Shown here piece after piece: positions 1-64,000 of a stretch of 64,000 bases of DNA (the first letter of the stretch is position 1; every line of letters begins with the position of its first letter). The notes under the pieces were generated by a model, which saw only the letters and a list, made by a program, of their open reading frames with translations, did not search any database and was not told where the DNA came from. The position numbers and the translations under genes were made by a program. The DNA is from an uncultured Cellulophaga sp. (GTDB lineage Bacteria > Bacteroidota > Bacteroidia > Flavobacteriales > Flavobacteriaceae): assembly GCA_947492955.1 (NCBI GenBank), contig CANLOV010000003.1, forward strand, positions 276,592 to 340,591, written 5' to 3'.

Positions 1-317
1 GTAACATATATTTTTCTATTTTCTTTAACCTTATTGCCCGCTGGCGGATTCTGTTCTATAATAGAAAACCTTGGATAGTTTGGATTATAATTTGCAGAAT
101 CTAATACCTGATATCGCAATTTATTATCCTCTACCACCTTACGCATATCGCTTACCGATAATTTAGATAAATCTGGCACTTCTACAAATTCACCATGGTT
201 AGTAGTACTTTTTAACCAACTTAAAGTTAAAAATATTATAACTACAAGTATTAATAAGGCTAACCCAATTTGGATTAAGAAGCTTTTACTTTTTAAAAAA
301 TTTAGAAAATTCCGCAT
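1..317 (-). CDS. PASTA domain-containing membrane protein (partial, runs off window start)
   Basis: Reverse-strand reading from ATG at 317: MRNFLNFLKSKSFLIQIGLALLILVVIIFLTLSWLKSTTNHGEFVEVPDLSKLSVSDMRKVVEDNKLRYQVLDSANYNPNYPRFSIIEQNPPAGNKVKENRKIYVT; TM helix plus PASTA-like repeat. Divergent from ddl. Confidence 0.8.
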   Translation of the reverse strand, partial: MRNFLNFLKSKSFLIQIGLALLILVVIIFLTLSWLKSTTNHGEFVEVPDLSKLSVSDMRKVVEDNKLRYQVLDSANYNPNYPRFSIIEQNPPAGNKVKENRKIYV

Positions 318-432
318 AACAAGTTTTATTGCAGTAGCAAATATATGAAACGTAATACTTTTTTCTTTACTTTAAAAAAATGATATTTGCTCTACTTACA
401 AACTAAAATTAGGGAATAAACTAACATAGCTA

Positions 433-1407
433 ATGAAAAAAAACATAGCCATTATAATGGGCGGTTACTCTAGTGAATATAAAATTTCTCTTAAAAGCGG
501 TAATGTTGTATACAAACATTTAGATAAAGAAAAATTTAACACTTACAAAATACATATTCTAAAAGATAAATGGATTTATGTAAGTGATAGCAATGAGGAG
601 GCCCTTGTTAACAAAGAAGATTTTAGCATAATTTTAAAAGGAGAAAAAATTAATTTCGACTGTGTTTTTAATGCTATTCATGGATCTCCTGGAGAAGATG
701 GTCTATTACAAGCTTATTTTAAATTAATAAATATTCCTCAAACCTCTTGCGATTACTACCAGGCTGCTTTAACATATAACAAAAGAGATTTACTAAGCAC
801 TTTAAAACCTTATGGTATAAAATCTGCTGCATCTTATTACTTAAATCTTGGAGATATTATTAACGAAAATCTTATTGTAGAAAAAGTAGGACTTCCTTGT
901 TTTGTAAAAGCTAATAAAGCGGGTAGTAGCTTTGGCATATCTAAAGTCTATAAAAAAGAGGAACTACAAAATGCAATAGAATTGGCCTATAAAGAAGATG
1001 ATGAAATTATTATTGAAGCTTTTTTAGAAGGAACAGAAGTCTCTATAGGCGTAATAAAATATAAGGGAGAAACCAAAGCGTTACCTATTACAGAAATAGT
1101 TTCTGAAAATGATTTTTTTGATTATGAAGCAAAATACCAAGGAAAATCTAAAGAAATTACACCCGCAAGAATAACTCCAACCCAAGAAAAAAATGTTATT
1201 GAAGCTGCAAAAAAAGCTTACGACATTTTAAAAATGAAAGGCTACTCTAGAAGTGAGTTTATTTTTATAGGCGATGAACCTTACATGCTTGAAATGAATA
1301 CAACTCCTGGTTTAACCGAAGAAAGTATTTTACCCCAACAAGCTAGTATTGCAGGAATATCTTTACCAGAATTATTTAGTAGCGCCATAGATGAGGCTTT
1401 GCAATAA
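433..1407 (+). CDS. ddl: D-alanine--D-alanine ligase
   Basis: ATP-grasp protein with GGYSSEYKISLKSG, HGSPGEDG, KANKAGSSFGISKV and EMNTTPGLTEES motifs. Confidence 0.95.
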   Translation: MKKNIAIIMGGYSSEYKISLKSGNVVYKHLDKEKFNTYKIHILKDKWIYVSDSNEEALVNKEDFSIILKGEKINFDCVFNAIHGSPGEDGLLQAYFKLINIPQTSCDYYQAALTYNKRDLLSTLKPYGIKSAASYYLNLGDIINENLIVEKVGLPCFVKANKAGSSFGISKVYKKEELQNAIELAYKEDDEIIIEAFLEGTEVSIGVIKYKGETKALPITEIVSENDFFDYEAKYQGKSKEITPARITPTQEKNVIEAAKKAYDILKMKGYSRSEFIFIGDEPYMLEMNTTPGLTEESILPQQASIAGISLPELFSSAIDEALQ

Positions 1408-1449
1408 AAAATAAGTATTTTTAACACTCAAAATTAACTCAAATAAAAG

Positions 1450-1905
1450 ATGAGACGTGCTATTTTTCCTGGTTCTTTTGACCCTTTAACTTTAGGGCAT
1501 AATGATATTATTAAAAGAGGTGTTACCTTATTTGATGAGTTAATTATAGCTATTGGTGTAAATGCCGATAAAAAATATATGTTCTCTTTAGAAGAACGCA
1601 AAAAGTTTATAACAGAGGCCTATAAAGACGAGCCCAAAATAAAGGTAACCACTTATGAAGGCCTAACCGTGCATTTTTGCAAAGAAATAAAAGCAAATTT
1701 TATTTTAAGGGGGCTTAGAAATCCTGCTGATTTTGAGTTTGAAAAAGCTATTGCACATACCAACAGAAGCCTTTCCGAAATTGAAACCGTTTTTTTACTT
1801 ACCTCTTCCGGAAAATCCTATATAAGCTCCTCTATTGTTAGAGATGTAATTAGAAATGGTGGTGACTATACAGGATTAGTACCAAATACTGTTAAAGTAA
1901 AGTAA
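1450..1905 (+). CDS. coaD: pantetheine-phosphate adenylyltransferase
   Basis: FPGSFDPLTLGHNDII, LRGLRNPADFEFE and SYISSSIVRD motifs. Confidence 0.96.
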   Translation: MRRAIFPGSFDPLTLGHNDIIKRGVTLFDELIIAIGVNADKKYMFSLEERKKFITEAYKDEPKIKVTTYEGLTVHFCKEIKANFILRGLRNPADFEFEKAIAHTNRSLSEIETVFLLTSSGKSYISSSIVRDVIRNGGDYTGLVPNTVKVK

Positions 1906-2069
1906 TTAGTATTTTAAATTTATAAAAAAACAACTCAACTATTTAATAATTTGAGACCACTTCTTATACACATTTAATATAAATCACAACTGTTTTTACA
2001 TTATTTACAACAATATTAGTGTATTTTCTTACAAAAATTATTAATTTAGTAAGAAATAGCCTATAAATA

Positions 2070-3917
2070 TTGCAAAAGAACAAAACACATACGAATAGTT
2101 ATTTAATTAAACAATTACCTGACGCTGTAGTATTTCTAAATAGAAAAATGGAAATAATTTATGCTTCAGATAAATTGTCTACTGATTTTGAACTAAGTAC
2201 ATCTAATGTTATTGGTGAAAACTTTTTTACCACATTCCCATACTTAAGCACACAATGCCAAAATGCTATTAGGGATAGTATTACAGGAAAAAACTACAAA
2301 GTAAAAAAAGAATATTATTTTAATAATGATGAAAGTTATAAGTGGGTAGAATGGTCTAGCGCACCTTGGTATGATGAGGACGAGAATATTATTGGAGTAA
2401 TTGTTAAACTAGAGAATGTAGATGATACTACAAACATTGAATTAGAATTAAAAAAAACTAAGGATTTATTAGAAGAGACCGCAACTACAGGTAAAATAGG
2501 GACTTGGGAATATAAAATTAAAGAAGATATTTTAAAATGGTCTAATATGACCAAGCAAATCCATGGAGTATCTAACAACTATAAACCAAGTATACAAACA
2601 GCTATAAAATTTTATAAGAGAGGATATAGCCGTAAAACGATTAAAGAAAAAGTACAAAACTCTTTAAAAGATGGTAAACCTTGGTCCGAAAAATTACAAA
2701 TAATCACCGCTGATGGCAGAGAAATATGGATTATTGCCTCTGGGAAACCTATATTTAAAAAGGATAAATTAATTGGTATTTTTGGAACTTTTAACGATGT
2801 AAATGATATTGTTAATTCAGAAATTAAAATAAAAAAAAGCGAAGAACTCCTTAGGACATTAATAGATCACTTACCTATAAACGTTTTTATTAAAGATATT
2901 AATTCTAAAAAAATAGTATCTAATAAACACGATACTATTTTTTCTAAAGTATTGGGATCAGATGAAGTTATAGGAAAAAATGATTTTCATTTTTGTGACG
3001 AAGAAACAGCTAAAAAAAATGTAAAAGAAGATCGGGAAGTTATTAATTCTCGTATTCCTGTATTAGCCAAAGAAAAGCTAATTATAAAAAAGGATGGCAC
3101 AAAATCTATTATGCTTACCTCTAAAATTCCACTTATAGAAAACAATGGAGAGGTTAACAAACTAGTTGGGTTCAGCGTTGATATTACCGATATAAAAGAA
3201 AAAGAAAAAGAGTTAAAAAAACTAATAAATGTAACCTCTTTACAAAACGAACGATTAATAAATTTTGCGCATATAATATCTCATAATCTAAGATCACAAA
3301 CTGCTAATTTTTCTATGCTTTTAGATTTTCTGGTAAAAGAAACAAACGAAATAGAAAAAAAGAGTATTACAAATATGCTCATTAGCACTTCTGAAAAACT
3401 ACTAGATACACTACAAACTTTAAATGAAGTTGTTATTATTAATACTAATGTAACATTAGAAAAAAAGCCGATTTGTTTAAGTAATAAAATATCTAGTATA
3501 GAAAAAGAATTATTTCCTTTATTAAATAGCAATAAAGCTATTATAATAAATGAAGTTCCTAAAAGTGTTTATATAAATGTATCAGAAAATTATTTAGATG
3601 ACATCTTAAAAAACATGATTGAAAATAGTGTTAAATACAAACACAAAGATAGATCTCCTATAATTAAATTATCTACTAAAAAAAATGAAGACTATATCAC
3701 ACTCAACATAGAAGATAATGGTATTGGTATAGATTTAAAAAAATACGGAGACAAAATATTTGGAATGCACAAAACTTTCCATAATAACAATGACACAAAA
3801 GGTATTGATTTATACATCATAAAAAATCAAATTGAAGCTATGAATGGTAAAATCACTGTATCAAGCATAGTAAATGAGGGGACTATATTTAATATTTATT
3901 TTAATGAAAAAGATTAA
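2070..3917 (+). CDS. PAS-domain sensor histidine kinase (TTG start)
   Basis: Multiple PAS-like segments, HisKA-like 'HIISHNLRSQTANF', HATPase N-box 'NMIENSVKY' and 'DNGIGIDL'. Confidence 0.88.
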   Translation: MQKNKTHTNSYLIKQLPDAVVFLNRKMEIIYASDKLSTDFELSTSNVIGENFFTTFPYLSTQCQNAIRDSITGKNYKVKKEYYFNNDESYKWVEWSSAPWYDEDENIIGVIVKLENVDDTTNIELELKKTKDLLEETATTGKIGTWEYKIKEDILKWSNMTKQIHGVSNNYKPSIQTAIKFYKRGYSRKTIKEKVQNSLKDGKPWSEKLQIITADGREIWIIASGKPIFKKDKLIGIFGTFNDVNDIVNSEIKIKKSEELLRTLIDHLPINVFIKDINSKKIVSNKHDTIFSKVLGSDEVIGKNDFHFCDEETAKKNVKEDREVINSRIPVLAKEKLIIKKDGTKSIMLTSKIPLIENNGEVNKLVGFSVDITDIKEKEKELKKLINVTSLQNERLINFAHIISHNLRSQTANFSMLLDFLVKETNEIEKKSITNMLISTSEKLLDTLQTLNEVVIINTNVTLEKKPICLSNKISSIEKELFPLLNSNKAIIINEVPKSVYINVSENYLDDILKNMIENSVKYKHKDRSPIIKLSTKKNEDYITLNIEDNGIGIDLKKYGDKIFGMHKTFHNNNDTKGIDLYIIKNQIEAMNGKITVSSIVNEGTIFNIYFNEKD

Positions 3918-4320
3918 TTCCATATACATAATTGACGATGACCCTATCACTGTTTTTGGAATAAAAAAAGTTCTAAGCACTATTGTATTATGTGATAGTA
4001 TAACTACTCATATAAATGGTAAACTAGCCTTAGATGGTATAAACAATCTTATTTCAGAAAACAAAAATTTACCAGACGTTATTTTTTTAGATATTAATAT
4101 GCCAGTAATGGATGGTTGGGAGTTTTTAGACGAGTTTATAAAAATACCTCTAGAAAAAAAAATAAAAATTAATATTGTTACCTCTTCTATAGATCCTTAT
4201 GATAAAAAGAAAACAAATAGCTATAAGAAAAAAACGCATCATCCGATTTTCTACATTAACAAACCCATACAAAAAACAGAGGTAGAAGAAATAACTACCA
4301 AAACGCATTTAAAACCTTAA
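3904..4320 (+). CDS. response regulator receiver protein
   Basis: MKKINSIYIIDDDP...DVIFLDINMPVMDGWEFL; ATG at 3904 chosen over upstream 3874; overlaps the end of the kinase gene by 14 nt. Confidence 0.9.
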   Translation: MKKINSIYIIDDDPITVFGIKKVLSTIVLCDSITTHINGKLALDGINNLISENKNLPDVIFLDINMPVMDGWEFLDEFIKIPLEKKIKINIVTSSIDPYDKKKTNSYKKKTHHPIFYINKPIQKTEVEEITTKTHLKP

Positions 4321-4352
4321 AAAAATGTAATTTTAAGGTTTTAAGCTACAAC

Positions 4353-6122
4353 ATGATACGTATTTTATCGCTTTTAACTGTTTTAATATTTTTTTCGTGT
4401 AAAACAGAAGAAAAAGAAAAAGAAACACCCTTTAAAACTCCATTTGAGATTTCTTCTGGTACAGAAACAGCTAGCTATAATGAAGTTATTGATTTTTACA
4501 TGAAGTTAGCTAAAGAATTTCCAGAAATAAACATTCAAACCATAGGAGAAACAGACAGCGGTCTGCCTTTACATTTAGTAACTTATAATCCGGATGGTGA
4601 TTTTAATTTTCAAAAAATTGGAACCAATAAAATTACTATTCTAATAAATAATGGTATACATGCAGGTGAGAGTGATGGTGTAGATGCCACTATGTTACTT
4701 TATAAAGATTTAGTATTAGAAAAAATAGATGCTCCAAAAAACACAATTTTAGCTACAATTCCACTCTATAACATTGGTGGGGCTCTAAATAGAAATTCTA
4801 CAACAAGAGTTAACCAAAACGGACCAAAATCATATGGTTTTAGAGGTAATGCCCAAAACTACGATCTAAATAGAGATTTTATTAAATCCGAATCAAAGAA
4901 TGCAAAAACTTTTGCCTCTATTTTTCATCTGGTAAAACCCGATATTTTTATTGATAACCATGTTAGTAATGGTGCAGATTACCAGTACACCCTAACACAT
5001 TTATTTACACAACACAATAAGCTAAATGGAAAATTAGGAAACTACCTTCATAAAGAAATGATGCCTAAGTTAGAACAATTATTAAGTAATGATAACTGGG
5101 ATATTACCCCTTATGTAAATGTTTTTAATGAAGTTCCAGAAAATGGATTCTCGCAATTCATGGATTCTCCAAGATACTCTACTGGGTATACTACATTATG
5201 GAACACATTAGGGTTAATGGTAGAAACACACATGCTAAAACCATACAAGCAAAGAGTAGAAGGCACCTATACCTTAATGAAAAAAATGATTGCTATTTCT
5301 GAAAAAGACAGAGAAAAAATTAAAAAATTAAGAGAAAGCTCTTTCCATACATATAAAGACCAAAAGTCGTATACATTACAATGGGCTATAGACAGCACAA
5401 AAACATCTACTTTAAATTTTAAAGGGTATAAAGCTGAAACAATAACAAGTGAGGTTACTGGCCTACCAAGGCTTAAATATGATACTAATAAACCATTTAC
5501 AAAAAAAACAGAATATTACAATTATTTTACCCCTACAAGTACTATAGAAATACCTAAAGCATATATTCTAAAAAAAGGATGGAATAAAATAATTAATTTA
5601 ATGACCTTAAATAACATTACATACCACACTATAAAACAAGACACCACTATAACAGTAGAATATTACAAAATAGACAGTTATGAAACTAAGAAAAACGCTT
5701 ACGAAGGTCATTACCCGCACTACAATACTAAAATAAAAGCAACAACAAAGAACATTCGGTTTTCTGCAGGAGATTATTACATACCAACCAACCAAAAAGG
5801 TATGCGTTATATTATAGAAACACTAGAACCAGAAGCTGTAGACTCATTTTTTAACTGGAATTTTTTTGATACTATTTTACAACAAAAAGAAGACTTTTCC
5901 CCTTATGTTTTCGAGGATATTGCTTTAGACTTACTAAAAAACAATGAACAATTAAGAGACACTTTCTTATTAAAAAAGAATACAGATAAAAATTTTAATA
6001 GCGATTGGTACGCACAATTAAATTGGATTTATAAACATTCTAAGTATTACGAAGAAGCTCATTTACAATATCCTGTATACAGAATATTAAAAAACATGAG
6101 TTTTTCTATTGAAGAAGAATAA
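4353..6122 (+). CDS. M14 family zinc carboxypeptidase-like lipoprotein
   Basis: Lipobox-like N-terminus (FFSC); INNGIHAGESDGVD and NYDLNRDF motifs. Confidence 0.85.
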   Translation: MIRILSLLTVLIFFSCKTEEKEKETPFKTPFEISSGTETASYNEVIDFYMKLAKEFPEINIQTIGETDSGLPLHLVTYNPDGDFNFQKIGTNKITILINNGIHAGESDGVDATMLLYKDLVLEKIDAPKNTILATIPLYNIGGALNRNSTTRVNQNGPKSYGFRGNAQNYDLNRDFIKSESKNAKTFASIFHLVKPDIFIDNHVSNGADYQYTLTHLFTQHNKLNGKLGNYLHKEMMPKLEQLLSNDNWDITPYVNVFNEVPENGFSQFMDSPRYSTGYTTLWNTLGLMVETHMLKPYKQRVEGTYTLMKKMIAISEKDREKIKKLRESSFHTYKDQKSYTLQWAIDSTKTSTLNFKGYKAETITSEVTGLPRLKYDTNKPFTKKTEYYNYFTPTSTIEIPKAYILKKGWNKIINLMTLNNITYHTIKQDTTITVEYYKIDSYETKKNAYEGHYPHYNTKIKATTKNIRFSAGDYYIPTNQKGMRYIIETLEPEAVDSFFNWNFFDTILQQKEDFSPYVFEDIALDLLKNNEQLRDTFLLKKNTDKNFNSDWYAQLNWIYKHSKYYEEAHLQYPVYRILKNMSFSIEEE

Positions 6123-6124
6123 GG

Positions 6125-6712
6125 CTAATCCTCAAAAAGAATTTTAATATTTATATATGAATTTTCAAGAGCCTTAGCAATTTTCTTTGGGCCTTTCCAT
6201 TTCACCTTTTCTATACCTTCTTTTTTTTGTCCTTTTAATTTTCCTTTATAAGAAGTTTTCATAGCAAACCAATGCACTTCTTTTAGCTTATAAACTCCAT
6301 TTCTTTTAAACACATGGTAAGTTGTTTTTAAAAAATTTTCAATTTTTAAGCCTTGTACACCTGTCTCCTCCTCTACCTCACGTATAGCACATTCCTCAAT
6401 CGTTTCTCCTTTATCTAATTTACCCTTAGGTAAATCCCACTTATCGTTTCTATAAATAAAAAGAACTTTACCTTTTTTATTTGTTACCACACCACCAGCC
6501 GCAGTAACTAAAGGAATTTTATTGGTAAACTTCTTTAAGATTTCTTCTTTATTTGGATGATAAATATAAGCTTGTTTTAATTTATTTTTAGATAATGCCT
6601 CAATAGCATCACCAATAGCATCACTATTTAACAAAAAATATTCATCATTTACAGTATCTGAGAGTTTATTTGTTAAAATCAAAGGAGCCTCATTAACAAA
6701 AACTTTATACAT
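6125..6712 (-). CDS. NUDIX hydrolase
   Basis: Nudix box GKLDKGETIEECAIREVEEETG. Confidence 0.93.
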   Translation of the reverse strand: MYKVFVNEAPLILTNKLSDTVNDEYFLLNSDAIGDAIEALSKNKLKQAYIYHPNKEEILKKFTNKIPLVTAAGGVVTNKKGKVLFIYRNDKWDLPKGKLDKGETIEECAIREVEEETGVQGLKIENFLKTTYHVFKRNGVYKLKEVHWFAMKTSYKGKLKGQKKEGIEKVKWKGPKKIAKALENSYINIKILFED

Positions 6713-6719
6713 TTGCGCT

Positions 6720-7361
6720 ATGGTTTTAAATAAAGATACTGCGAAAAAAACAGCAGAATTACTGCTACAAATTAATGCAATAAAATTGAAACCAGAAAAT
6801 CCTTTTACATGGGCTTCTGGATGGAAATCTCCAATTTATTGCGATAACAGAATATTACTTTCTTATCCAACAATAAGAAACTACATTAGAGAACAAATAG
6901 CTAAACAAGTAGAAGCAATTTACGGCAAACCAGACGTAATAGCTGGTGTTGCTACTGGTGCCATTGGCATTGGCATGCTAGTTGCTGAGTATTTGGGATT
7001 ACCTTTTATTTATGTACGTCCAGAGCCAAAATCTCATGGAAGACAAAACCAAATAGAAGGGCAATTAGAAGAAAACCAAACAGTTGTAGTTATAGAAGAT
7101 TTAATTAGCACCGGAAAAAGTAGTTTAAATGCTGTTGATGCTCTAAAAAAAGGAGGAGCAAATGTAAAAGGAATGATTGCTATATTTACTTATGGATTTG
7201 ATGTGGCAACAGAAAATTTTGAGAATGCAGCCGTAAAATTAAATACGCTTAGCGATTACAATCATTTAATAGAACAAGCGTCTGATACAAGTTATATAAA
7301 AGAAGAACAATTAAACACCCTACTTGCCTGGAAAAGTAATCCTGCAATTTGGAAACCATAA
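6720..7361 (+). CDS. pyrE: orotate phosphoribosyltransferase
   Basis: FTWASGWKSPIYCDNR and PRPP loop VVVIEDLISTGKSS. Confidence 0.95.
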   Translation: MVLNKDTAKKTAELLLQINAIKLKPENPFTWASGWKSPIYCDNRILLSYPTIRNYIREQIAKQVEAIYGKPDVIAGVATGAIGIGMLVAEYLGLPFIYVRPEPKSHGRQNQIEGQLEENQTVVVIEDLISTGKSSLNAVDALKKGGANVKGMIAIFTYGFDVATENFENAAVKLNTLSDYNHLIEQASDTSYIKEEQLNTLLAWKSNPAIWKP

Positions 7362-7364
7362 GTT

Positions 7365-7757
7365 ATGCACATAGAAACTCCTAACAAAAATATAGCCAAA
7401 AGTAATGTTGAAGTATTTAATTTCTTAAACGACATTAAAAATTTTGAACGCTTAATGCCAGATAACACCAGTAAATTTGAAGTGTTGAGTGAAGATAAAT
7501 TTCTTTTTGCCTTAAAAGGAATGCCAGAAATAGTATTAAAACTAAAAGAGCAATTCCCTCATGAAAAAATAATTTTTGGTGCCGCTAGTGACAAATTACC
7601 TTTTACACTAACAGCAAATATTAATAGTATTAACGAAAACGAAAGTTCTGTATTACTTAGTTTCGAAGGTGAATTTAATGCTATGATGGCAATGATGATA
7701 AAAAGTCCTATTACTAACTTCATGAATACGTTAGCTGAAAACTTACAGAAAATTTAG
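7365..7757 (+). CDS. SRPBCC/polyketide cyclase-like protein
   Basis: Size, fold-like pattern (SNVEVFNFLNDIKNFERLMPD...) and position directly after pyrE. Confidence 0.7.
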   Translation: MHIETPNKNIAKSNVEVFNFLNDIKNFERLMPDNTSKFEVLSEDKFLFALKGMPEIVLKLKEQFPHEKIIFGAASDKLPFTLTANINSINENESSVLLSFEGEFNAMMAMMIKSPITNFMNTLAENLQKI

Positions 7758-8488
7758 TATAATAGTTGTACTTCTTTAAGTCCATATTCAGTTACAATAT
7801 TATCTTCTAAAGTTATCAAAAGTTTTCCTTCGGGAGAAACACCTTTTATAAACCCCATAAATAATTCGCCATCCATATTTTTAAATGTGGATGGTTTATT
7901 TTTTCTAAACAATAAGCTTTCATAAGAAAATTGTAGCTGCTCTTTTCCTTTGTTTATTTCTTCATTAAAATATTTTTTAAAAACCACTGTAAAAGATTTT
8001 AATAAATAATCTAAATCAAATGTGCGTCCCAATAAAAGTTTTAAAGAAGATACATTGGGTAAATTTTTAAACTCTAACTGGTTTACATTTAAACCTATAC
8101 CAATTACAGAAGCTTGTATTTTTTTTCCTGAAAGTATATTTTCTATTAAAATACCACATATTTTTGAGTGACCTGACAGAATGTCGTTAGGCCATTTAAT
8201 ACTTAAATTTGGAACCTGTTGCTGTTTTAAAAAGTCATAAATAGCCAAAGAAACACAAATGTTTAGGAAAAACTGATTAGATACCAAAAAATCATCAAAA
8301 CGCTTTAAAACACTGAAAGTTAAGTTTTTACCAGACTCCGAAACCCAAGTAGTTCCCATTTGCCCTCTCCCAGCAACTTGTTCTTTTGCAACAACAACTG
8401 TATAGTCTTTTACTTCTTCTGTAGCAAGCAAATAATCTTTTAAATAAGCATTTGTAGACGCTGTGGCATTAAGTTTGACTATATTCAT
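7754..8488 (-). CDS. birA: biotin--[acetyl-CoA-carboxylase] ligase
   Basis: AKEQVAGRGQMGTTWVS, SIKWPNDIL and GIGLNVN motifs; preferred start at internal Met (8488). Confidence 0.93.
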   Translation of the reverse strand: MNIVKLNATASTNAYLKDYLLATEEVKDYTVVVAKEQVAGRGQMGTTWVSESGKNLTFSVLKRFDDFLVSNQFFLNICVSLAIYDFLKQQQVPNLSIKWPNDILSGHSKICGILIENILSGKKIQASVIGIGLNVNQLEFKNLPNVSSLKLLLGRTFDLDYLLKSFTVVFKKYFNEEINKGKEQLQFSYESLLFRKNKPSTFKNMDGELFMGFIKGVSPEGKLLITLEDNIVTEYGLKEVQLLY

Positions 8489-8553
8489 ACAATTAGTTAT
8501 GTAAAACTTTAATCTTATATTGAAAAACAATAGCTAAAAAAACAAAAAAATAA

Positions 8554-8561
8554 TAACTTTG
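8554..8561 (+). promoter_or_regulatory. candidate Bacteroidota -7 element (TAACTTTG) upstream of rsfS
   Basis: Matches TAnnTTTG about 20 nt before the ATG; no clear -33 TTTG seen. Confidence 0.35.
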
Positions 8562-8580
8562 TAAAAATTAAAATTTTTTA

Positions 8581-8958
8581 ATGCAAAAAGACAAAGCTAG
8601 TGCAGATGAACTAATTGCCCTAATTTTAAATGGTATAGAAGACGTTAAAGGGCACGATATAAGTTTACTGGATCTCAGAGAAATAGAAAATACTGTTTGT
8701 GACTACTTTATAATTTGCAATGGTACTTCCAATACGCATGTAAATGCAATCGTTAACTCAATACAAAAAACAGTTAGTAAAGCTATAAAGGATAAACCTT
8801 GGCACGTAGAAGGTTCAGAAAACTCCGAGTGGGTTTTATTAGACTACGTTAATGTTGTAATTCACGTTTTTCAAAAACAAGTGAGAGAATTTTACGATAT
8901 TGAAGGGCTTTGGGGAGATGCTAAAGTAACAATAATAGAAAATAGCTTTAATCAGTAA
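8581..8958 (+). CDS. rsfS: ribosome silencing factor
   Basis: RsfS/DUF143 motifs: CDYFIICNGTSNTHV, KPWHVEGSENSEWVLLDYVNVVIHVF, REFYDIEGLWGDA. Confidence 0.94.
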   Translation: MQKDKASADELIALILNGIEDVKGHDISLLDLREIENTVCDYFIICNGTSNTHVNAIVNSIQKTVSKAIKDKPWHVEGSENSEWVLLDYVNVVIHVFQKQVREFYDIEGLWGDAKVTIIENSFNQ

Positions 8959-8967
8959 TAAAATATA

Positions 8968-10950
<1,983 letters not shown>

Positions 10951-11021
10951 AATAAATACTATATTTTACACGTTGTCATAATAAGTATACGCATTACTTA
11001 AATTAAAGTTTTTAACTATTA

Positions 11022-11633
11022 ATGGGGTTATTTGATAAGCTATTTGGGGGAGGTAAGAAAAAAGGTTCTCAAGAAACAGCAGAAGCAAGAGGGCTTCATA
11101 TGCCCGACCTTAAACTCCCTGTAGATGAAAAATTTACCATTAATTTTAAAAAGAATGGTGGTAAATTTATATACTGCGATTCGTTAAAAGAAGTAAAAAG
11201 TACACTTAAAAACATTATAGCAGAAAATAGTTGGGAAGAAGAGAGTTTCTTTTCTATGGATGAAAGGTTAGAAAAAAAGTTTTCTAAGGAGAATATAAAT
11301 TTCACTGCTAATCCTAAACAAAGTCCCGTATTTATAACAACTTGCGAATATTTAATTGCTCAAAATGGATCTATACTAATTTGTTCAAATCAAATTAATG
11401 ATAGAAAGCTAGATGAATTACCTAGTAATTTCATTGTTTATGCTACCACTAGTCAGTTAACAGATTCTATTGGAGAAGGTTTAAAAAACATTAAAAAGAA
11501 ATATACAAATCATATACCTGCAAATATTACTACCATAAAAAACTTCCAGGAAAAACCAGAAAATAAAGACAATTTTTTATCGTACGGAAGTAGTTCCAAA
11601 AATCTTTATCTTTTACTTTTGGAAGACTTGTAA
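11022..11633 (+). CDS. LUD domain (LutC/YkgG-like) protein
   Basis: SPVFITTCEYLIAQNGSILIC...LPSNFIVYATTSQLTDSIGEGL. Confidence 0.75.
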   Translation: MGLFDKLFGGGKKKGSQETAEARGLHMPDLKLPVDEKFTINFKKNGGKFIYCDSLKEVKSTLKNIIAENSWEEESFFSMDERLEKKFSKENINFTANPKQSPVFITTCEYLIAQNGSILICSNQINDRKLDELPSNFIVYATTSQLTDSIGEGLKNIKKKYTNHIPANITTIKNFQEKPENKDNFLSYGSSSKNLYLLLLEDL

Positions 11634-11634
11634 T

Positions 11635-12456
11635 ATGAGAGAAATATTTAGACGATTAATTACCGGAGCAGTATTCGTTTTTTTACTGCTTTCTTCTATT
11701 TTTTTAAATTCAGATGCTTTTGATTTCTTATTTATGGTATTTGGACTAACTTGTATTTATGAATACAAGAGAATGGTAAGATTAAAAGGTTACTATATTT
11801 TTATTGCTTACTTAACATTATGGTGGATTTATATTTATTTAATAAATGATATAAGTACTACTTACAATACGATTGCCATTAATACTTTAATGGTATTAAC
11901 ACTAAGTATTAATAGTATATTATTATATTATCTATTTTCTAAAAAAGAGAAATTATTTAATAGCTTGCAAAAGTTTATCATTGGTATATTTTACATTGGA
12001 GGCGGAAGCATATTTTTAACTATGATTCCTTATAAAGAAAATACATTTGCAGAATTACTTATAATGGGTGTTTTTATTCTTATATGGGTTAACGATTCTT
12101 TTGCTTATTTAACAGGCAGAAGCTTTGGCAAAACAAAACTATTTCCATCTGTTTCTCCTAAAAAAACAATAGAAGGCGCAATTGGCGGATTTATTTTTGC
12201 TTTAATTGCTGCTTATATTATTTCTAATTTTGAATCTAACTTAACACTTATACAATGGCTAATTTTAGCTTCTGTAATTGTTATAACTGGTAATTTAGGA
12301 GACCTTATAGAATCTAAATTTAAAAGAACTGCTGGCGTAAAAGATAGCGGCGCAATTTTACCTGGACACGGTGGAATGTTAGATCGACTTGATAGTTTAA
12401 TTTTTGCAGCACCATTTGTTTATTTAACACTAAATATTTTTACCTATGTTTCATAA
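11635..12456 (+). CDS. cdsA: phosphatidate cytidylyltransferase
   Basis: Multi-TM; signature SPKKTIEGAIGG...GDLIESKFKRTAGVKDSGAILPGHGGMLDRLDSL. Confidence 0.95.
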   Translation: MREIFRRLITGAVFVFLLLSSIFLNSDAFDFLFMVFGLTCIYEYKRMVRLKGYYIFIAYLTLWWIYIYLINDISTTYNTIAINTLMVLTLSINSILLYYLFSKKEKLFNSLQKFIIGIFYIGGGSIFLTMIPYKENTFAELLIMGVFILIWVNDSFAYLTGRSFGKTKLFPSVSPKKTIEGAIGGFIFALIAAYIISNFESNLTLIQWLILASVIVITGNLGDLIESKFKRTAGVKDSGAILPGHGGMLDRLDSLIFAAPFVYLTLNIFTYVS

Positions 12457-13114
12457 AGAAGGCCAAAAAATTATATTGGTAACTTTTTTCATTGTTTGTG
12501 CAATTGTACTCTTAGCTCATTTCTATATAGATATAACATGGCTAAAGTATGCATTACACGCACTAGCATTAATTATTTTAATATTAATACTGCAATTCTT
12601 TAGAAACCCTAAACGTGTTATTACTCAAAGTTTTGATGAAATAGTAGCCCCTGTAGATGGTAAAGTAGTGGTTATTGAAGAGGTTGAAGAACCAGAATAT
12701 TTTAAGGGAAAAAGAAAACAAGTATCTATTTTTATGTCGCCTATTAACGTACATGTTACTAGATATGCTGCAAGTGGAGTTATAAAATTTTCTAAATATC
12801 ATCCTGGAAAATATTTAGTTGCTTGGCACCCTAAGGCTAGTGAAGAAAATGAACGTACCACCGTTGTTATTAACACTCCTAAATTTGGCGATATCTTATA
12901 TAGACAAATAGCTGGTGCTCTAGCAAGACGTATTGTAAACTACGCTGAAGTTGGCGATAGTGTACAACAAGGACAAGATGCTGGTTTTATAAAATTTGGT
13001 TCTAGAGTAGATTTGTTCTTACCTTTAGATTGTGCTATTACTGTTAAACTAAACCAAAAAGTAACAGGAAACAAAACATGTATAGCAGCTCTTGTAGAGA
13101 CGAATGAAGAATAA
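12446..13114 (+). CDS. psd: phosphatidylserine decarboxylase family protein
   Basis: FRNPKR, APVDGKVVVIEE, INVHVTRYP-like, IKFGSRVDLF (GS processing-like site). Confidence 0.94.
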   Translation: MFHKEGQKIILVTFFIVCAIVLLAHFYIDITWLKYALHALALIILILILQFFRNPKRVITQSFDEIVAPVDGKVVVIEEVEEPEYFKGKRKQVSIFMSPINVHVTRYAASGVIKFSKYHPGKYLVAWHPKASEENERTTVVINTPKFGDILYRQIAGALARRIVNYAEVGDSVQQGQDAGFIKFGSRVDLFLPLDCAITVKLNQKVTGNKTCIAALVETNEE

Positions 13115-13361
13115 AAAGCTAAAAGAAGATTTTATAAAAGCAGTAGAATATGCTAAAACATATCCTAGTGCTATACCTGCCGATATTAAATTAAAATTTT
13201 ATGCTTACTATAAAATAGCTAGTAAAAATTTTGACCGTCCAGGCAGCAAAACACCTTTAGTTAATGCTTTTAAGGCTAATGCTCTTATACAAGCTAATAA
13301 TATTAGTAGGGAAAAAGCCATGAAATTATACATAGCCCTGGTAAAAAAAGAACTTAAATAA
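13104..13361 (+). CDS. acyl-CoA-binding protein
   Basis: ACBP fold: FIKAVEYAKTYPSAIPADIKLKFYAYYKIA...PLVNAFKANALIQANNISREKAMKLYIALV. Confidence 0.88.
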   Translation: MKNKKLKEDFIKAVEYAKTYPSAIPADIKLKFYAYYKIASKNFDRPGSKTPLVNAFKANALIQANNISREKAMKLYIALVKKELK

Positions 13362-13807
13362 TTACAATTCTATTTCTACAATTCTATTATCTGATAATGT
13401 TTTAAAACCTAATTCTTTTACAGTTATATTTTCAATAGAACCAAAATCGCAGCATTGATTAGTTTTAGGTAGATTATACGTAAAAGACATCTCTATTACA
13501 TTTTGCCTTCTATACTAAGCCTTACTTCCTCTTTATATACTTCTCTAATAGAGATACTACCTATATTATTTTCTTTAGAAAAATTAAATTCAAACAGAAT
13601 AGGCTCATTATTAAAATCTGTAACCTTAATATCATCAATACTTATTTCTTTATTAAGTATATAATTTTCTTTTGTTTCCGAATCTATCAACCTTATATTA
13701 AACCCTGAAGCTGCACATAATACAGCAGAGCAATCTGGTTCTTTACTTGTTTCATTACAAGACGTTGCTAATGTAAGTATCAATAATATTTGTACTATTT
13801 TTTTCAT
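13362..13807 (-). pseudogene. small lipoprotein gene interrupted by an apparent 1-nt frameshift at an A-run
   Basis: Intact frame 13496-13807 ends ...SIREVYKEEVRLSIEGKM*; adding one A to GGCAAAATG gives ...SIEGKNVIEMSFTYNLPKTNQCCDFGSIENITVKELGFKTLSDNRIVEIEL* ending at 13362. Confidence 0.75.
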
Positions 13808-13873
13808 AATATAATCTTATATCACAAAGAGTATAAATTATACAAATGGTTGCGTAAAATAATTTTAGGAAAT

Positions 13874-14698
13874 TTATGCTTTAAATAAGCCCTGACGTTC
13901 TGCCCATTCTGTCCAAGAACCATCATATATATACTTATTATTTTTTAACACCTTTTCACTTGCCAATAATACAATACAAGCTGTAATTCCCGAACCACAA
14001 CTAAAAACAATATCTTGATTTTTAATATTCTTAAATATTTTAATTAAATCTTCTTCATTTTTATATGTTCCGTTCTCTTGCAAAACATCTTTATAGTGGA
14101 TATTAATGGCATTAGGAATATGCCCACTCTTTAGATTTTTCCTAGGATCATCTTCAGTCCCCACAAAGCGTCCGTTAGAACGTGCATCAATTAAAAGCAT
14201 TTTCTTTTCTGATATATTGCTAACAATATCATCATACGATTTAATATTAACTTGCTCTTTAAGAGCTCTAAAATTCCCTATACTATGCTCTTTATTATGA
14301 AATTTTTCTGTAGGATAGCCTTTATTAATCCATTCTGGCAAACCGCCATCTAATACAGATACCTTTTTATGCCCTAAAGCTTTAAACATCCACCAAACTC
14401 TAGGACTTGTATAAATACCTAAATTATCATAAACTATAATATGAGAAGTATTGTTAATACCTAATTCTCTAGATTCTTTTTGAAACTGAGCTATGGAAGG
14501 AAACATATTTGGTAATTCGCTTTCTTTATTTGAAAATTTTAACTTTAAATCAAAGAATTTAGCAGTTGGTATAACTTTAGCTTTACAAACAGGAATAACA
14601 CGATGGGCTGTAGCAACAAAGCTAGTATCTAATACAATTATATCCTCTTTATGTAAATTATCCTTAAGCCACGCTACAGAAACTATATTTTCTAACAT
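13874..14698 (-). CDS. sulfurtransferase (tandem rhodanese)
   Basis: Two rhodanese domains: IVLDTSF..., VLDGGLPEWINKGYP, LIDARSNGRFVG, FSCGSGITACI. Confidence 0.93.
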   Translation of the reverse strand: MLENIVSVAWLKDNLHKEDIIVLDTSFVATAHRVIPVCKAKVIPTAKFFDLKLKFSNKESELPNMFPSIAQFQKESRELGINNTSHIIVYDNLGIYTSPRVWWMFKALGHKKVSVLDGGLPEWINKGYPTEKFHNKEHSIGNFRALKEQVNIKSYDDIVSNISEKKMLLIDARSNGRFVGTEDDPRKNLKSGHIPNAINIHYKDVLQENGTYKNEEDLIKIFKNIKNQDIVFSCGSGITACIVLLASEKVLKNNKYIYDGSWTEWAERQGLFKA

Positions 14699-14712
14699 TT
14701 TAATTGTTTAAT

Positions 14713-15264
14713 TTAAGATGTAATTTTTTTAATTAGGTTAGCTAATATTTTTTGTCCTTCTTCCCAAATACCTAATTGAGATTCGGAGTTTATGTGCCCT
14801 AGTTTTCCAACACTAACAAACTTACTCTCCCATTTATTTGCAAAAAACCTTGCTCTTTCTATACTTATATAATTATCGTTTTCACTACAAACTACAATAG
14901 ATGGTATTTTTATTTTTTGCAATGGCATTGGAGCAAAAGACCTTACAACATCTGGTGTATGACTAGGAGAATCTACATCTGCAGGCGCTACTAACATAAC
15001 TCCTTTTATATTAGTATTTTCATATATAAGCAACCAATGAAGCACTAAAGAAACTGCCAAACTATGCGCTATTAAAATAATTTGTTCGTCTGATTTATTT
15101 ATATGCTCATTAAGGCGTTGTACCCATAAATCTTTACTAGGTGTATCCCAATTATCTTGTTCTACTCTATCTGTATTTTTAAGTGTATTGCACCAATAAG
15201 TTTGCCAATGATCCTCTCCTGAACCTCCTAGCCCAGGAACTATTAACAATTTATACTCACTCAT
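14713..15264 (-). CDS. RBBP9/YdeN family alpha/beta hydrolase
   Basis: LIVPGLGGSGEDHWQTYW, LIAHSLAVSLVLHW, GKLGHINSESQLGIWEEG. Confidence 0.93.
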   Translation of the reverse strand: MSEYKLLIVPGLGGSGEDHWQTYWCNTLKNTDRVEQDNWDTPSKDLWVQRLNEHINKSDEQIILIAHSLAVSLVLHWLLIYENTNIKGVMLVAPADVDSPSHTPDVVRSFAPMPLQKIKIPSIVVCSENDNYISIERARFFANKWESKFVSVGKLGHINSESQLGIWEEGQKILANLIKKITS

Positions 15265-15502
15265 AAATATTACTTTATTACCTCTATTCTCTAAATATAA
15301 TTCTAAAATACAATTAAATATTCTCTTTTTATTGCTGATACATTTCTGAAAAGTAAAATCTAATCTCTTAAAGAAAATACAAGTTTTGTTAAATCTCTAC
15401 TAAAATGTTAGCTAAACATTAGTTATAGATTAACTCATCGTAAATGGCATATATAGGGAATATTCTTTGATACTTTCTGTATCTAATATAAAAACAAATC
15501 AC

Positions 15503-16204
15503 ATGAAAAAATTAGTATTCTTTACAGCATTATTAGCTTTTGGTTTTTCAACAGCTCAACAATCTAAAAAAAATGAAAAACTAACACTAAAAAAAGACAC
15601 TTGGTATTTGGGAGGAGATGCTTCTTTTAGGGATTCTAACAATGAACTCCTTAGAAATGATACTATTAGAAATAGGAATAACAGATATCGATTTAACATT
15701 AGCCCAAAAGTAGGCTACTTTATTCAAGATAATTTACTAGTAGGACTAGGTGTTAATTATAGGTATGGCAAAAATAAAAGTACAAATATGTATACCAATG
15801 AAAATAACGAATTAACTTCAGAAAAATACTGCAATACGGACGAATCATTAGGCATCTTTAGCTACTTAAGAAAATATATTCCAATCTCTAAAAATTTAGC
15901 TTTATTTATACAAGGAGAAGTAAAATATAATGAAAATTGGCACAAAATAGAAGACGATGGCGTTCTTTATAACAGTTATAAAGATCATGAAACATTTATA
16001 GGTTTTAGACCTGGGATCACCTATTTTATTTCTAAAAAATTAGCTTTAGAAACCAATCTAGGGCGAATTGGTTATAGTATTGGCAAAGGAACTAATAAAA
16101 ATATTAATGAAACTAACGAACCTAAAATGGAAGATAAGTATAATTCTTTCGATTTTTCTTTTAACTCAACAGATTTAAATTTTGGTTTTGCTTATTATTT
16201 TTAA
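15503..16204 (+). CDS. outer membrane beta-barrel-like protein
   Basis: Signal peptide MKKLVFFTALLAFGFSTAQ; alternating beta pattern, C-terminal FGFAYYF. Confidence 0.8.
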   Translation: MKKLVFFTALLAFGFSTAQQSKKNEKLTLKKDTWYLGGDASFRDSNNELLRNDTIRNRNNRYRFNISPKVGYFIQDNLLVGLGVNYRYGKNKSTNMYTNENNELTSEKYCNTDESLGIFSYLRKYIPISKNLALFIQGEVKYNENWHKIEDDGVLYNSYKDHETFIGFRPGITYFISKKLALETNLGRIGYSIGKGTNKNINETNEPKMEDKYNSFDFSFNSTDLNFGFAYYF

Positions 16205-16218
16205 TTTTATAAAATAAG

Positions 16219-16255
16219 AAGCCTTCAAATACTAATGATTAGTATTTGAAGGCTT
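16219..16255. terminator. bidirectional hairpin terminator
   Basis: Perfect 17-bp stem AAGCCTTCAAATACTAA-TGA-TTAGTATTTGAAGGCTT between convergent genes. Confidence 0.85.
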
Positions 16256-16301
16256 TATAAATTCTTGTTAATTTATATAATATATTATGCAGTATCCGCG
16301 C

Positions 16302-18293
16302 TTAACTACTCAATGCTATCATTGCTTTTTCTAAAAAACAAACCAAATCATTACTAGTTTTTTTAATTTTAACACTATTAGCTACTTGTACCTCCTTTTC
16401 AATAGTTGAGCATAATATCCTTCCTTTATCAAAGTGAAAAACTCCAAAAGTGCCCATAATTAAATGTACTTTCTCTTTTAAGGCTTCTAAATTGTTACTC
16501 GCTATTGCTTCTTTTATATCTAATATATCTTGCGGAGTTCTTTCTAAAAAATATCCTGTAATTTCATTTACAAAATCTTCTCCTTCTTTAATTTTTAGTC
16601 TTTTAATTATTTCTTTAAAATCATCAAATTTTACTTCTCTATTAAATTCACTATCACTACTAACATTCTTATATTTTAATACTGTTTTTATTAAATCTTG
16701 CTCTGTGTAAGGTTTTGTAATATAATCTACCATACCCATTGCTATACATTTTTCCTTTTCCCCAACTAAGGAATGTGCAGAACATGCTATTATAGGTATA
16801 TTTATTTTTAAATCTTCTCTCATTTTTTCTGTAGTAGCAAACCCATCTAATACTGGCATTTGTAAATCCATTAAAATTAAATCATAACTATTATCGGTTA
16901 TCACATCTAGGGCTACTTGTCCATTTTCTGCCACATCAATACTTGCTCCCCACCTACTTAAATATGTTTTTGCTAAAATTTGATTATGAATATTATCCTC
17001 TACTAATAATATACTAAGATTGGCTAACACTTCTTTATCTTCTGTAACAACAGGAAGAACAATTTCTGTATTAGACGCTACTTTTGGCATATCAAAAACA
17101 ATATTAAAAGTAAACTCTGAGCCTTTACCAACACTACTAAGCACATTAATTTTTCCCTTATACAAACGTACAAGCATACTAACTATGCTTAAGCCTAAAC
17201 CTGTGCCTCCATAAAACCTTGTTGTAGATGTTTCTGCTTGCGAAAAACGCTCAAAAATTGAATCTAATTTATCTTTAGGAATACCAATACCTGTATCTTT
17301 TACAGTAAAAGACACTTTTACTTTAGTTTCTTTAATAAAATCTACAATAGCTCTTAATTCTACACTTCCTTTATTAGTAAATTTAATTGCATTACTAATT
17401 AAATTAATAAAAATTTGAATAAGCCTTGTCTCATCTCCTAATACATAATTTGGTATTTCATTATCTATGGTAGAAATAAGCTTAACACCTTTTTCTTTTG
17501 CTATTTGTGCTTGTAAATTAATTACATGGTGTATAAGCTTATGTAAAGAGATTGGTGTTTTCTCTAAAATAACATTACCACTTTCTAACTTAGATACATC
17601 TAATATATCATTAATTATTACTTTTAAATTCTGAGAAGAAACTGCTATTATATCTAAATAATCTAATTGCTCTTTTGTTAATACCGTCTTCTTTAACACA
17701 TCATTAAAACCTATTATGGCATTTAAAGGTGTTCTAATTTCATGACTCATGTTAGATAAAAACTCATCTTTTATGCTAGATAGTTTTTCTATTTCAAATT
17801 TCTCGCGTCTTAACCTAATAAGATTCATAAGCGTCTTGGAAATTAACTCCATTATTTTTCGCTTTTCGTTGGTTAAGTTTTTAGGAATAGAATCTATAGC
17901 ACATAATGCTCCGATTGCCGCCCCTTCCATATCTACCAATGGTGCTCCTGCGTAAAACCTAATTCTTGGATCAGCAATAACTAACGGGTTATTTTTAAAC
18001 CTATCGTCTTCTAAAGTATCTTGAATCTCGAAAACCTCTTCGCCCATTATTGCATATTGACAAAAGGAAATATTCCTAGGGGTATCTTTTACATTAGAAC
18101 CACTATTAGATTTAAACCACTGTCTATTTTCATCTACAAGAGTAACCATACAACTTGATACGCCTAAAATATCACTAGCTAATTCTGTTAGATTATCAAA
18201 CATTTCCTCTTTCTCCGTATCTAGTATAGAGTAGTATTTAAGCCTTTCTAAACGAAATGATTCATTTTCTGGAATTGGGGGAGAGATGTTCAT
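16302..18293 (-). CDS. GAF-domain hybrid histidine kinase with receiver and HPt domains
   Basis: GAF, HisKA SNMSHEIRTPLNAIIGF, HATPase DTGIGIPKDKL..GGTGLGLSI, REC LILMDLQMPVLDG, HPt-like C-terminus. Confidence 0.95.
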   Translation of the reverse strand: MNISPPIPENESFRLERLKYYSILDTEKEEMFDNLTELASDILGVSSCMVTLVDENRQWFKSNSGSNVKDTPRNISFCQYAIMGEEVFEIQDTLEDDRFKNNPLVIADPRIRFYAGAPLVDMEGAAIGALCAIDSIPKNLTNEKRKIMELISKTLMNLIRLRREKFEIEKLSSIKDEFLSNMSHEIRTPLNAIIGFNDVLKKTVLTKEQLDYLDIIAVSSQNLKVIINDILDVSKLESGNVILEKTPISLHKLIHHVINLQAQIAKEKGVKLISTIDNEIPNYVLGDETRLIQIFINLISNAIKFTNKGSVELRAIVDFIKETKVKVSFTVKDTGIGIPKDKLDSIFERFSQAETSTTRFYGGTGLGLSIVSMLVRLYKGKINVLSSVGKGSEFTFNIVFDMPKVASNTEIVLPVVTEDKEVLANLSILLVEDNIHNQILAKTYLSRWGASIDVAENGQVALDVITDNSYDLILMDLQMPVLDGFATTEKMREDLKINIPIIACSAHSLVGEKEKCIAMGMVDYITKPYTEQDLIKTVLKYKNVSSDSEFNREVKFDDFKEIIKRLKIKEGEDFVNEITGYFLERTPQDILDIKEAIASNNLEALKEKVHLIMGTFGVFHFDKGRILCSTIEKEVQVANSVKIKKTSNDLVCFLEKAMIALSS

Positions 18294-18337
18294 AATAATA
18301 ACGTATATAATATTTTAACGCTATTTTTCCTTCAATA

Positions 18338-18796
18338 TTACATAATTCCTACATATATACTTGCTTCTCCGTTTGTTGGGTTTATTGCTTTTTCTCCATA
18401 TACTTCAAAATCTGCTTTATAACTTCTATTTAAATTTTGCTTCCAAATACTGGTCCAAACATCGTAAACAGCATTTTTAGTTAAATCTCCTTTTGCTATA
18501 AATTTTTTATAAACGCCTTCGTTAAAACTCATACCAACCATGCCTTCTGGAACATCTTTTAAATCTTTTACTTTACAGCCTAATAATGCCGTATAGGGTT
18601 TTAAATGATCACCTTCATACGCTGTGTAAACAGCATAAATATCATTGGTTAATTTATTTGGTATGCTATTTAAAATGTCATCGTTCATAAACTTATTCCA
18701 TAGAGCACCTATATCTCTTGCTGCCTCACCGTTTAAATTAGAGGTTCTTACTTTTATACCTATTACTTTAAATGATTCTATTTTTATATTACCCAT
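18338..18796 (-). CDS. GyrI-like small-molecule-binding/effector domain protein
   Basis: MGNIKIESFKVIGIKVRTSNLNGEAARDIGALWNKF...FEVYGEKA. Confidence 0.75.
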   Translation of the reverse strand: MGNIKIESFKVIGIKVRTSNLNGEAARDIGALWNKFMNDDILNSIPNKLTNDIYAVYTAYEGDHLKPYTALLGCKVKDLKDVPEGMVGMSFNEGVYKKFIAKGDLTKNAVYDVWTSIWKQNLNRSYKADFEVYGEKAINPTNGEASIYVGIM

Positions 18797-18807
18797 AATT
18801 CTAATAT

Positions 18808-19206
18808 TTAAACAATTGTTTGATACATAATACTTGTAATTAACCAATTACCATTGTCTTTAGATAAAGACACATAATCGCAACCCCATGCACGAGGTGC
18901 CCACTCTAATTCTATTTTAACTACAGCTATTTTATCTTGTAGATCCAAAAGCGTTGTATTACAAGTACCATTAGGCATTATTTTTTTTAAATTATAAGTT
19001 GCTGCCCATTGCTTTATTTCTTTGTAATTATGAATAGACTTATCTAACCATTTATCATTTTCAAAATCATAAATAAACCCAATTTTTACACATTCTGGAG
19101 AAAAATAATCATTTACCAATTGGGGTTTTACTTCTTTAAAAGCTTGTACATACTTTTCTGCTATTGCAGTTACTACTTGTTCTTCTTTTCCTATTTCTGC
19201 TATCAT
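18808..19206 (-). CDS. nuclear transport factor 2-like (lumazine-binding-like) protein
   Basis: IAEKYVQAFKEVKPQLVNDYFSPECVKIGF...WAPRAWGCDYVSLSKDNGNWLITSIMYQ. Confidence 0.75.
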   Translation of the reverse strand: MIAEIGKEEQVVTAIAEKYVQAFKEVKPQLVNDYFSPECVKIGFIYDFENDKWLDKSIHNYKEIKQWAATYNLKKIMPNGTCNTTLLDLQDKIAVVKIELEWAPRAWGCDYVSLSKDNGNWLITSIMYQTIV

Positions 19207-19293
19207 ACTTTTATTATGGTTTTACATATTAATACCATAAAAGTAAAATCTAACGATGCCAAACAATGTCAGGGGTAATTTTTATTTATAAAA

Positions 19294-19319
19294 AAAGGCA
19301 CCTTTATAAAGGTGCCTTT
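19294..19319. terminator. hairpin terminator downstream of folD
   Basis: AAAGGCACCTTTATAAAGGTGCCTTT stem flanked by A/T runs. Confidence 0.8.
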
Positions 19320-19342
19320 GTAAAAATCTATGAAAGAGATTT

Positions 19343-20230
19343 TTATTTTTTCTTACTAATATGTCTCTCTCTGGCTAATAATGTGTTTTTTAATAGCATT
19401 GCTATAGTCATTGGACCTACACCTCCAGGTACTGGTGTAATAAAAGATGCTTTTTTACTTACACTCTCAAAATCTACATCACCTGCTAACCTGTAACCAT
19501 TCTTTTTAGTTTGATCTGGCACTCTGGTAATTCCTACATCAATTACCACTACATCTTCTTTTACCATATCTCCTGTTAAGAATTCGGAAATACCAATAGC
19601 AGCTACAACAATATCTGCCCTTTTTGTAATTTCTTTTAAATCTTTAGATCTACTATGAACTACAGTAACTGTTGCATCGCCTGCTTTACGCTTTTGACTC
19701 ATTAAAATACTCATGGGTCTACCAACAATATGGCTTCTTCCTAAGACAACTACGTTTTTGCCAGATGTTTCTACCTGATACCTTTCTAATAACTCCATAA
19801 TACCATAGGGTGTTGCTGGTAAAAAGGTAGGTAAATCTAAAGCCATTTTACCTACATTGGTAGGATGAAAACCATCTACATCTTTATCGGTATCTATAGC
19901 CATTAAAATTTTTTGCTCATCTATTTGATCAGGCAAAGGCAACTGAACTATAAATCCATCGATATCATCATTAGTATTTAGTTCGTTTATTTTTTCTAAC
20001 AACTCTTCTTCTGAAGTATATTCTGGTAATTCAATTAACGTAGAATTAAATCCTATTTTTTCACATGCTTTTACTTTTGCATTTACATAGGTCATACTTG
20101 CGCCATCACTCCCAACTAATACAGCTGCTAAATGTGGCACTTTTTCTTTACGCTCTTTCATTTTTACTACCTCGGCAGTAATTTCTTCTTTTATCTGATT
20201 CGATATTTTTTTACCGTCTAATAACTCCAT
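19343..20230 (-). CDS. folD: bifunctional methylenetetrahydrofolate dehydrogenase/cyclohydrolase
   Basis: [49 protein letters not shown]. Confidence 0.97.
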
Positions 20231-20279
20231 TGTCTATTATCGTGAGTTTATATTTTATATTTATTTAATGGCTGATAAT

Positions 20280-21617
20280 TTAACGCATACCTTTCATGGC
20301 ACCCATCATCTGCATCATTTTTTTACCGCCACCGCCTTGCATCATCTTCATCATCTTACTCATTTGGTTAAATTGCTTTAGTAATTGGTTTACCTCTTGT
20401 ATGGTACGTCCACTACCTTTAGCAATTCTCTTTTTTCTACTAGCATTTAATTTGGCTGGTGTAGATCTTTCTAATGGTGTCATAGAATGTATAATTGCCT
20501 CTATATGCTTAAAGGCATCATCGTCTATATCTAAACCTTTCATTGCCTTTCCTGCACCAGGAATCATCCCCATTAAATCCTTCATACTACCCATTTTCTT
20601 AATCTGCTGAATCTGACTTAAAAAGTCATCAAAACCAAACTTATTCTTGGCAATTTTCTTTTGAATTTTACGAGCTTCCTCTTCATCGAACTGCTCTTGT
20701 GCTCGTTCTACTAAAGAAACAACATCTCCCATTCCTAGGATACGATCTGCCATACGTGTTGGGTAAAACACGTCTATAGCATCCATTTTTTCTCCTGTAC
20801 CAATAAATTTAATTGGTTTATTTACTACAGATTTAATAGATATTGCTGCACCACCACGAGTATCACCATCTAACTTGGTTAAAATTACTCCATCAAAATT
20901 TAAAATATCATTAAATGCTTTTGCTGTATTTACAGCATCTTGCCCTGTCATGGCATCTACAACAAATAATGTTTCTTGTGGTTGTATTGCTTTATGAACG
21001 TTAGATATTTCGTTCATCATTTCTTCATCTACTGCCAAACGGCCAGCGGTATCTATTATTACCACATTATTTCCGTTTGCTTTAGCATGTGCTATAGCTG
21101 CTTTAGAAATAGCTACTGGATCTGTATTTCCTCTATCCGAATATACTTCTACTCCTATTTGCTCTCCTACTACATGCAATTGATCTATTGCCGCAGGACG
21201 GTATATATCACAAGCTACCAATAAAGGTTTCTTATTCTTTTTTGTTTTTAAAAAGTTACCTAATTTACCTGTAAAAGTTGTTTTACCAGAACCTTGTAGT
21301 CCTGACATTAATATTACAGACGGGTTTCCTGATAAATTAATACCTTCTACATCTCCTCCCATGAGTTCTACCAACTCATCTTTAACCAACTTCACCATTA
21401 ACTGCCCTGGTTGCAGGGTTGTTAATACATCTTGACCTAGTGCTTTTTCTTTTACTCTAGCTGTAAATTCTTTGGCTATTTTAAAGTTAACATCGGCATC
21501 TAATAAAGCTCTACGTACTTCTTTTAAAGTTTCTGCAACATTAATTTCTGTTATTTGCCCGTGCCCCTTTAAAACGTGGAGTGCTTTATCTAACTTATCA
21601 CTTAAATTATCAAACAT
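20280..21617 (-). CDS. ffh: signal recognition particle protein
   Basis: GLQGSGKTTFTGKL, DTAGRLAVDEEMM, TKLDGDTRGGAA, Met-rich C-terminus. Confidence 0.98.
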   Translation of the reverse strand: MFDNLSDKLDKALHVLKGHGQITEINVAETLKEVRRALLDADVNFKIAKEFTARVKEKALGQDVLTTLQPGQLMVKLVKDELVELMGGDVEGINLSGNPSVILMSGLQGSGKTTFTGKLGNFLKTKKNKKPLLVACDIYRPAAIDQLHVVGEQIGVEVYSDRGNTDPVAISKAAIAHAKANGNNVVIIDTAGRLAVDEEMMNEISNVHKAIQPQETLFVVDAMTGQDAVNTAKAFNDILNFDGVILTKLDGDTRGGAAISIKSVVNKPIKFIGTGEKMDAIDVFYPTRMADRILGMGDVVSLVERAQEQFDEEEARKIQKKIAKNKFGFDDFLSQIQQIKKMGSMKDLMGMIPGAGKAMKGLDIDDDAFKHIEAIIHSMTPLERSTPAKLNASRKKRIAKGSGRTIQEVNQLLKQFNQMSKMMKMMQGGGGKKMMQMMGAMKGMR

Positions 21618-21694
21618 AGTCTTACCTTATTATCAAGAAATGCAAATTTAGTGATTTGAACATTACTATTGAAGAAACACTTTACAAACTAAAA

Positions 21695-21731
21695 AATAAA
21701 GGCTGCTAAATTTAATTTAGCAGCCTTTATT
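21695..21731. terminator. hairpin terminator
   Basis: Perfect 16-bp stem AATAAAGGCTGCTAAA-TTTAA-TTTAGCAGCCTTTATT. Confidence 0.85.
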
Positions 21732-21751
21732 AATTTGTGCAATTAATAATC

Positions 21752-23533
21752 TTATTGATCAAGACGTTCTAATACTATAACACTATATGTTTCGTCATCG
21801 TTTAAATGTTTTAACTCTACACGATCACCAGTCTCAGATGCTGTAACAAACTTCCAATCATTAGTTATTAATCCTTGAAAAGGTGAATCTCCTGCAAAAT
21901 TTAAGTACACTTTTAAATTGTAATCAATATCCATAAGTACTCGCCATACACCTACTCCTCCTGGTGTTCCTAAGCTTGTATTAACAATTGTAGTTTGATT
22001 ATTTAATTGTAGGCTTATAGTTTTATCCTCAAATAAATCTGTTTTATCTTCTTCTCCTTTAAAATATGATGCTACAACCCAATCTTCTCCTTTTAATACA
22101 TTTTTAAGCCCAGAAATTTCAGCGTTTGTATCACCATCATCACATAACCTTTCTAAGATAAGTTCATAATTTGTGCCTTCTATATTAAATTGTAAACGCT
22201 TATTTCTTAAATCTGACAACAACCACTCAAAACTTACCTCTTGCTCATCTTCCATAATAATAGCCATTACTAGTTTACCTTCTTGGTTGGTAGTTATAGC
22301 CCATGTTCCATTACTAACCGCATGACCATTAGTTAAAATAACTAAACCATCTGATTTAAATTCAAAGGCTAAGCCTAATAAACGGTCTATATTTTCATTA
22401 TTTAATTTTACTTTTTGGATTATCCACGCACATTCTTTTAAAACTTCTCTTAATGTATCTGGCGAAGAAGTATCTGGTAAATCACATGCCTTTTTCATAA
22501 CAATTTTATTCCCACCTTCTGCAAATAATTTAATTTTACCTGGCTCTAATTCATAGATAAACCAATCTAATGTAAAATCTACTAATTCCTCGAACTCTAA
22601 TTTTAATAGTACTCTAAAATCGCTTACTCTAGTATTCCAAGTTCCTGTAAGCATTTCTCCATTTCTTCCTTTAACTTTTACTACCCCATCTTCTGTAAAG
22701 TTCATTACATACTCAAAATACTGTTCTCTTTGGCTTTGGTTATCTCTTTGTACATCATAAACTAACCAAGGACACTGTACTAAATAGTTATCTAAACGTT
22801 CTTTTGTAAAATCATCATCGTTATGATCATCATCATCATCCTCATCACACATACCTTTAGCTCTCTCTATTGCTGCAGCTAATTCTTCGTTATTATTTAC
22901 CATAGTTTTAGTACCATCATACAACTCTAATTCTACAGGAAAATCGATACTTACAATATCATTATCATCTAAGCCAGCAAAAAATCTTCTTAATTCTTTA
23001 TCGCTATTTACAGTTACGTTACCTGTTTGCTCTCTATTAATATCAAAAGTGTATAATTTAATAGGGTATACAAAATCGATACACTCAATATCATCGTCGT
23101 TACCACCTTCTACACATTCTTCTGCTATGGCACGCAAATCTTCTTTCCCATTAATTACAATCTCTGTAAAATCTGCAAGGGTTACTGTAATAGGAAAAAT
23201 AAATTCTAATACATCTATATCATCATCAACAGCATCAAAAAGTTCTTCTATTGTTTTTAAATCTTCGATAGCATCTATAGTTACATCTAAACCTTTTACC
23301 GTTACCGTGTAAGGGAATTTAACCGCAAAACAACTGGCTCCATCTACTATATTATCAAAAGAACCATCATTAGCAGCGGTATTTGTTACCAGCTTTGCTG
23401 TAGTAGAATTTGCTGTAATGGTTTCTTGTTCGTTTGGTTCTGTTACATCTTCGAATTCATCTTGACACGAAGTGAAAGTTAATGCCATCATAAGTAGGCT
23501 TGTGCATGCTAAGAATTTAATTAAATGTTTCAT
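21752..23533 (-). CDS. large acidic lipoprotein with two classes of internal repeats
   Basis: Signal/lipobox MKHLIKFLACTSLLMMALTFTSCQDE; repeated 'FP.TV' units, CDEDDDDDHNDDD linker, three about 110-aa C-terminal units. Confidence 0.85.
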   Translation of the reverse strand: MKHLIKFLACTSLLMMALTFTSCQDEFEDVTEPNEQETITANSTTAKLVTNTAANDGSFDNIVDGASCFAVKFPYTVTVKGLDVTIDAIEDLKTIEELFDAVDDDIDVLEFIFPITVTLADFTEIVINGKEDLRAIAEECVEGGNDDDIECIDFVYPIKLYTFDINREQTGNVTVNSDKELRRFFAGLDDNDIVSIDFPVELELYDGTKTMVNNNEELAAAIERAKGMCDEDDDDDHNDDDFTKERLDNYLVQCPWLVYDVQRDNQSQREQYFEYVMNFTEDGVVKVKGRNGEMLTGTWNTRVSDFRVLLKLEFEELVDFTLDWFIYELEPGKIKLFAEGGNKIVMKKACDLPDTSSPDTLREVLKECAWIIQKVKLNNENIDRLLGLAFEFKSDGLVILTNGHAVSNGTWAITTNQEGKLVMAIIMEDEQEVSFEWLLSDLRNKRLQFNIEGTNYELILERLCDDGDTNAEISGLKNVLKGEDWVVASYFKGEEDKTDLFEDKTISLQLNNQTTIVNTSLGTPGGVGVWRVLMDIDYNLKVYLNFAGDSPFQGLITNDWKFVTASETGDRVELKHLNDDETYSVIVLERLDQ

Positions 23534-23619
23534 AATGATTTGGATTATTTTTAGTTTCTATACCAATGAAACAACTATCTCTAAAAATACCCTACTTATT
23601 TTTTTATTTATTTTTAAGA

Positions 23620-23627
23620 TATCTTTG
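23620..23627 (+). promoter_or_regulatory. candidate -7 element TATCTTTG upstream of ECF sigma gene
   Basis: TAnnTTTG match 15 nt before the GTG start. Confidence 0.35.
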
Positions 23628-23641
23628 AAAAAAAACAAATA

Positions 23642-24154
23642 GTGGCATCTAAAAATAATAATTCTGTTTGTGAAGATAAGGTATACAGCCATATCTTTAC
23701 TACTAATGCAAAAACGGTTTTTAATTATATATATTATAAGTTTGGCAACGAAGAAAAGGCTAACGATGCTGTGCAAGAAGCTTTTTTAAAATTATGGGAG
23801 AATTGCGCTAAAGTAAGTCCCGAAAAAGCAAAATCGTATGTATATACTATTGCCAACAACCTATACTTAAATGTATTAAAAGCGGAAAAAGTACGTCTTA
23901 AACATGCCGATAAAACCTTAAAAGTATCTAATGAGTCTCCAGAATTTATATTAGAACATAAAGAATACCAGGACAAATTAGATGCTGCCCTTAATAGTTT
24001 ACCAGAAAACCAACGCACTACTTTTTTATTGAATAGAATTGATGGAAAAAAATATGCTGAGATTGCCGAAATGGAAGGTGTTAGTATAAAGGCTATTGAA
24101 AAACGAATGCATTTAGCTCTAAAATCTCTTAGAGAAAAAATTGATGGTATATAA
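23642..24154 (+). CDS. ECF RNA polymerase sigma factor (FecI-like, GTG start)
   Basis: Sigma70 r2 (EEKANDAVQEAFLKLWEN) and r4 (RTTFLLNRIDGKKYAEIAEMEGVSIKAIEKRMHLALKSLREK). Confidence 0.93.
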   Translation: MASKNNNSVCEDKVYSHIFTTNAKTVFNYIYYKFGNEEKANDAVQEAFLKLWENCAKVSPEKAKSYVYTIANNLYLNVLKAEKVRLKHADKTLKVSNESPEFILEHKEYQDKLDAALNSLPENQRTTFLLNRIDGKKYAEIAEMEGVSIKAIEKRMHLALKSLREKIDGI

Positions 24155-24280
24155 ATTAGTTGGTAGTGAAAATAAAAAAACTAAACTTAAAATCTGCTCT
24201 CTAACTTTTTCTAATTTTATAAAATAGAAAAGTAGGGTTTTTAGATTTTAAATTGTTATTCATATATAAAGCATAAGATC

Positions 24281-25195
24281 ATGCAAGAAAATTATTTAGC
24301 AAAATGGCTTAACGGTGAGCTTTCTGAAGCTGAGTTGTCGGAATTTAAAAAAACCGATGAATACGCTTCGTATCAGAAAATTATTGAAGCATCTACATTT
24401 TTAGAAGCTCCAAAATTTGATACTGAAAAAGCCTTAATAGATATTAAAGTAAAACAACAAAATAATAATAGTGTTAAAGTTGTAAAATTAAGTCCTATTA
24501 AAAAATTAATGAGAGTAGCTGCTGCAATTGCCATTCTTATTACTGGAACTTACTTTTACATGAACTCTTTAAACGAAACTATTACAACACTATATGCTGA
24601 ACGCACAGAAATTACACTTCCAGATAATTCTGAAGTAGTTTTAAATGCCGACTCTAAAGTTAGTTATAGTATAAAAAATTGGGATACCAAAAGGAACATA
24701 GATTTAGATGGTGAAGCTTATTTTAAAGTTGCTAAAGGAAAACGTTTTACAGTAGCTACAGACGCAGGTACTGTTAGTGTTTTAGGAACACAATTTAATG
24801 TAACACAAAGAGATGGCATTTTTAAAGTTACTTGTTTTGAAGGGCTTGTTAGCGTACTTTTTAACAACAAAGAAACTAAGTTACCTGCCGGTACATCTTT
24901 TTTAGTTGTTAACGGACAAATTAAAGACATTAAGGCTCCCAACACATCTGAACCATCATGGATTAACAACGAAAGTTCTTTTAAAAGTATTCCTTTATCT
25001 TATGTTTTAAACGAATTAAAAAGACAGTATAATATAACTGTTGAAACTAAAAATATTAACACAGATAAATTATTTACTGGTAGCTTTAGTAACACTAATA
25101 TAGACTTAGCTTTAAAAAGTATTAGTGTTCCCGCTCAAATAAAATTTAAATTAGAGGGGAATAAAGTACTATTCTATGCTGAAAAGACGCATTAA
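24281..25195 (+). CDS. FecR family anti-sigma factor
   Basis: FecR domain ITLPDNSEVVLNADSKVSY...ATDAGTVSVLGTQFNV; single TM; directly after ECF sigma gene. Confidence 0.93.
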   Translation: MQENYLAKWLNGELSEAELSEFKKTDEYASYQKIIEASTFLEAPKFDTEKALIDIKVKQQNNNSVKVVKLSPIKKLMRVAAAIAILITGTYFYMNSLNETITTLYAERTEITLPDNSEVVLNADSKVSYSIKNWDTKRNIDLDGEAYFKVAKGKRFTVATDAGTVSVLGTQFNVTQRDGIFKVTCFEGLVSVLFNNKETKLPAGTSFLVVNGQIKDIKAPNTSEPSWINNESSFKSIPLSYVLNELKRQYNITVETKNINTDKLFTGSFSNTNIDLALKSISVPAQIKFKLEGNKVLFYAEKTH

Positions 25196-27728
25196 ACATT
25201 TTCTTTTTATTGTAGTAATACTTTGCTTAAATATTACTACCACTTTGGGGCAAGATAAAACCTTAGCCCCAAAACTTCTTATTACTTATTTACATGAATT
25301 AGAGTTAGCCTATAATATTAAATTTTCATATGTAGATGAAGATATAAAAGCGATTAAACTACAAGCATCTAATAGCGAAGAATTAAAAGATATCTTAACT
25401 AATATTGAAGCCCAAACAAAACTTAAAATAAAAAAAATAGATAGTCGTTATTATTCCTTATTTAAAAGTACTACATTGGATGTATGCGGTGCTATTTTAG
25501 ATAATTTTAAAATACCTCTTAGTAGCGCTAGTATTGAAATTTTAGATACTAAAATTGCTACAACCACCAATATTAATGGAGAATTTTATTTTAAAAATAT
25601 TCCCAGACAAGCTGTTATACGTATTAAACACTTAGGATTTAAAACAAAATTTATTACTGCGGAATACTTAATAAAACAAGACTCTTGCACCTCTATATTA
25701 TTAAGCCCTTATTACCAACAGTTAGAAGAAATTGTTGTGATACAATTTTTAACTACCGGTTTAACCAAACACAAAGATGCAAGTATACAATTAAACACCA
25801 ATGATTTTGGCATTTTACCTGGATTAATAGAGCCCGATGTATTACAGACCGTACAAGCACTTCCGGGCATTAAAAGTATAGACGAAACAGTATCTAATAT
25901 TAATATTAGAGGTGGTACCAACGACCAGAATTTAATTTTATGGGATGGTATTAAAATGTATCAATCTGGTCACTTTTTTGGGCTAATATCTGCCTTTAAC
26001 CCTTATTTAACCAATAAAGTTACCCTCATTAAAAATGGTACTAGTGCCAAATACGGAGATGGTGTTAGTGGAATAGTTAATATGGAAACCAATAATGAAA
26101 TTAAAACTAATTTCTTTGGTGGTGGCGGTTTAAATTTAATTGGAGGAGATGTATACGGACAATTACCTATTAGCAAAAAATTAGCTTTTCAGTTTTCAGC
26201 ACGACGTTCCATTACTGATTTTTTAGATACTCCTATTTACAATCGATTTTCTGATAGGGTTTTTCAAGATAGTGACATTAATAAAAACAATACCAGCGAT
26301 TTTAATGTAATACAAAACGAGACCTTTTATTTTTATGATTTTACAGGAAAACTATTGTATAATATAAACCCTAATCATAAACTAAAAGTTAGTTTTATTA
26401 ACTCTAACAACAATCTAGATTATACCGAATCTGTTGTAGAAAATAATAGAGGCAGTAATAGTAAATTAGACCAAACCAATATATCTGTTGGTGCTAGTTT
26501 AGAAAGCAATTGGTCTTCTAAATTATCTACACATATAAACACCTACTCTACTCGTTATAATTTAAATTCTGAAAATATAACCGCAAATACAAACCAAACG
26601 CTATTTCAAAAAAACGAAGTTTTAGAAACTGCAATTCAGCTAAACACTAACTATAGTGTTTCTAATACGCTAAATTGGTTAAATGGTTATCATTTTAATG
26701 AAGTAGGCATTACCAATACTACTAATGTAAGCCTCCCCCCTTTTAAAAGCAATATAAAAGGAGTTATTAGAACTCATGCTTTATATTCCGAAATAAATTA
26801 TACCTCTAACAACAAAAAATTAAATGCAAAAGCAGGGCTTAGGTTTAATGCTATAGAAAATATAAATAACACATTTAACGACCAGATTTTAGAACCTAGA
26901 ATTAATATTAATTACAAACTAGCTAAAAATTTATATGCCGAGCTTCTGGGAGAATATAAAAACCAAACTACCAACCAAATTATTGATTTAAAACAAAACT
27001 TTTTAGGTATAGAAAAACGTAGGTGGATATTATCTGATGGTGATTCTTTGCCTATTACAAAAAGTAAACAATTTTCTTTAGGCTTTAACTACAATAAAAA
27101 AGATTTATTTATTGGTTTAGAAGGCTTTTACAAAAGAGTAAACGGCATTAGCACTACAACACAAGGTTTTCAGAACCAAGACCATTTTAATGGAGAAATA
27201 GGCAGCTATACTGCAAAAGGTATTGAGTTTTTAATTAATAAAAAAACAAAAACATTTAGCACTTGGTTTAGCTACACATACAATATTAACAACTATACGT
27301 TTAAAGATATTACACCCAATACTTTTCCTAATAATTTAGACAATAGGCATACTGCTTCTTTCGCTAGCGCATATACTTATAAAAATATAAAACTAAGTTT
27401 AGGTATTAATTATAAATCTGGAAGCCCATATACGCAACCATTAGCAGAAAACCCTATAAATCTAAATAATTTCCCTAACACTATTAATTACAAAGAACCT
27501 AATAGCGCTAGATTACCACATTATTTTAGAGCTGATGCTTCTGCCATCTATAGTTTTACTATTAATTCTAAAATAAAGGCATCTGCTGGTGCTTCTGTTT
27601 TAAATTTACTAAGTAGAAAAAACATTTTAAATACTTATTACAGACTAAATACTAACAACGAAATAGAAACTATAGAAAGTGTATCTTTAGGTATTACTCC
27701 TAACTTAAATTTTAGAGTGAGGTTTTAA
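25176..27728 (+). CDS. TonB-dependent receptor with STN and carboxypeptidase-like domains
   Basis: STN-like N-terminus, CarboxypepD_reg segment, plug NINIRGGTNDQNLILWDG, barrel ending NFRVRF. Confidence 0.92.
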   Translation: MLKRRIKHFLFIVVILCLNITTTLGQDKTLAPKLLITYLHELELAYNIKFSYVDEDIKAIKLQASNSEELKDILTNIEAQTKLKIKKIDSRYYSLFKSTTLDVCGAILDNFKIPLSSASIEILDTKIATTTNINGEFYFKNIPRQAVIRIKHLGFKTKFITAEYLIKQDSCTSILLSPYYQQLEEIVVIQFLTTGLTKHKDASIQLNTNDFGILPGLIEPDVLQTVQALPGIKSIDETVSNINIRGGTNDQNLILWDGIKMYQSGHFFGLISAFNPYLTNKVTLIKNGTSAKYGDGVSGIVNMETNNEIKTNFFGGGGLNLIGGDVYGQLPISKKLAFQFSARRSITDFLDTPIYNRFSDRVFQDSDINKNNTSDFNVIQNETFYFYDFTGKLLYNINPNHKLKVSFINSNNNLDYTESVVENNRGSNSKLDQTNISVGASLESNWSSKLSTHINTYSTRYNLNSENITANTNQTLFQKNEVLETAIQLNTNYSVSNTLNWLNGYHFNEVGITNTTNVSLPPFKSNIKGVIRTHALYSEINYTSNNKKLNAKAGLRFNAIENINNTFNDQILEPRININYKLAKNLYAELLGEYKNQTTNQIIDLKQNFLGIEKRRWILSDGDSLPITKSKQFSLGFNYNKKDLFIGLEGFYKRVNGISTTTQGFQNQDHFNGEIGSYTAKGIEFLINKKTKTFSTWFSYTYNINNYTFKDITPNTFPNNLDNRHTASFASAYTYKNIKLSLGINYKSGSPYTQPLAENPINLNNFPNTINYKEPNSARLPHYFRADASAIYSFTINSKIKASAGASVLNLLSRKNILNTYYRLNTNNEIETIESVSLGITPNLNFRVRF

Positions 27729-27755
27729 TTTGCATGAAGTACACTTATTAGTAAA

Positions 27756-28547
27756 CTACTTACTAAAATCAAAATTTAGCATCCGTTTCATAATACTATA
27801 CAATTCAGGGAAATCTCTCTTAAAAACAGCTGGAGTTTCTATATAATTTTCGACTGCAACGGCAAAAAACTCGTGTATATTAGTTCTTCCATAGGCTCTA
27901 AAATAAGTTGTAGTTTCTAACTTATTTAAAAAGTCTTTACTGGTATACATGCGTTTTAATTTTCGTAACCCGTGCATAAAAGACCAGCCCTGGAAAGATT
28001 GTTTATTTAACACATTAAAACTAATAGCATGCGCAAATTCGTGCACCGCTAAATTTACATTATCGTTAGGTATTTTAAATCCATGAAATAATTGTTCCGC
28101 AGAAAACACAACTATTTTTAAAGCAGGGTTGTATTCTCCATAATGATTTTGCCTGGTAAATACAGAATAATAATATGTTGGATAAATAATAATACGCTTT
28201 ATGGATAACACCATAAAATCTCGCATTCCCATAGTTAACATGGCAACAGTAGCACTTAATAACAATTTAATATCATCTTGCTTTTCTACATCTTCATGAA
28301 AAACAATTTTCTTACGGCTTCTAAATCGTAGGAGTCTTTTTTTAAATTTCTTCTTATTAGTATCAGATAATTTTCCGTAGAAAGGCAAATTAACACTAAT
28401 TAATGTCTCCTCCTCTTTAGTTAACGCTGGCAACTTTTTAAACGGATTTAAAAAAAATAAATCTAGCGCATAATAAATTATGTATCCTAAAAAAAAGACG
28501 ATAAAAAAAAGTGCTGCTAATGCAAATACTTGTTCGGTTGTAATCAT
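27756..28547 (-). CDS. MtfA-like zinc-dependent peptidase
   Basis: VNLAVHEFAHAISF, FAVAVENYIETPAVF. Confidence 0.88.
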   Translation of the reverse strand: MITTEQVFALAALFFIVFFLGYIIYYALDLFFLNPFKKLPALTKEEETLISVNLPFYGKLSDTNKKKFKKRLLRFRSRKKIVFHEDVEKQDDIKLLLSATVAMLTMGMRDFMVLSIKRIIIYPTYYYSVFTRQNHYGEYNPALKIVVFSAEQLFHGFKIPNDNVNLAVHEFAHAISFNVLNKQSFQGWSFMHGLRKLKRMYTSKDFLNKLETTTYFRAYGRTNIHEFFAVAVENYIETPAVFKRDFPELYSIMKRMLNFDFSK

Positions 28548-28576
28548 TAACCAAACATAATAAAAGTAAATTACTA

Positions 28577-30484
28577 TTACATGCGTTCTGGCACCTGTAT
28601 CCCTAATAATTTAAAAGCAGATGCTATTACCTCTCCTACTTTTTTGGCTAATTGTATTCTAAAAACTTTCTTTTGCTCATCTGTTTCTGGTAAAATAGGC
28701 ACATTCTGATAAAAAGAATTGAACTCTTTTACCAAATCATAAGTATAATTTGCAATAATTGCCGGACTATAATTAGCTGCTGCTAATTGTATGGTTTCTG
28801 GAAAAAGCTGTAGTTGCTTTAACAACTCTTTTTCTTTTTCGTGTAATGCTATAGTAGTATTAATAGCTCCTAAAACTATACCTGTATCATTTGCTTTGCG
28901 AACAATAGATTGTATTCTTGCATAGGTATACTGAATAAAAGGTCCTGTATTACCTTGAAAATCTACCGATTCTTCTGGATTAAAAAGAATACGCTTTTTA
29001 GGGTCTACTTTCAAAATATAATATTTTAAAGCCCCCATACCTATTACCTTGTATAACTCTTTCTTTTCGGTATCCGAATAATCTTCTAACTTCCCTAATT
29101 CTTCAGAAATGGCCGCGGCAGTATTTGTCATATCTTCCATTAAATCATCTGCATCAACCACGGTACCTTCTCTACTTTTCATTTTTCCACTAGGTAAATC
29201 TACCATTCCGTAACTTAAATGAAATAGCTTTTCTGCCCATGAAAACCCTAACTTTTTAAGAATTAAAAACAATACTTTAAAATGGTAATCTTGCTCATTA
29301 CCAACGGTGTAAACCATTCCGTTTACATCTGGGTTGTTTTTAACACGTTGTATGGCTGTACCGATATCTTGCGTCATATAAACCGCAGTACCATCTGATC
29401 GTAGAACTATCTTTTCATCTAAACCTTCATCGGTTAAATCTATCCAAACGCTACCATCTTCTTTTCTGTAAAAAACTCCCTTTTCCAAACCATCTGCAAC
29501 AACATCTTTTCCTAACAAGTAGGTATCGCTCTCATAATATAATTGGTCAAAATCTACGCCTAAATTTTTATACGTAACATCGAACCCATCATAAACCCAA
29601 CCATTCATGGTTTTCCATAGACTCACAACTTCTTCGTCACCAGCTTCCCATTTTTTTAGTAGATTTTTTGTATCTAATCCTAATCCACTATAATTATTAA
29701 AATATGTATCCTTATATATTTTTTTAAAATATCGTAAAATCTCAATTATATCAGAATTCTTATCTAACGAATTTTCTTTAATAAATTCTTGTCCTTCCTT
29801 TGATGTTTCAATAAAAATTTTCAAAGCAGATTTACCTTCTTCAATATCAAACCAATCTGAAAACTCTTTTTGAAATTCCTGCTCAAACCTAACATAATAG
29901 TTTCCTACTAACTTATCCCCTTTTAAACCTGTACTCTCTGGTGTTTCTCCATTTCCAAAACGCTGCCATGCCAACATACTTTTACAAATATGTATACCTC
30001 TATCATTTATAATCTGCGTTTTATATATTTTTTTACCAGAAGCCTTTATAATTTCTGCTACAGCATAGCCTAATAAATTATTACGTATGTGTCCTAGGTG
30101 TAATGGCTTATTGGTATTAGGCGAAGAATATTCTACCATTACAGCATCTGCATCGGTAGCTGTAACATAACCAAAATTAGCAACATCATTAACAGAAGTA
30201 AAAAAATCTAAGTAAAAAGAATCACTTATTACTAAATTTAAAAACCCTTTTACTACATTAAAATTAACAACCTCAGCAACATTTTCTTTTAAAAAAGTTC
30301 CTATTTGTTCTCCTATTTGTACAGGGTTTCCTTTTACAAAACGTAAAATTGGAAAAACAACTACGGTAATATCTCCCTCAAAATCCTTTCTTGTAGGCTG
30401 AAACTCTACCGTTGGTAAATCTATTGCATAAATAGCTTTTACAGCTTCTTGTACTTTTGCACTTAAAATGGCTTGGATGTTCAT
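28577..30484 (-). CDS. argS: arginine--tRNA ligase
   Basis: VEYSSPNTNKPLHLGHIRNNLLG (HIGH) and LPSGKMKSREG. Confidence 0.97.
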   Translation of the reverse strand: MNIQAILSAKVQEAVKAIYAIDLPTVEFQPTRKDFEGDITVVVFPILRFVKGNPVQIGEQIGTFLKENVAEVVNFNVVKGFLNLVISDSFYLDFFTSVNDVANFGYVTATDADAVMVEYSSPNTNKPLHLGHIRNNLLGYAVAEIIKASGKKIYKTQIINDRGIHICKSMLAWQRFGNGETPESTGLKGDKLVGNYYVRFEQEFQKEFSDWFDIEEGKSALKIFIETSKEGQEFIKENSLDKNSDIIEILRYFKKIYKDTYFNNYSGLGLDTKNLLKKWEAGDEEVVSLWKTMNGWVYDGFDVTYKNLGVDFDQLYYESDTYLLGKDVVADGLEKGVFYRKEDGSVWIDLTDEGLDEKIVLRSDGTAVYMTQDIGTAIQRVKNNPDVNGMVYTVGNEQDYHFKVLFLILKKLGFSWAEKLFHLSYGMVDLPSGKMKSREGTVVDADDLMEDMTNTAAAISEELGKLEDYSDTEKKELYKVIGMGALKYYILKVDPKKRILFNPEESVDFQGNTGPFIQYTYARIQSIVRKANDTGIVLGAINTTIALHEKEKELLKQLQLFPETIQLAAANYSPAIIANYTYDLVKEFNSFYQNVPILPETDEQKKVFRIQLAKKVGEVIASAFKLLGIQVPERM

Positions 30485-30585
30485 TAAATAGTAATGTTTA
30501 AGGCTGCAAAACTAAGCATTTTTTACTTTTATTCTTTTCTAAATCCTAGCTTATTAAATGATGCTATAAATAGTATTATAAAAAT

Positions 30586-30611
30586 AAATTTTCAGTAATT
30601 ACTGAAAATTT
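30586..30611. promoter_or_regulatory. operator-like perfect palindrome upstream of GbsR/MarR gene
   Basis: AAATTTTCAGTAATTACTGAAAATTT, perfect 26-bp palindrome 24 nt before the ATG. Confidence 0.8.
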
Positions 30612-30635
30612 AGAAATTATTATTATATTTGTTTC

Positions 30636-31139
30636 ATGGAATACAAAGAAGCTAAAGATAAGTTTATAAATACATGGGGCAGTTTAGGCTCTTTATGGGG
30701 TATTAACAAAGCTATGGCGCAAATACAATCCTTGCTTTTTATTTCTACCAAGCCTTTATCTATGGAAGAGATTATGGAAGAGTTACATATATCTAGAGGT
30801 AATACAAGCATGAATATTCGTCAGTTAATAGATTGGGGAATTGTTACTAAAGAATTAATTCCTGGTGAACGCAAAGAGTTTTTTACCACAGAGAAAGATG
30901 TACAAGAATTAGCCAGAATTGTAGCTAAAGAAAGAAGCAGAAGAGAAATAAAACCTGTTATAAAAGTTTTAGAAGAAGTCTCTACTATTAAGGATGACGG
31001 CACAGAAAAAACCAGAGAACTTATAAAACAAACAAAAGCATTACACGATTTAGCTGCAACGGCAGATAGCATGCTAAATAAAATGGTAAACCAAAAACAA
31101 AACTGGATAACTAAGTCTATCTTAAAATTTGTGAAATAA
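30636..31139 (+). CDS. GbsR/MarR family transcriptional regulator
   Basis: LSMEEIMEELHISRGNTSMNIRQLIDWGIVTKELIPGERKEFFT wHTH; size as GbsR/MarR family. Confidence 0.9.
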   Translation: MEYKEAKDKFINTWGSLGSLWGINKAMAQIQSLLFISTKPLSMEEIMEELHISRGNTSMNIRQLIDWGIVTKELIPGERKEFFTTEKDVQELARIVAKERSRREIKPVIKVLEEVSTIKDDGTEKTRELIKQTKALHDLAATADSMLNKMVNQKQNWITKSILKFVK

Positions 31140-31152
31140 AAAAATTTAAATC

Positions 31153-31178
31153 AAACTTTCAGTATTTTCTGAAAGTTT
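31153..31178. promoter_or_regulatory. second copy of inverted-repeat operator
   Basis: AAACTTTCAG-TATTTT-CTGAAAGTTT in the gap between 31139 and 31193. Confidence 0.7.
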
Positions 31179-31192
31179 AAAATAATTAATCT

Positions 31193-31474
31193 ATGAAACA
31201 ACTCATAAAATCAACAAAAGTTATAAATATAATTGCTCTATGCTGTCTAATAATGGGAGCATATGGTCTTATCTTAACAGGAGCTCTTCAAGTATTAGCA
31301 GGAGTTATATTCTTTATCGCTTTTCCAAAAGACAAATACATCCATGTTTATTTAGGTTCTGTTACGTTATTCTTTATTTTTTGGAAGGTTGATACTTTTT
31401 TTGAATGGCAATTTATAATTCCAATACTACTAATGATTTATTTTACTTATATAATTCACTTTAAAAAAATTTAA
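31193..31474 (+). CDS. small hydrophobic membrane protein
   Basis: 93 aa with about three hydrophobic segments; lies between two operator copies. Confidence 0.75.
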   Translation: MKQLIKSTKVINIIALCCLIMGAYGLILTGALQVLAGVIFFIAFPKDKYIHVYLGSVTLFFIFWKVDTFFEWQFIIPILLMIYFTYIIHFKKI

Positions 31475-31480
31475 ACAATA

Positions 31481-31500
31481 CTTTCAATATTTTCTGAAAG
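31481..31500. promoter_or_regulatory. third copy of inverted-repeat operator (one arm degenerate)
   Basis: CTTTCAATATTTTCTGAAAG 17 nt upstream of the desaturase ATG. Confidence 0.65.
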
Positions 31501-31517
31501 TTTAAAACACACAGACT

Positions 31518-32411
31518 ATGAACAAAAATTTAAAAACATCAGTTGGTAATATATATTTCTCATGGAAAAAAACGCTATGGTTATATTTTATAATGATACC
31601 TGTGTTATTTATTGATTTTTCATCTGTTACTATATATGATTATATCTTAATGTTTTGTCTTATGGTATTAACAGTAGGGATTGGTCATTCAGTAGGACTA
31701 CATAGAGGCATTATTCACAAATCTTATAAAACTTCAAAAACTTTTAGGAAAGTTAGTCTATATCTATTTGTTTTAACAGGACTAGGTAGCCCTTTAACTT
31801 GGTTAAAACAACATTATTATAGAGATTATTGGCAAAACAGAAATGACTGTCCAAAATATTTTCAGTACAAACACTCCTTATTTACTGACTATTTTTGGAA
31901 TCTTCATTTACAATTTGTTCCAAAAAAAATAAGTCTATATAGTATCCCAAAAGAAGACATAGAAGACATTACAATAGTATGGCTACATAAAACTTGGTAT
32001 ATATACTATTTTGGTTTTATGATTACAATCTATTTCCTTCTTGGCTTCAATAGTATGTTAATAGCTGCTTCTTTAAGAACCAGTACAATAATACTAGGAC
32101 ATTGGTATATTGGATATGCTTCTCACAAATATGGATATTCTAGATATAAAATAAAAAATGCAGATGAGAGCGGGTATAATGATGTTTTACTTGGACTTAT
32201 TTCTTTTGGAGAAGGCTTTCATAATAACCATCATTCGCACCCTGGCTCTGCAAAATTTTCAATGAAATGGTACGAAATGGATTTTGGTTGGGTATTAGTT
32301 TGGATACTAAATAAATTAAGATTAATAAGCAACATAAAAACTCACAAAAAAACATTAAAGGTTAATGCTGTAGTACACAAAAATATAAATTGGCAATTAC
32401 CTTGGAATTAA
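31518..32411 (+). CDS. fatty acid desaturase family protein
   Basis: HSVGLHRGIIH and GEGFHNNHHSHPGSAKF His boxes in a TM-rich protein. Confidence 0.85.
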   Translation: MNKNLKTSVGNIYFSWKKTLWLYFIMIPVLFIDFSSVTIYDYILMFCLMVLTVGIGHSVGLHRGIIHKSYKTSKTFRKVSLYLFVLTGLGSPLTWLKQHYYRDYWQNRNDCPKYFQYKHSLFTDYFWNLHLQFVPKKISLYSIPKEDIEDITIVWLHKTWYIYYFGFMITIYFLLGFNSMLIAASLRTSTIILGHWYIGYASHKYGYSRYKIKNADESGYNDVLLGLISFGEGFHNNHHSHPGSAKFSMKWYEMDFGWVLVWILNKLRLISNIKTHKKTLKVNAVVHKNINWQLPWN

Positions 32412-32431
32412 ACTTTCTTAAATTAAAAACT

Positions 32432-33331
32432 ATGAACAAAATAATAATTGCAGGTGGTAGCGGCTTTTTAGGTAACGTTTTGGAAAACTATTTTACTAAA
32501 AAACAATACAATGTTATAATATTAACACGTAGCCCTAAACGAAAAAATGAGGTGTTTTGGGATGCTATTAATTTGGGAAAATGGACTAAAGAATTAGAGA
32601 ATGCTCAAATCCTGATTAATCTTACTGGAAAATCAGTTGATTGTCGGTATACAGAAAAAAACAAAAAAGAAATCTACAACTCTAGAATAAATGCTACTAA
32701 AGTACTTGGTACTGCTATAAACTTATGTAAAAGCCCACCAAATCTATGGCTTAACTCATCTACAGCAACCATATACAAACATTCTTTAGAGAAAGAAATG
32801 ACGGAAGAAAATGGAGATATAGGTAATGATTTTTCTATGAACATTGCTAAATCTTGGGAAAATACATTCTACAGCATAACTAATTCTAACACCAGAAAAA
32901 TAGCTTTGCGAACGTCTATTGTTTTAGGAAAAAATGGTGGAGCACTTACTCCTCTTAAAAAATTAACAAAATTAGGCTTAGGAGGAAAACAAGGCTCTGG
33001 AAAACAAAAAGTAAGCTGGATTCATGAATTAGATTTTGCCAGAGCTATACATTTTTTAATACAAAAAGATAATCTTAAAGGCAACTTTAACCTATCGGTT
33101 AAAAGCCCTACCAATAACAAAACCTTAATGAAAAAATTAAGGGAAATTTTAAAAAACCCTTTTGGTATTAATCATCCTATAGGATTATTAAAATTTGGAG
33201 CAAAACTTATCGGAACCGAAACAGAACTTGTTTTAAAAAGTAGAAATGTAATTCCAAAGCGATTATTAGACAACGGATTTAAATTTACGCACGATAATTT
33301 AGAATTAGCATTGATTGATTTACTTAAATAA
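32432..33331 (+). CDS. TIGR01777-type NAD(P)-binding epimerase
   Basis: IIIAGGSGFLGNVL, INLTGKSVDCRYTEKNKKEIYNSR, RTSIVLGKNGGAL. Confidence 0.9.
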   Translation: MNKIIIAGGSGFLGNVLENYFTKKQYNVIILTRSPKRKNEVFWDAINLGKWTKELENAQILINLTGKSVDCRYTEKNKKEIYNSRINATKVLGTAINLCKSPPNLWLNSSTATIYKHSLEKEMTEENGDIGNDFSMNIAKSWENTFYSITNSNTRKIALRTSIVLGKNGGALTPLKKLTKLGLGGKQGSGKQKVSWIHELDFARAIHFLIQKDNLKGNFNLSVKSPTNNKTLMKKLREILKNPFGINHPIGLLKFGAKLIGTETELVLKSRNVIPKRLLDNGFKFTHDNLELALIDLLK

Positions 33332-33337
33332 AATATC

Positions 33338-34213
33338 ATGAAAACCACAACAATCACTTTTCAAGAAAAACTAGAAAAAACTAAACTAGAAATGGTAGAT
33401 TTCTATAATGGTGCTACCGAAGATTATAAGTACTGGAGCAAAGACTTTAATATGCATTTTGGGTATTTTAATTTATTTAAAACAAACCTGTTTAAAAGAG
33501 ATACTATGCTTAATGAAATGAACAATCAGGTTTTAAAAAGATTAGAGCTACCACAAAACAAAGCTCTCTTAGCAGATTTAGGTTGTGGTATGGGTGGCGC
33601 TATGCGTTACATGTTAAAAAAGAAGAAAAAATTAGCAGCCTTTGGAGTTACCTTATCCGATTTTCAGGTTAAAAAAGGAAACGAATTATTAAAAAATTAC
33701 AATGGAACAATCGTAAAAGAAAATTACAATAATACTTCGTTCTCTTCTGAAATGTTTAATGCTGCTATAGCTATTGAAAGTTTTTGTCATTCTGGTCACA
33801 GCGAAAAATCATTTAAAGAAGCGTACAGAATATTAAAACCTAATGGAAAATTTGTAATTGCCGATGCTTTTCTAAAAAAAGAAGAAACAGAACTTTGTTA
33901 TGGGGGAAATTTAGCTTACCAAAAATTGTGTAACCATTGGAGCTTAGAAAAATTAGGAAATATAAATACAGTAGTACAACAACTAAAAAAACAAGGGTTT
34001 AAGAAAGTAATAATAGAAGATATTTCTTTTAGAGTTGCTCCATCCGTATTACATGTTCCTTTTGCTATCATTGGGTTTATTTTTAAAGGATTACTCGGTT
34101 ATAATTCTTTAAAACAAGAAAGTTTACATAACTTAAAAGGTTCTTTTTATGCACTCCTATCTGGTTTACATATGCGAAGTTTTGGATATTATATAGTTAC
34201 TTGCACTAAATAA
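33338..34213 (+). CDS. SAM-dependent methyltransferase
   Basis: LLADLGCGMGGAMRYML, AAIAIESFCHSGHSEKSFKEAYRILKPNGKFVIAD. Confidence 0.88.
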   Translation: MKTTTITFQEKLEKTKLEMVDFYNGATEDYKYWSKDFNMHFGYFNLFKTNLFKRDTMLNEMNNQVLKRLELPQNKALLADLGCGMGGAMRYMLKKKKKLAAFGVTLSDFQVKKGNELLKNYNGTIVKENYNNTSFSSEMFNAAIAIESFCHSGHSEKSFKEAYRILKPNGKFVIADAFLKKEETELCYGGNLAYQKLCNHWSLEKLGNINTVVQQLKKQGFKKVIIEDISFRVAPSVLHVPFAIIGFIFKGLLGYNSLKQESLHNLKGSFYALLSGLHMRSFGYYIVTCTK

Positions 34214-34378
34214 ATAAAACATTAGGGTAATAAAATTCCATATAACAAGTTTATTTATTAATAATATTAAAATAATGTCTTCTATTTTGTGAAGGTTCTG
34301 TGATACATGTTTTTTTTATTTGTATAATACATATGGTACATCATTTAAAAAAATTATATTTGATTTAGTAAATACACT

Positions 34379-34933
34379 ATGAGCAAACACCGATTAAATC
34401 CAGATACATGGATAGATTTATATGCAGATTACCTTTTTAACTATGCTGTATCTAGAGTTAATGATGCAGAAATTGCTAAGGATTTAGTACAAGAAACTTT
34501 CTTTGCTGGATTAAAATCTGCTAAAAACTTTAAAGGTGATGCTGCTGAACGTACATGGCTTATTGCTATATTAAAACGAAAAGTAATAGACCATTACAGA
34601 AAAATAAACTCTAATAAGGGTAAAGCCGAAGTTCGTATGAACTATAGCGCAGGAAGTGATTCTGAAGGAGACTGGTTAGAAGAACAAGTTGCAGACCCAT
34701 TTAGTAAACTAGAAAATAGTGCTATTGAAAATGAAGAATTAGGTTTAGCCATACAAAGTTGCCTATCAAAATTACCTAAAAAACAAAACCTAGTATTTAC
34801 CATGAAAACTATTCAAGGAATAAATACAGAAGATATTTGTAATGAGTTAGATATTAACCCGTCTAACCTGTGGGTAATGATTCATAGAGCACGAACTTCT
34901 TTGATGGATTGCCTTAATCAAAATTGGTTTTAA
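34379..34933 (+). CDS. ECF RNA polymerase sigma factor
   Basis: AEIAKDLVQETFFAGLKSAKNFKGDAAERTWLIAILKRKVIDHYRK; r4 at C-terminus. Confidence 0.93.
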   Translation: MSKHRLNPDTWIDLYADYLFNYAVSRVNDAEIAKDLVQETFFAGLKSAKNFKGDAAERTWLIAILKRKVIDHYRKINSNKGKAEVRMNYSAGSDSEGDWLEEQVADPFSKLENSAIENEELGLAIQSCLSKLPKKQNLVFTMKTIQGINTEDICNELDINPSNLWVMIHRARTSLMDCLNQNWF

Positions 34934-34935
34934 AT

Positions 34936-35169
34936 ATGATTTCTTGCGAAAAAGCAAAACACCTTTGCGATAAAAGTCAGTATAACGAATCTTCTTTATG
35001 GGAAAGAATAAAGCTTTCTATTCACCTATACACCTGTAAAGTATGTTCTAAATACAGTAAAAAAAATTCGAAACTTACAAGTTTGTGTGAACAAGCTAAT
35101 ATGTTTAATTTATCTGAAGCAGACAAAGCCGAAATGAAAAAAGTGTTTGATCAAGAAAATATTAAATAA
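34936..35169 (+). CDS. putative soluble zinc-binding (ZAS-like) anti-sigma factor
   Basis: 77 aa, MISCEKAKHLCDK...IHLYTCKVCSKY contains Hx3Cx2C; starts 2 nt after ECF stop; no TM helix. Confidence 0.7.
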   Translation: MISCEKAKHLCDKSQYNESSLWERIKLSIHLYTCKVCSKYSKKNSKLTSLCEQANMFNLSEADKAEMKKVFDQENIK

Positions 35170-35986
35170 AATAAGATAACCCTAGTATTACAGCATACCA
35201 CATAATAGGTATTGCTTCTACCCAAAAAGAAGCAAAGTATTTCTTTTTTGCATTTCCTGTCTCCAACATTAACATACCAAAAGTTAAAAATAAAATACCC
35301 TTACTTAAGGCATCTAAAATACTTACATGGTCTTTTAAAAATGTAATAAAGTAAAATGCCACAGTTATAAAAGCTCCAAATATTTTAGTTTTTGTTGCCC
35401 CATAGCGTTGTGGTATAGTTCGCAGTTCTGGCGCATCATACTGTAAATCTCTTATCTCAAAAGGTATTAATAATACCAATACCAATATAAAACGTTGTAT
35501 AGCTTCTACTATAACATCCCAATAAACAATATCTTTAGCTGCTATAACTGGTAAAATTACGGTGGCACCAGACCATACTAATGCTACAATAAAAACTTTT
35601 AAGCCTCCTAAGCTTCTTAAGTTTTTTGCCTTAGGTAAAATTGGCAACGTATATAAACCAACATATAATACCAAACCAATAATTACTAACCATGTGTTGT
35701 ATGTTAAAAACCAACCATAGTAAAGTGCAATAGCTAAAGCAATAAAACTTACAAATTGTATATTCTTATGGTATTTATTGGCAACTAAAATATATTTTTT
35801 TGCCTCTACTCCATATTTAATAAAATTATAACTAGCTATAGTCCCAAAAAACAGAAAATAAGCCAAATTTTTATCCATAGATATTTCTAACAGATAAGTA
35901 GAAATATAGGCTAATGAATATACAGATAAGGCTACGTGTATACTTGCGTCAATATAAAAATCAAAAAACTTTTTAAGTAGGCTCAC
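35162..35986 (-). CDS. UbiA prenyltransferase-like integral membrane protein
   Basis: Multi-TM; 'PFEIRDLQYDAPELRTIPQRYG' resembles the second UbiA Asp motif. Confidence 0.65.
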   Translation of the reverse strand: MSLLKKFFDFYIDASIHVALSVYSLAYISTYLLEISMDKNLAYFLFFGTIASYNFIKYGVEAKKYILVANKYHKNIQFVSFIALAIALYYGWFLTYNTWLVIIGLVLYVGLYTLPILPKAKNLRSLGGLKVFIVALVWSGATVILPVIAAKDIVYWDVIVEAIQRFILVLVLLIPFEIRDLQYDAPELRTIPQRYGATKTKIFGAFITVAFYFITFLKDHVSILDALSKGILFLTFGMLMLETGNAKKKYFASFWVEAIPIMWYAVILGLSYFI

Positions 35987-36084
35987 CTAGTAAAAATAAT
36001 AAAACTGTTTATAACATTCGTTTTTAGTTAAAAACTTTAGCTCAAGTGATAGGGTATAACATTATAATAATATAATTTATTACC

Positions 36085-36092
36085 TAATTTTG
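36085..36092 (+). promoter_or_regulatory. candidate -7 element TAATTTTG upstream of gcvP
   Basis: TAnnTTTG match 37 nt before the ATG. Confidence 0.35.
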
Positions 36093-36129
36093 TCCTTTAT
36101 TTATTATAGACAAGATAACGCTTAAAATT

Positions 36130-38979
36130 ATGAGAACAGACGTGTTTGCATCTCGCCATATTGGTATTTCTGAAAAAGACCTTCAGCATATGTTAAAAAC
36201 TGTTGAAGCTGAAAATTTAGAACAACTAGTATATGAAACTTTACCAGATGACATTAGGCTTAAAAGCAAGCTTAATTTACCAGAGGCAATGAGCGAACAC
36301 GAGTTTTTATCTCATATAAAAACGCTTTCTAATAAAAATAGTGTTTTTAAATCTTACATAGGCTTGGGTTACCATGAAAGTATAACACCATCTGTAATTA
36401 AGAGAAATATCTTAGAAAACCCAGGATGGTATACTGCCTACACGCCTTACCAAGCAGAAATTGCTCAAGGTAGATTAGAGGCCTTATTAAATTTCCAAAC
36501 CATGGTTTGTGACCTTACTGGAATGGAACTAGCTAATGCTTCTCTTTTAGATGAAAGTACTGCTGCTGCAGAAGCTATGAATATGCTTTTTGATGTAAGA
36601 AGTCGTGATCAAAAGAAAAATAAGGTTTCAAAATTCTTTATATCAGAAGATTTATTACCGCAAACAATTTCTTTATTACAAACACGTGCTATTCCTTTAG
36701 GTATAGAATTAATAATTGGTAAGCACGATACAATAACATTAGACACTTCTTTTTTTGGTGCTTTGTTACAATACCCAGGAAAACACGGTCAGGTTTTCGA
36801 TTATGCTTCCTTTGTAATAGCTGCAAATGAAAAAGGAGTTAAAGTTGCTGTTGCTGCAGATATATTAAGTTTAACATTATTAACTCCTCCAGGAGAATTT
36901 GGAGCCGATGTTGTTGTAGGTACTACACAACGTTTTGGAATTCCTTTAGGATATGGAGGCCCTCATGCAGCTTTTTTTGCTACAAAAGAAGCTTATAAAC
37001 GTAGTATCCCAGGAAGAATTATTGGTGTAACCAAAGATGTAGATGGCAAAACTGCGCTACGCATGGCTTTACAAACACGCGAACAGCATATAAAAAGAGA
37101 CAAAGCCACTTCTAATATATGTACCGCACAAGTATTATTAGCTGTAATGGCAGGTATGTATGCCGTATATCATGGACCAAAAGGCCTAGCGTATATTGCT
37201 AATAAAGTACATACTGCTACAACTACATTAGCTGCCGCATTAAATAGATTAGGATTTAAACAAAAAAACAGCAGCTATTTTGATACTCTTTTAATTGAAG
37301 TTGAAGCTGATATATTGAAAACCACAGCAGAAAAAAATAAAATTAACTTTAATTATGTAGATAAAAACCATGTTTCTATTTCATTAAATGAAGCTGTTGG
37401 TTTAAATGAAATAAATAAAATTGTAGATTGTTTTGAACAAGCATTTAATGTACAAGATATTACGATAACAGAATTTGTTTCTACTACTAGTATTCCCGAA
37501 AATATTCAGAGAAAAACTGCATATCTACAAAGTCCTGTATTTAATTCGCATCATTCAGAAACAGAATTAATGCGCTACATAAAAAAATTAGAGCGCAAAG
37601 ATTTAGCATTAAATCATTCTATGATTTCTTTAGGATCATGCACCATGAAATTAAATGCGGCTTCAGAAATGCTTCCTTTAAGCTGGGCGCAATGGGGAAA
37701 TATACACCCTTTTGTTCCTATTGAACAAGCAGAAGGCTACCAAATCGTATTAAAAGAATTAGAAGAGCAACTCAATGTAATTACTGGTTTTGCTGGTACC
37801 TCACTACAACCAAATTCGGGAGCACAAGGAGAATACGCTGGTTTAATGACTATTAGAGCCTATCACGAATCTAGACACGAAAAACATAGAAACATTTGTC
37901 TTATTCCTGCTTCTGCACATGGTACCAACCCTGCATCTGCAGTAATGGCAGGTATGAAAGTTGTTGTTACAAAAACTGACGAAAAAGGAAATATAGATGT
38001 TAACGATTTAAAAGAAAAAGCATTATTACACGCAAATAATTTAGCGGCTTTAATGATAACATATCCTTCTACACATGGTGTATACGAATCTTCTATAAAA
38101 GAAATTACTAAACTTATCCATGATAATGGCGGACAAGTTTATATGGATGGTGCTAATATGAATGCCCAAGTAGGATTAACAAACCCTGCAACTATCGGTG
38201 CAGATGTCTGCCATTTAAATTTACATAAAACATTTGCAATACCGCACGGAGGTGGCGGACCGGGTGTAGGCCCTATATGTGTTGCAGAACAATTAGTTCC
38301 CTTTTTACCTGGAAATCCTGTTATAAAAACTGGAGGAGAAAAAGCAATAACTGCTATTTCTGCTGCACCATGGGGTAGCGCTTTAGCCTGTTTAATATCT
38401 TACGGATACATTAAAATGTTAGGAGAAAAAGGCCTAACACAAGCAACAACTATAGCCATCTTAAATGCTAATTACATAAAGAATAGACTTAATGGTAAGT
38501 TTAATGTGCTTTATACTGGAGAAATGGGTAGAGCTGCCCATGAAATGATTATTGATTGCAGACCATTTAAGCAAAATGGCATAGAGGTTAGTGATATTGC
38601 TAAGCGCTTAATGGATTATGGTTTTCATGCTCCTACAGTTTCTTTTCCTGTAGCCGGCACTTTAATGATAGAACCTACAGAAAGTGAAAATTTAGCAGAA
38701 TTAGATCGTTTCTGTGATGCCATGATTTCTATAAGACACGAGATTGATGAAACATATTCTAATGACAGTAATAATGTTTTAAAAAATGCGCCTCATACTT
38801 TAGAAATGATAACAAACGATACTTGGGATTTTCCGTATAGCAGACAAAAAGCAGCTTTTCCATTACCTTATGTTTTAGAAAATAAGTTTTGGCCTTCTGT
38901 AAGAAGAGTTGATGATGCCTATGGCGATCGTAATTTAATATGTACTTGTACTCCTATTGAAGCATATATAGAGGCATAA
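36130..38979 (+). CDS. gcvP: glycine dehydrogenase (aminomethyl-transferring)
   Basis: [51 protein letters not shown] (PLP Lys). Confidence 0.98.
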
Positions 38980-39006
38980 AAACACTCTAAAAGCAATAAT
39001 CACAAG

Positions 39007-39036
39007 CCTTTCTTAATTATAAGAAAGGTTTTTTTA
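39007..39036 (+). terminator. rho-independent terminator after gcvP
   Basis: CCTTTCTTA-ATTA-TAAGAAAGG followed by T-run. Confidence 0.85.
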
Positions 39037-39147
39037 TTTAAGAATAAATTAGAGGTTATTTATTGAACATCGTAATAGCGACCTAGAAAAATTTAACTTT
39101 TAAACTCATTACACTATATTGTATAAGCTAAACCAATATTTAAATTT

Positions 39148-40206
39148 ATGACCATAGGTATCACAGGAACTGGTTCTTACATACCGAAAAATGCAACCAA
39201 AAACGAAGATTTTTTAGAACATCATTTTTTAAATGAAGACGGGTCTCCTTTTAAAAATTCTAATGATGTTATTATTAAAAAATTTAAAGTAATTACGGGG
39301 ATATCAGAAAGACGATATGCTTCTGATAATTTAGATACCTCTGACTTAGGTTTTTTAGCTTCTGAAAAAGCTATTGCTGCTGCTAATATCGATAAAGAAG
39401 AGTTAGACTATATTATTTTTGCTCATAATTTTGGAGATGTTTCTCATAATAAAACGCAAGGAGATACTTTACCAAGTTTAGCCACTCGTGTTAAACACTT
39501 ATTACAAATTAAAAATCCAAAATGCGTAGCCTACGATTTATTATTTGGATGCCCTGGTTGGGTAGAAGGTATTATACAAGCTAATGCATTTATTAAAAGT
39601 GGTATTGCTAAAAAATGTCTTGTAATTGGTGCAGAAACCCTATCTAGAGTAGTAGACAAAAATGATAGAGATAGTATGATTTTTTCTGATGGTGCAGGAG
39701 CAGTTATTGTAGAAGCAAATCCTGGTTCTGGCGAAATTCTTGGTCATAATTCTGCTACCTATGCTAACGAAGAAGCCAACTATCTTTTTTTTGGAGAAGG
39801 CTACAATACAAACAATAAAAAAGATACACGGTATATAAAAATGCTTGGCAGAAAAATATACGAGTTCGCAATTACCCATGTACCTAAAGCTATGGCAGAT
39901 TGTATAGATAATTGCAACGTAGCTATTTCTGATGTAAAAAAAATATTTATTCATCAGGCAAATGAAAAAATGGACCAAGCTATTGTAGCTCGTTTTTACA
40001 AGCTATATAATTTAGAAATGCCAGAGAATATAATGCCCATGAATATTAATAAACTAGGGAATAGTTCTGTAGCAACGGTGCCTACTTTATTTGATATGGT
40101 AAAAAGAGGCGAAATAGAAAATCACCATCTAAATAAAGGAGACATTGTTATATTTGCTAGTGTAGGAGCAGGTATGAACATTAATGCTATCGCATATAAA
40201 TATTAA
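39148..40206 (+). CDS. 3-oxoacyl-ACP synthase III-like (FabH/KAS III) protein
   Basis: GITGTGSYIPKN, AYDLLFGCPGWVEG (active Cys), FIHQANEKM, NKLGNSSVATVPTL. Confidence 0.88.
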   Translation: MTIGITGTGSYIPKNATKNEDFLEHHFLNEDGSPFKNSNDVIIKKFKVITGISERRYASDNLDTSDLGFLASEKAIAAANIDKEELDYIIFAHNFGDVSHNKTQGDTLPSLATRVKHLLQIKNPKCVAYDLLFGCPGWVEGIIQANAFIKSGIAKKCLVIGAETLSRVVDKNDRDSMIFSDGAGAVIVEANPGSGEILGHNSATYANEEANYLFFGEGYNTNNKKDTRYIKMLGRKIYEFAITHVPKAMADCIDNCNVAISDVKKIFIHQANEKMDQAIVARFYKLYNLEMPENIMPMNINKLGNSSVATVPTLFDMVKRGEIENHHLNKGDIVIFASVGAGMNINAIAYKY

Positions 40207-40207
40207 A

Positions 40208-40735
40208 ATGTACGAAAATAATTTCCCAAATAAACGTTTTAAAAACACGTTAAATTTTATTCAAAAACACATTTCTGACAAAGAAACCATATTAGATTTA
40301 GGAGTAGAAAATCCTTTTTCTAAAATAATGGTATCTGAAGGTTATAAAGTAACCAATACAAAAGGAGAAGACTTAGATATAGATTTTTCTTCTGTTACTA
40401 ATGCTAAGGAAGATGTGGTTACTGCTTTAGAAATTTTTGAACATCTTATTGCTCCTTATAATATTTTAAAAGAAATTAAGGCAGATAAACTTATTACTAG
40501 TATTCCTTTACGCCTATGGTTTTCTCCTGCATATAAAAGTAAAACAGACCCTTGGGATAGGCATTATCATGAGTTCGAAGATTGGCAGTTTAATTGGCTT
40601 TTAGAAAAAGCTGGTTGGGAAATAAAAGATACTGCTAAATGGACAAACCCTGTGAAAAAAATAGGGCTTAGACCCTTATTAAGGCTTTTTACAAACAGAT
40701 ATTATATTGTTTACGCTGAGCGAAAAAAATCCTAA
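40208..40735 (+). CDS. class I SAM-dependent methyltransferase-like protein
   Basis: TILDLGVENPFSKIM...DVVTALEIFEHLIAPYNILKEI. Confidence 0.8.
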   Translation: MYENNFPNKRFKNTLNFIQKHISDKETILDLGVENPFSKIMVSEGYKVTNTKGEDLDIDFSSVTNAKEDVVTALEIFEHLIAPYNILKEIKADKLITSIPLRLWFSPAYKSKTDPWDRHYHEFEDWQFNWLLEKAGWEIKDTAKWTNPVKKIGLRPLLRLFTNRYYIVYAERKKS

Positions 40736-40752
40736 CTTTTTTATCAATACAA

Positions 40753-41490
40753 ATGAAAAAAGTAATTTTAATAACTGGTGCAAGCAAAGGAATTGGAAAA
40801 GCAATCGCTTTAGAGTTAGCACTAAATAATTATACGATTTGTATCAATTACAAAAGTGACAAAACAAAAGCCAAAGAAGTAGCTAATGAAATTCTAAAAA
40901 ATGGTGGTGAAGCTACAATTATTAAAGCAGATATATCAATAGAAGAAGAGGTTCTCAGTTTATTTAATGCAATTGACAAAAAATATGGCAGATTAGATGG
41001 TTTAGTGAATAATGCTGGTATCTTAACTAAGAAATCTCCTCTTTCTCAGATGACAGCAGATAGAATAAATAATATATTTAAAACAAATGTTATCGGTTCA
41101 TTTTTATGCTCAAGAGAAGCTATTAAAAGAATGTCTATAAAGTACGGTGGAAATGGCGGCGGAATTGTAAATATATCTTCTGGAGCTTCAAAATCGGGAT
41201 CTCCAAATGAATATATTGATTATGCAGCAACTAAAGGAGCTATTGATACATTTACAGTCGGATTAGCAAAAGAAATTGCAAGTGAACATATTCGTGTAAA
41301 TGCAATTAGACCCGGTTTTATAGATACCAATATTCATAAAATCCCTAATAGATTAGAAACAATAAAATCTACTATTCCAATGGAACGTATAGGAGAACCA
41401 AAAGAAATTGCTAATGCTGTTTTATGGCTATTGTCCAACAAATCGTCTTATACTACAGGAGCAATTATTGATGTAGCTGGCGGGAAATAA
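40753..41490 (+). CDS. SDR family oxidoreductase (FabG-like)
   Basis: ITGASKGIGKAIA, LVNNAGIL, YAATKGAI (YxxxK). Confidence 0.93.
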   Translation: MKKVILITGASKGIGKAIALELALNNYTICINYKSDKTKAKEVANEILKNGGEATIIKADISIEEEVLSLFNAIDKKYGRLDGLVNNAGILTKKSPLSQMTADRINNIFKTNVIGSFLCSREAIKRMSIKYGGNGGGIVNISSGASKSGSPNEYIDYAATKGAIDTFTVGLAKEIASEHIRVNAIRPGFIDTNIHKIPNRLETIKSTIPMERIGEPKEIANAVLWLLSNKSSYTTGAIIDVAGGK

Positions 41491-41493
41491 ATT

Positions 41494-42834
41494 TTAAAGC
41501 AAGTCTAAAATCATATTTTCGACTTGCTTACTATCCCATTTCGTATCAATATCTGGAAGTTGCATCACTTGTTGCATAATTTTTTCTTGCCTATCGCCAG
41601 CTGCTAATGCTTCTGCATAAGGTTTATCAGAAAAAGTAACTCTGGAATAAGCAGGAATCCATTTTTCGGGATGTTTTTTAGCAAAGTGTTTTTCTATTTT
41701 CTTTTGCAGTAAAAAATTAGCATCTGCTGTTTTACTACTCATTTCCACAAAATTTCGATAGCTTAATTCTGCAATTGCGTCTGCATTAGGTTTTCGTTCT
41801 TTTTGGTAGGCATCAAAAACCTTTTCCCAATCATCGCCATATTTTTTAATTAAAGTATTTAGCACATAAATATCTTCAAAACCAGCATTCATTCCCTGCC
41901 CATAAAAAGGAACTATCGCATGTGCAGAATCGCCTACTAAAGCAACTTTATCCCAATAAGTCCACGGGTAACATTTCATGGTTACCATAGCACTTGTAGG
42001 GTTAGAGAAGAAATCATGAATTAAATCATCAATATCATCCATTACATCAGAAAAATAGGTCGTAAAAAAGGCTTTAGCTTGCTCTTTTGTTTTTAAAGTA
42101 TCAAAAGAAACTTTTCCTTCAAAAGGCAAAAATAATGTACAAGTAAAACTTCCGTCTAAATTAGGCATGGCAATTAACATAAACTTACCTCTTGGCCATA
42201 TATGAAAAGAGTTTTTATCTAATTTATGAGAACCATCCGAATTCGGTAATATGGTTAGTTCTTTGTAGCCTACATCTATAAAATCCTGAGAATAATCGAA
42301 CCTACTACGTCGTTGCATTTTATGTCTTACTCTAGAAAAGGCTCCATCGCAACCAAATATAGCATCGTACTTATACTCTTGCCACTCTCCTTTTTCGGTT
42401 TCCCCTGTATACAATTTAGCTTCAGGCAAATTTACATCCCATACTTTTTCTTCAAATTTAAACTCTACACCAAAAGATTCTGCAAAGTCTATCATTTTTC
42501 TGTTTAGAACCCCTCTAGAAATAGACCAAATACTCTCTCCTTCTTTTCCATATTTTTGAAAATAAATTGGTTTATCTGTAACATGCATAGCCCTTTTATC
42601 TAAAGGAATAGCTATTTTTTTTATTTCATCTTCTAAACCAACATCCTTAAGGGTTTTCCACCCTCTATTACTCATCGCTAAATTTATAGATCTACCAGAA
42701 AATTGTATAGTTCTAATATCTGGTCTACGATCAAATACGGTTACTCCATGCCCTAATTTTCTTAAATAAACAGCTAATAAAGAACCTACCAATCCAGAAC
42801 CTACTATAGCAATTTTCTTTGGTGTATGTGTCAT
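41494..42834 (-). CDS. kmo: kynurenine 3-monooxygenase (FAD-dependent)
   Basis: KIAIVGSGLVGSLLAVYLRKLGHGVTVFDRRPD, RSINLAMSNRG, ALVGDSAHAIVPFYGQGMNAGFED. Confidence 0.93.
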   Translation of the reverse strand: MTHTPKKIAIVGSGLVGSLLAVYLRKLGHGVTVFDRRPDIRTIQFSGRSINLAMSNRGWKTLKDVGLEDEIKKIAIPLDKRAMHVTDKPIYFQKYGKEGESIWSISRGVLNRKMIDFAESFGVEFKFEEKVWDVNLPEAKLYTGETEKGEWQEYKYDAIFGCDGAFSRVRHKMQRRSRFDYSQDFIDVGYKELTILPNSDGSHKLDKNSFHIWPRGKFMLIAMPNLDGSFTCTLFLPFEGKVSFDTLKTKEQAKAFFTTYFSDVMDDIDDLIHDFFSNPTSAMVTMKCYPWTYWDKVALVGDSAHAIVPFYGQGMNAGFEDIYVLNTLIKKYGDDWEKVFDAYQKERKPNADAIAELSYRNFVEMSSKTADANFLLQKKIEKHFAKKHPEKWIPAYSRVTFSDKPYAEALAAGDRQEKIMQQVMQLPDIDTKWDSKQVENMILDLL

Positions 42835-43140
42835 GTAAATATTAAAATAAAGAAACCATAAAGTTACTAAAATTGATTTAGTATGCCTCAATTTGATTAC
42901 ATCTAAAATTAAAGCCTTTTATAAATGAATTAAATATTTTTTCTACAGCTTATAAAAATCACAAAAAACATACATCTAGAAATATAGCTACTTCATCGAT
43001 TGCAAAAACAAGTAATCGATAATACGCTATTTTAAACTAATAAATTAACTTATATACATTTTATGCCTTTATTTTTATGGAAAGTTTACAGGCTAATAAG
43101 AATATTATAAAGATAAATACCAAACAACCAATTATCAAAA

Positions 43141-43169
43141 AAGTCCTTTACAAAATTTGTAAAGGACTT
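43141..43169. terminator. hairpin terminator downstream of clpP-like gene
   Basis: AAGTCCTTTACAAA-A-TTTGTAAAGGACTT perfect stem followed by T-run. Confidence 0.85.
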
Positions 43170-43197
43170 TTTATATTATGTATGTTGCAGCAATATT

Positions 43198-43746
43198 TTA
43201 TTCTAGAATACCATCTACAATACCATAGGCAATAGATTCCTCGGCACTCATCCAGTAATCTCTATCAAAGTCTTTCATTACTTTTTCAAAATCCTGACCA
43301 CAGTTATCTGCTAAAATATGTGCACTTAATTCTCTTGTTTTTATAATTTCTCTTGCCTGTATTTCTATATTAGAAGCCTGCCCTCTAGCACCACCACTTG
43401 GTTGGTGAATCATTACTTGCGCATGTGGCTGTATAAAACGTCTTCCTTTTGCTCCTACAGATAATAAAATAGACCCCATAGAAGCCGCTAAACCAGAACA
43501 AATTGTAGACACTGGACTTTTTAATGATTTTATAGTATCGTACATAGCAAAGCCAGATGTTACATAACCACCTGGGCTATTGATAAACAACTGTATTTCT
43601 TTATCATTTTGCATATCTAAATACAATAAACGATCAATTACATGTTTTGCAGAATCGTCATCTACCATGCCCCATAAAAAAACTTTACGTTCGCTTAGTA
43701 ATTTTTCATCTATAGCTTCTTGTACTTTTCCTTTTTTAGAACTCAT
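43198..43746 (-). CDS. clpP: ATP-dependent Clp protease proteolytic subunit paralogue
   Basis: FINSPGGYVTSG, GLAASMGSILL (Ser), MIHQPSGGARGQASNIEIQAREI (His), DRDYWMSAEEA-like. Confidence 0.92.
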   Translation of the reverse strand: MSSKKGKVQEAIDEKLLSERKVFLWGMVDDDSAKHVIDRLLYLDMQNDKEIQLFINSPGGYVTSGFAMYDTIKSLKSPVSTICSGLAASMGSILLSVGAKGRRFIQPHAQVMIHQPSGGARGQASNIEIQAREIIKTRELSAHILADNCGQDFEKVMKDFDRDYWMSAEESIAYGIVDGILE

Positions 43747-43853
43747 ATGCTTTTTTCTTATTGAATACCAAAAATAAAGAATATTTTAAAACTGACTATG
43801 ATACCTCTGCATAAATATAAAAACATAAATTAAAGCCCTAAATACTAATTACA

Positions 43854-43861
43854 TATCTTTG
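43854..43861 (+). promoter_or_regulatory. candidate -7 element TATCTTTG
   Basis: TAnnTTTG match 19 nt before ATG at 43881. Confidence 0.35.
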
Positions 43862-43880
43862 ATTAATAAGCCATAAACTG

Positions 43881-44546
43881 ATGATAAAGAAAATAATTTG
43901 GATAACTTTTATACTTACAATCTTGCTAAATAGCTGTAAAAATGAAACTAAGAAAGTAGTAAAAGAGCTAACGATATTGGAAAAAATAGCGAATGCTAAT
44001 GGATATAATAATTGGAAAAACATTAACAAAATAGATTTTACTTTTAATGTAGACAAAGACACTTCTCATTTTGAACGCCGTTGGGTATGGAATATAAAAT
44101 CTAATACTATTACGAACATAACAGCTAAAGATACTATTACCTACAAACGCTCTAAATTAGATAGCATTACTACAAAAACAAATGCTGGTTTTATTAATGA
44201 TAAATTTTGGCTCTTAGCGCCCTATAATCTTGTATGGGATGCTAGTAATTTTACGTATGAACACACACTTAACACAGTCTCTCCTATTAACAAACAGCAA
44301 CTACAAAAACTTACAATCGTATATAGTTCTGTAGGCGGTTATACTCCTGGCGATGCTTATGATTTTTATTTTAATGATGATTATATTATACAAGAATGGG
44401 TGTTTAGAAAAGCTAATCAAGAGAAACCATCAATGATAAATACATGGGAAGCCTATAAAGAAATTAAAGGCTTAAAAATTGCCACAATGCATAAAAACAA
44501 AGCTGGTAATTTTAAATTATATTTTACAAATTTAAAAGTAGAATAA
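43881..44546 (+). CDS. hypothetical lipoprotein
   Basis: MIKKIIWITFILTILLNSCKNE lipobox; no recognised domain. Confidence 0.8.
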   Translation: MIKKIIWITFILTILLNSCKNETKKVVKELTILEKIANANGYNNWKNINKIDFTFNVDKDTSHFERRWVWNIKSNTITNITAKDTITYKRSKLDSITTKTNAGFINDKFWLLAPYNLVWDASNFTYEHTLNTVSPINKQQLQKLTIVYSSVGGYTPGDAYDFYFNDDYIIQEWVFRKANQEKPSMINTWEAYKEIKGLKIATMHKNKAGNFKLYFTNLKVE

Positions 44547-44554
44547 AATTAGTT

Positions 44555-45826
44555 TTACAAGCCCCCCTGTATCCCTTTCCTTAAAATTTGTCCAAAACGA
44601 TACATATCTTCATAAGAACAATAAAAAGGTGCTGGTGCTAGCCTAATTACATTAGGTTCTCTCCAATCAATTACAACACCATTCTCCATTAAATAATTAA
44701 ATAAAGATTTACCTTCCCCGTGCAATAATACCGATAATTGGCAACCTCTGTCTTTGGGCGTTATAATTTCAAAAGTACTTTCTACCACAGCATCTACCTC
44801 TTTTAAAATAAACTCTAAATAGGCTACTATTTTATCTCTTTTCTCTATAAGTGCTTTCATACCCACCTCTTCAAAAAGTGTTAATGAAGCTAAATAAGGC
44901 GCTACAGATAAAACAGGAGGGTTACTTAACTGCCATGCATCTGCATTGGGCATAGGTTCAAACTCTGGTTTCATTAAAAAACGAGTTTCTTTTTTAGTTC
45001 CCCACCACCCCTCAAAACGGGGTATATCTTCTTTTCCTAAATATTGCTCATTTATAAATACACCCGATGCATTTCCGGGGCCACTATTCATGTATTTATA
45101 ACTACACCAAGCAGCAAAATCAACATTCCAATCGTGTAATTTTAAGTCAACATTACCAACACCATGTGCTAAATCCCAACCAACATAGGCTCCTACATTT
45201 TTACCCGCTTTAGTAATAGCCTCCATATTAAAAACTTGGCCATTATAATAGTTTACTCCGCCTATTAACACCAATGCAAGCTCCTCTCCTACCTCATTTA
45301 TTTTGGCTATTACATCTTCTGTACGCCATGCGTGTTCTCCTGATCTTTTCTTTATCGTTACAATAGTATCCTTTGCATTTAAACCATGTACCCTTACCTG
45401 GCTTTTTAATATATATTGATCAGAAGGGAAAGCCTTCTCTTCGCAAATAATCTTATACCTTTTTTTTGTAGGTCTGTAAAAAGAAACTAATAGTAAATGA
45501 AGATTTACAGTTAAGGTATTCATTACGGAAACCTCTTCTGGTTTTGCTCCCACTACTTTTGCTAAAGGTGCTGCTAATTTTTCATGATAATCCCACCAAG
45601 GTTTTTGAGCATAAAAATGACCTTCTACACCCAAATTACCCCAATCTGTCATTACCTCATCTACGTAATTTTTAGTACGTTTAGGTTGTAAGCCTAAAGA
45701 GTTCCCCGTAAAATAAATTACTGGTTTTCCGTTTATTTTAGGAAAATTAAACTCGTTACGATAATTATATAGTTTATCCTCAGCATCTAACTGTTGGGCA
45801 AATTCTAAGCTGTTTTTAAACTGCAT
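44555..45826 (-). CDS. kynU: kynureninase
   Basis: IYFTGNSLGLQPK, GWDLAHGVGNVDL, WCSYKYMNSGPG (PLP Lys). Confidence 0.96.
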   Translation of the reverse strand: MQFKNSLEFAQQLDAEDKLYNYRNEFNFPKINGKPVIYFTGNSLGLQPKRTKNYVDEVMTDWGNLGVEGHFYAQKPWWDYHEKLAAPLAKVVGAKPEEVSVMNTLTVNLHLLLVSFYRPTKKRYKIICEEKAFPSDQYILKSQVRVHGLNAKDTIVTIKKRSGEHAWRTEDVIAKINEVGEELALVLIGGVNYYNGQVFNMEAITKAGKNVGAYVGWDLAHGVGNVDLKLHDWNVDFAAWCSYKYMNSGPGNASGVFINEQYLGKEDIPRFEGWWGTKKETRFLMKPEFEPMPNADAWQLSNPPVLSVAPYLASLTLFEEVGMKALIEKRDKIVAYLEFILKEVDAVVESTFEIITPKDRGCQLSVLLHGEGKSLFNYLMENGVVIDWREPNVIRLAPAPFYCSYEDMYRFGQILRKGIQGGL

Positions 45827-45913
45827 ATCTTTTTACTTTTTTTCAAAAGTAAGCATGAAATATTTAAAAACGCTAGGGACAATTCTGTTTTTTAGAATTT
45901 ATAACAGCTATTA

Positions 45914-46156
45914 TTATTTATCTTTATAAATAAGCTCTAAAGCACCATTAAGATAGCCATGAAAAAGTAAATATTCATCTATAGTAATCTCTTCAAAAGC
46001 TTCATGTCCAATAACAGACTGAACAACTTTTAATACATTTTCGGACTCTTTAAATTTTTGTACTGTAAAATCGAATGGGCTTTCTGTTAGTGGAGATTTT
46101 CTGTCTTTTCTAAATCCTCTTATAATATTTTTGTTACCTAAAATAAAAAAATGCAT
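45914..46156 (-). CDS. small hypothetical protein, 'HEAFEE' family copy 1
   Basis: 80 aa; close paralogue of 47961-48233 (shared VVQSxIGHEAFEEIxxDEYLLFHGYLNGALELIY). Confidence 0.75.
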   Translation of the reverse strand: MHFFILGNKNIIRGFRKDRKSPLTESPFDFTVQKFKESENVLKVVQSVIGHEAFEEITIDEYLLFHGYLNGALELIYKDK

Positions 46157-46188
46157 TAATTGGTTTTTTGGTTGTAAACATTTGCATT

Positions 46189-46431
46189 TTACATATATTG
46201 ATACGAAACTACATGGGCATAGCGTAATTCTATTCTAGAAAGATAACTTTTTAGCTTTTTTAATTGAGAAAAATATTGGTTACCATCTAAACTACCTAAT
46301 TGCTGTTTTTCTTTTATTTTATTATATTTTTTTGCCACTTTCTTACGTGCCAATAAGTAGCAATACTCATCATAAAAAAAGTATAAGCCTTTATTTTTTA
46401 ACTCAACTATAATTTGGTTACCTATTTGCAT
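46189..46431 (-). CDS. small hypothetical protein
   Basis: 80-aa ORF co-oriented with 45914-46156; no recognised domain. Confidence 0.55.
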   Translation of the reverse strand: MQIGNQIIVELKNKGLYFFYDEYCYLLARKKVAKKYNKIKEKQQLGSLDGNQYFSQLKKLKSYLSRIELRYAHVVSYQYM

Positions 46432-46517
46432 ATATGGTTGTGTATATAAGGTTATTTTTCAAAAAAGTATGTTTTTTTTAGTTAAAAAAATACATCAATT
46501 AATTATATTTTACATAT

Positions 46518-46531
46518 TGACCTATTGGTCA
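46518..46531. promoter_or_regulatory. short dyad symmetry upstream of repressor-like gene
   Basis: TGACC-TATT-GGTCA about 98 nt before ATG of 46629. Confidence 0.4.
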
Positions 46532-46628
46532 TATTTCTCATTTATAATATATTTGTTTATTATACACAACAATATTATACAGAAATTCTGAATTTTAAAA
46601 ATATATTTTTCAAAAAATAAAGTTAATC

Positions 46629-47123
46629 ATGGCCGATATCAAAGACATTAATGAAAGATTTATTATTGCTGTTGAAACACTAGTTAAATCTAGAGCAACC
46701 AAAGATAAATCCACACTCTCCAACTCTTTAGGTATTAAGCAAAATAAGCTATCAGAAATTCTGGGAAAAAGAATGAACACGAGTTTAGAGCTTATTTCTG
46801 ATCTTTCTGAACTATACAATATTAATTTAGATTGGCTTATTTATGGTAGGGGAGAAATAAAAAAAGAGGAAGAAAGTAATTTTGTAAATGAACCTAGCTT
46901 AAATTACAACGCTGATATTGATCAAAAACTTATAAATCAAATGTGTAATTATGTAGGAGTGAAAGATAAAAAACAACTGATTATTTTTTTTAGACGAATT
47001 AACGAAAAGAGAACAAAATTTAATCCCGATAAATTAGAAATGAGGATTGAACGTTTAGAATTACTAGTAGGACAAATGACCTTAAATAATATTGAAATAA
47101 AGAAACACAAAACTACTATATAG
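46629..47123 (+). CDS. repressor-like HTH (XRE/CI-type) protein, copy 1
   Basis: TLSNSLGIKQNKLSEILGKRMNTSLELISDLSELYNINLDWLIYGRGEI. Confidence 0.75.
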   Translation: MADIKDINERFIIAVETLVKSRATKDKSTLSNSLGIKQNKLSEILGKRMNTSLELISDLSELYNINLDWLIYGRGEIKKEEESNFVNEPSLNYNADIDQKLINQMCNYVGVKDKKQLIIFFRRINEKRTKFNPDKLEMRIERLELLVGQMTLNNIEIKKHKTTI

Positions 47124-47286
47124 TATTTATATCATCTATAGACCCCATAATAATCTTATTCAAAGAACTAATACGCTTCTTAACTTGCTTAGATAAACGC
47201 TCTTTTATTTGCATCTGTTCATCTTCGCTATAAGACGATTTGTTATCTCTAAAATCTAATATTTGATTTAACAAGTTATTATTCAT
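47116..47286 (-). CDS. small ORF (56 aa) coupled to membrane gene
   Basis: MNNNLLNQILDFRDNKSSYSEDEQMQIKERLSKQVKKRISSLNKIIMGSIDDINTI; start overlaps upstream stop as TAATG; below the ORF-track cutoff. Confidence 0.55.
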   Translation of the reverse strand: MNNNLLNQILDFRDNKSSYSEDEQMQIKERLSKQVKKRISSLNKIIMGSIDDINTI

Positions 47287-47723
47287 TAGATTTTTTTATA
47301 CTTATTATAGAAATAATATGCTACCAGCAATACTGCAAATAAAAAATTAACTATAATTTTAGTTGTAAATTCATTAGTTGTTGTACTTCTAGCATCAAAA
47401 AGATAAATACTTAATTGAAAACTAAGCATAAAAATTGGAGCTAATATTATAAAACGATACGATTTATCTTTTGAGTTTACAAAAGCAAATATCCATCCAG
47501 ACAAAGCAATTACAAACATTGAAACAATAAAAATCCCAGATCTTAATGATTTAAAACCACTAAAACCTGAGTATTTTTTTAAATCACCAATATCATGTAT
47601 ATAGGGTAAAAATGATATAAATAATATTAAGAGCGATACCAATAAATCTTTTAAAACAACTTTTTTATATTTCGTCGTCCGATATTTCACTGTTTCTAAT
47701 GGATGATTCTTCTTGTAATTCAT
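47286..47723 (-). CDS. hypothetical integral membrane protein
   Basis: 145 aa with about four hydrophobic segments; start uncertain because it overlaps the lipoprotein gene. Confidence 0.65.
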   Translation of the reverse strand: MNYKKNHPLETVKYRTTKYKKVVLKDLLVSLLILFISFLPYIHDIGDLKKYSGFSGFKSLRSGIFIVSMFVIALSGWIFAFVNSKDKSYRFIILAPIFMLSFQLSIYLFDARSTTTNEFTTKIIVNFLFAVLLVAYYFYNKYKKI

Positions 47724-47808
47724 TATCTGCAGTTGTACTGTCTGTACAGCTTGTTATTAATAATACTAATGCAAATGCAGCTACTAAGGTAAATGTTACT
47801 TTTTTCAT
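47665..47808 (-). CDS. 47-aa small lipoprotein
   Basis: MKKVTFTLVAAFALVLLITSCTDSTTADNELQEESSIRNSEISDDEI; lipobox LITSC; below the ORF-track cutoff. Confidence 0.7.
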   Translation of the reverse strand: MKKVTFTLVAAFALVLLITSCTDSTTADNELQEESSIRNSEISDDEI

Positions 47809-47960
47809 AATTTTTTGTATTTTAATGTTTTAATACAAAAATTATAAAATATATACTGCTACTACTTAAAATGTTTAGCAATATATTAAATAGTTATCAA
47901 CATAACTAAAAGTATGGTATGAGAATTAATTTAGAAGGTTAAAATTATTGTTTTCAATAA

Positions 47961-48233
47961 CTATTTTATATCAGAATTATAAATAAGTTCCAAAGCTCCA
48001 TTTAGATAACCATGAAAAAGTAGATATTCATCTACACTAATTTCTTCAAAAGCTTCATGTCCAATAATAGACTGAACAACCTTTTGTATGTTTTCTATTT
48101 CGTTAAATCTCTGGATTGTAAATTCAAAAGGGTTTTCAGTTAATGGAAATTTTCTATCTCTTCTAAATGCCTTTATAAAGTCTTTCGTGCCTAAAATAAA
48201 AAACACATGTTTTGATTTATAATCTAATAACAT
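47961..48233 (-). CDS. small hypothetical protein, 'HEAFEE' family copy 2
   Basis: 90 aa; close paralogue of 45914-46156. Confidence 0.75.
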   Translation of the reverse strand: MLLDYKSKHVFFILGTKDFIKAFRRDRKFPLTENPFEFTIQRFNEIENIQKVVQSIIGHEAFEEISVDEYLLFHGYLNGALELIYNSDIK

Positions 48234-48366
48234 AATTTTATTTTATGTCTTTTTTCATGAAATTTAACCTCATTTTTTAACAAAAAATTATAGACATTTG
48301 GTTATAAGCCTCTCTTTCCTTTATCTTAGCTATAAAGCAACAAATATCAAAGTCTAAAATTTTAAC

Positions 48367-48417
48367 GCAATTCAAATATACAAATATGTTTGAATAATTC
48401 AAATATATTTGAATTGC
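48367..48417. promoter_or_regulatory. compound operator-like inverted repeats upstream of repressor-like gene
   Basis: GCAATTCAAATATA...TATATTTGAATTGC outer arms; TTCAAATATATTTGAA perfect palindrome (48398-48413) and degenerate TTCAAATATACAAATATGTTTGAA (48371-48394). Confidence 0.75.
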
Positions 48418-48437
48418 ATTTTTTAAACTTATAATTT

Positions 48438-48911
48438 ATGAAAGGTTTTTATAATAGAATTAAATCTATAGCTACATATTACGATTACAAAAGCGTTAAT
48501 GAATTCGCTTTATCTGGACTTGATTATAAATCTTCAGAAAAATTAAATAGGCTTAAAAATGACGATAATTATCCATCTGTAAAAATTATATTAGACATTT
48601 TAAACAATTTTAAAAAAATAAATATCAATTGGCTTTTAACAGGAAGAGAGTCTATGCTTGTAACTACTTTTGAGCAAAATTTAATAACTGCCGAAAGCAG
48701 TAAATTTAACACAGCTAATCCTTTAGAAGAATTTAGTGAATTAGAGATTGTGGAGTATATTTTTTGTAATAAAGATAAATTTTATAATCTAAAATCTTTT
48801 AATGAGTTGCTAAAAGATATGGATGAAGATATAAAAATTAAAGAAATGAATCGTATGATAAACGAGTTAAAAGATTTAGAAATAAAAAGTAATAAGCTAT
48901 TTAAAAAATAA
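48438..48911 (+). CDS. repressor-like HTH protein, copy 2
   Basis: SVNEFALSGLDYKSSEKLNRLKNDDNYPSVKIILDILNNFKKININWLLTGRESML; CI-like 'INxxWLLTG' signature. Confidence 0.75.
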   Translation: MKGFYNRIKSIATYYDYKSVNEFALSGLDYKSSEKLNRLKNDDNYPSVKIILDILNNFKKININWLLTGRESMLVTTFEQNLITAESSKFNTANPLEEFSELEIVEYIFCNKDKFYNLKSFNELLKDMDEDIKIKEMNRMINELKDLEIKSNKLFKK

Positions 48912-49082
48912 ACGTTCTTCTATTAATTTCTTTTCTTTTTTTAAGTTTTCTAATCTATTTACTTTCTTTTCTCGTTCTTTAAATATCATCGTTGTCAATT
49001 CATCATCATACATAAAATTAACAATTTCTGTATCTAAAAAGCCCTTATTAATAAGCTGATTATTTCTTTTTTTATTATTCAT
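48897..49082 (-). CDS. small charged coiled-coil-like protein
   Basis: 61 aa MNNKKRNNQLIN...; start overlaps upstream stop by 8 nt (ATGAATAA). Confidence 0.6.
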   Translation of the reverse strand: MNNKKRNNQLINKGFLDTEIVNFMYDDELTTMIFKEREKKVNRLENLKKEKKLIEERLFFK

Positions 49083-50190
49083 CTAATTTTTCTAATGTTG
49101 GGTTAATAATTTCTTCTTTCCATCTTTCTTTATTAGTAACATGCTTATTTTTAACAGACTCTACAATTAGTTTGTACATAACAAAACGTATTTTAGATTT
49201 TAATTTTTCAATAGATTCATAATTATCTCCCATATATGTTGAAAAAACAAATACAGTTATAATTATTATAGTTGCGACAATAAAATTAATTATTAATTCC
49301 TCTTTAGTATTATATGCCTTTTCTTCTAGTAATATCCATGAAATGAAATAAAGGCCAATGAAAGCTATTACATAGGCTAAAATCAAAAATGGCTTTTTTG
49401 TCTTCTCTTCCATAAATTTGGTTATATAGGCCAATATTAAAGCAAAAGACAAATAAGAAACCTCGACACCACAAGCATATAAAAAAATTGATAACCACCG
49501 AAAATCAAAAAAATCTCCTTCCACGTCATTATCTTCTAAATGGAAAACATATGCAAATCTAGCCACTACTATAAAAATAATTGCAACACCAACCACCCAT
49601 TTAAAAGAAAGGGGTTTTCTTTTTTTATTATTTACACCTACCTTATTTAAAGTAAAATTTACAATCTCATTTTCCCATCTTTCTTTATTAACAACATGAT
49701 TGTTTTCAACAGACTCTACAATCATTTTATTCATAACAAAACGTATTTTAGATTTCAATTTTGCTGTAGAATTGTAATTCTCTTTTATAAATTTAGATAA
49801 AATATAAATTGTAATAATTATACCTATCGATGCTAAAAAACAAATTAATAATTCTTCTTTGGTATTATATACACCTTCATCTAACAATATCCATGAAATA
49901 AAATAAAAACCTACAAAAGAAATAACATAGGATAAAAATAAAAATGGTTTTTTTGCATTTTTTTCCATAAATCTAGTTGCATAAGCTAGAATAAAAGCGA
50001 ATGATAAATAAGAAACCTCAACACCACAAGTATATAAAAAAGTAGATAGCTGCTGGAAATCAAGAAAATCACCTTCAACGTCATTATCTCCTATATAAAA
50101 AATATATGCAAATCTAGATATTACAATAAAAACAGCAGTAATGCTTATTACCAAATTAAGAGGAAAACTTATTCTTTTTATATTATTCAT
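49075..50190 (-). CDS. membrane protein with two tandem copies of a multi-TM + conserved-tail domain (fusion)
   Basis: 371 aa; each half has a D(N)DVEGDFxxFxxLSxFLYxCGVEVSYLSFAxILAY core and KLKSKIRFVMxKxIVESV tail. Confidence 0.85.
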   Translation of the reverse strand: MNNIKRISFPLNLVISITAVFIVISRFAYIFYIGDNDVEGDFLDFQQLSTFLYTCGVEVSYLSFAFILAYATRFMEKNAKKPFLFLSYVISFVGFYFISWILLDEGVYNTKEELLICFLASIGIIITIYILSKFIKENYNSTAKLKSKIRFVMNKMIVESVENNHVVNKERWENEIVNFTLNKVGVNNKKRKPLSFKWVVGVAIIFIVVARFAYVFHLEDNDVEGDFFDFRWLSIFLYACGVEVSYLSFALILAYITKFMEEKTKKPFLILAYVIAFIGLYFISWILLEEKAYNTKEELIINFIVATIIIITVFVFSTYMGDNYESIEKLKSKIRFVMYKLIVESVKNKHVTNKERWKEEIINPTLEKLDE

Positions 50191-50743
50191 CTAATTTATC
50201 TAAAGTAGGATCTACAATTTCTTCTTTCCATCTTTCTTTATTAATTATATGCTTATTTTTAACAGACTCTACAATCATTTTATTCATAACAAAACGTATT
50301 TTAGATTTTAATTTCTCTACAGTCTCTTGATTATTATTTATGAATCTAGACATATAATATACTACAAAAATTATCGTAGTTGAAGCAATAAAACTGATTA
50401 TCAATTCTTTTTTTGTACTGTATTCTTTAGCTTCTAAAAAAATCCAAGAAATAAAAAATAACCCTACAAAAGAAATCACATAAGACAAAAATATAAATGG
50501 TTTTTTTGCATTCTCTTCCATAAACCGAGTAGCATATGCTAATATCAATGCAAAAAACAAATAAGAAACCTCAGCACCAAAGGTGTATATAAAAACAGAC
50601 AACCAAGTAAAGCCAAAAAAATTACCCTCAACGTCTTTTTCTCCAATAAAAAAAATATAAATAAATCTAATCGTTACTACAAAAATAACAGCGAAACAAA
50701 TACTCCACTTAAGAGTAAGGTTCTTTCTTCTTATATTATTCAT
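50183..50743 (-). CDS. membrane protein, single copy of the same domain
   Basis: Same core and tail; ends EKLKSKIRFVMNKMIVESVKNKHIINKERWKEEIVDPTLDKLDE. Confidence 0.85.
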   Translation of the reverse strand: MNNIRRKNLTLKWSICFAVIFVVTIRFIYIFFIGEKDVEGNFFGFTWLSVFIYTFGAEVSYLFFALILAYATRFMEENAKKPFIFLSYVISFVGLFFISWIFLEAKEYSTKKELIISFIASTTIIFVVYYMSRFINNNQETVEKLKSKIRFVMNKMIVESVKNKHIINKERWKEEIVDPTLDKLDE

Positions 50744-51326
50744 CTAACTTATCTAAAGTAGGATCTACAATTTCTTCTTTCCATCTTTCTTTATTAATGA
50801 TATGCTTATTTTTAACAGATTCTACAATCATTTTATGCATTACAAAACGTATTTTAGATTTTAATTCTGTAATAGTCATTAATTCTTTATTTAAAAATTT
50901 CATTAAGAAAACAATACTAAAAGTAGCCAAGAAAGAAAGCGACAAACTGCCAACAACCTCAAATGTTTCATTAAATTTTTCATTATCCAAAAATATCCAA
51001 AACACATAAAAAAACCCTATCAAGATTATCAAATATGAACTCAACCTAAAAACCTTCTTAAACTTATTTTCAGTGTGGAAAATTGTTGAATACCATAACA
51101 ATAACCCTGTAAAAATTGTAAAACACTGAGAACCAAAATCCCACAAAAAAAAAGACAACCATTCAAACCCAAAAAAATCACCTTTAACATCGTTCTCTCC
51201 TAAAAAAAAGATATAAATAAATCTACTTAATATTATTACTAGTAATAATAAACTAATAAGCAATGCCTGAAACGTGATTCCTTTTTTTCTTAACCGGTGA
51301 AAGAATTTCGATTTGTTTATCTTCAT
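50736..51326 (-). CDS. membrane protein, divergent TM region with near-identical tail
   Basis: Ends TELKSKIRFVMHKMIVESVKNKHIINKERWKEEIVDPTLDKLDE. Confidence 0.85.
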   Translation of the reverse strand: MKINKSKFFHRLRKKGITFQALLISLLLLVIILSRFIYIFFLGENDVKGDFFGFEWLSFFLWDFGSQCFTIFTGLLLWYSTIFHTENKFKKVFRLSSYLIILIGFFYVFWIFLDNEKFNETFEVVGSLSLSFLATFSIVFLMKFLNKELMTITELKSKIRFVMHKMIVESVKNKHIINKERWKEEIVDPTLDKLDE

Positions 51327-51330
51327 TGAC

Positions 51331-51384
51331 TTAGTCTTTGGTAAAAGCTGTTGCTAATAAAATTTCTACTACTAACCTATTCAT
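51331..51384 (-). other. possible 17-aa leader peptide or remnant upstream of the tandem membrane genes
   Basis: ATG...TAA reading MNRLVVEILLATAFTKD, ending just before ATG at 51326. Confidence 0.3.
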
Positions 51385-51654
51385 TTTAAAAATTTACAGA
51401 GGTTTATATTATTGATAAACATATTTAAAAAACATCCTAGCATAAAAAATCTAATTACAAATTTTACATACTTTTATAAACAAAAAAACAGTGTTATAAT
51501 ACTGCATCTAATATATTAATCTATTACATAATAAAACTACATAAAACCTTAAAAAAAATAAGATTTTATACATTATATATTATCTTCTTATGATACTAAC
51601 TAAATTGTTTTATAAAGTACAATAGCTAAACATTTCTTTCTTCAATTATTTATC

Positions 51655-51662
51655 TAATTTTG
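51655..51662 (+). promoter_or_regulatory. candidate -7 element TAATTTTG
   Basis: TAnnTTTG match 13 nt before ATG at 51676. Confidence 0.35.
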
Positions 51663-51675
51663 CAAAAAAATTATA

Positions 51676-52317
51676 ATGCATTTTTTATCTCCATTATTAG
51701 AAAATTATATTGCTGAGCATTCTGAAAACGAACCCCAGTTATTACAAGAGTTAACAAAAGAAACTCATTTAAAAATAATACAACCCAGAATGATAACTGG
51801 GCATTTTCAAGGGCGAGTTTTAAGTGCTTTATCTAAACTTATAAACCCCACCAATATCCTAGAAATAGGTACTTACACGGGGTATTCTGCCCTGTGTTTG
51901 GCAGAAGGCTTAACTAAAGAAGGAAAACTACATACCATTGATGTTAATGAGGAACTAGAAGATATACAACGTAAGTATTTTAATAAAAGTAATTATGGCA
52001 AACAAATAATACAGCATATAGGAGATGCACTAGATATTATTCCCCATTTAGATATTAGGTTTGACCTTGTTTTTATTGATGCCGAAAAAAAGAGTTATGA
52101 TGCTTATTTTGAAGCTGCCCTACAAAAAACAAAACCCGGCAGTATAATATTATCCGATAATGTTTTATGGTCTGGTAAAGTAGTAGAACCTTTAAGTCCT
52201 AAGGACAAGGCTACCAAAGTATTGTTAGATTACAATAAAAAACTAAAAGAAGACCCAAGAGTAGAAACAGTATTACTACCTATACGTGACGGTTTAACTT
52301 TGTGTAGGGTGCTATAA
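51676..52317 (+). CDS. O-methyltransferase (COMT-like)
   Basis: ILEIGTYTGYSALCLAEGL, FDLVFIDAEKKSYDAYFE, ILSDNVLWSGKV. Confidence 0.93.
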   Translation: MHFLSPLLENYIAEHSENEPQLLQELTKETHLKIIQPRMITGHFQGRVLSALSKLINPTNILEIGTYTGYSALCLAEGLTKEGKLHTIDVNEELEDIQRKYFNKSNYGKQIIQHIGDALDIIPHLDIRFDLVFIDAEKKSYDAYFEAALQKTKPGSIILSDNVLWSGKVVEPLSPKDKATKVLLDYNKKLKEDPRVETVLLPIRDGLTLCRVL

Positions 52318-52855
52318 GTTTACCATAGATTTTATAAAATAAAATACCTGAGGAAATACCCACTAAAGTACCCACCAATATATCTAAAGGATAATGAACC
52401 CCTACATAAATTCTACTATAGGCAAATAACAATGGCCATAAATAAAATACCCAACACCATTTTACCTGTTTTCTTAAAAACAAAACTATTAGGGTTGTTA
52501 TAGAAAAAGAACTAGAGGAATGCCCAGAGAAAAAACTATAACTACCGGGGTTCTTTACAATTCTTATAAAAGTATTTATAGCTTCATTATTATTAGGTCT
52601 TAAACGCTGAAAAAACTCCTTAGTTAAGCCCGTAACTGTTGTTATGAACAAGATTAGTAATATTACCGTAAGTGTTTTAAAAAAGGTTTCTCTTTTGGTA
52701 TTATTTAGCGAAATAAAAATGAAGAAAATAATAAATAAAGGAATCCATGTGGTAATAGTAGTAATGGCAGACCAAAAAGAATCATAAGACTCGGAACCTA
52801 AACTATTTAAATAAACAAAAGTATCTACATCCCAATCTATAAGTTTTTTAAGCAT
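52280..52855 (-). CDS. PAP2 family phosphatase
   Basis: KEFFQRLRPNN, YSFFSGHSSSSF, SRIYVGVHYPLDILVG. Confidence 0.93.
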   Translation of the reverse strand: MLKKLIDWDVDTFVYLNSLGSESYDSFWSAITTITTWIPLFIIFFIFISLNNTKRETFFKTLTVILLILFITTVTGLTKEFFQRLRPNNNEAINTFIRIVKNPGSYSFFSGHSSSSFSITTLIVLFLRKQVKWCWVFYLWPLLFAYSRIYVGVHYPLDILVGTLVGISSGILFYKIYGKLIAPYTKLNRHV

Positions 52856-52866
52856 TTGATAGTGAC

Positions 52867-53136
52867 TTATTTTCTTTTAATAACTCCTGTAATTTCATTT
52901 ACACTATCTTTTACTTTACCTATTTCTTCTTGTATGTCTTTGGTAAAACTAGTGTCTATACCTTGGGTATCTGCACTTTTTTGTATTTCTTGTTTAATAT
53001 CTTCTGTAGCATCTTTTAACTGACGCATTCCTTTACCAAGGCCTTTTGCTATTCCTGGAATTTTATCTGCACCAAAAACCATCACCACAATAAACATGAT
53101 GAAAAAAATTTCTGCTCCACTTATAAATAAAAACAT
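52867..53136 (-). CDS. tatA: twin-arginine translocase TatA/TatE family subunit
   Basis: Single TM, VFGADKIPGIAKGLGKGMRQLKDATEDIKQEI. Confidence 0.93.
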   Translation of the reverse strand: MFLFISGAEIFFIMFIVVMVFGADKIPGIAKGLGKGMRQLKDATEDIKQEIQKSADTQGIDTSFTKDIQEEIGKVKDSVNEITGVIKRK

Positions 53137-53268
53137 AGTTATACTATTACTTACAGCAAATATAATAAGAAGTTTGTGAGCTGTTTAATTAGAACTATAA
53201 AAAGTATAAAAAACAAAGCAAGGAGCTTATAAAAACACCTTGCTTTGTAGTATACATTTAAAAGAAAT

Positions 53269-55578
53269 TTATTTTCCTTTTATACTTTCTTTAAAATTAT
53301 CAAAGCCAGATTTAACTTCCTCTTTTGGCCAAGAATTATTTGTAGTGTCTATATCTGCTGTTTCTGCTTTTGGATCTACAACTATACCAACAATTTCTTT
53401 TTCCGAAGAAATTACCTTTTTTACCTCTGCATCGTTCTTTCTCCATACCTCTGCTGGGTAAGTAATATTTTTAACCGTACCATCTGCATAGGTATATTCT
53501 ACAATTAATGGCATTGGTAATCCTCCTGGTTTATCAAAAACCACTTCATAAAAATATTTAGGTGTTTTAACTGCTGCTCTTTCCACTTCAGTCATATTAT
53601 CCATCATATATTCTTTTAAGGTTTTAGAAGCTTCTGTTGGAGATTTACCCTTTTCTTTGGAAGGTATATCGTCTACTCCTTCTTCTGCTAAATATACTAA
53701 AGGAATTAATTGTGCTTCTGTTATTTTTTGCGCTGCCATGTACTCTTTCATTTTCTCGGTAGGCTTACTAGACACAAAGTATTTTTTTACTTCTTTTACT
53801 CCTATATCTACATAATCTGTAGTATAGAACCAACCTCTCCAATACCAATCTAAATCTACAGCAGAAGCATCTTCCATAGTTCTAAAAAAGTCTTCTGGTG
53901 TTGGATGTTTAAATTTCCAACGATTAGCATAGGTTTTAAAAGCATGATCAAACAACTCTTTTCCCATTACTGTTTCTCTAAGAATATTTAAAGCTGTTGC
54001 AGGTTTTCCATATGCATTTGGCCCTAATTGATACACATTTTCTGGGTTAGACATTATAGGTGCTATATGACTTTGGTCTCCGCTCATATAAGGAACTATT
54101 TTCGATGGCTCCCCTCGTCTAGATGGGTATTTATCATTAGGTGCTATCGCTTCAGGATATTTTTCTCCAAATTCTTGCTCAGCAATATATTGCATAAAGG
54201 TATCTAAACCTTCATCCATCCAACCCCATTGGCGCTCATCAGAATTAACAATCATTGGAAAAAAGTTATGTCCAACTTCATGAATAATAACACTAATCAT
54301 CCCAAATTTTATACGGTCTGTATATTCTCCTTTTTCATTAGGTCTACCATAGTTCCAACAAATCATAGGATACTCCATTCCTTGTTGCTTGGCATGTACA
54401 GATATTGCTTTATGGTAAGGATAATCAAAAGTATGGTTAGAATACGATTTTAATGTTGCTGCTACTGCCTTAGTAGAATACTCTTCCCATAGCGGGTTTC
54501 CTTCTTTAGGATACATAGAAACTGCCATAACTGTTCTACTTCCTAATTTTACCGCCTGCATATCCCAAATAAATTTACGTGATGTTGCAAAACCAAAATC
54601 TCTTACATTTTTGGCTTTTAACTTCCATGTTTTCTTTGCCGTAGATTTAACTTTTTCTGCTGTTTCTGCTTCTGCTTGCGATACAATAATAACAGGTTTA
54701 TCGTAAGATTTTTTTGCCTGCTCGTAACGTTGCATCATAGTTTTAGAAAAAACTTCTTTTCTATTCTGCAACTCTCCGGTACCATCTAATATATGATCTG
54801 CTGGCACTGTAATATTTACTTCATAATCTCCAAATGGTAATGCAAACTCTCCACTACCCCAAAACTGATGGTTTTGCCAACCTTCTACATCGTTATAAAC
54901 ACACATTCTTGGAAAAAACTGAGCTATTACGTAAGCTCTGTTATCGTCTTTAGGAAAATATTCGTACCCAGACCTTGCTCTATCTACGGTATGATTTACT
55001 ACATTAAACCACCATTTAATAGAAAAAGATATTTCTGATTTACTTTTTAATGGCTGCGGTAAGTTAATACGCATCATGGTTTGGTTAATAGTATAAGATA
55101 GCGGTGCTCCTTTGGCATCCCTTACATATTCTATATTAAAACCACCATCGAAAGGGGTTGTCATATGTTTACCAACAAAAGTTGATGGTCTTTGTGCCAT
55201 AGGAACTCCATCTCCTTCTCTCAATGGAGATTTAGAATCTTTTGCTCTTACATTCTGATCTAATTGTACCCATAAAAATTCTAAATCGTCGGGAGAATTA
55301 TTAATGTAAGTAATGGTTTCTTTACCATATATTTTTTTGTTTTCATCATCCAACTCAATATCCATTTTATAATTGGCTTGTTGTTGGTAATATGCTGCTC
55401 CAGGAGCTCCAGATGCCGACCTATATGCATTGGGCGTAGAAAACTCCTCGTATAACTGCTTAAACTTATTGTGGTTGTAATGACCTGGTTCTTTTTCTTT
55501 TTGCTCTTCTTCTTGTGCTGTACTAATTGCCGCAAACAAGAATAAAAATAGCATTGTACAATACCTAGTTTTGTTCAT
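53269..55578 (-). CDS. M1 family metallopeptidase
   Basis: Secreted; HEVGHNFFPMIVNSDERQWGWMDEGLDTFMQ zinc motif. Confidence 0.93.
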   Translation of the reverse strand: MNKTRYCTMLFLFLFAAISTAQEEEQKEKEPGHYNHNKFKQLYEEFSTPNAYRSASGAPGAAYYQQQANYKMDIELDDENKKIYGKETITYINNSPDDLEFLWVQLDQNVRAKDSKSPLREGDGVPMAQRPSTFVGKHMTTPFDGGFNIEYVRDAKGAPLSYTINQTMMRINLPQPLKSKSEISFSIKWWFNVVNHTVDRARSGYEYFPKDDNRAYVIAQFFPRMCVYNDVEGWQNHQFWGSGEFALPFGDYEVNITVPADHILDGTGELQNRKEVFSKTMMQRYEQAKKSYDKPVIIVSQAEAETAEKVKSTAKKTWKLKAKNVRDFGFATSRKFIWDMQAVKLGSRTVMAVSMYPKEGNPLWEEYSTKAVAATLKSYSNHTFDYPYHKAISVHAKQQGMEYPMICWNYGRPNEKGEYTDRIKFGMISVIIHEVGHNFFPMIVNSDERQWGWMDEGLDTFMQYIAEQEFGEKYPEAIAPNDKYPSRRGEPSKIVPYMSGDQSHIAPIMSNPENVYQLGPNAYGKPATALNILRETVMGKELFDHAFKTYANRWKFKHPTPEDFFRTMEDASAVDLDWYWRGWFYTTDYVDIGVKEVKKYFVSSKPTEKMKEYMAAQKITEAQLIPLVYLAEEGVDDIPSKEKGKSPTEASKTLKEYMMDNMTEVERAAVKTPKYFYEVVFDKPGGLPMPLIVEYTYADGTVKNITYPAEVWRKNDAEVKKVISSEKEIVGIVVDPKAETADIDTTNNSWPKEEVKSGFDNFKESIKGK

Positions 55579-55641
55579 TTTCTTTAATTAATATTTAGTC
55601 AATGGTAAAATAACATTTTTTTAATGATTTGTTATTACATC

Positions 55642-56148
55642 CTACAATTTTAACATTCCCTTATTGTTTTCCCTAATTAACACCATACTTTTTTTTCTTT
55701 TTGGCAATTTATAATGAATTATATTTTGCTGTTCATTAAAAACATCCATTAAAACAGTATTTGTTATTTCTATAGATTTTACGGTATCTATATTTATGGT
55801 AGGAAATTCTAAATAACATTTCATAACATCATTTTCATATTCTTTTCCTATAAAATTAAAAGTACTAATCTTAGAATTTACTTTTAAAATAAACTTTTGC
55901 TTTAAATACTTTTTAATATAAGCGTCTGTACTTTTTAATTCTTCAGGGCTTGCTAAAGCTGCTTTTACACCATAACGTTCTTCTAACAGCCTTTCAAAAT
56001 CATCTATAAAAATAAGACTTGTTACCTGTAATGCCTTATCTTTTTCTGAATAATTTACAGTGGTAACACTCATGTAATATTTATGTACAACAGTAAAAGC
56101 CAGTAAAGGCAACAATAATAGTAAATATGTTTTTTTTAAAAATCTCAT
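55642..56148 (-). CDS. DUF6702-like hypothetical protein
   Basis: KYYMSVTTVNYSEKDKALQVTSLIFIDDFERLLEERYGV pattern next to M1 peptidase. Confidence 0.65.
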   Translation of the reverse strand: MRFLKKTYLLLLLPLLAFTVVHKYYMSVTTVNYSEKDKALQVTSLIFIDDFERLLEERYGVKAALASPEELKSTDAYIKKYLKQKFILKVNSKISTFNFIGKEYENDVMKCYLEFPTINIDTVKSIEITNTVLMDVFNEQQNIIHYKLPKRKKSMVLIRENNKGMLKL

Positions 56149-56203
56149 AAAATTTCTATGTTATTTAATACCGTAATTGCAATGTATATACCAAAATAAC
56201 ATC

Positions 56204-56977
56204 TTAGTTCTTTTTTTCTTCTGTAACTACAGATAATTTATTGTTTTTTCTGTAAACAACGCTTTTTTGCTTAAAAAAATCCCAGATTTTAAGCTTATCG
56301 TGTGTATCTACCAAACTACTAAAAGAGGGGTCTATTTCACAGAAATACATAAAATCGTCTATTTTATCTAAGGGTATTTTTAAATCTTTAAGATAAATAG
56401 AATCTGCATAAAAAGCTTTTACCCTTTCAGTTCTTGCATATTTTTTATTTCTGGCAACACGCTCTTTTAACATTTTTGTTCGCCCTGTTATCCCATTAAT
56501 AATAGGGTTTAATGGCACAATACCGCCGCCAGATTTAGCCTCAAACAATTCTCTTTCTGCTTTTGTTGGTGGTATTACGTAGGCGTTAGGTAAACCTAAT
56601 GTAGAAGCTGTTACTACGGGCTCTATTTCTAATGTTTTTAAATCGTCTCCAATATCACCAGATAAATAAAATGGTTTTACTACAATCTCATCTAATTGGG
56701 TAAGTGCTTCTTCTAACAAAACATAAAGCTTAGCTTGTAAAAACACTTCTTGTGTTACTACTAGTTGTTTCTTTTTAAATTGCACCGCAGAAAACACTAA
56801 GGTATCGTTAAGGTTCGCACGAATAGAAAAAGAACCATCTATATCGGTAATAGTTGCCTTGTTTAGAGTTGTGTTTAAAACATGGGTTGCAGCTACATCG
56901 CCATCTTTACTAAACACCTTACCTGTTATCTCTTTAGAAAAAGTTTGTGCTTTTACCAAGAGACTTGTACATAACAA
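56204..56977 (-). CDS. carboxypeptidase-like regulatory domain protein (true start probably upstream at a non-ATG codon)
   Basis: ITGKVFSKDGDVAATHVLNTTLNKATITDIDGSFSI; upstream in-frame LRNSIFFVF completes a signal peptide. Confidence 0.78.
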   Translation of the reverse strand: MLCTSLLVKAQTFSKEITGKVFSKDGDVAATHVLNTTLNKATITDIDGSFSIRANLNDTLVFSAVQFKKKQLVVTQEVFLQAKLYVLLEEALTQLDEIVVKPFYLSGDIGDDLKTLEIEPVVTASTLGLPNAYVIPPTKAERELFEAKSGGGIVPLNPIINGITGRTKMLKERVARNKKYARTERVKAFYADSIYLKDLKIPLDKIDDFMYFCEIDPSFSSLVDTHDKLKIWDFFKQKSVVYRKNNKLSVVTEEKKN

Positions 56978-56993
56978 GAAAACAAAAAAAATA

Positions 56994-57737
56994 CTATTTC
57001 TCAGAATCTAACTGTTTTAAATAAGTTTTACTATGTGTTACTAAAAAATCTATTAAAGCAAACTCATTATCTTTCTTTAATAAAGATTGTGTTGGTATTT
57101 TAGTATCACAATAATGTAAAAAATTGTCAATCTGGTCTTTCGGTAATTTTAAATCAACCACAAAAAATCTATCATCATATACTTGTCGTAATACCTCACT
57201 TATTTTTAAAGGTTCTTTTTTCTCTTCTTTTTTATTAGACTTAAAAATTGCTTTAAAAAGGTTCACAAAATTAAGTCCATCCTTCATCCCACGAACATGT
57301 TGTGCTTCTGCAATATTTTCTACTTCGGTAGTACGATCTATCTCATAATCGTAGCCTTTAAACTCTTCATTTTTAAGCTCTATAAACTTTTCTTGATTTT
57401 CTGGTCCTACAACAACTTCATCTAGCTCCGTTACTTTTTCATTTACTTCAATTACAAGACGGTTATTTTTTAATATATCATTGGTAATCTCTACAACTTT
57501 TAACTGGTAATTAACTGCTGTAAAAACAAGTTGATCGCCATCTTTTACAGCAATAACAAACTCTCCTTTATCATTGGTTATCGTAGCATTTTCAGAAGTT
57601 GCATTAATAACATTTTCATTTACAACACTCGTATTTCTGTACAATACTTTACCTCTTAACAACTGCCTACCATCTTCTTGCGAGTACCCTACAGCCAAAA
57701 ACAACAAGGATATAAGTAAAAGAATATTGTTTTTCAT
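56994..57737 (-). CDS. carboxypeptidase-like regulatory domain protein, paralogue
   Basis: LRGKVLYRNTSVVNENVINATSENATITNDKGEFVIAV; C-terminus similar to 56204 gene (LPKDQIDNFLHYCD / IPLDKIDDFMYFCE). Confidence 0.82.
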   Translation of the reverse strand: MKNNILLLISLLFLAVGYSQEDGRQLLRGKVLYRNTSVVNENVINATSENATITNDKGEFVIAVKDGDQLVFTAVNYQLKVVEITNDILKNNRLVIEVNEKVTELDEVVVGPENQEKFIELKNEEFKGYDYEIDRTTEVENIAEAQHVRGMKDGLNFVNLFKAIFKSNKKEEKKEPLKISEVLRQVYDDRFFVVDLKLPKDQIDNFLHYCDTKIPTQSLLKKDNEFALIDFLVTHSKTYLKQLDSEK

Positions 57738-57846
57738 AATTTTTAATTCATTGTTGTTTGTCCAAAGAAAAAGTAAGTTCTTGTTAAAAAAAAATATACC
57801 ACCATTAAACTTTTGTTAATTTGTACAAATAAAAAATAATTCTCTT

Positions 57847-58539
57847 TTGAAAAAATTACTTCTTGCTAGTACCTCTACACTATTTGGCGAATCTTATTTA
57901 GATTATTTATTAAAAGAATTAGAAAGCTTTTTTGCTACCACAGACACTATTACATTTATACCCTATGCCAGACCTAGTGGTATAACTCATGATGCTTATA
58001 CAGCAACTGTTCAAAAGGCTTTCTCTAAGATAAACAAAAAAGTAATAGGATTACACAGTTACAATAATCCAATTAAGGGAATTACAGAAGCTAAAGCTAT
58101 TTTTACAGGTGGAGGCAATACCTTTATGTTAGTACACCAATTGTACGAACAAAACCTTATGCAAATTTTAAAAGAAAAAATAGAAACAGGAACCCCGTAT
58201 TTGGGTACAAGCGCTGGGAGTAATATTGCTGGTATTTCTATGCAGAACACCAATGACATGCCTATTGTATACCCTAAAAGCTTTAAAACATTAGGCTTGG
58301 TAAATTTTAATATAAATGCACATTATATGGACCCAAACCCTAATAGCACCCATAATGGAGAAACTAGAGAAACAAGAATAAAAGAGTTTCATTGTTTTAA
58401 TAATACACCTGTAGTTGGCTTAAGAGAAGGAAGCTATATACAGGTAAACAACCAAGAAATTAAATTATTTGGTAAAGAAACAGCTCGTATTTTTTTACCC
58501 AACCAAAAATCTTACGAATCAAAATCATTTTCCTTTTAA
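57847..58539 (+). CDS. pepE: dipeptidase E-like peptidase (S51 family), TTG start
   Basis: FIPYARPSG, AIFTGGGNTFMLVHQLYE, YLGTSAGSNIAG (catalytic Ser), GLREGSYI. Confidence 0.92.
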   Translation: MKKLLLASTSTLFGESYLDYLLKELESFFATTDTITFIPYARPSGITHDAYTATVQKAFSKINKKVIGLHSYNNPIKGITEAKAIFTGGGNTFMLVHQLYEQNLMQILKEKIETGTPYLGTSAGSNIAGISMQNTNDMPIVYPKSFKTLGLVNFNINAHYMDPNPNSTHNGETRETRIKEFHCFNNTPVVGLREGSYIQVNNQEIKLFGKETARIFLPNQKSYESKSFSF

Positions 58540-58732
58540 ATAATTAAACAATCGCTCTAAGACTTGTGCAAGTAACTAAAAAAACCGAATATAAAAATAT
58601 AGAATAAGTTATAAAAAAATACGTTATCATTTTAACCGTACGAAAGCGTATTTTATCTTATATATTTAGCTATATAGGTATATAATACTATTTTTGTAAA
58701 TACCTTAAACCTAAAGTAAACCTCTTATAATT

Positions 58733-61651
58733 ATGAAATTAAAACCAATATTTCTATTATTTGTTTTATGTATTACTAATATCAATGCTCAAATAAAAAT
58801 AGGAGATGACCCCCAAAATTTACATTCGCAATCACTTTTAGAATTAAATAGCTTAGATAAAGCTTTAGTTATAACTAGAATTTCAGATGTTCAAATGCTT
58901 GCTATGACTCCTCTAGAGGGAGCTATGGTTTATAACACTGATTTTGAATGCATATTTCAATACACAGGTACTACATGGATAAATTTATGCGAAGCCTTCG
59001 GAGACACTTTTGAGCTCAATGGAGACGATACCATAAGAGTTGAGAATCCAACCGATACTAATATTTTTAATCTAAGAGTAGGTATAATTAACGGGACCTC
59101 TAATATACAAGATGCATCTATTACTACAGAAAAATTACAAGATGGAGCCATAGGCCCTAACAAAATAGCAGAAAATGCTATTTCAGATTTCCAATTAGAC
59201 AAAGCAAATATTTCAATTAGTGGTTTTGCTGAACCTATAGAAAATTTAAATTTAGGCAATTATAGAATTATAAATATTGATACACCTATAGATGATCAAG
59301 ATGCAGCCACTAAAAAATATGTAGATGATGCTACCAATGAATTAAATGAACTTGCTGACGGTACAATATATATTGGTGATAACACCAATACAGCCCAAGA
59401 AGTCTCTATTACTGGTGATATTTTAATAGATAATACAGGATTCGTAACTATACAGCCTAACGTCATAGATAATGGTAAAATTTTAGATGAAGCTGTAAAC
59501 TCAGCTAAAATTGAAGACCTAACTATTATAAATGATGATATTTCTGCTACTGCTGCCATAGAAGGCTCTAAAATAAATCCAGACTTTGGAAATCAAAACA
59601 TAGTAACAACTGGAACACTAGAAGCAGTAAACACTACTATAAATGGTATATTAGAAATAACTGGGCAAACTACTATTAATGCAGGTGCTAACGCTACTAG
59701 TTTACCAACAGACAGAGGAACTAACAATCAAGTATTAACAACAGACGGAGCTGGGATTTCCTCTTGGACTACTATTAGTACTATTCCAACACTTACCGAT
59801 GCTCAAATTGTAGTTTCTGATGGAGCTACGCCAACAGCAACTACAATTTCTGGTGATGCATCTATTACCAACGATGGAACATTAACTATTGCTAATGATG
59901 CTGTTAATTCTGCTAAAATTGATGACGGTACTATTATTGGAGATGATATTGATAATGATGCAATAACTACTGTTAAAATTTTAGATGCAAACATTACCAA
60001 TGCTAAACTAGATAAAGGCAATATACCCTTAAGTGGATTTGGAGCAGCTGCAACAGATATTGATTTGGGAACTAATAAATTAATAAATGTTGTTGACCCA
60101 ACTGACCCTCAAGACGCAGCTACCAGAAATTATGTAGACACTTCTATAGGTTCAATAAATACATTAAACGACGGTTTAATTTATTTAGGTAGCGCAACCA
60201 ATAATGCAATACAAGTAGCTATTTCTGGAGATGCAATTATTAGTAACACAGGGATTTTAACTATTGAAGATGATGCTATTAATACTAACAAAATAAACGA
60301 TGAAACAATTACAAATATTGATATTGCTACTACAGCTGCAATCGATGGAACTAAAATAAATCCAAACTTTGGAACTCAAAATATAACTACAACAGGTACA
60401 CTGGCTTCTGGTAACGCAACCATAACTGGAACTCTAGGTGTTTCAGGACAAACTACTATAAATACAGGTGCTAATTCAACAAATTTACCAACAGATAGAG
60501 GAACAGCCAATCAAGTTTTAACTACTGATGGTGCTGGAGCTGCAAATTGGACATCCTTAACTGGTATCCCTACGCTTACTAGTGCTCAAATTGTTGTTGC
60601 TAATGCAACTGGTGTTCCTACTGCTACTACAATGACTGGTGATGCTTCTATTAATGATGTTGGAGCTTTAACTATTTCTCCTAATATTATTGACAATGCG
60701 GATATTTCCAATACAGCTGCAATCGATGGAACTAAAATAAATCCAAACTTTGGAACTCAAAATATAACTACAACTGGAACTACTACTATTGGTGCTAATA
60801 CGATAACAAATATTGACGGCGTAAACGGACAAGTATTAACCACTAATGGAGCAGGTAATGCTACATGGTCTACTGCTAATAATTTAGCTAACAATGATTT
60901 AACCCAAACTATCTCTCAAAATAGAAGCTATAATTTAAATGGTAGTAATTTAAATTTTACAGGTACAGGTAGTGTTGTTATAGGTGCAAATGTACCTGGC
61001 TCAAATAAATTAAGAATAGATGGTACAACACGAACATCTGGTCTTAATAACTCTCCTGGCACAAATAACCAACCATCATATCGATTCAGTGATGATTCTA
61101 ATACGGGAATGTATAGAGATTCACCTGATCAACTTGCATTCTCAACAGGTGGCACAGAAGCGTTAAGAATAAACGCTTCGCAAAATATTACAACAACTGG
61201 TAATTTAAACATTTCTGGAGTAACAACTATAAATAATGGAGCCAATTCAACAACCTTACCAACCGATAGAGGAACAGCTGACCAAGTATTAACTACTGAT
61301 GGAGCTGGTAATGCCACTTGGCAAGCTCCATCAGTCGTTGCCATGGGAATGGTTAATAGACAAGCAGATGGAGCAACAAATCCTGTTAATCCAACAAAAG
61401 AAAAAGGAGCTACAACTACTCGTACAGGAACTGGGTTATACACAGTAACTTTTGATACTGGTAACGAAAGAAATGATGGGTTATATACAATTCAATTAAC
61501 ATTATTGGGCACATCAACTGCTCGTACAATTAAGGTATTTGCTAATTCATCAATTTCCGCTCCAAACACAACTAGATTTATAGTTGAAACTACAGATGAT
61601 ACGGGAACTAGAGTAGATTCAGCATGGTATTATACTGTAACAGATTTTTAA
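58733..61651 (+). CDS. secreted repeat-rich tail-fibre-like surface protein
   Basis: Signal peptide; repeats 'DPTDPQDAATRNYVD', 'AAIDGTKINPNFGTQNITTTGT', 'TINxGANxTxLPTDRGTxxQVLTTDGAG'; 'SDDSNTGMYRDSPDQLAFSTGGTEALRI'. Confidence 0.88.
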   Translation: MKLKPIFLLFVLCITNINAQIKIGDDPQNLHSQSLLELNSLDKALVITRISDVQMLAMTPLEGAMVYNTDFECIFQYTGTTWINLCEAFGDTFELNGDDTIRVENPTDTNIFNLRVGIINGTSNIQDASITTEKLQDGAIGPNKIAENAISDFQLDKANISISGFAEPIENLNLGNYRIINIDTPIDDQDAATKKYVDDATNELNELADGTIYIGDNTNTAQEVSITGDILIDNTGFVTIQPNVIDNGKILDEAVNSAKIEDLTIINDDISATAAIEGSKINPDFGNQNIVTTGTLEAVNTTINGILEITGQTTINAGANATSLPTDRGTNNQVLTTDGAGISSWTTISTIPTLTDAQIVVSDGATPTATTISGDASITNDGTLTIANDAVNSAKIDDGTIIGDDIDNDAITTVKILDANITNAKLDKGNIPLSGFGAAATDIDLGTNKLINVVDPTDPQDAATRNYVDTSIGSINTLNDGLIYLGSATNNAIQVAISGDAIISNTGILTIEDDAINTNKINDETITNIDIATTAAIDGTKINPNFGTQNITTTGTLASGNATITGTLGVSGQTTINTGANSTNLPTDRGTANQVLTTDGAGAANWTSLTGIPTLTSAQIVVANATGVPTATTMTGDASINDVGALTISPNIIDNADISNTAAIDGTKINPNFGTQNITTTGTTTIGANTITNIDGVNGQVLTTNGAGNATWSTANNLANNDLTQTISQNRSYNLNGSNLNFTGTGSVVIGANVPGSNKLRIDGTTRTSGLNNSPGTNNQPSYRFSDDSNTGMYRDSPDQLAFSTGGTEALRINASQNITTTGNLNISGVTTINNGANSTTLPTDRGTADQVLTTDGAGNATWQAPSVVAMGMVNRQADGATNPVNPTKEKGATTTRTGTGLYTVTFDTGNERNDGLYTIQLTLLGTSTARTIKVFANSSISAPNTTRFIVETTDDTGTRVDSAWYYTVTDF
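60331..60393 (+). repeat. 63-bp direct repeat, copy 1
   Basis: tacagctgcaatcgatggaactaaaataaatccaaactttggaactcaaaatataactacaac. Confidence 0.85.
60712..60774 (+). repeat. 63-bp direct repeat, copy 2
   Basis: By-eye exact match to 60331-60393. Confidence 0.85.
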
Positions 61652-61653
61652 TT

Positions 61654-62814
61654 ATGAAGCAGCTACTCTATATATTTATTTGCTTTATAAGCATAAATCT
61701 TAGCGCACAAACTGCCCTTTACAATAGCACAAGCAGTACTATTGGTTTTGGTACAGGTGCACAAATAGGTTTTCATACCAACCTAATAAATAATGGCACT
61801 TTTAATGATAATGAAGGCTTTGTTGGTTTTTATGGTAGAAACCCCATAAATATAAGTGGTATGTTTTCCCCTGTTTTTTATAATACAGAACTTTTTCTTT
61901 TTAACAACCTATCTTTAGATATACCCATTACCGTTACTAACAATACAAATTTCATACAAGGCAACATAGTTACACCACGTAATTTAGAAACCATTTATGT
62001 AAATTACCTACAAAATGCAACGCCAAATGGTGCAAATGATAATTCAAAAGTAGATGGCTATGTAATAGCCAACAACGAACAACGTTTTAATTTTCCTGTA
62101 GGAGATGCTGAATACTACCGACCATTAATTATAAACTCAGATGCTGTAAATATACAAACTAGATGCGCATATTATTCAGAAAACCCGAATACCCCTTCTA
62201 CATTCTCTTCTAAGGTGTTTCCTACTGTAAGAAAACCTAGAGTCATAGATTATATTAGTAACAGAGAATTTTGGCATTTAGTAGGTAACCAAACTTCTAA
62301 TATAATACTTAGCTGGAATCTTAGAAGTAGTTTAGCTGCTGTTACAGATGATATTACAACTATTATTGTAGTAGGGTGGAGTAAAAACCAACAACGCTGG
62401 GTAAACTTAGGTAATATAGCTTCTTCAGGAGATGTTATTGAAGGTATTGTAATATCTGACAGTTTTATCCCTAACGATTATGAAATTATTACCTTAGGTG
62501 CATTAGGTACTCCCACAGAAATACTAACACTTGGCAATTATATAGTTACACCAAATGAAGACGGAAAAAACGATGAACTCATTATAGAAGAAGTAGAAGC
62601 GCTATCCCCGAATAATCATATTCAAATTTTTGACCGCAATGGCTTAAAAGTATTTGAAAAAGAAAACTATAGAAATGAGTTTAATGGTTTTTCTAATACC
62701 GGTAATTTTGTAATACAACAAAATAAAGGCTTACCTTCTGGTGTTTATTTTTATATTATACACTTAAAAGATTTAGAAATAAATTACCAAGGCTTCTTGT
62801 ATTTAACTAGATAG
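61654..62814 (+). CDS. T9SS type B sorting domain / gliding-motility C-terminal domain protein
   Basis: C-terminus NYIVTPNEDGKNDELIIEEVEALSPNNHIQIFDRNGLKVFEKENYRNEFNGFSN...LPSGVYFYIIHLKD. Confidence 0.9.
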   Translation: MKQLLYIFICFISINLSAQTALYNSTSSTIGFGTGAQIGFHTNLINNGTFNDNEGFVGFYGRNPINISGMFSPVFYNTELFLFNNLSLDIPITVTNNTNFIQGNIVTPRNLETIYVNYLQNATPNGANDNSKVDGYVIANNEQRFNFPVGDAEYYRPLIINSDAVNIQTRCAYYSENPNTPSTFSSKVFPTVRKPRVIDYISNREFWHLVGNQTSNIILSWNLRSSLAAVTDDITTIIVVGWSKNQQRWVNLGNIASSGDVIEGIVISDSFIPNDYEIITLGALGTPTEILTLGNYIVTPNEDGKNDELIIEEVEALSPNNHIQIFDRNGLKVFEKENYRNEFNGFSNTGNFVIQQNKGLPSGVYFYIIHLKDLEINYQGFLYLTR

Positions 62815-63028
62815 GAAAAAAGAAGAAATATTACCACTCCAAAACTTCCACCAAACGCTGAAAAGCTTAAAAAAATCGACAAAATACACTTTTGAAAGTT
62901 AAATCTTACAATAATGTAAGTTAAATATACATACTTTTCTTACTATTTACACAACAAATACTACTGTATACGCATACTTTTTCATAAATTTACTTTATTA
63001 ACTAGCATAACCATTAATAAATCTAATA

Positions 63029-64000
63029 ATGAAAAAGTTCCTCTACACAATATTTTTATTGTTTGTATCATACTCATATGCGCAAGTAAAAGTTGGAGAT
63101 AATATTAATAGTATAGATGCAAATTCTATTCTAGAATTAGAAAGTGCCACCAAAGTTTTTGTAGTAACAAGAGTAACCTCAGTTCAAATGAATGCTATTA
63201 CTCCTTTAGAAGGAGCATTGGTATATAATACTGATCAGGATTGTTTACACCAATACAAAAACAATACTTGGGAAAGTCTTTGTACCAACGTAAGTGCTAA
63301 CGAAACAATAACCGCTTTAATAGATAATAACGATGGCACATTTACCTATACCAATGAAGCTGGCACGCCGTCCATAATTGCTAAAGCAAATCTTGTAGAT
63401 AATGGAGATGGCACCTATACATTTACAAGCGGATCAACATCATCTATCCAATTAAATACAAATGCAAACTCTAACCCATATGATGGTACAACATCTGGTT
63501 TAGCTGCTACTAATGTACAAGAAGCCATAGACCAAATAGCAGCTGGTGCAATTTCAGGAACTGGTGATATTACATCTTCTGACATCAACATAACAAATGG
63601 AACAGATGCAGTAATTAAAGATATAACACTTACTATTGCCAATGATGCCATTACTGCCGATAAAATAAATAGTAATATAGCAGGTAATGGTTTAACTCAA
63701 AATGCTACCACAGGTGCTTTAGAAGTAGATGTTGCTGCTTTAACTGGTGACGGAAATATAAACTCTACAAATGCTACTATTGATGTAGGCGGAGATACCA
63801 ACGCACTACTAGGCAATGTTACCTTAGATGTTGCAGATGATGCTATTACTGCCGATAAGATAAATAGTAATATAGCTGGCAATGGTTTAACTCAAAATGC
63901 TACCACTGGTGCTTTAGAAGTAAATGTTGCTGCTTTAACTGGTGACGGAAATATAAACTCTACAAATGCTACTATTGATGTAGGCGGAGATACCAACGCA
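63029..64000 (+). CDS. secreted repeat-rich surface protein (partial, runs off window end), head domain paralogous to 58733
   Basis: MKKFLYTIFLLFVSYSYAQVKVGDNINSIDANSILELES...LEGALVYNTDQDCLHQYKNNTWESLC; open through 64000, absent from the ORF track. Confidence 0.85.
   Translation, partial: MKKFLYTIFLLFVSYSYAQVKVGDNINSIDANSILELESATKVFVVTRVTSVQMNAITPLEGALVYNTDQDCLHQYKNNTWESLCTNVSANETITALIDNNDGTFTYTNEAGTPSIIAKANLVDNGDGTYTFTSGSTSSIQLNTNANSNPYDGTTSGLAATNVQEAIDQIAAGAISGTGDITSSDINITNGTDAVIKDITLTIANDAITADKINSNIAGNGLTQNATTGALEVDVAALTGDGNINSTNATIDVGGDTNALLGNVTLDVADDAITADKINSNIAGNGLTQNATTGALEVNVAALTGDGNINSTNATIDVGGDTNA
63639..64000 (+). repeat. 195-bp (65-aa) near-identical tandem repeat, second copy cut by window end
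   Basis: 'ggtttaactcaaaatgctacca...gtaggcggagataccaacgca' recurs at 195-nt spacing. Confidence 0.85.

Follow-up and report, generated by a model that had tools for sequence, protein, structure and literature searches.

A GC-poor accessory island in Cellulophaga carries a putative flavobacterial peptide-signalling cassette in one complete and one partial copy

The RRNPPA systems of Bacillus phages and bacteria, including arbitrium (AimP-AimR) and Phr-Rap, join a short exported peptide precursor to a cytoplasmic TPR receptor, and some phage Rap/Phr precursors carry tandem copies of the peptide (PMC11343458). In Agr, ComQXPA, and ComCDE, a polymorphic precursor and a polytopic membrane receptor are exchanged as a matched cassette. 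Small lipoproteins or membrane proteins of the Ltp/Sie kind are encoded in phage lysogeny modules; Ltp lies in that of TP-J34-type phages (PMC3952083). Our searches of the open-access literature turned up no peptide signal/receptor system in Flavobacteriia and no account of the gene cassette that we report here.

We analyzed a 64,000-nucleotide stretch of DNA from an uncultured Cellulophaga sp. (the window), in which an accessory island lies between kynU and an O-methyltransferase gene. We tentatively interpret the island as a complete copy (block 1) and a partial copy (block 2) of a flavobacterial peptide-signalling cassette, with a probability of about 0.45. Its features are the following.

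45860 to 51655, no strand: accessory island, ends approximate
45914 to 46156, minus strand: HEAFEE-1, an 80-aa orphan protein, 75% identical to HEAFEE-2
46189 to 46431, minus strand: 80-aa orphan, recognized as an ORF only, divergent from HTH-1
46629 to 47123, plus strand: HTH-1, CI-repressor-type regulator (PF07022 Phage_CI_repr, 27.7 bits, cutoff 22)
47116 to 47286, minus strand: small ORF 1 (56 aa), coupled to the TM gene, overlapping the 3′ end of HTH-1 by 8 nt
47286 to 47723, minus strand: block-1 four-TM protein of 145 aa, candidate receptor (non-window profile, E = 1.9e-18)
47665 to 47808, minus strand: mini-lipoprotein of 47 aa, a candidate peptide precursor whose gene overlaps the TM gene out of frame by 59 nt
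47961 to 48233, minus strand: HEAFEE-2, a 90-aa orphan protein, paralogue of HEAFEE-1, divergent from HTH-2
48396 to 48415, no strand: AATTCAAATATATTTGAATT, a perfect palindrome of 20 bp that lies between HEAFEE-2 and HTH-2 and is a candidate operator
48438 to 48911, plus strand: HTH-2, small regulator (HTH profile without window sequences, 1.5e-9)
48897 to 49082, minus strand: small ORF 2 (61 aa), coupled to the TM array, overlapping the 3′ end of HTH-2 by 15 nt
49075 to 50190, minus strand: fused double four-TM gene (371 aa, two units; two profile domains, 8.3e-26 and 1.9e-24; repeat found in the DNA)
50183 to 50743, minus strand: four-TM unit (186 aa; non-window profile, 9e-29)
50736 to 51326, minus strand: four-TM unit of 196 aa at the head of the block-2 operon (non-window profile, 5.6e-31)
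51334 to 51384, minus strand: 17-codon ORF MNRLVVEILLATAFTKD in the block-2 position corresponding to the lipoprotein, known from sequence only, no lipobox found

All ORFs of the original prediction were found at their coordinates, as were the flanking genes. kynU and the methyltransferase gene are ∼5.8 kb apart here versus 60 to 85 bp in eight congeners; a single gene of 152 to 162 aa separates them in seven further congeners. This comparison, which had been proposed as a check, identifies the island as an insertion absent from congeners. Its GC content is 24%, versus 30 to 35% in the flanks. The island contains no tRNA and no recombinase ORF, and the window contains no integrase and no phage structural gene.

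The island had been described as a duplicated multi-gene module centred on the HEAFEE proteins. The architecture common to the two blocks stands, as does HEAFEE paralogy: the genes lie in a 253-nt direct repeat (45898 to 46150 and 47951 to 48203) with 79% DNA identity. A recent tandem duplication of the whole module does not, because, against 75% identity between the HEAFEE proteins, the HTH pair can barely be aligned and the small ORFs not at all; the TM proteins of blocks 1 and 2 are related solely via their family profile. HTH-1 and HTH-2 share only a 24-aa stretch containing INxxWL..GR (E = 0.009), and the small ORFs cannot be aligned to one another and yield no common profile that would make them a single family. 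The only recent duplicate in the island is HEAFEE itself. HEAFEE is not the conserved core of the system, because it is found in this genome only: 301 family genomes, 18 genus genomes, plasmids, and phages yielded no homologue and no conserved HEAFEE neighbourhood. One weak match, at locus L003, was due to chance and fell inside a glycosyltransferase-like ORF. The ORF at 46189 has no homologue outside its own genome in the collections searched, belongs to no Pfam or NCBIfam family, and gives weak matches to unnamed PHROGs.

Judging by sequence, the conserved unit is a lipoprotein/four-TM gene pair, which the original prediction missed, with the small ORF coupled to it and the HTH gene often convergent. 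A profile built from 38 non-window family members matched all four TM ORFs of the window and no other among its 304 ORFs. The block-1 four-TM protein is 52% identical over 81 aa to that of prophage locus L117. The TM genes of block 2 consist of one unit in four tandem copies, of which two are joined head to tail as the 371-aa ORF; these units are 50 to 63% identical, with intact frames. A class-level scan gave six borderline matches outside the order (5e-6 to 8e-5). For the four-TM proteins, named-family matches were all subthreshold, the best hit in a PDB sequence search had an E value of 0.086, and AlphaFold2 models (mean pLDDT, 54 and 46) were too weak for use; no curated family matches them or the mini-lipoprotein. 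We detected no kinase domain in the window or relative four-TM proteins scanned and no above-cutoff TPR family match in the window HTH or four-TM proteins. The cassettes lack any kinase, transporter, or protease, as well as any known receptor family. Searches of Pfam, NCBIfam, PHROGs, and PADLOC bear out the earlier statement that this layout belongs to no named system; the PADLOC models gave weak HTH-domain matches for HTH-1 and nothing else.

Mini-lipoproteins of this family are 44 to 62 aa long, and most copies carry a lipobox. The window member matches a profile of non-window mini-lipoproteins with an E value of 1.4e-10, the next of the 304 ORFs reaching 0.005. A mini-lipoprotein overlaps the four-TM gene by 40 to 105 nt at 25 of 44 four-TM genes, compared to 1 of 407 control genes; the detector used misses the L061 lipoprotein, which was recognized by three-frame translation. 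When 400 genomes were searched, as an independent approach, with the DNA pattern for AIDKD[KE][IV], there were three matches in mini-lipoproteins, all three of which were then seen to overlap a four-TM gene, and two of which were new. The strict form AIDKD.I..PG proved too variable as a search motif: it gave four chance-like matches in genome contigs and three in viral contigs, none in a mini-lipoprotein.

The C-terminal peptide of ∼12 aa is hypervariable between species and is repeated two to four times in several precursors: IEKTRIKVPANG twice, VDRTKIINGDKKS three times, VDKTQLINGDKK four times, GIDRKDVQP.NK twice, and GIDKDKVVPPGEKGRQQ twice (L061), together with EKGTP(I/P)P.NG twice in a phage contig. 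These repeats are constrained at the amino acid level; the compared units differ from the first copy at 36 synonymous and 0 nonsynonymous nucleotides. The window lipoprotein has no repeats and a diverged motif (SIRNSEIS versus AIDKDEIT), and the 17-codon ORF of block 2 is perhaps a lipoprotein remnant or leader.

Coupling of each small ORF to its membrane gene, noted originally, was confirmed (TAATG in block 1, ATGAATAA in block 2), and the coupling extends through the whole of block 2; the 8- and 15-nt overlaps with the convergent HTH genes are also as described. Small ORF 1 is homologous to the same-position small ORF of L117 (BLASTP, 3e-9), small ORF 2 has no clear homologue, and no curated family covers either. 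HTH-1 matches the HTH protein of phage Ingeline, which has the same neighbours (tblastn, E = 2e-4), and HTH-2 is homologous to the HTH protein of locus L134 (BLASTP, 6e-11 over 145 aa). Both had been assigned a CI-like signature: INxxWL..GR is indeed common to the two, but only HTH-1 passes the Pfam CI-repressor cutoff, and HTH-2 and two relatives scanned matched no HTH family. The arm length of the palindrome was matched in 7 of 500 shuffles; we have no operator candidate in block 1, where the comparable region has no palindrome exceeding chance (130 of 500 shuffles).

The cassette family occurs in Flavobacteriaceae chromosomes, prophages, phage Ingeline, and an IMG/VR phage contig (L198); most scans of viral contigs gave no match, and three led to these last two. 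In Ingeline, the lipoprotein gene, TM gene, and small ORF lie between integrase and repressor, and in both Ingeline and L198 the cassette adjoins the repressor gene, and the divergent side carries a LuxR-type gene. Prophage loci include L117 (RecT-like gene) and L060 (integrase, PF13102). Across genera, the cassette occupies long-standing chromosomal positions at tsaE-ald and hisS, and in congeners a comparable array facing an HTH gene lies between porX (PF00072 plus PF08665 in this genus) and tsaE. By eye, we also noted defence-like neighbours, a TIR-like protein in L068 and an OLD-like ATPase in L116. The predicted layout of TM gene, coupled small ORF, and convergent HTH gene thus recurs in other Flavobacteriaceae, prophages, and Ingeline. 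Block 1 has every cassette part, and in block 2 the HTH gene faces four tandem four-TM units without a lipoprotein. A convergent HTH gene is present in both window blocks, at L060, L067, L069, L117, L119, L121, L125, L133, and L134, in Ingeline and L198, and in the genus arrays; a LuxR-type response regulator gene lies directly upstream of the lipoprotein/TM pair at L123, L130, L134, and L135. Because the HTH gene is missing at many loci (the hisS clade and most ald-clade loci outside arrays), the output is not constant.

Among ten genomes of the genus, lipoprotein identity is 70% in the signal peptide and 18% in the tail; in the four-TM protein, it is 28% and 39% in the external loops, versus 77% in the cytoplasmic loop and 78% in the tail. 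Lipoprotein and TM identities correlate after the contribution of three flanking genes is removed (partial r, 0.63 to 0.74; permutation P ≤ 0.0006), although co-divergence alone is no proof of interaction, because adjacent genes recombine together. Genomes G305 and G315 are 98 to 100% identical in the flanks and 73% and 80% in lipoprotein and TM protein, respectively; for G305 and G308, the latter values are 92% and 93%.

The original prediction of a repressor-controlled membrane system for immunity, signalling, or defence was right in direction, given the recurrent layout and the insertion, and the evidence points to signalling more than defence. We propose that the mini-lipoprotein is exported and that its C-terminal peptide of ∼10 to 12 aa would act as the signal, either after release or while exposed on the cell surface. 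The cognate membrane receptor would be the four-TM protein, produced through translational overlap and variable on its outer side but conserved within. The cytoplasmic tail of this protein, together with the coupled small ORF, would relay its state to a DNA-binding regulator, namely the convergent HTH protein in this island and, in another clade, a LuxR-type response regulator. The HTH protein would repress itself and the divergent gene, which would be HEAFEE here, a guess from position. In Ingeline and similar phages it would repress the early genes, and the cassette may there inform the choice between lysis and lysogeny in the manner of arbitrium. Having four receptor units but no lipoprotein, block 2 would be an array of orphan receptors. 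Against signalling, the cassettes show no kinase or known receptor family, and the output is not constant across loci. Lipoproteins are also normally tethered, so that release of the peptide is assumed; moreover, the window lipoprotein is the diverged, repeat-free form, and block 2 lacks one altogether.

A rival reading is an envelope sensor, in which the anchored lipoprotein would bind the four-TM protein in cis and report envelope state, with HTH or LuxR output and no cell-to-cell signal. The lipoprotein RcsF does so for IgaA. The lipobox in most copies, a translational overlap favouring linked production within one cell, and the proximity of porX in the genus are consistent with such a sensor; hypervariable tails, cassette swapping among close relatives, and repeats of an identical peptide suit a polymorphic signal better, and we regard the sensor as unlikely. 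A slightly better candidate, though still improbable, is a superinfection-exclusion or phage-immunity moron: lipoprotein and four-TM protein would block adsorption or DNA entry, chromosomal spread would reflect prophage decay, and variability an arms race with phages. The Ingeline cassette between integrase and repressor is comparable to Ltp (PMC3952083), prophages L117 and L060 carry the cassette, two loci (L068 and L116) lie beside genes judged defence-like by eye, and the insertion is GC poor and free of recombinase. A plug would not be expected to have tandem peptides that stay identical only at the amino acid level, a cytoplasmic tail that remains constant, or recurrent HTH or LuxR partners, and the long-standing tsaE-ald and hisS positions and the lack of PADLOC matches beyond an HTH domain also argue against exclusion.

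Matched hypervariable pairs and orphan four-TM arrays also resemble polymorphic toxin/immunity loci, in which the mini-lipoprotein would yield a secreted bacteriocin-like peptide, the four-TM protein would confer immunity, and block 2 and the genus arrays would be orphan immunity genes. The peptides, however, are hydrophilic and charged (e.g., IDKDEIEEPGDR), which sets them apart from membrane-active bacteriocins; we saw no genes for modification or export, and regulators are frequent partners. We consider this reading quite improbable. Least probable, in our view, are two decayed prophage or satellite remnants reduced to their repressor ends and without present function. Their lack of an integrase, the HEAFEE and 46189 orphans, and the match of block-1 parts to L117 would fit, but no ORF is disrupted, both blocks show precise coupling, the four TM units keep intact frames at 50 to 63% identity, and relatives are conserved at fixed chromosomal positions.

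We return to peptide signalling in its general form: a Bacteroidota-native pheromone system with repeated, strain-specific lipoprotein peptides, four-TM receptors, and HTH or LuxR output, taken up by temperate phages for arbitrium-like lysis/lysogeny decisions. This is conceivable, though the odds lean against it. If it is true, a widespread bacterial group uses polymorphic peptide "dialects," some carried on temperate phages, and communication-guided lysogeny reaches beyond Bacillota through unrelated proteins. Should signalling prove not to be its role, the cassette still amounts to a hitherto undescribed membrane module that recurs in both phages and chromosomes.

The gene families and layout appear to be new, and as a working principle the cassette would be a new kind of peptide signalling. 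Like CI-type phage repressors, HTH-1 passes PF07022 and the Ingeline HTH protein occupies the same position; unlike them, HTH-2 and two scanned relatives match no HTH family, and the facing genes are lipoprotein/TM cassettes. The Ingeline position recalls Ltp/Sie, but here the lipoprotein measures 44 to 62 aa, has a short motif, and forms a pair with a four-TM gene, and many copies are chromosomal. With arbitrium and RRNPPA systems the cassette shares a short, putatively exported precursor (relatives have a lipobox) adjoining a presumed receptor, a variable C-terminal peptide (in tandem copies in some relatives, not in the window), and a site beside a phage repressor; it differs in that the receptor candidate is a four-TM membrane protein rather than a cytoplasmic TPR protein and the precursor is a lipoprotein, and it belongs to another phylum, with no sequence relation found. 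As in Agr, ComQXPA, and ComCDE, a polymorphic precursor and a polytopic membrane receptor candidate appear to be exchanged as a matched cassette, but one without a histidine kinase domain and, in the neighbourhoods read, without an AgrB/ComQ-type processing enzyme; its outputs would instead be HTH proteins or lone LuxR-type response regulators.

All ORFs named in the original prediction for the two blocks are present at their predicted coordinates, and the 8- and 15-nt overlaps between convergent helix-turn-helix (HTH) genes and small ORFs are correct, as are the coupled starts of small ORF and TM gene; in block 2, the coupling sequence ATGAATAA joins all genes. The small orphan HEAFEE proteins are indeed paralogs (75% identity; 253-nt direct repeat in the DNA), and the block-2 TM genes, which encode four-TM proteins, are four copies of one ~553-nt unit, two of them fused within a 371-aa ORF. 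Between the blocks, close similarity is confined to the HEAFEE pair: the HTH proteins have 24 aa in common, and comparison of small ORF 1 with small ORF 2 detected no similarity. A perfect 20-bp palindrome, matched in 7 of 500 shuffles, lies between HEAFEE-2 and HTH-2. Structure prediction gave low-confidence models for both HEAFEE and the TM unit. At window positions 51334 to 51384 (minus strand), a 17-codon ORF, perhaps a leader or remnant, occupies the place of the lipoprotein gene in other cassettes.

Relatives of the block-2 units occur in other Flavobacteriaceae and one further family of the order, and a wider profile found more: at least 18 of 398 order genomes (E of 1e-4) and at least 11 of 18 genus genomes (E of 1e-3) have matches, these counts being lower bounds because the larger scans score the best few candidates per genome. 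Beyond the order, a class scan gave borderline matches only. A profile of 38 family members, window sequences left out, picks exactly four of the 304 window ORFs, namely the TM ORFs (E of 1.9e-18 for block 1 and 1e-24 to 1e-31 for block 2), with the proviso that it is not fully independent, since some members were first found with profiles containing window sequences. The link between window and family is also supported by L144, a locus reached through its lipoprotein motif alone, and by BLASTP of the block-1 TM protein against L005 (3e-5) and L117 (8e-29).

Upstream of the TM genes lies a gene for a 44- to 62-aa lipoprotein (up to 93 aa where the peptide is repeated), which often overlaps the TM start by 40 to 105 nt in another frame. 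Its product comprises a signal peptide, Cys, an acidic linker, a motif approximating (A/G)(I/V)(D/E)K.(E/K)I, and a short tail. This overlap architecture was found for 25 of 44 TM genes, versus 1 of 407 control genes from the same loci. Against a profile built from the other lipoproteins, the window lipoprotein (47665 to 47808) scores 1.4e-10 and the second-best ORF 0.005, the latter as expected from having a signal peptide in common. When 400 genomes were searched without bias for a DNA pattern, three matches lay within mini-lipoproteins, each of which precedes an overlapping TM gene. At L062, L063, and L066, in two genera, a lipoprotein/TM/small-ORF cassette lacking the HTH gene has a fixed place beside hisS.

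Several of these putative precursors carry their C-terminal peptide two to four times.

Repeated C-terminal peptides and the genomes (G) or loci (L) encoding them
IEKTRIKVPANG; G301 and G313
GIDRKDVQP.NK; G309
VDRTKIINGDKKS; L126
VDKTQLINGDKK; L128
GIDKDKVVPPGEKGRQQ; L061
IEKGTPIPKNG/VEKGTPPPGNG; phage contig L198

Relative to the first copy, the others show 36 synonymous and 0 nonsynonymous nucleotide changes over the compared stretches, which were chosen as protein-identical, exclude L061, and for L198 are limited to a core of five residues, EKGTP, the flanks of which are not identical. Copies that have had time to diverge at silent sites still code for one and the same peptide. Across species, by contrast, identity is 18% in the tail and 70% in the signal peptide; constancy of a short sequence within a gene and changeability between species is the pattern expected of a peptide signal.

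Ten genus genomes have a lipoprotein/TM pair in the tsaE-ald interval. By the topology that we assigned from hydropathy and charge, TM identity is 28% and 39% in the external loops, versus 77% in the cytoplasmic loop and 78% in the tail. G305 and G315 have near-identical flanks and different pairs; G305 and G308 have a pair type in common. Lipoprotein identities correlate with TM identities over and above those of three flanking genes (partial r of 0.63 to 0.74, p ≤0.0006); linkage adds to this correlation, but the equally close tsaE and ald do not follow it. At this locus, the genome that contains the window has another pair (G000:C4:214640-215137; L192, 4138 to 4896), whose lipoprotein tail, EQSVRRDSVRK, has neither the usual motif nor repeats.

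In both window blocks and at L060, L067, L069, L117, L119, L121, L125, L133, and L134, the cassette is faced by an HTH gene convergent with it; HTH and small-ORF profiles were made from genes picked by position. Window HTH-2 is homologous to the L134 HTH protein over 145 aa (6e-11). An HTH gene likewise faces arrays of ~400-aa double-unit genes in the porX-tsaE interval of G305, G308, G312, and G315. These tandem arrays (L185 to L188, in G315, G308, G305, and G312, respectively), in which each gene holds two four-TM units, vary among close species in copy number and broken copies. Directly upstream of the lipoprotein/TM pair at L123, L130, L134, and L135 is a LuxR-type response regulator gene (PF00072 plus PF00196 in L123), near which we noticed no partner kinase; two of these pairs are at a rimP-nusA-like locus. 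Cassettes also adjoin genes for a TIR-like protein (L068, 8125 to 11265) and an OLD-like ATPase (L116, 5602 to 9961), possibly as defense-island neighbors.

The methyltransferase gene that bounds the island is present in 18 of 18 genus genomes. We read the kynU-methyltransferase site in 16 congeners: the two genes are 60 to 85 bp apart in eight, a single 152- to 162-aa gene separates them in seven, and kynU is not at the site in G307. The site thus accepts different genes. By eye, the gene found there in congeners (L072 to L076, L079, and L085) is acetyltransferase-like. In the window, 5.8 kb separate kynU from the methyltransferase gene, at 24% GC versus 30 to 35%; no tRNA or recombinase ORF was found in the island.

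The cassette is most economically read as combining a peptide precursor with a membrane receptor and a regulator; its action would involve peptide export, release, receptor binding, signal relay, and repression. Possible alternatives, in descending rank, are superinfection exclusion, an envelope gauge with a tethered ligand, and toxin/immunity. Under the precursor-receptor-regulator account, HEAFEE could, from its position, be the regulated output; that position corresponds to the early operon of phages.

Cassettes also occur in phages. L117, a prophage (RecT-like), has a small ORF, TM protein, and lipoprotein resembling those of block 1, its TM gene being broken by stops. The IMG/VR contig L198 carries a lipoprotein with two peptide copies, a TM gene, a convergent HTH gene facing them, and LuxR-type and primase-like genes. 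The TM proteins of L198 and Cellulophaga phage Ingeline share 45% identity (6e-40). Ingeline is an isolated phage with an integrase and a LuxR gene, judged potentially temperate (PMC8776804). Its gene order (HTH, convergent small ORF facing it, TM gene, overlapping lipoprotein, second small HTH-like ORF, and integrase) is the layout of block 1.
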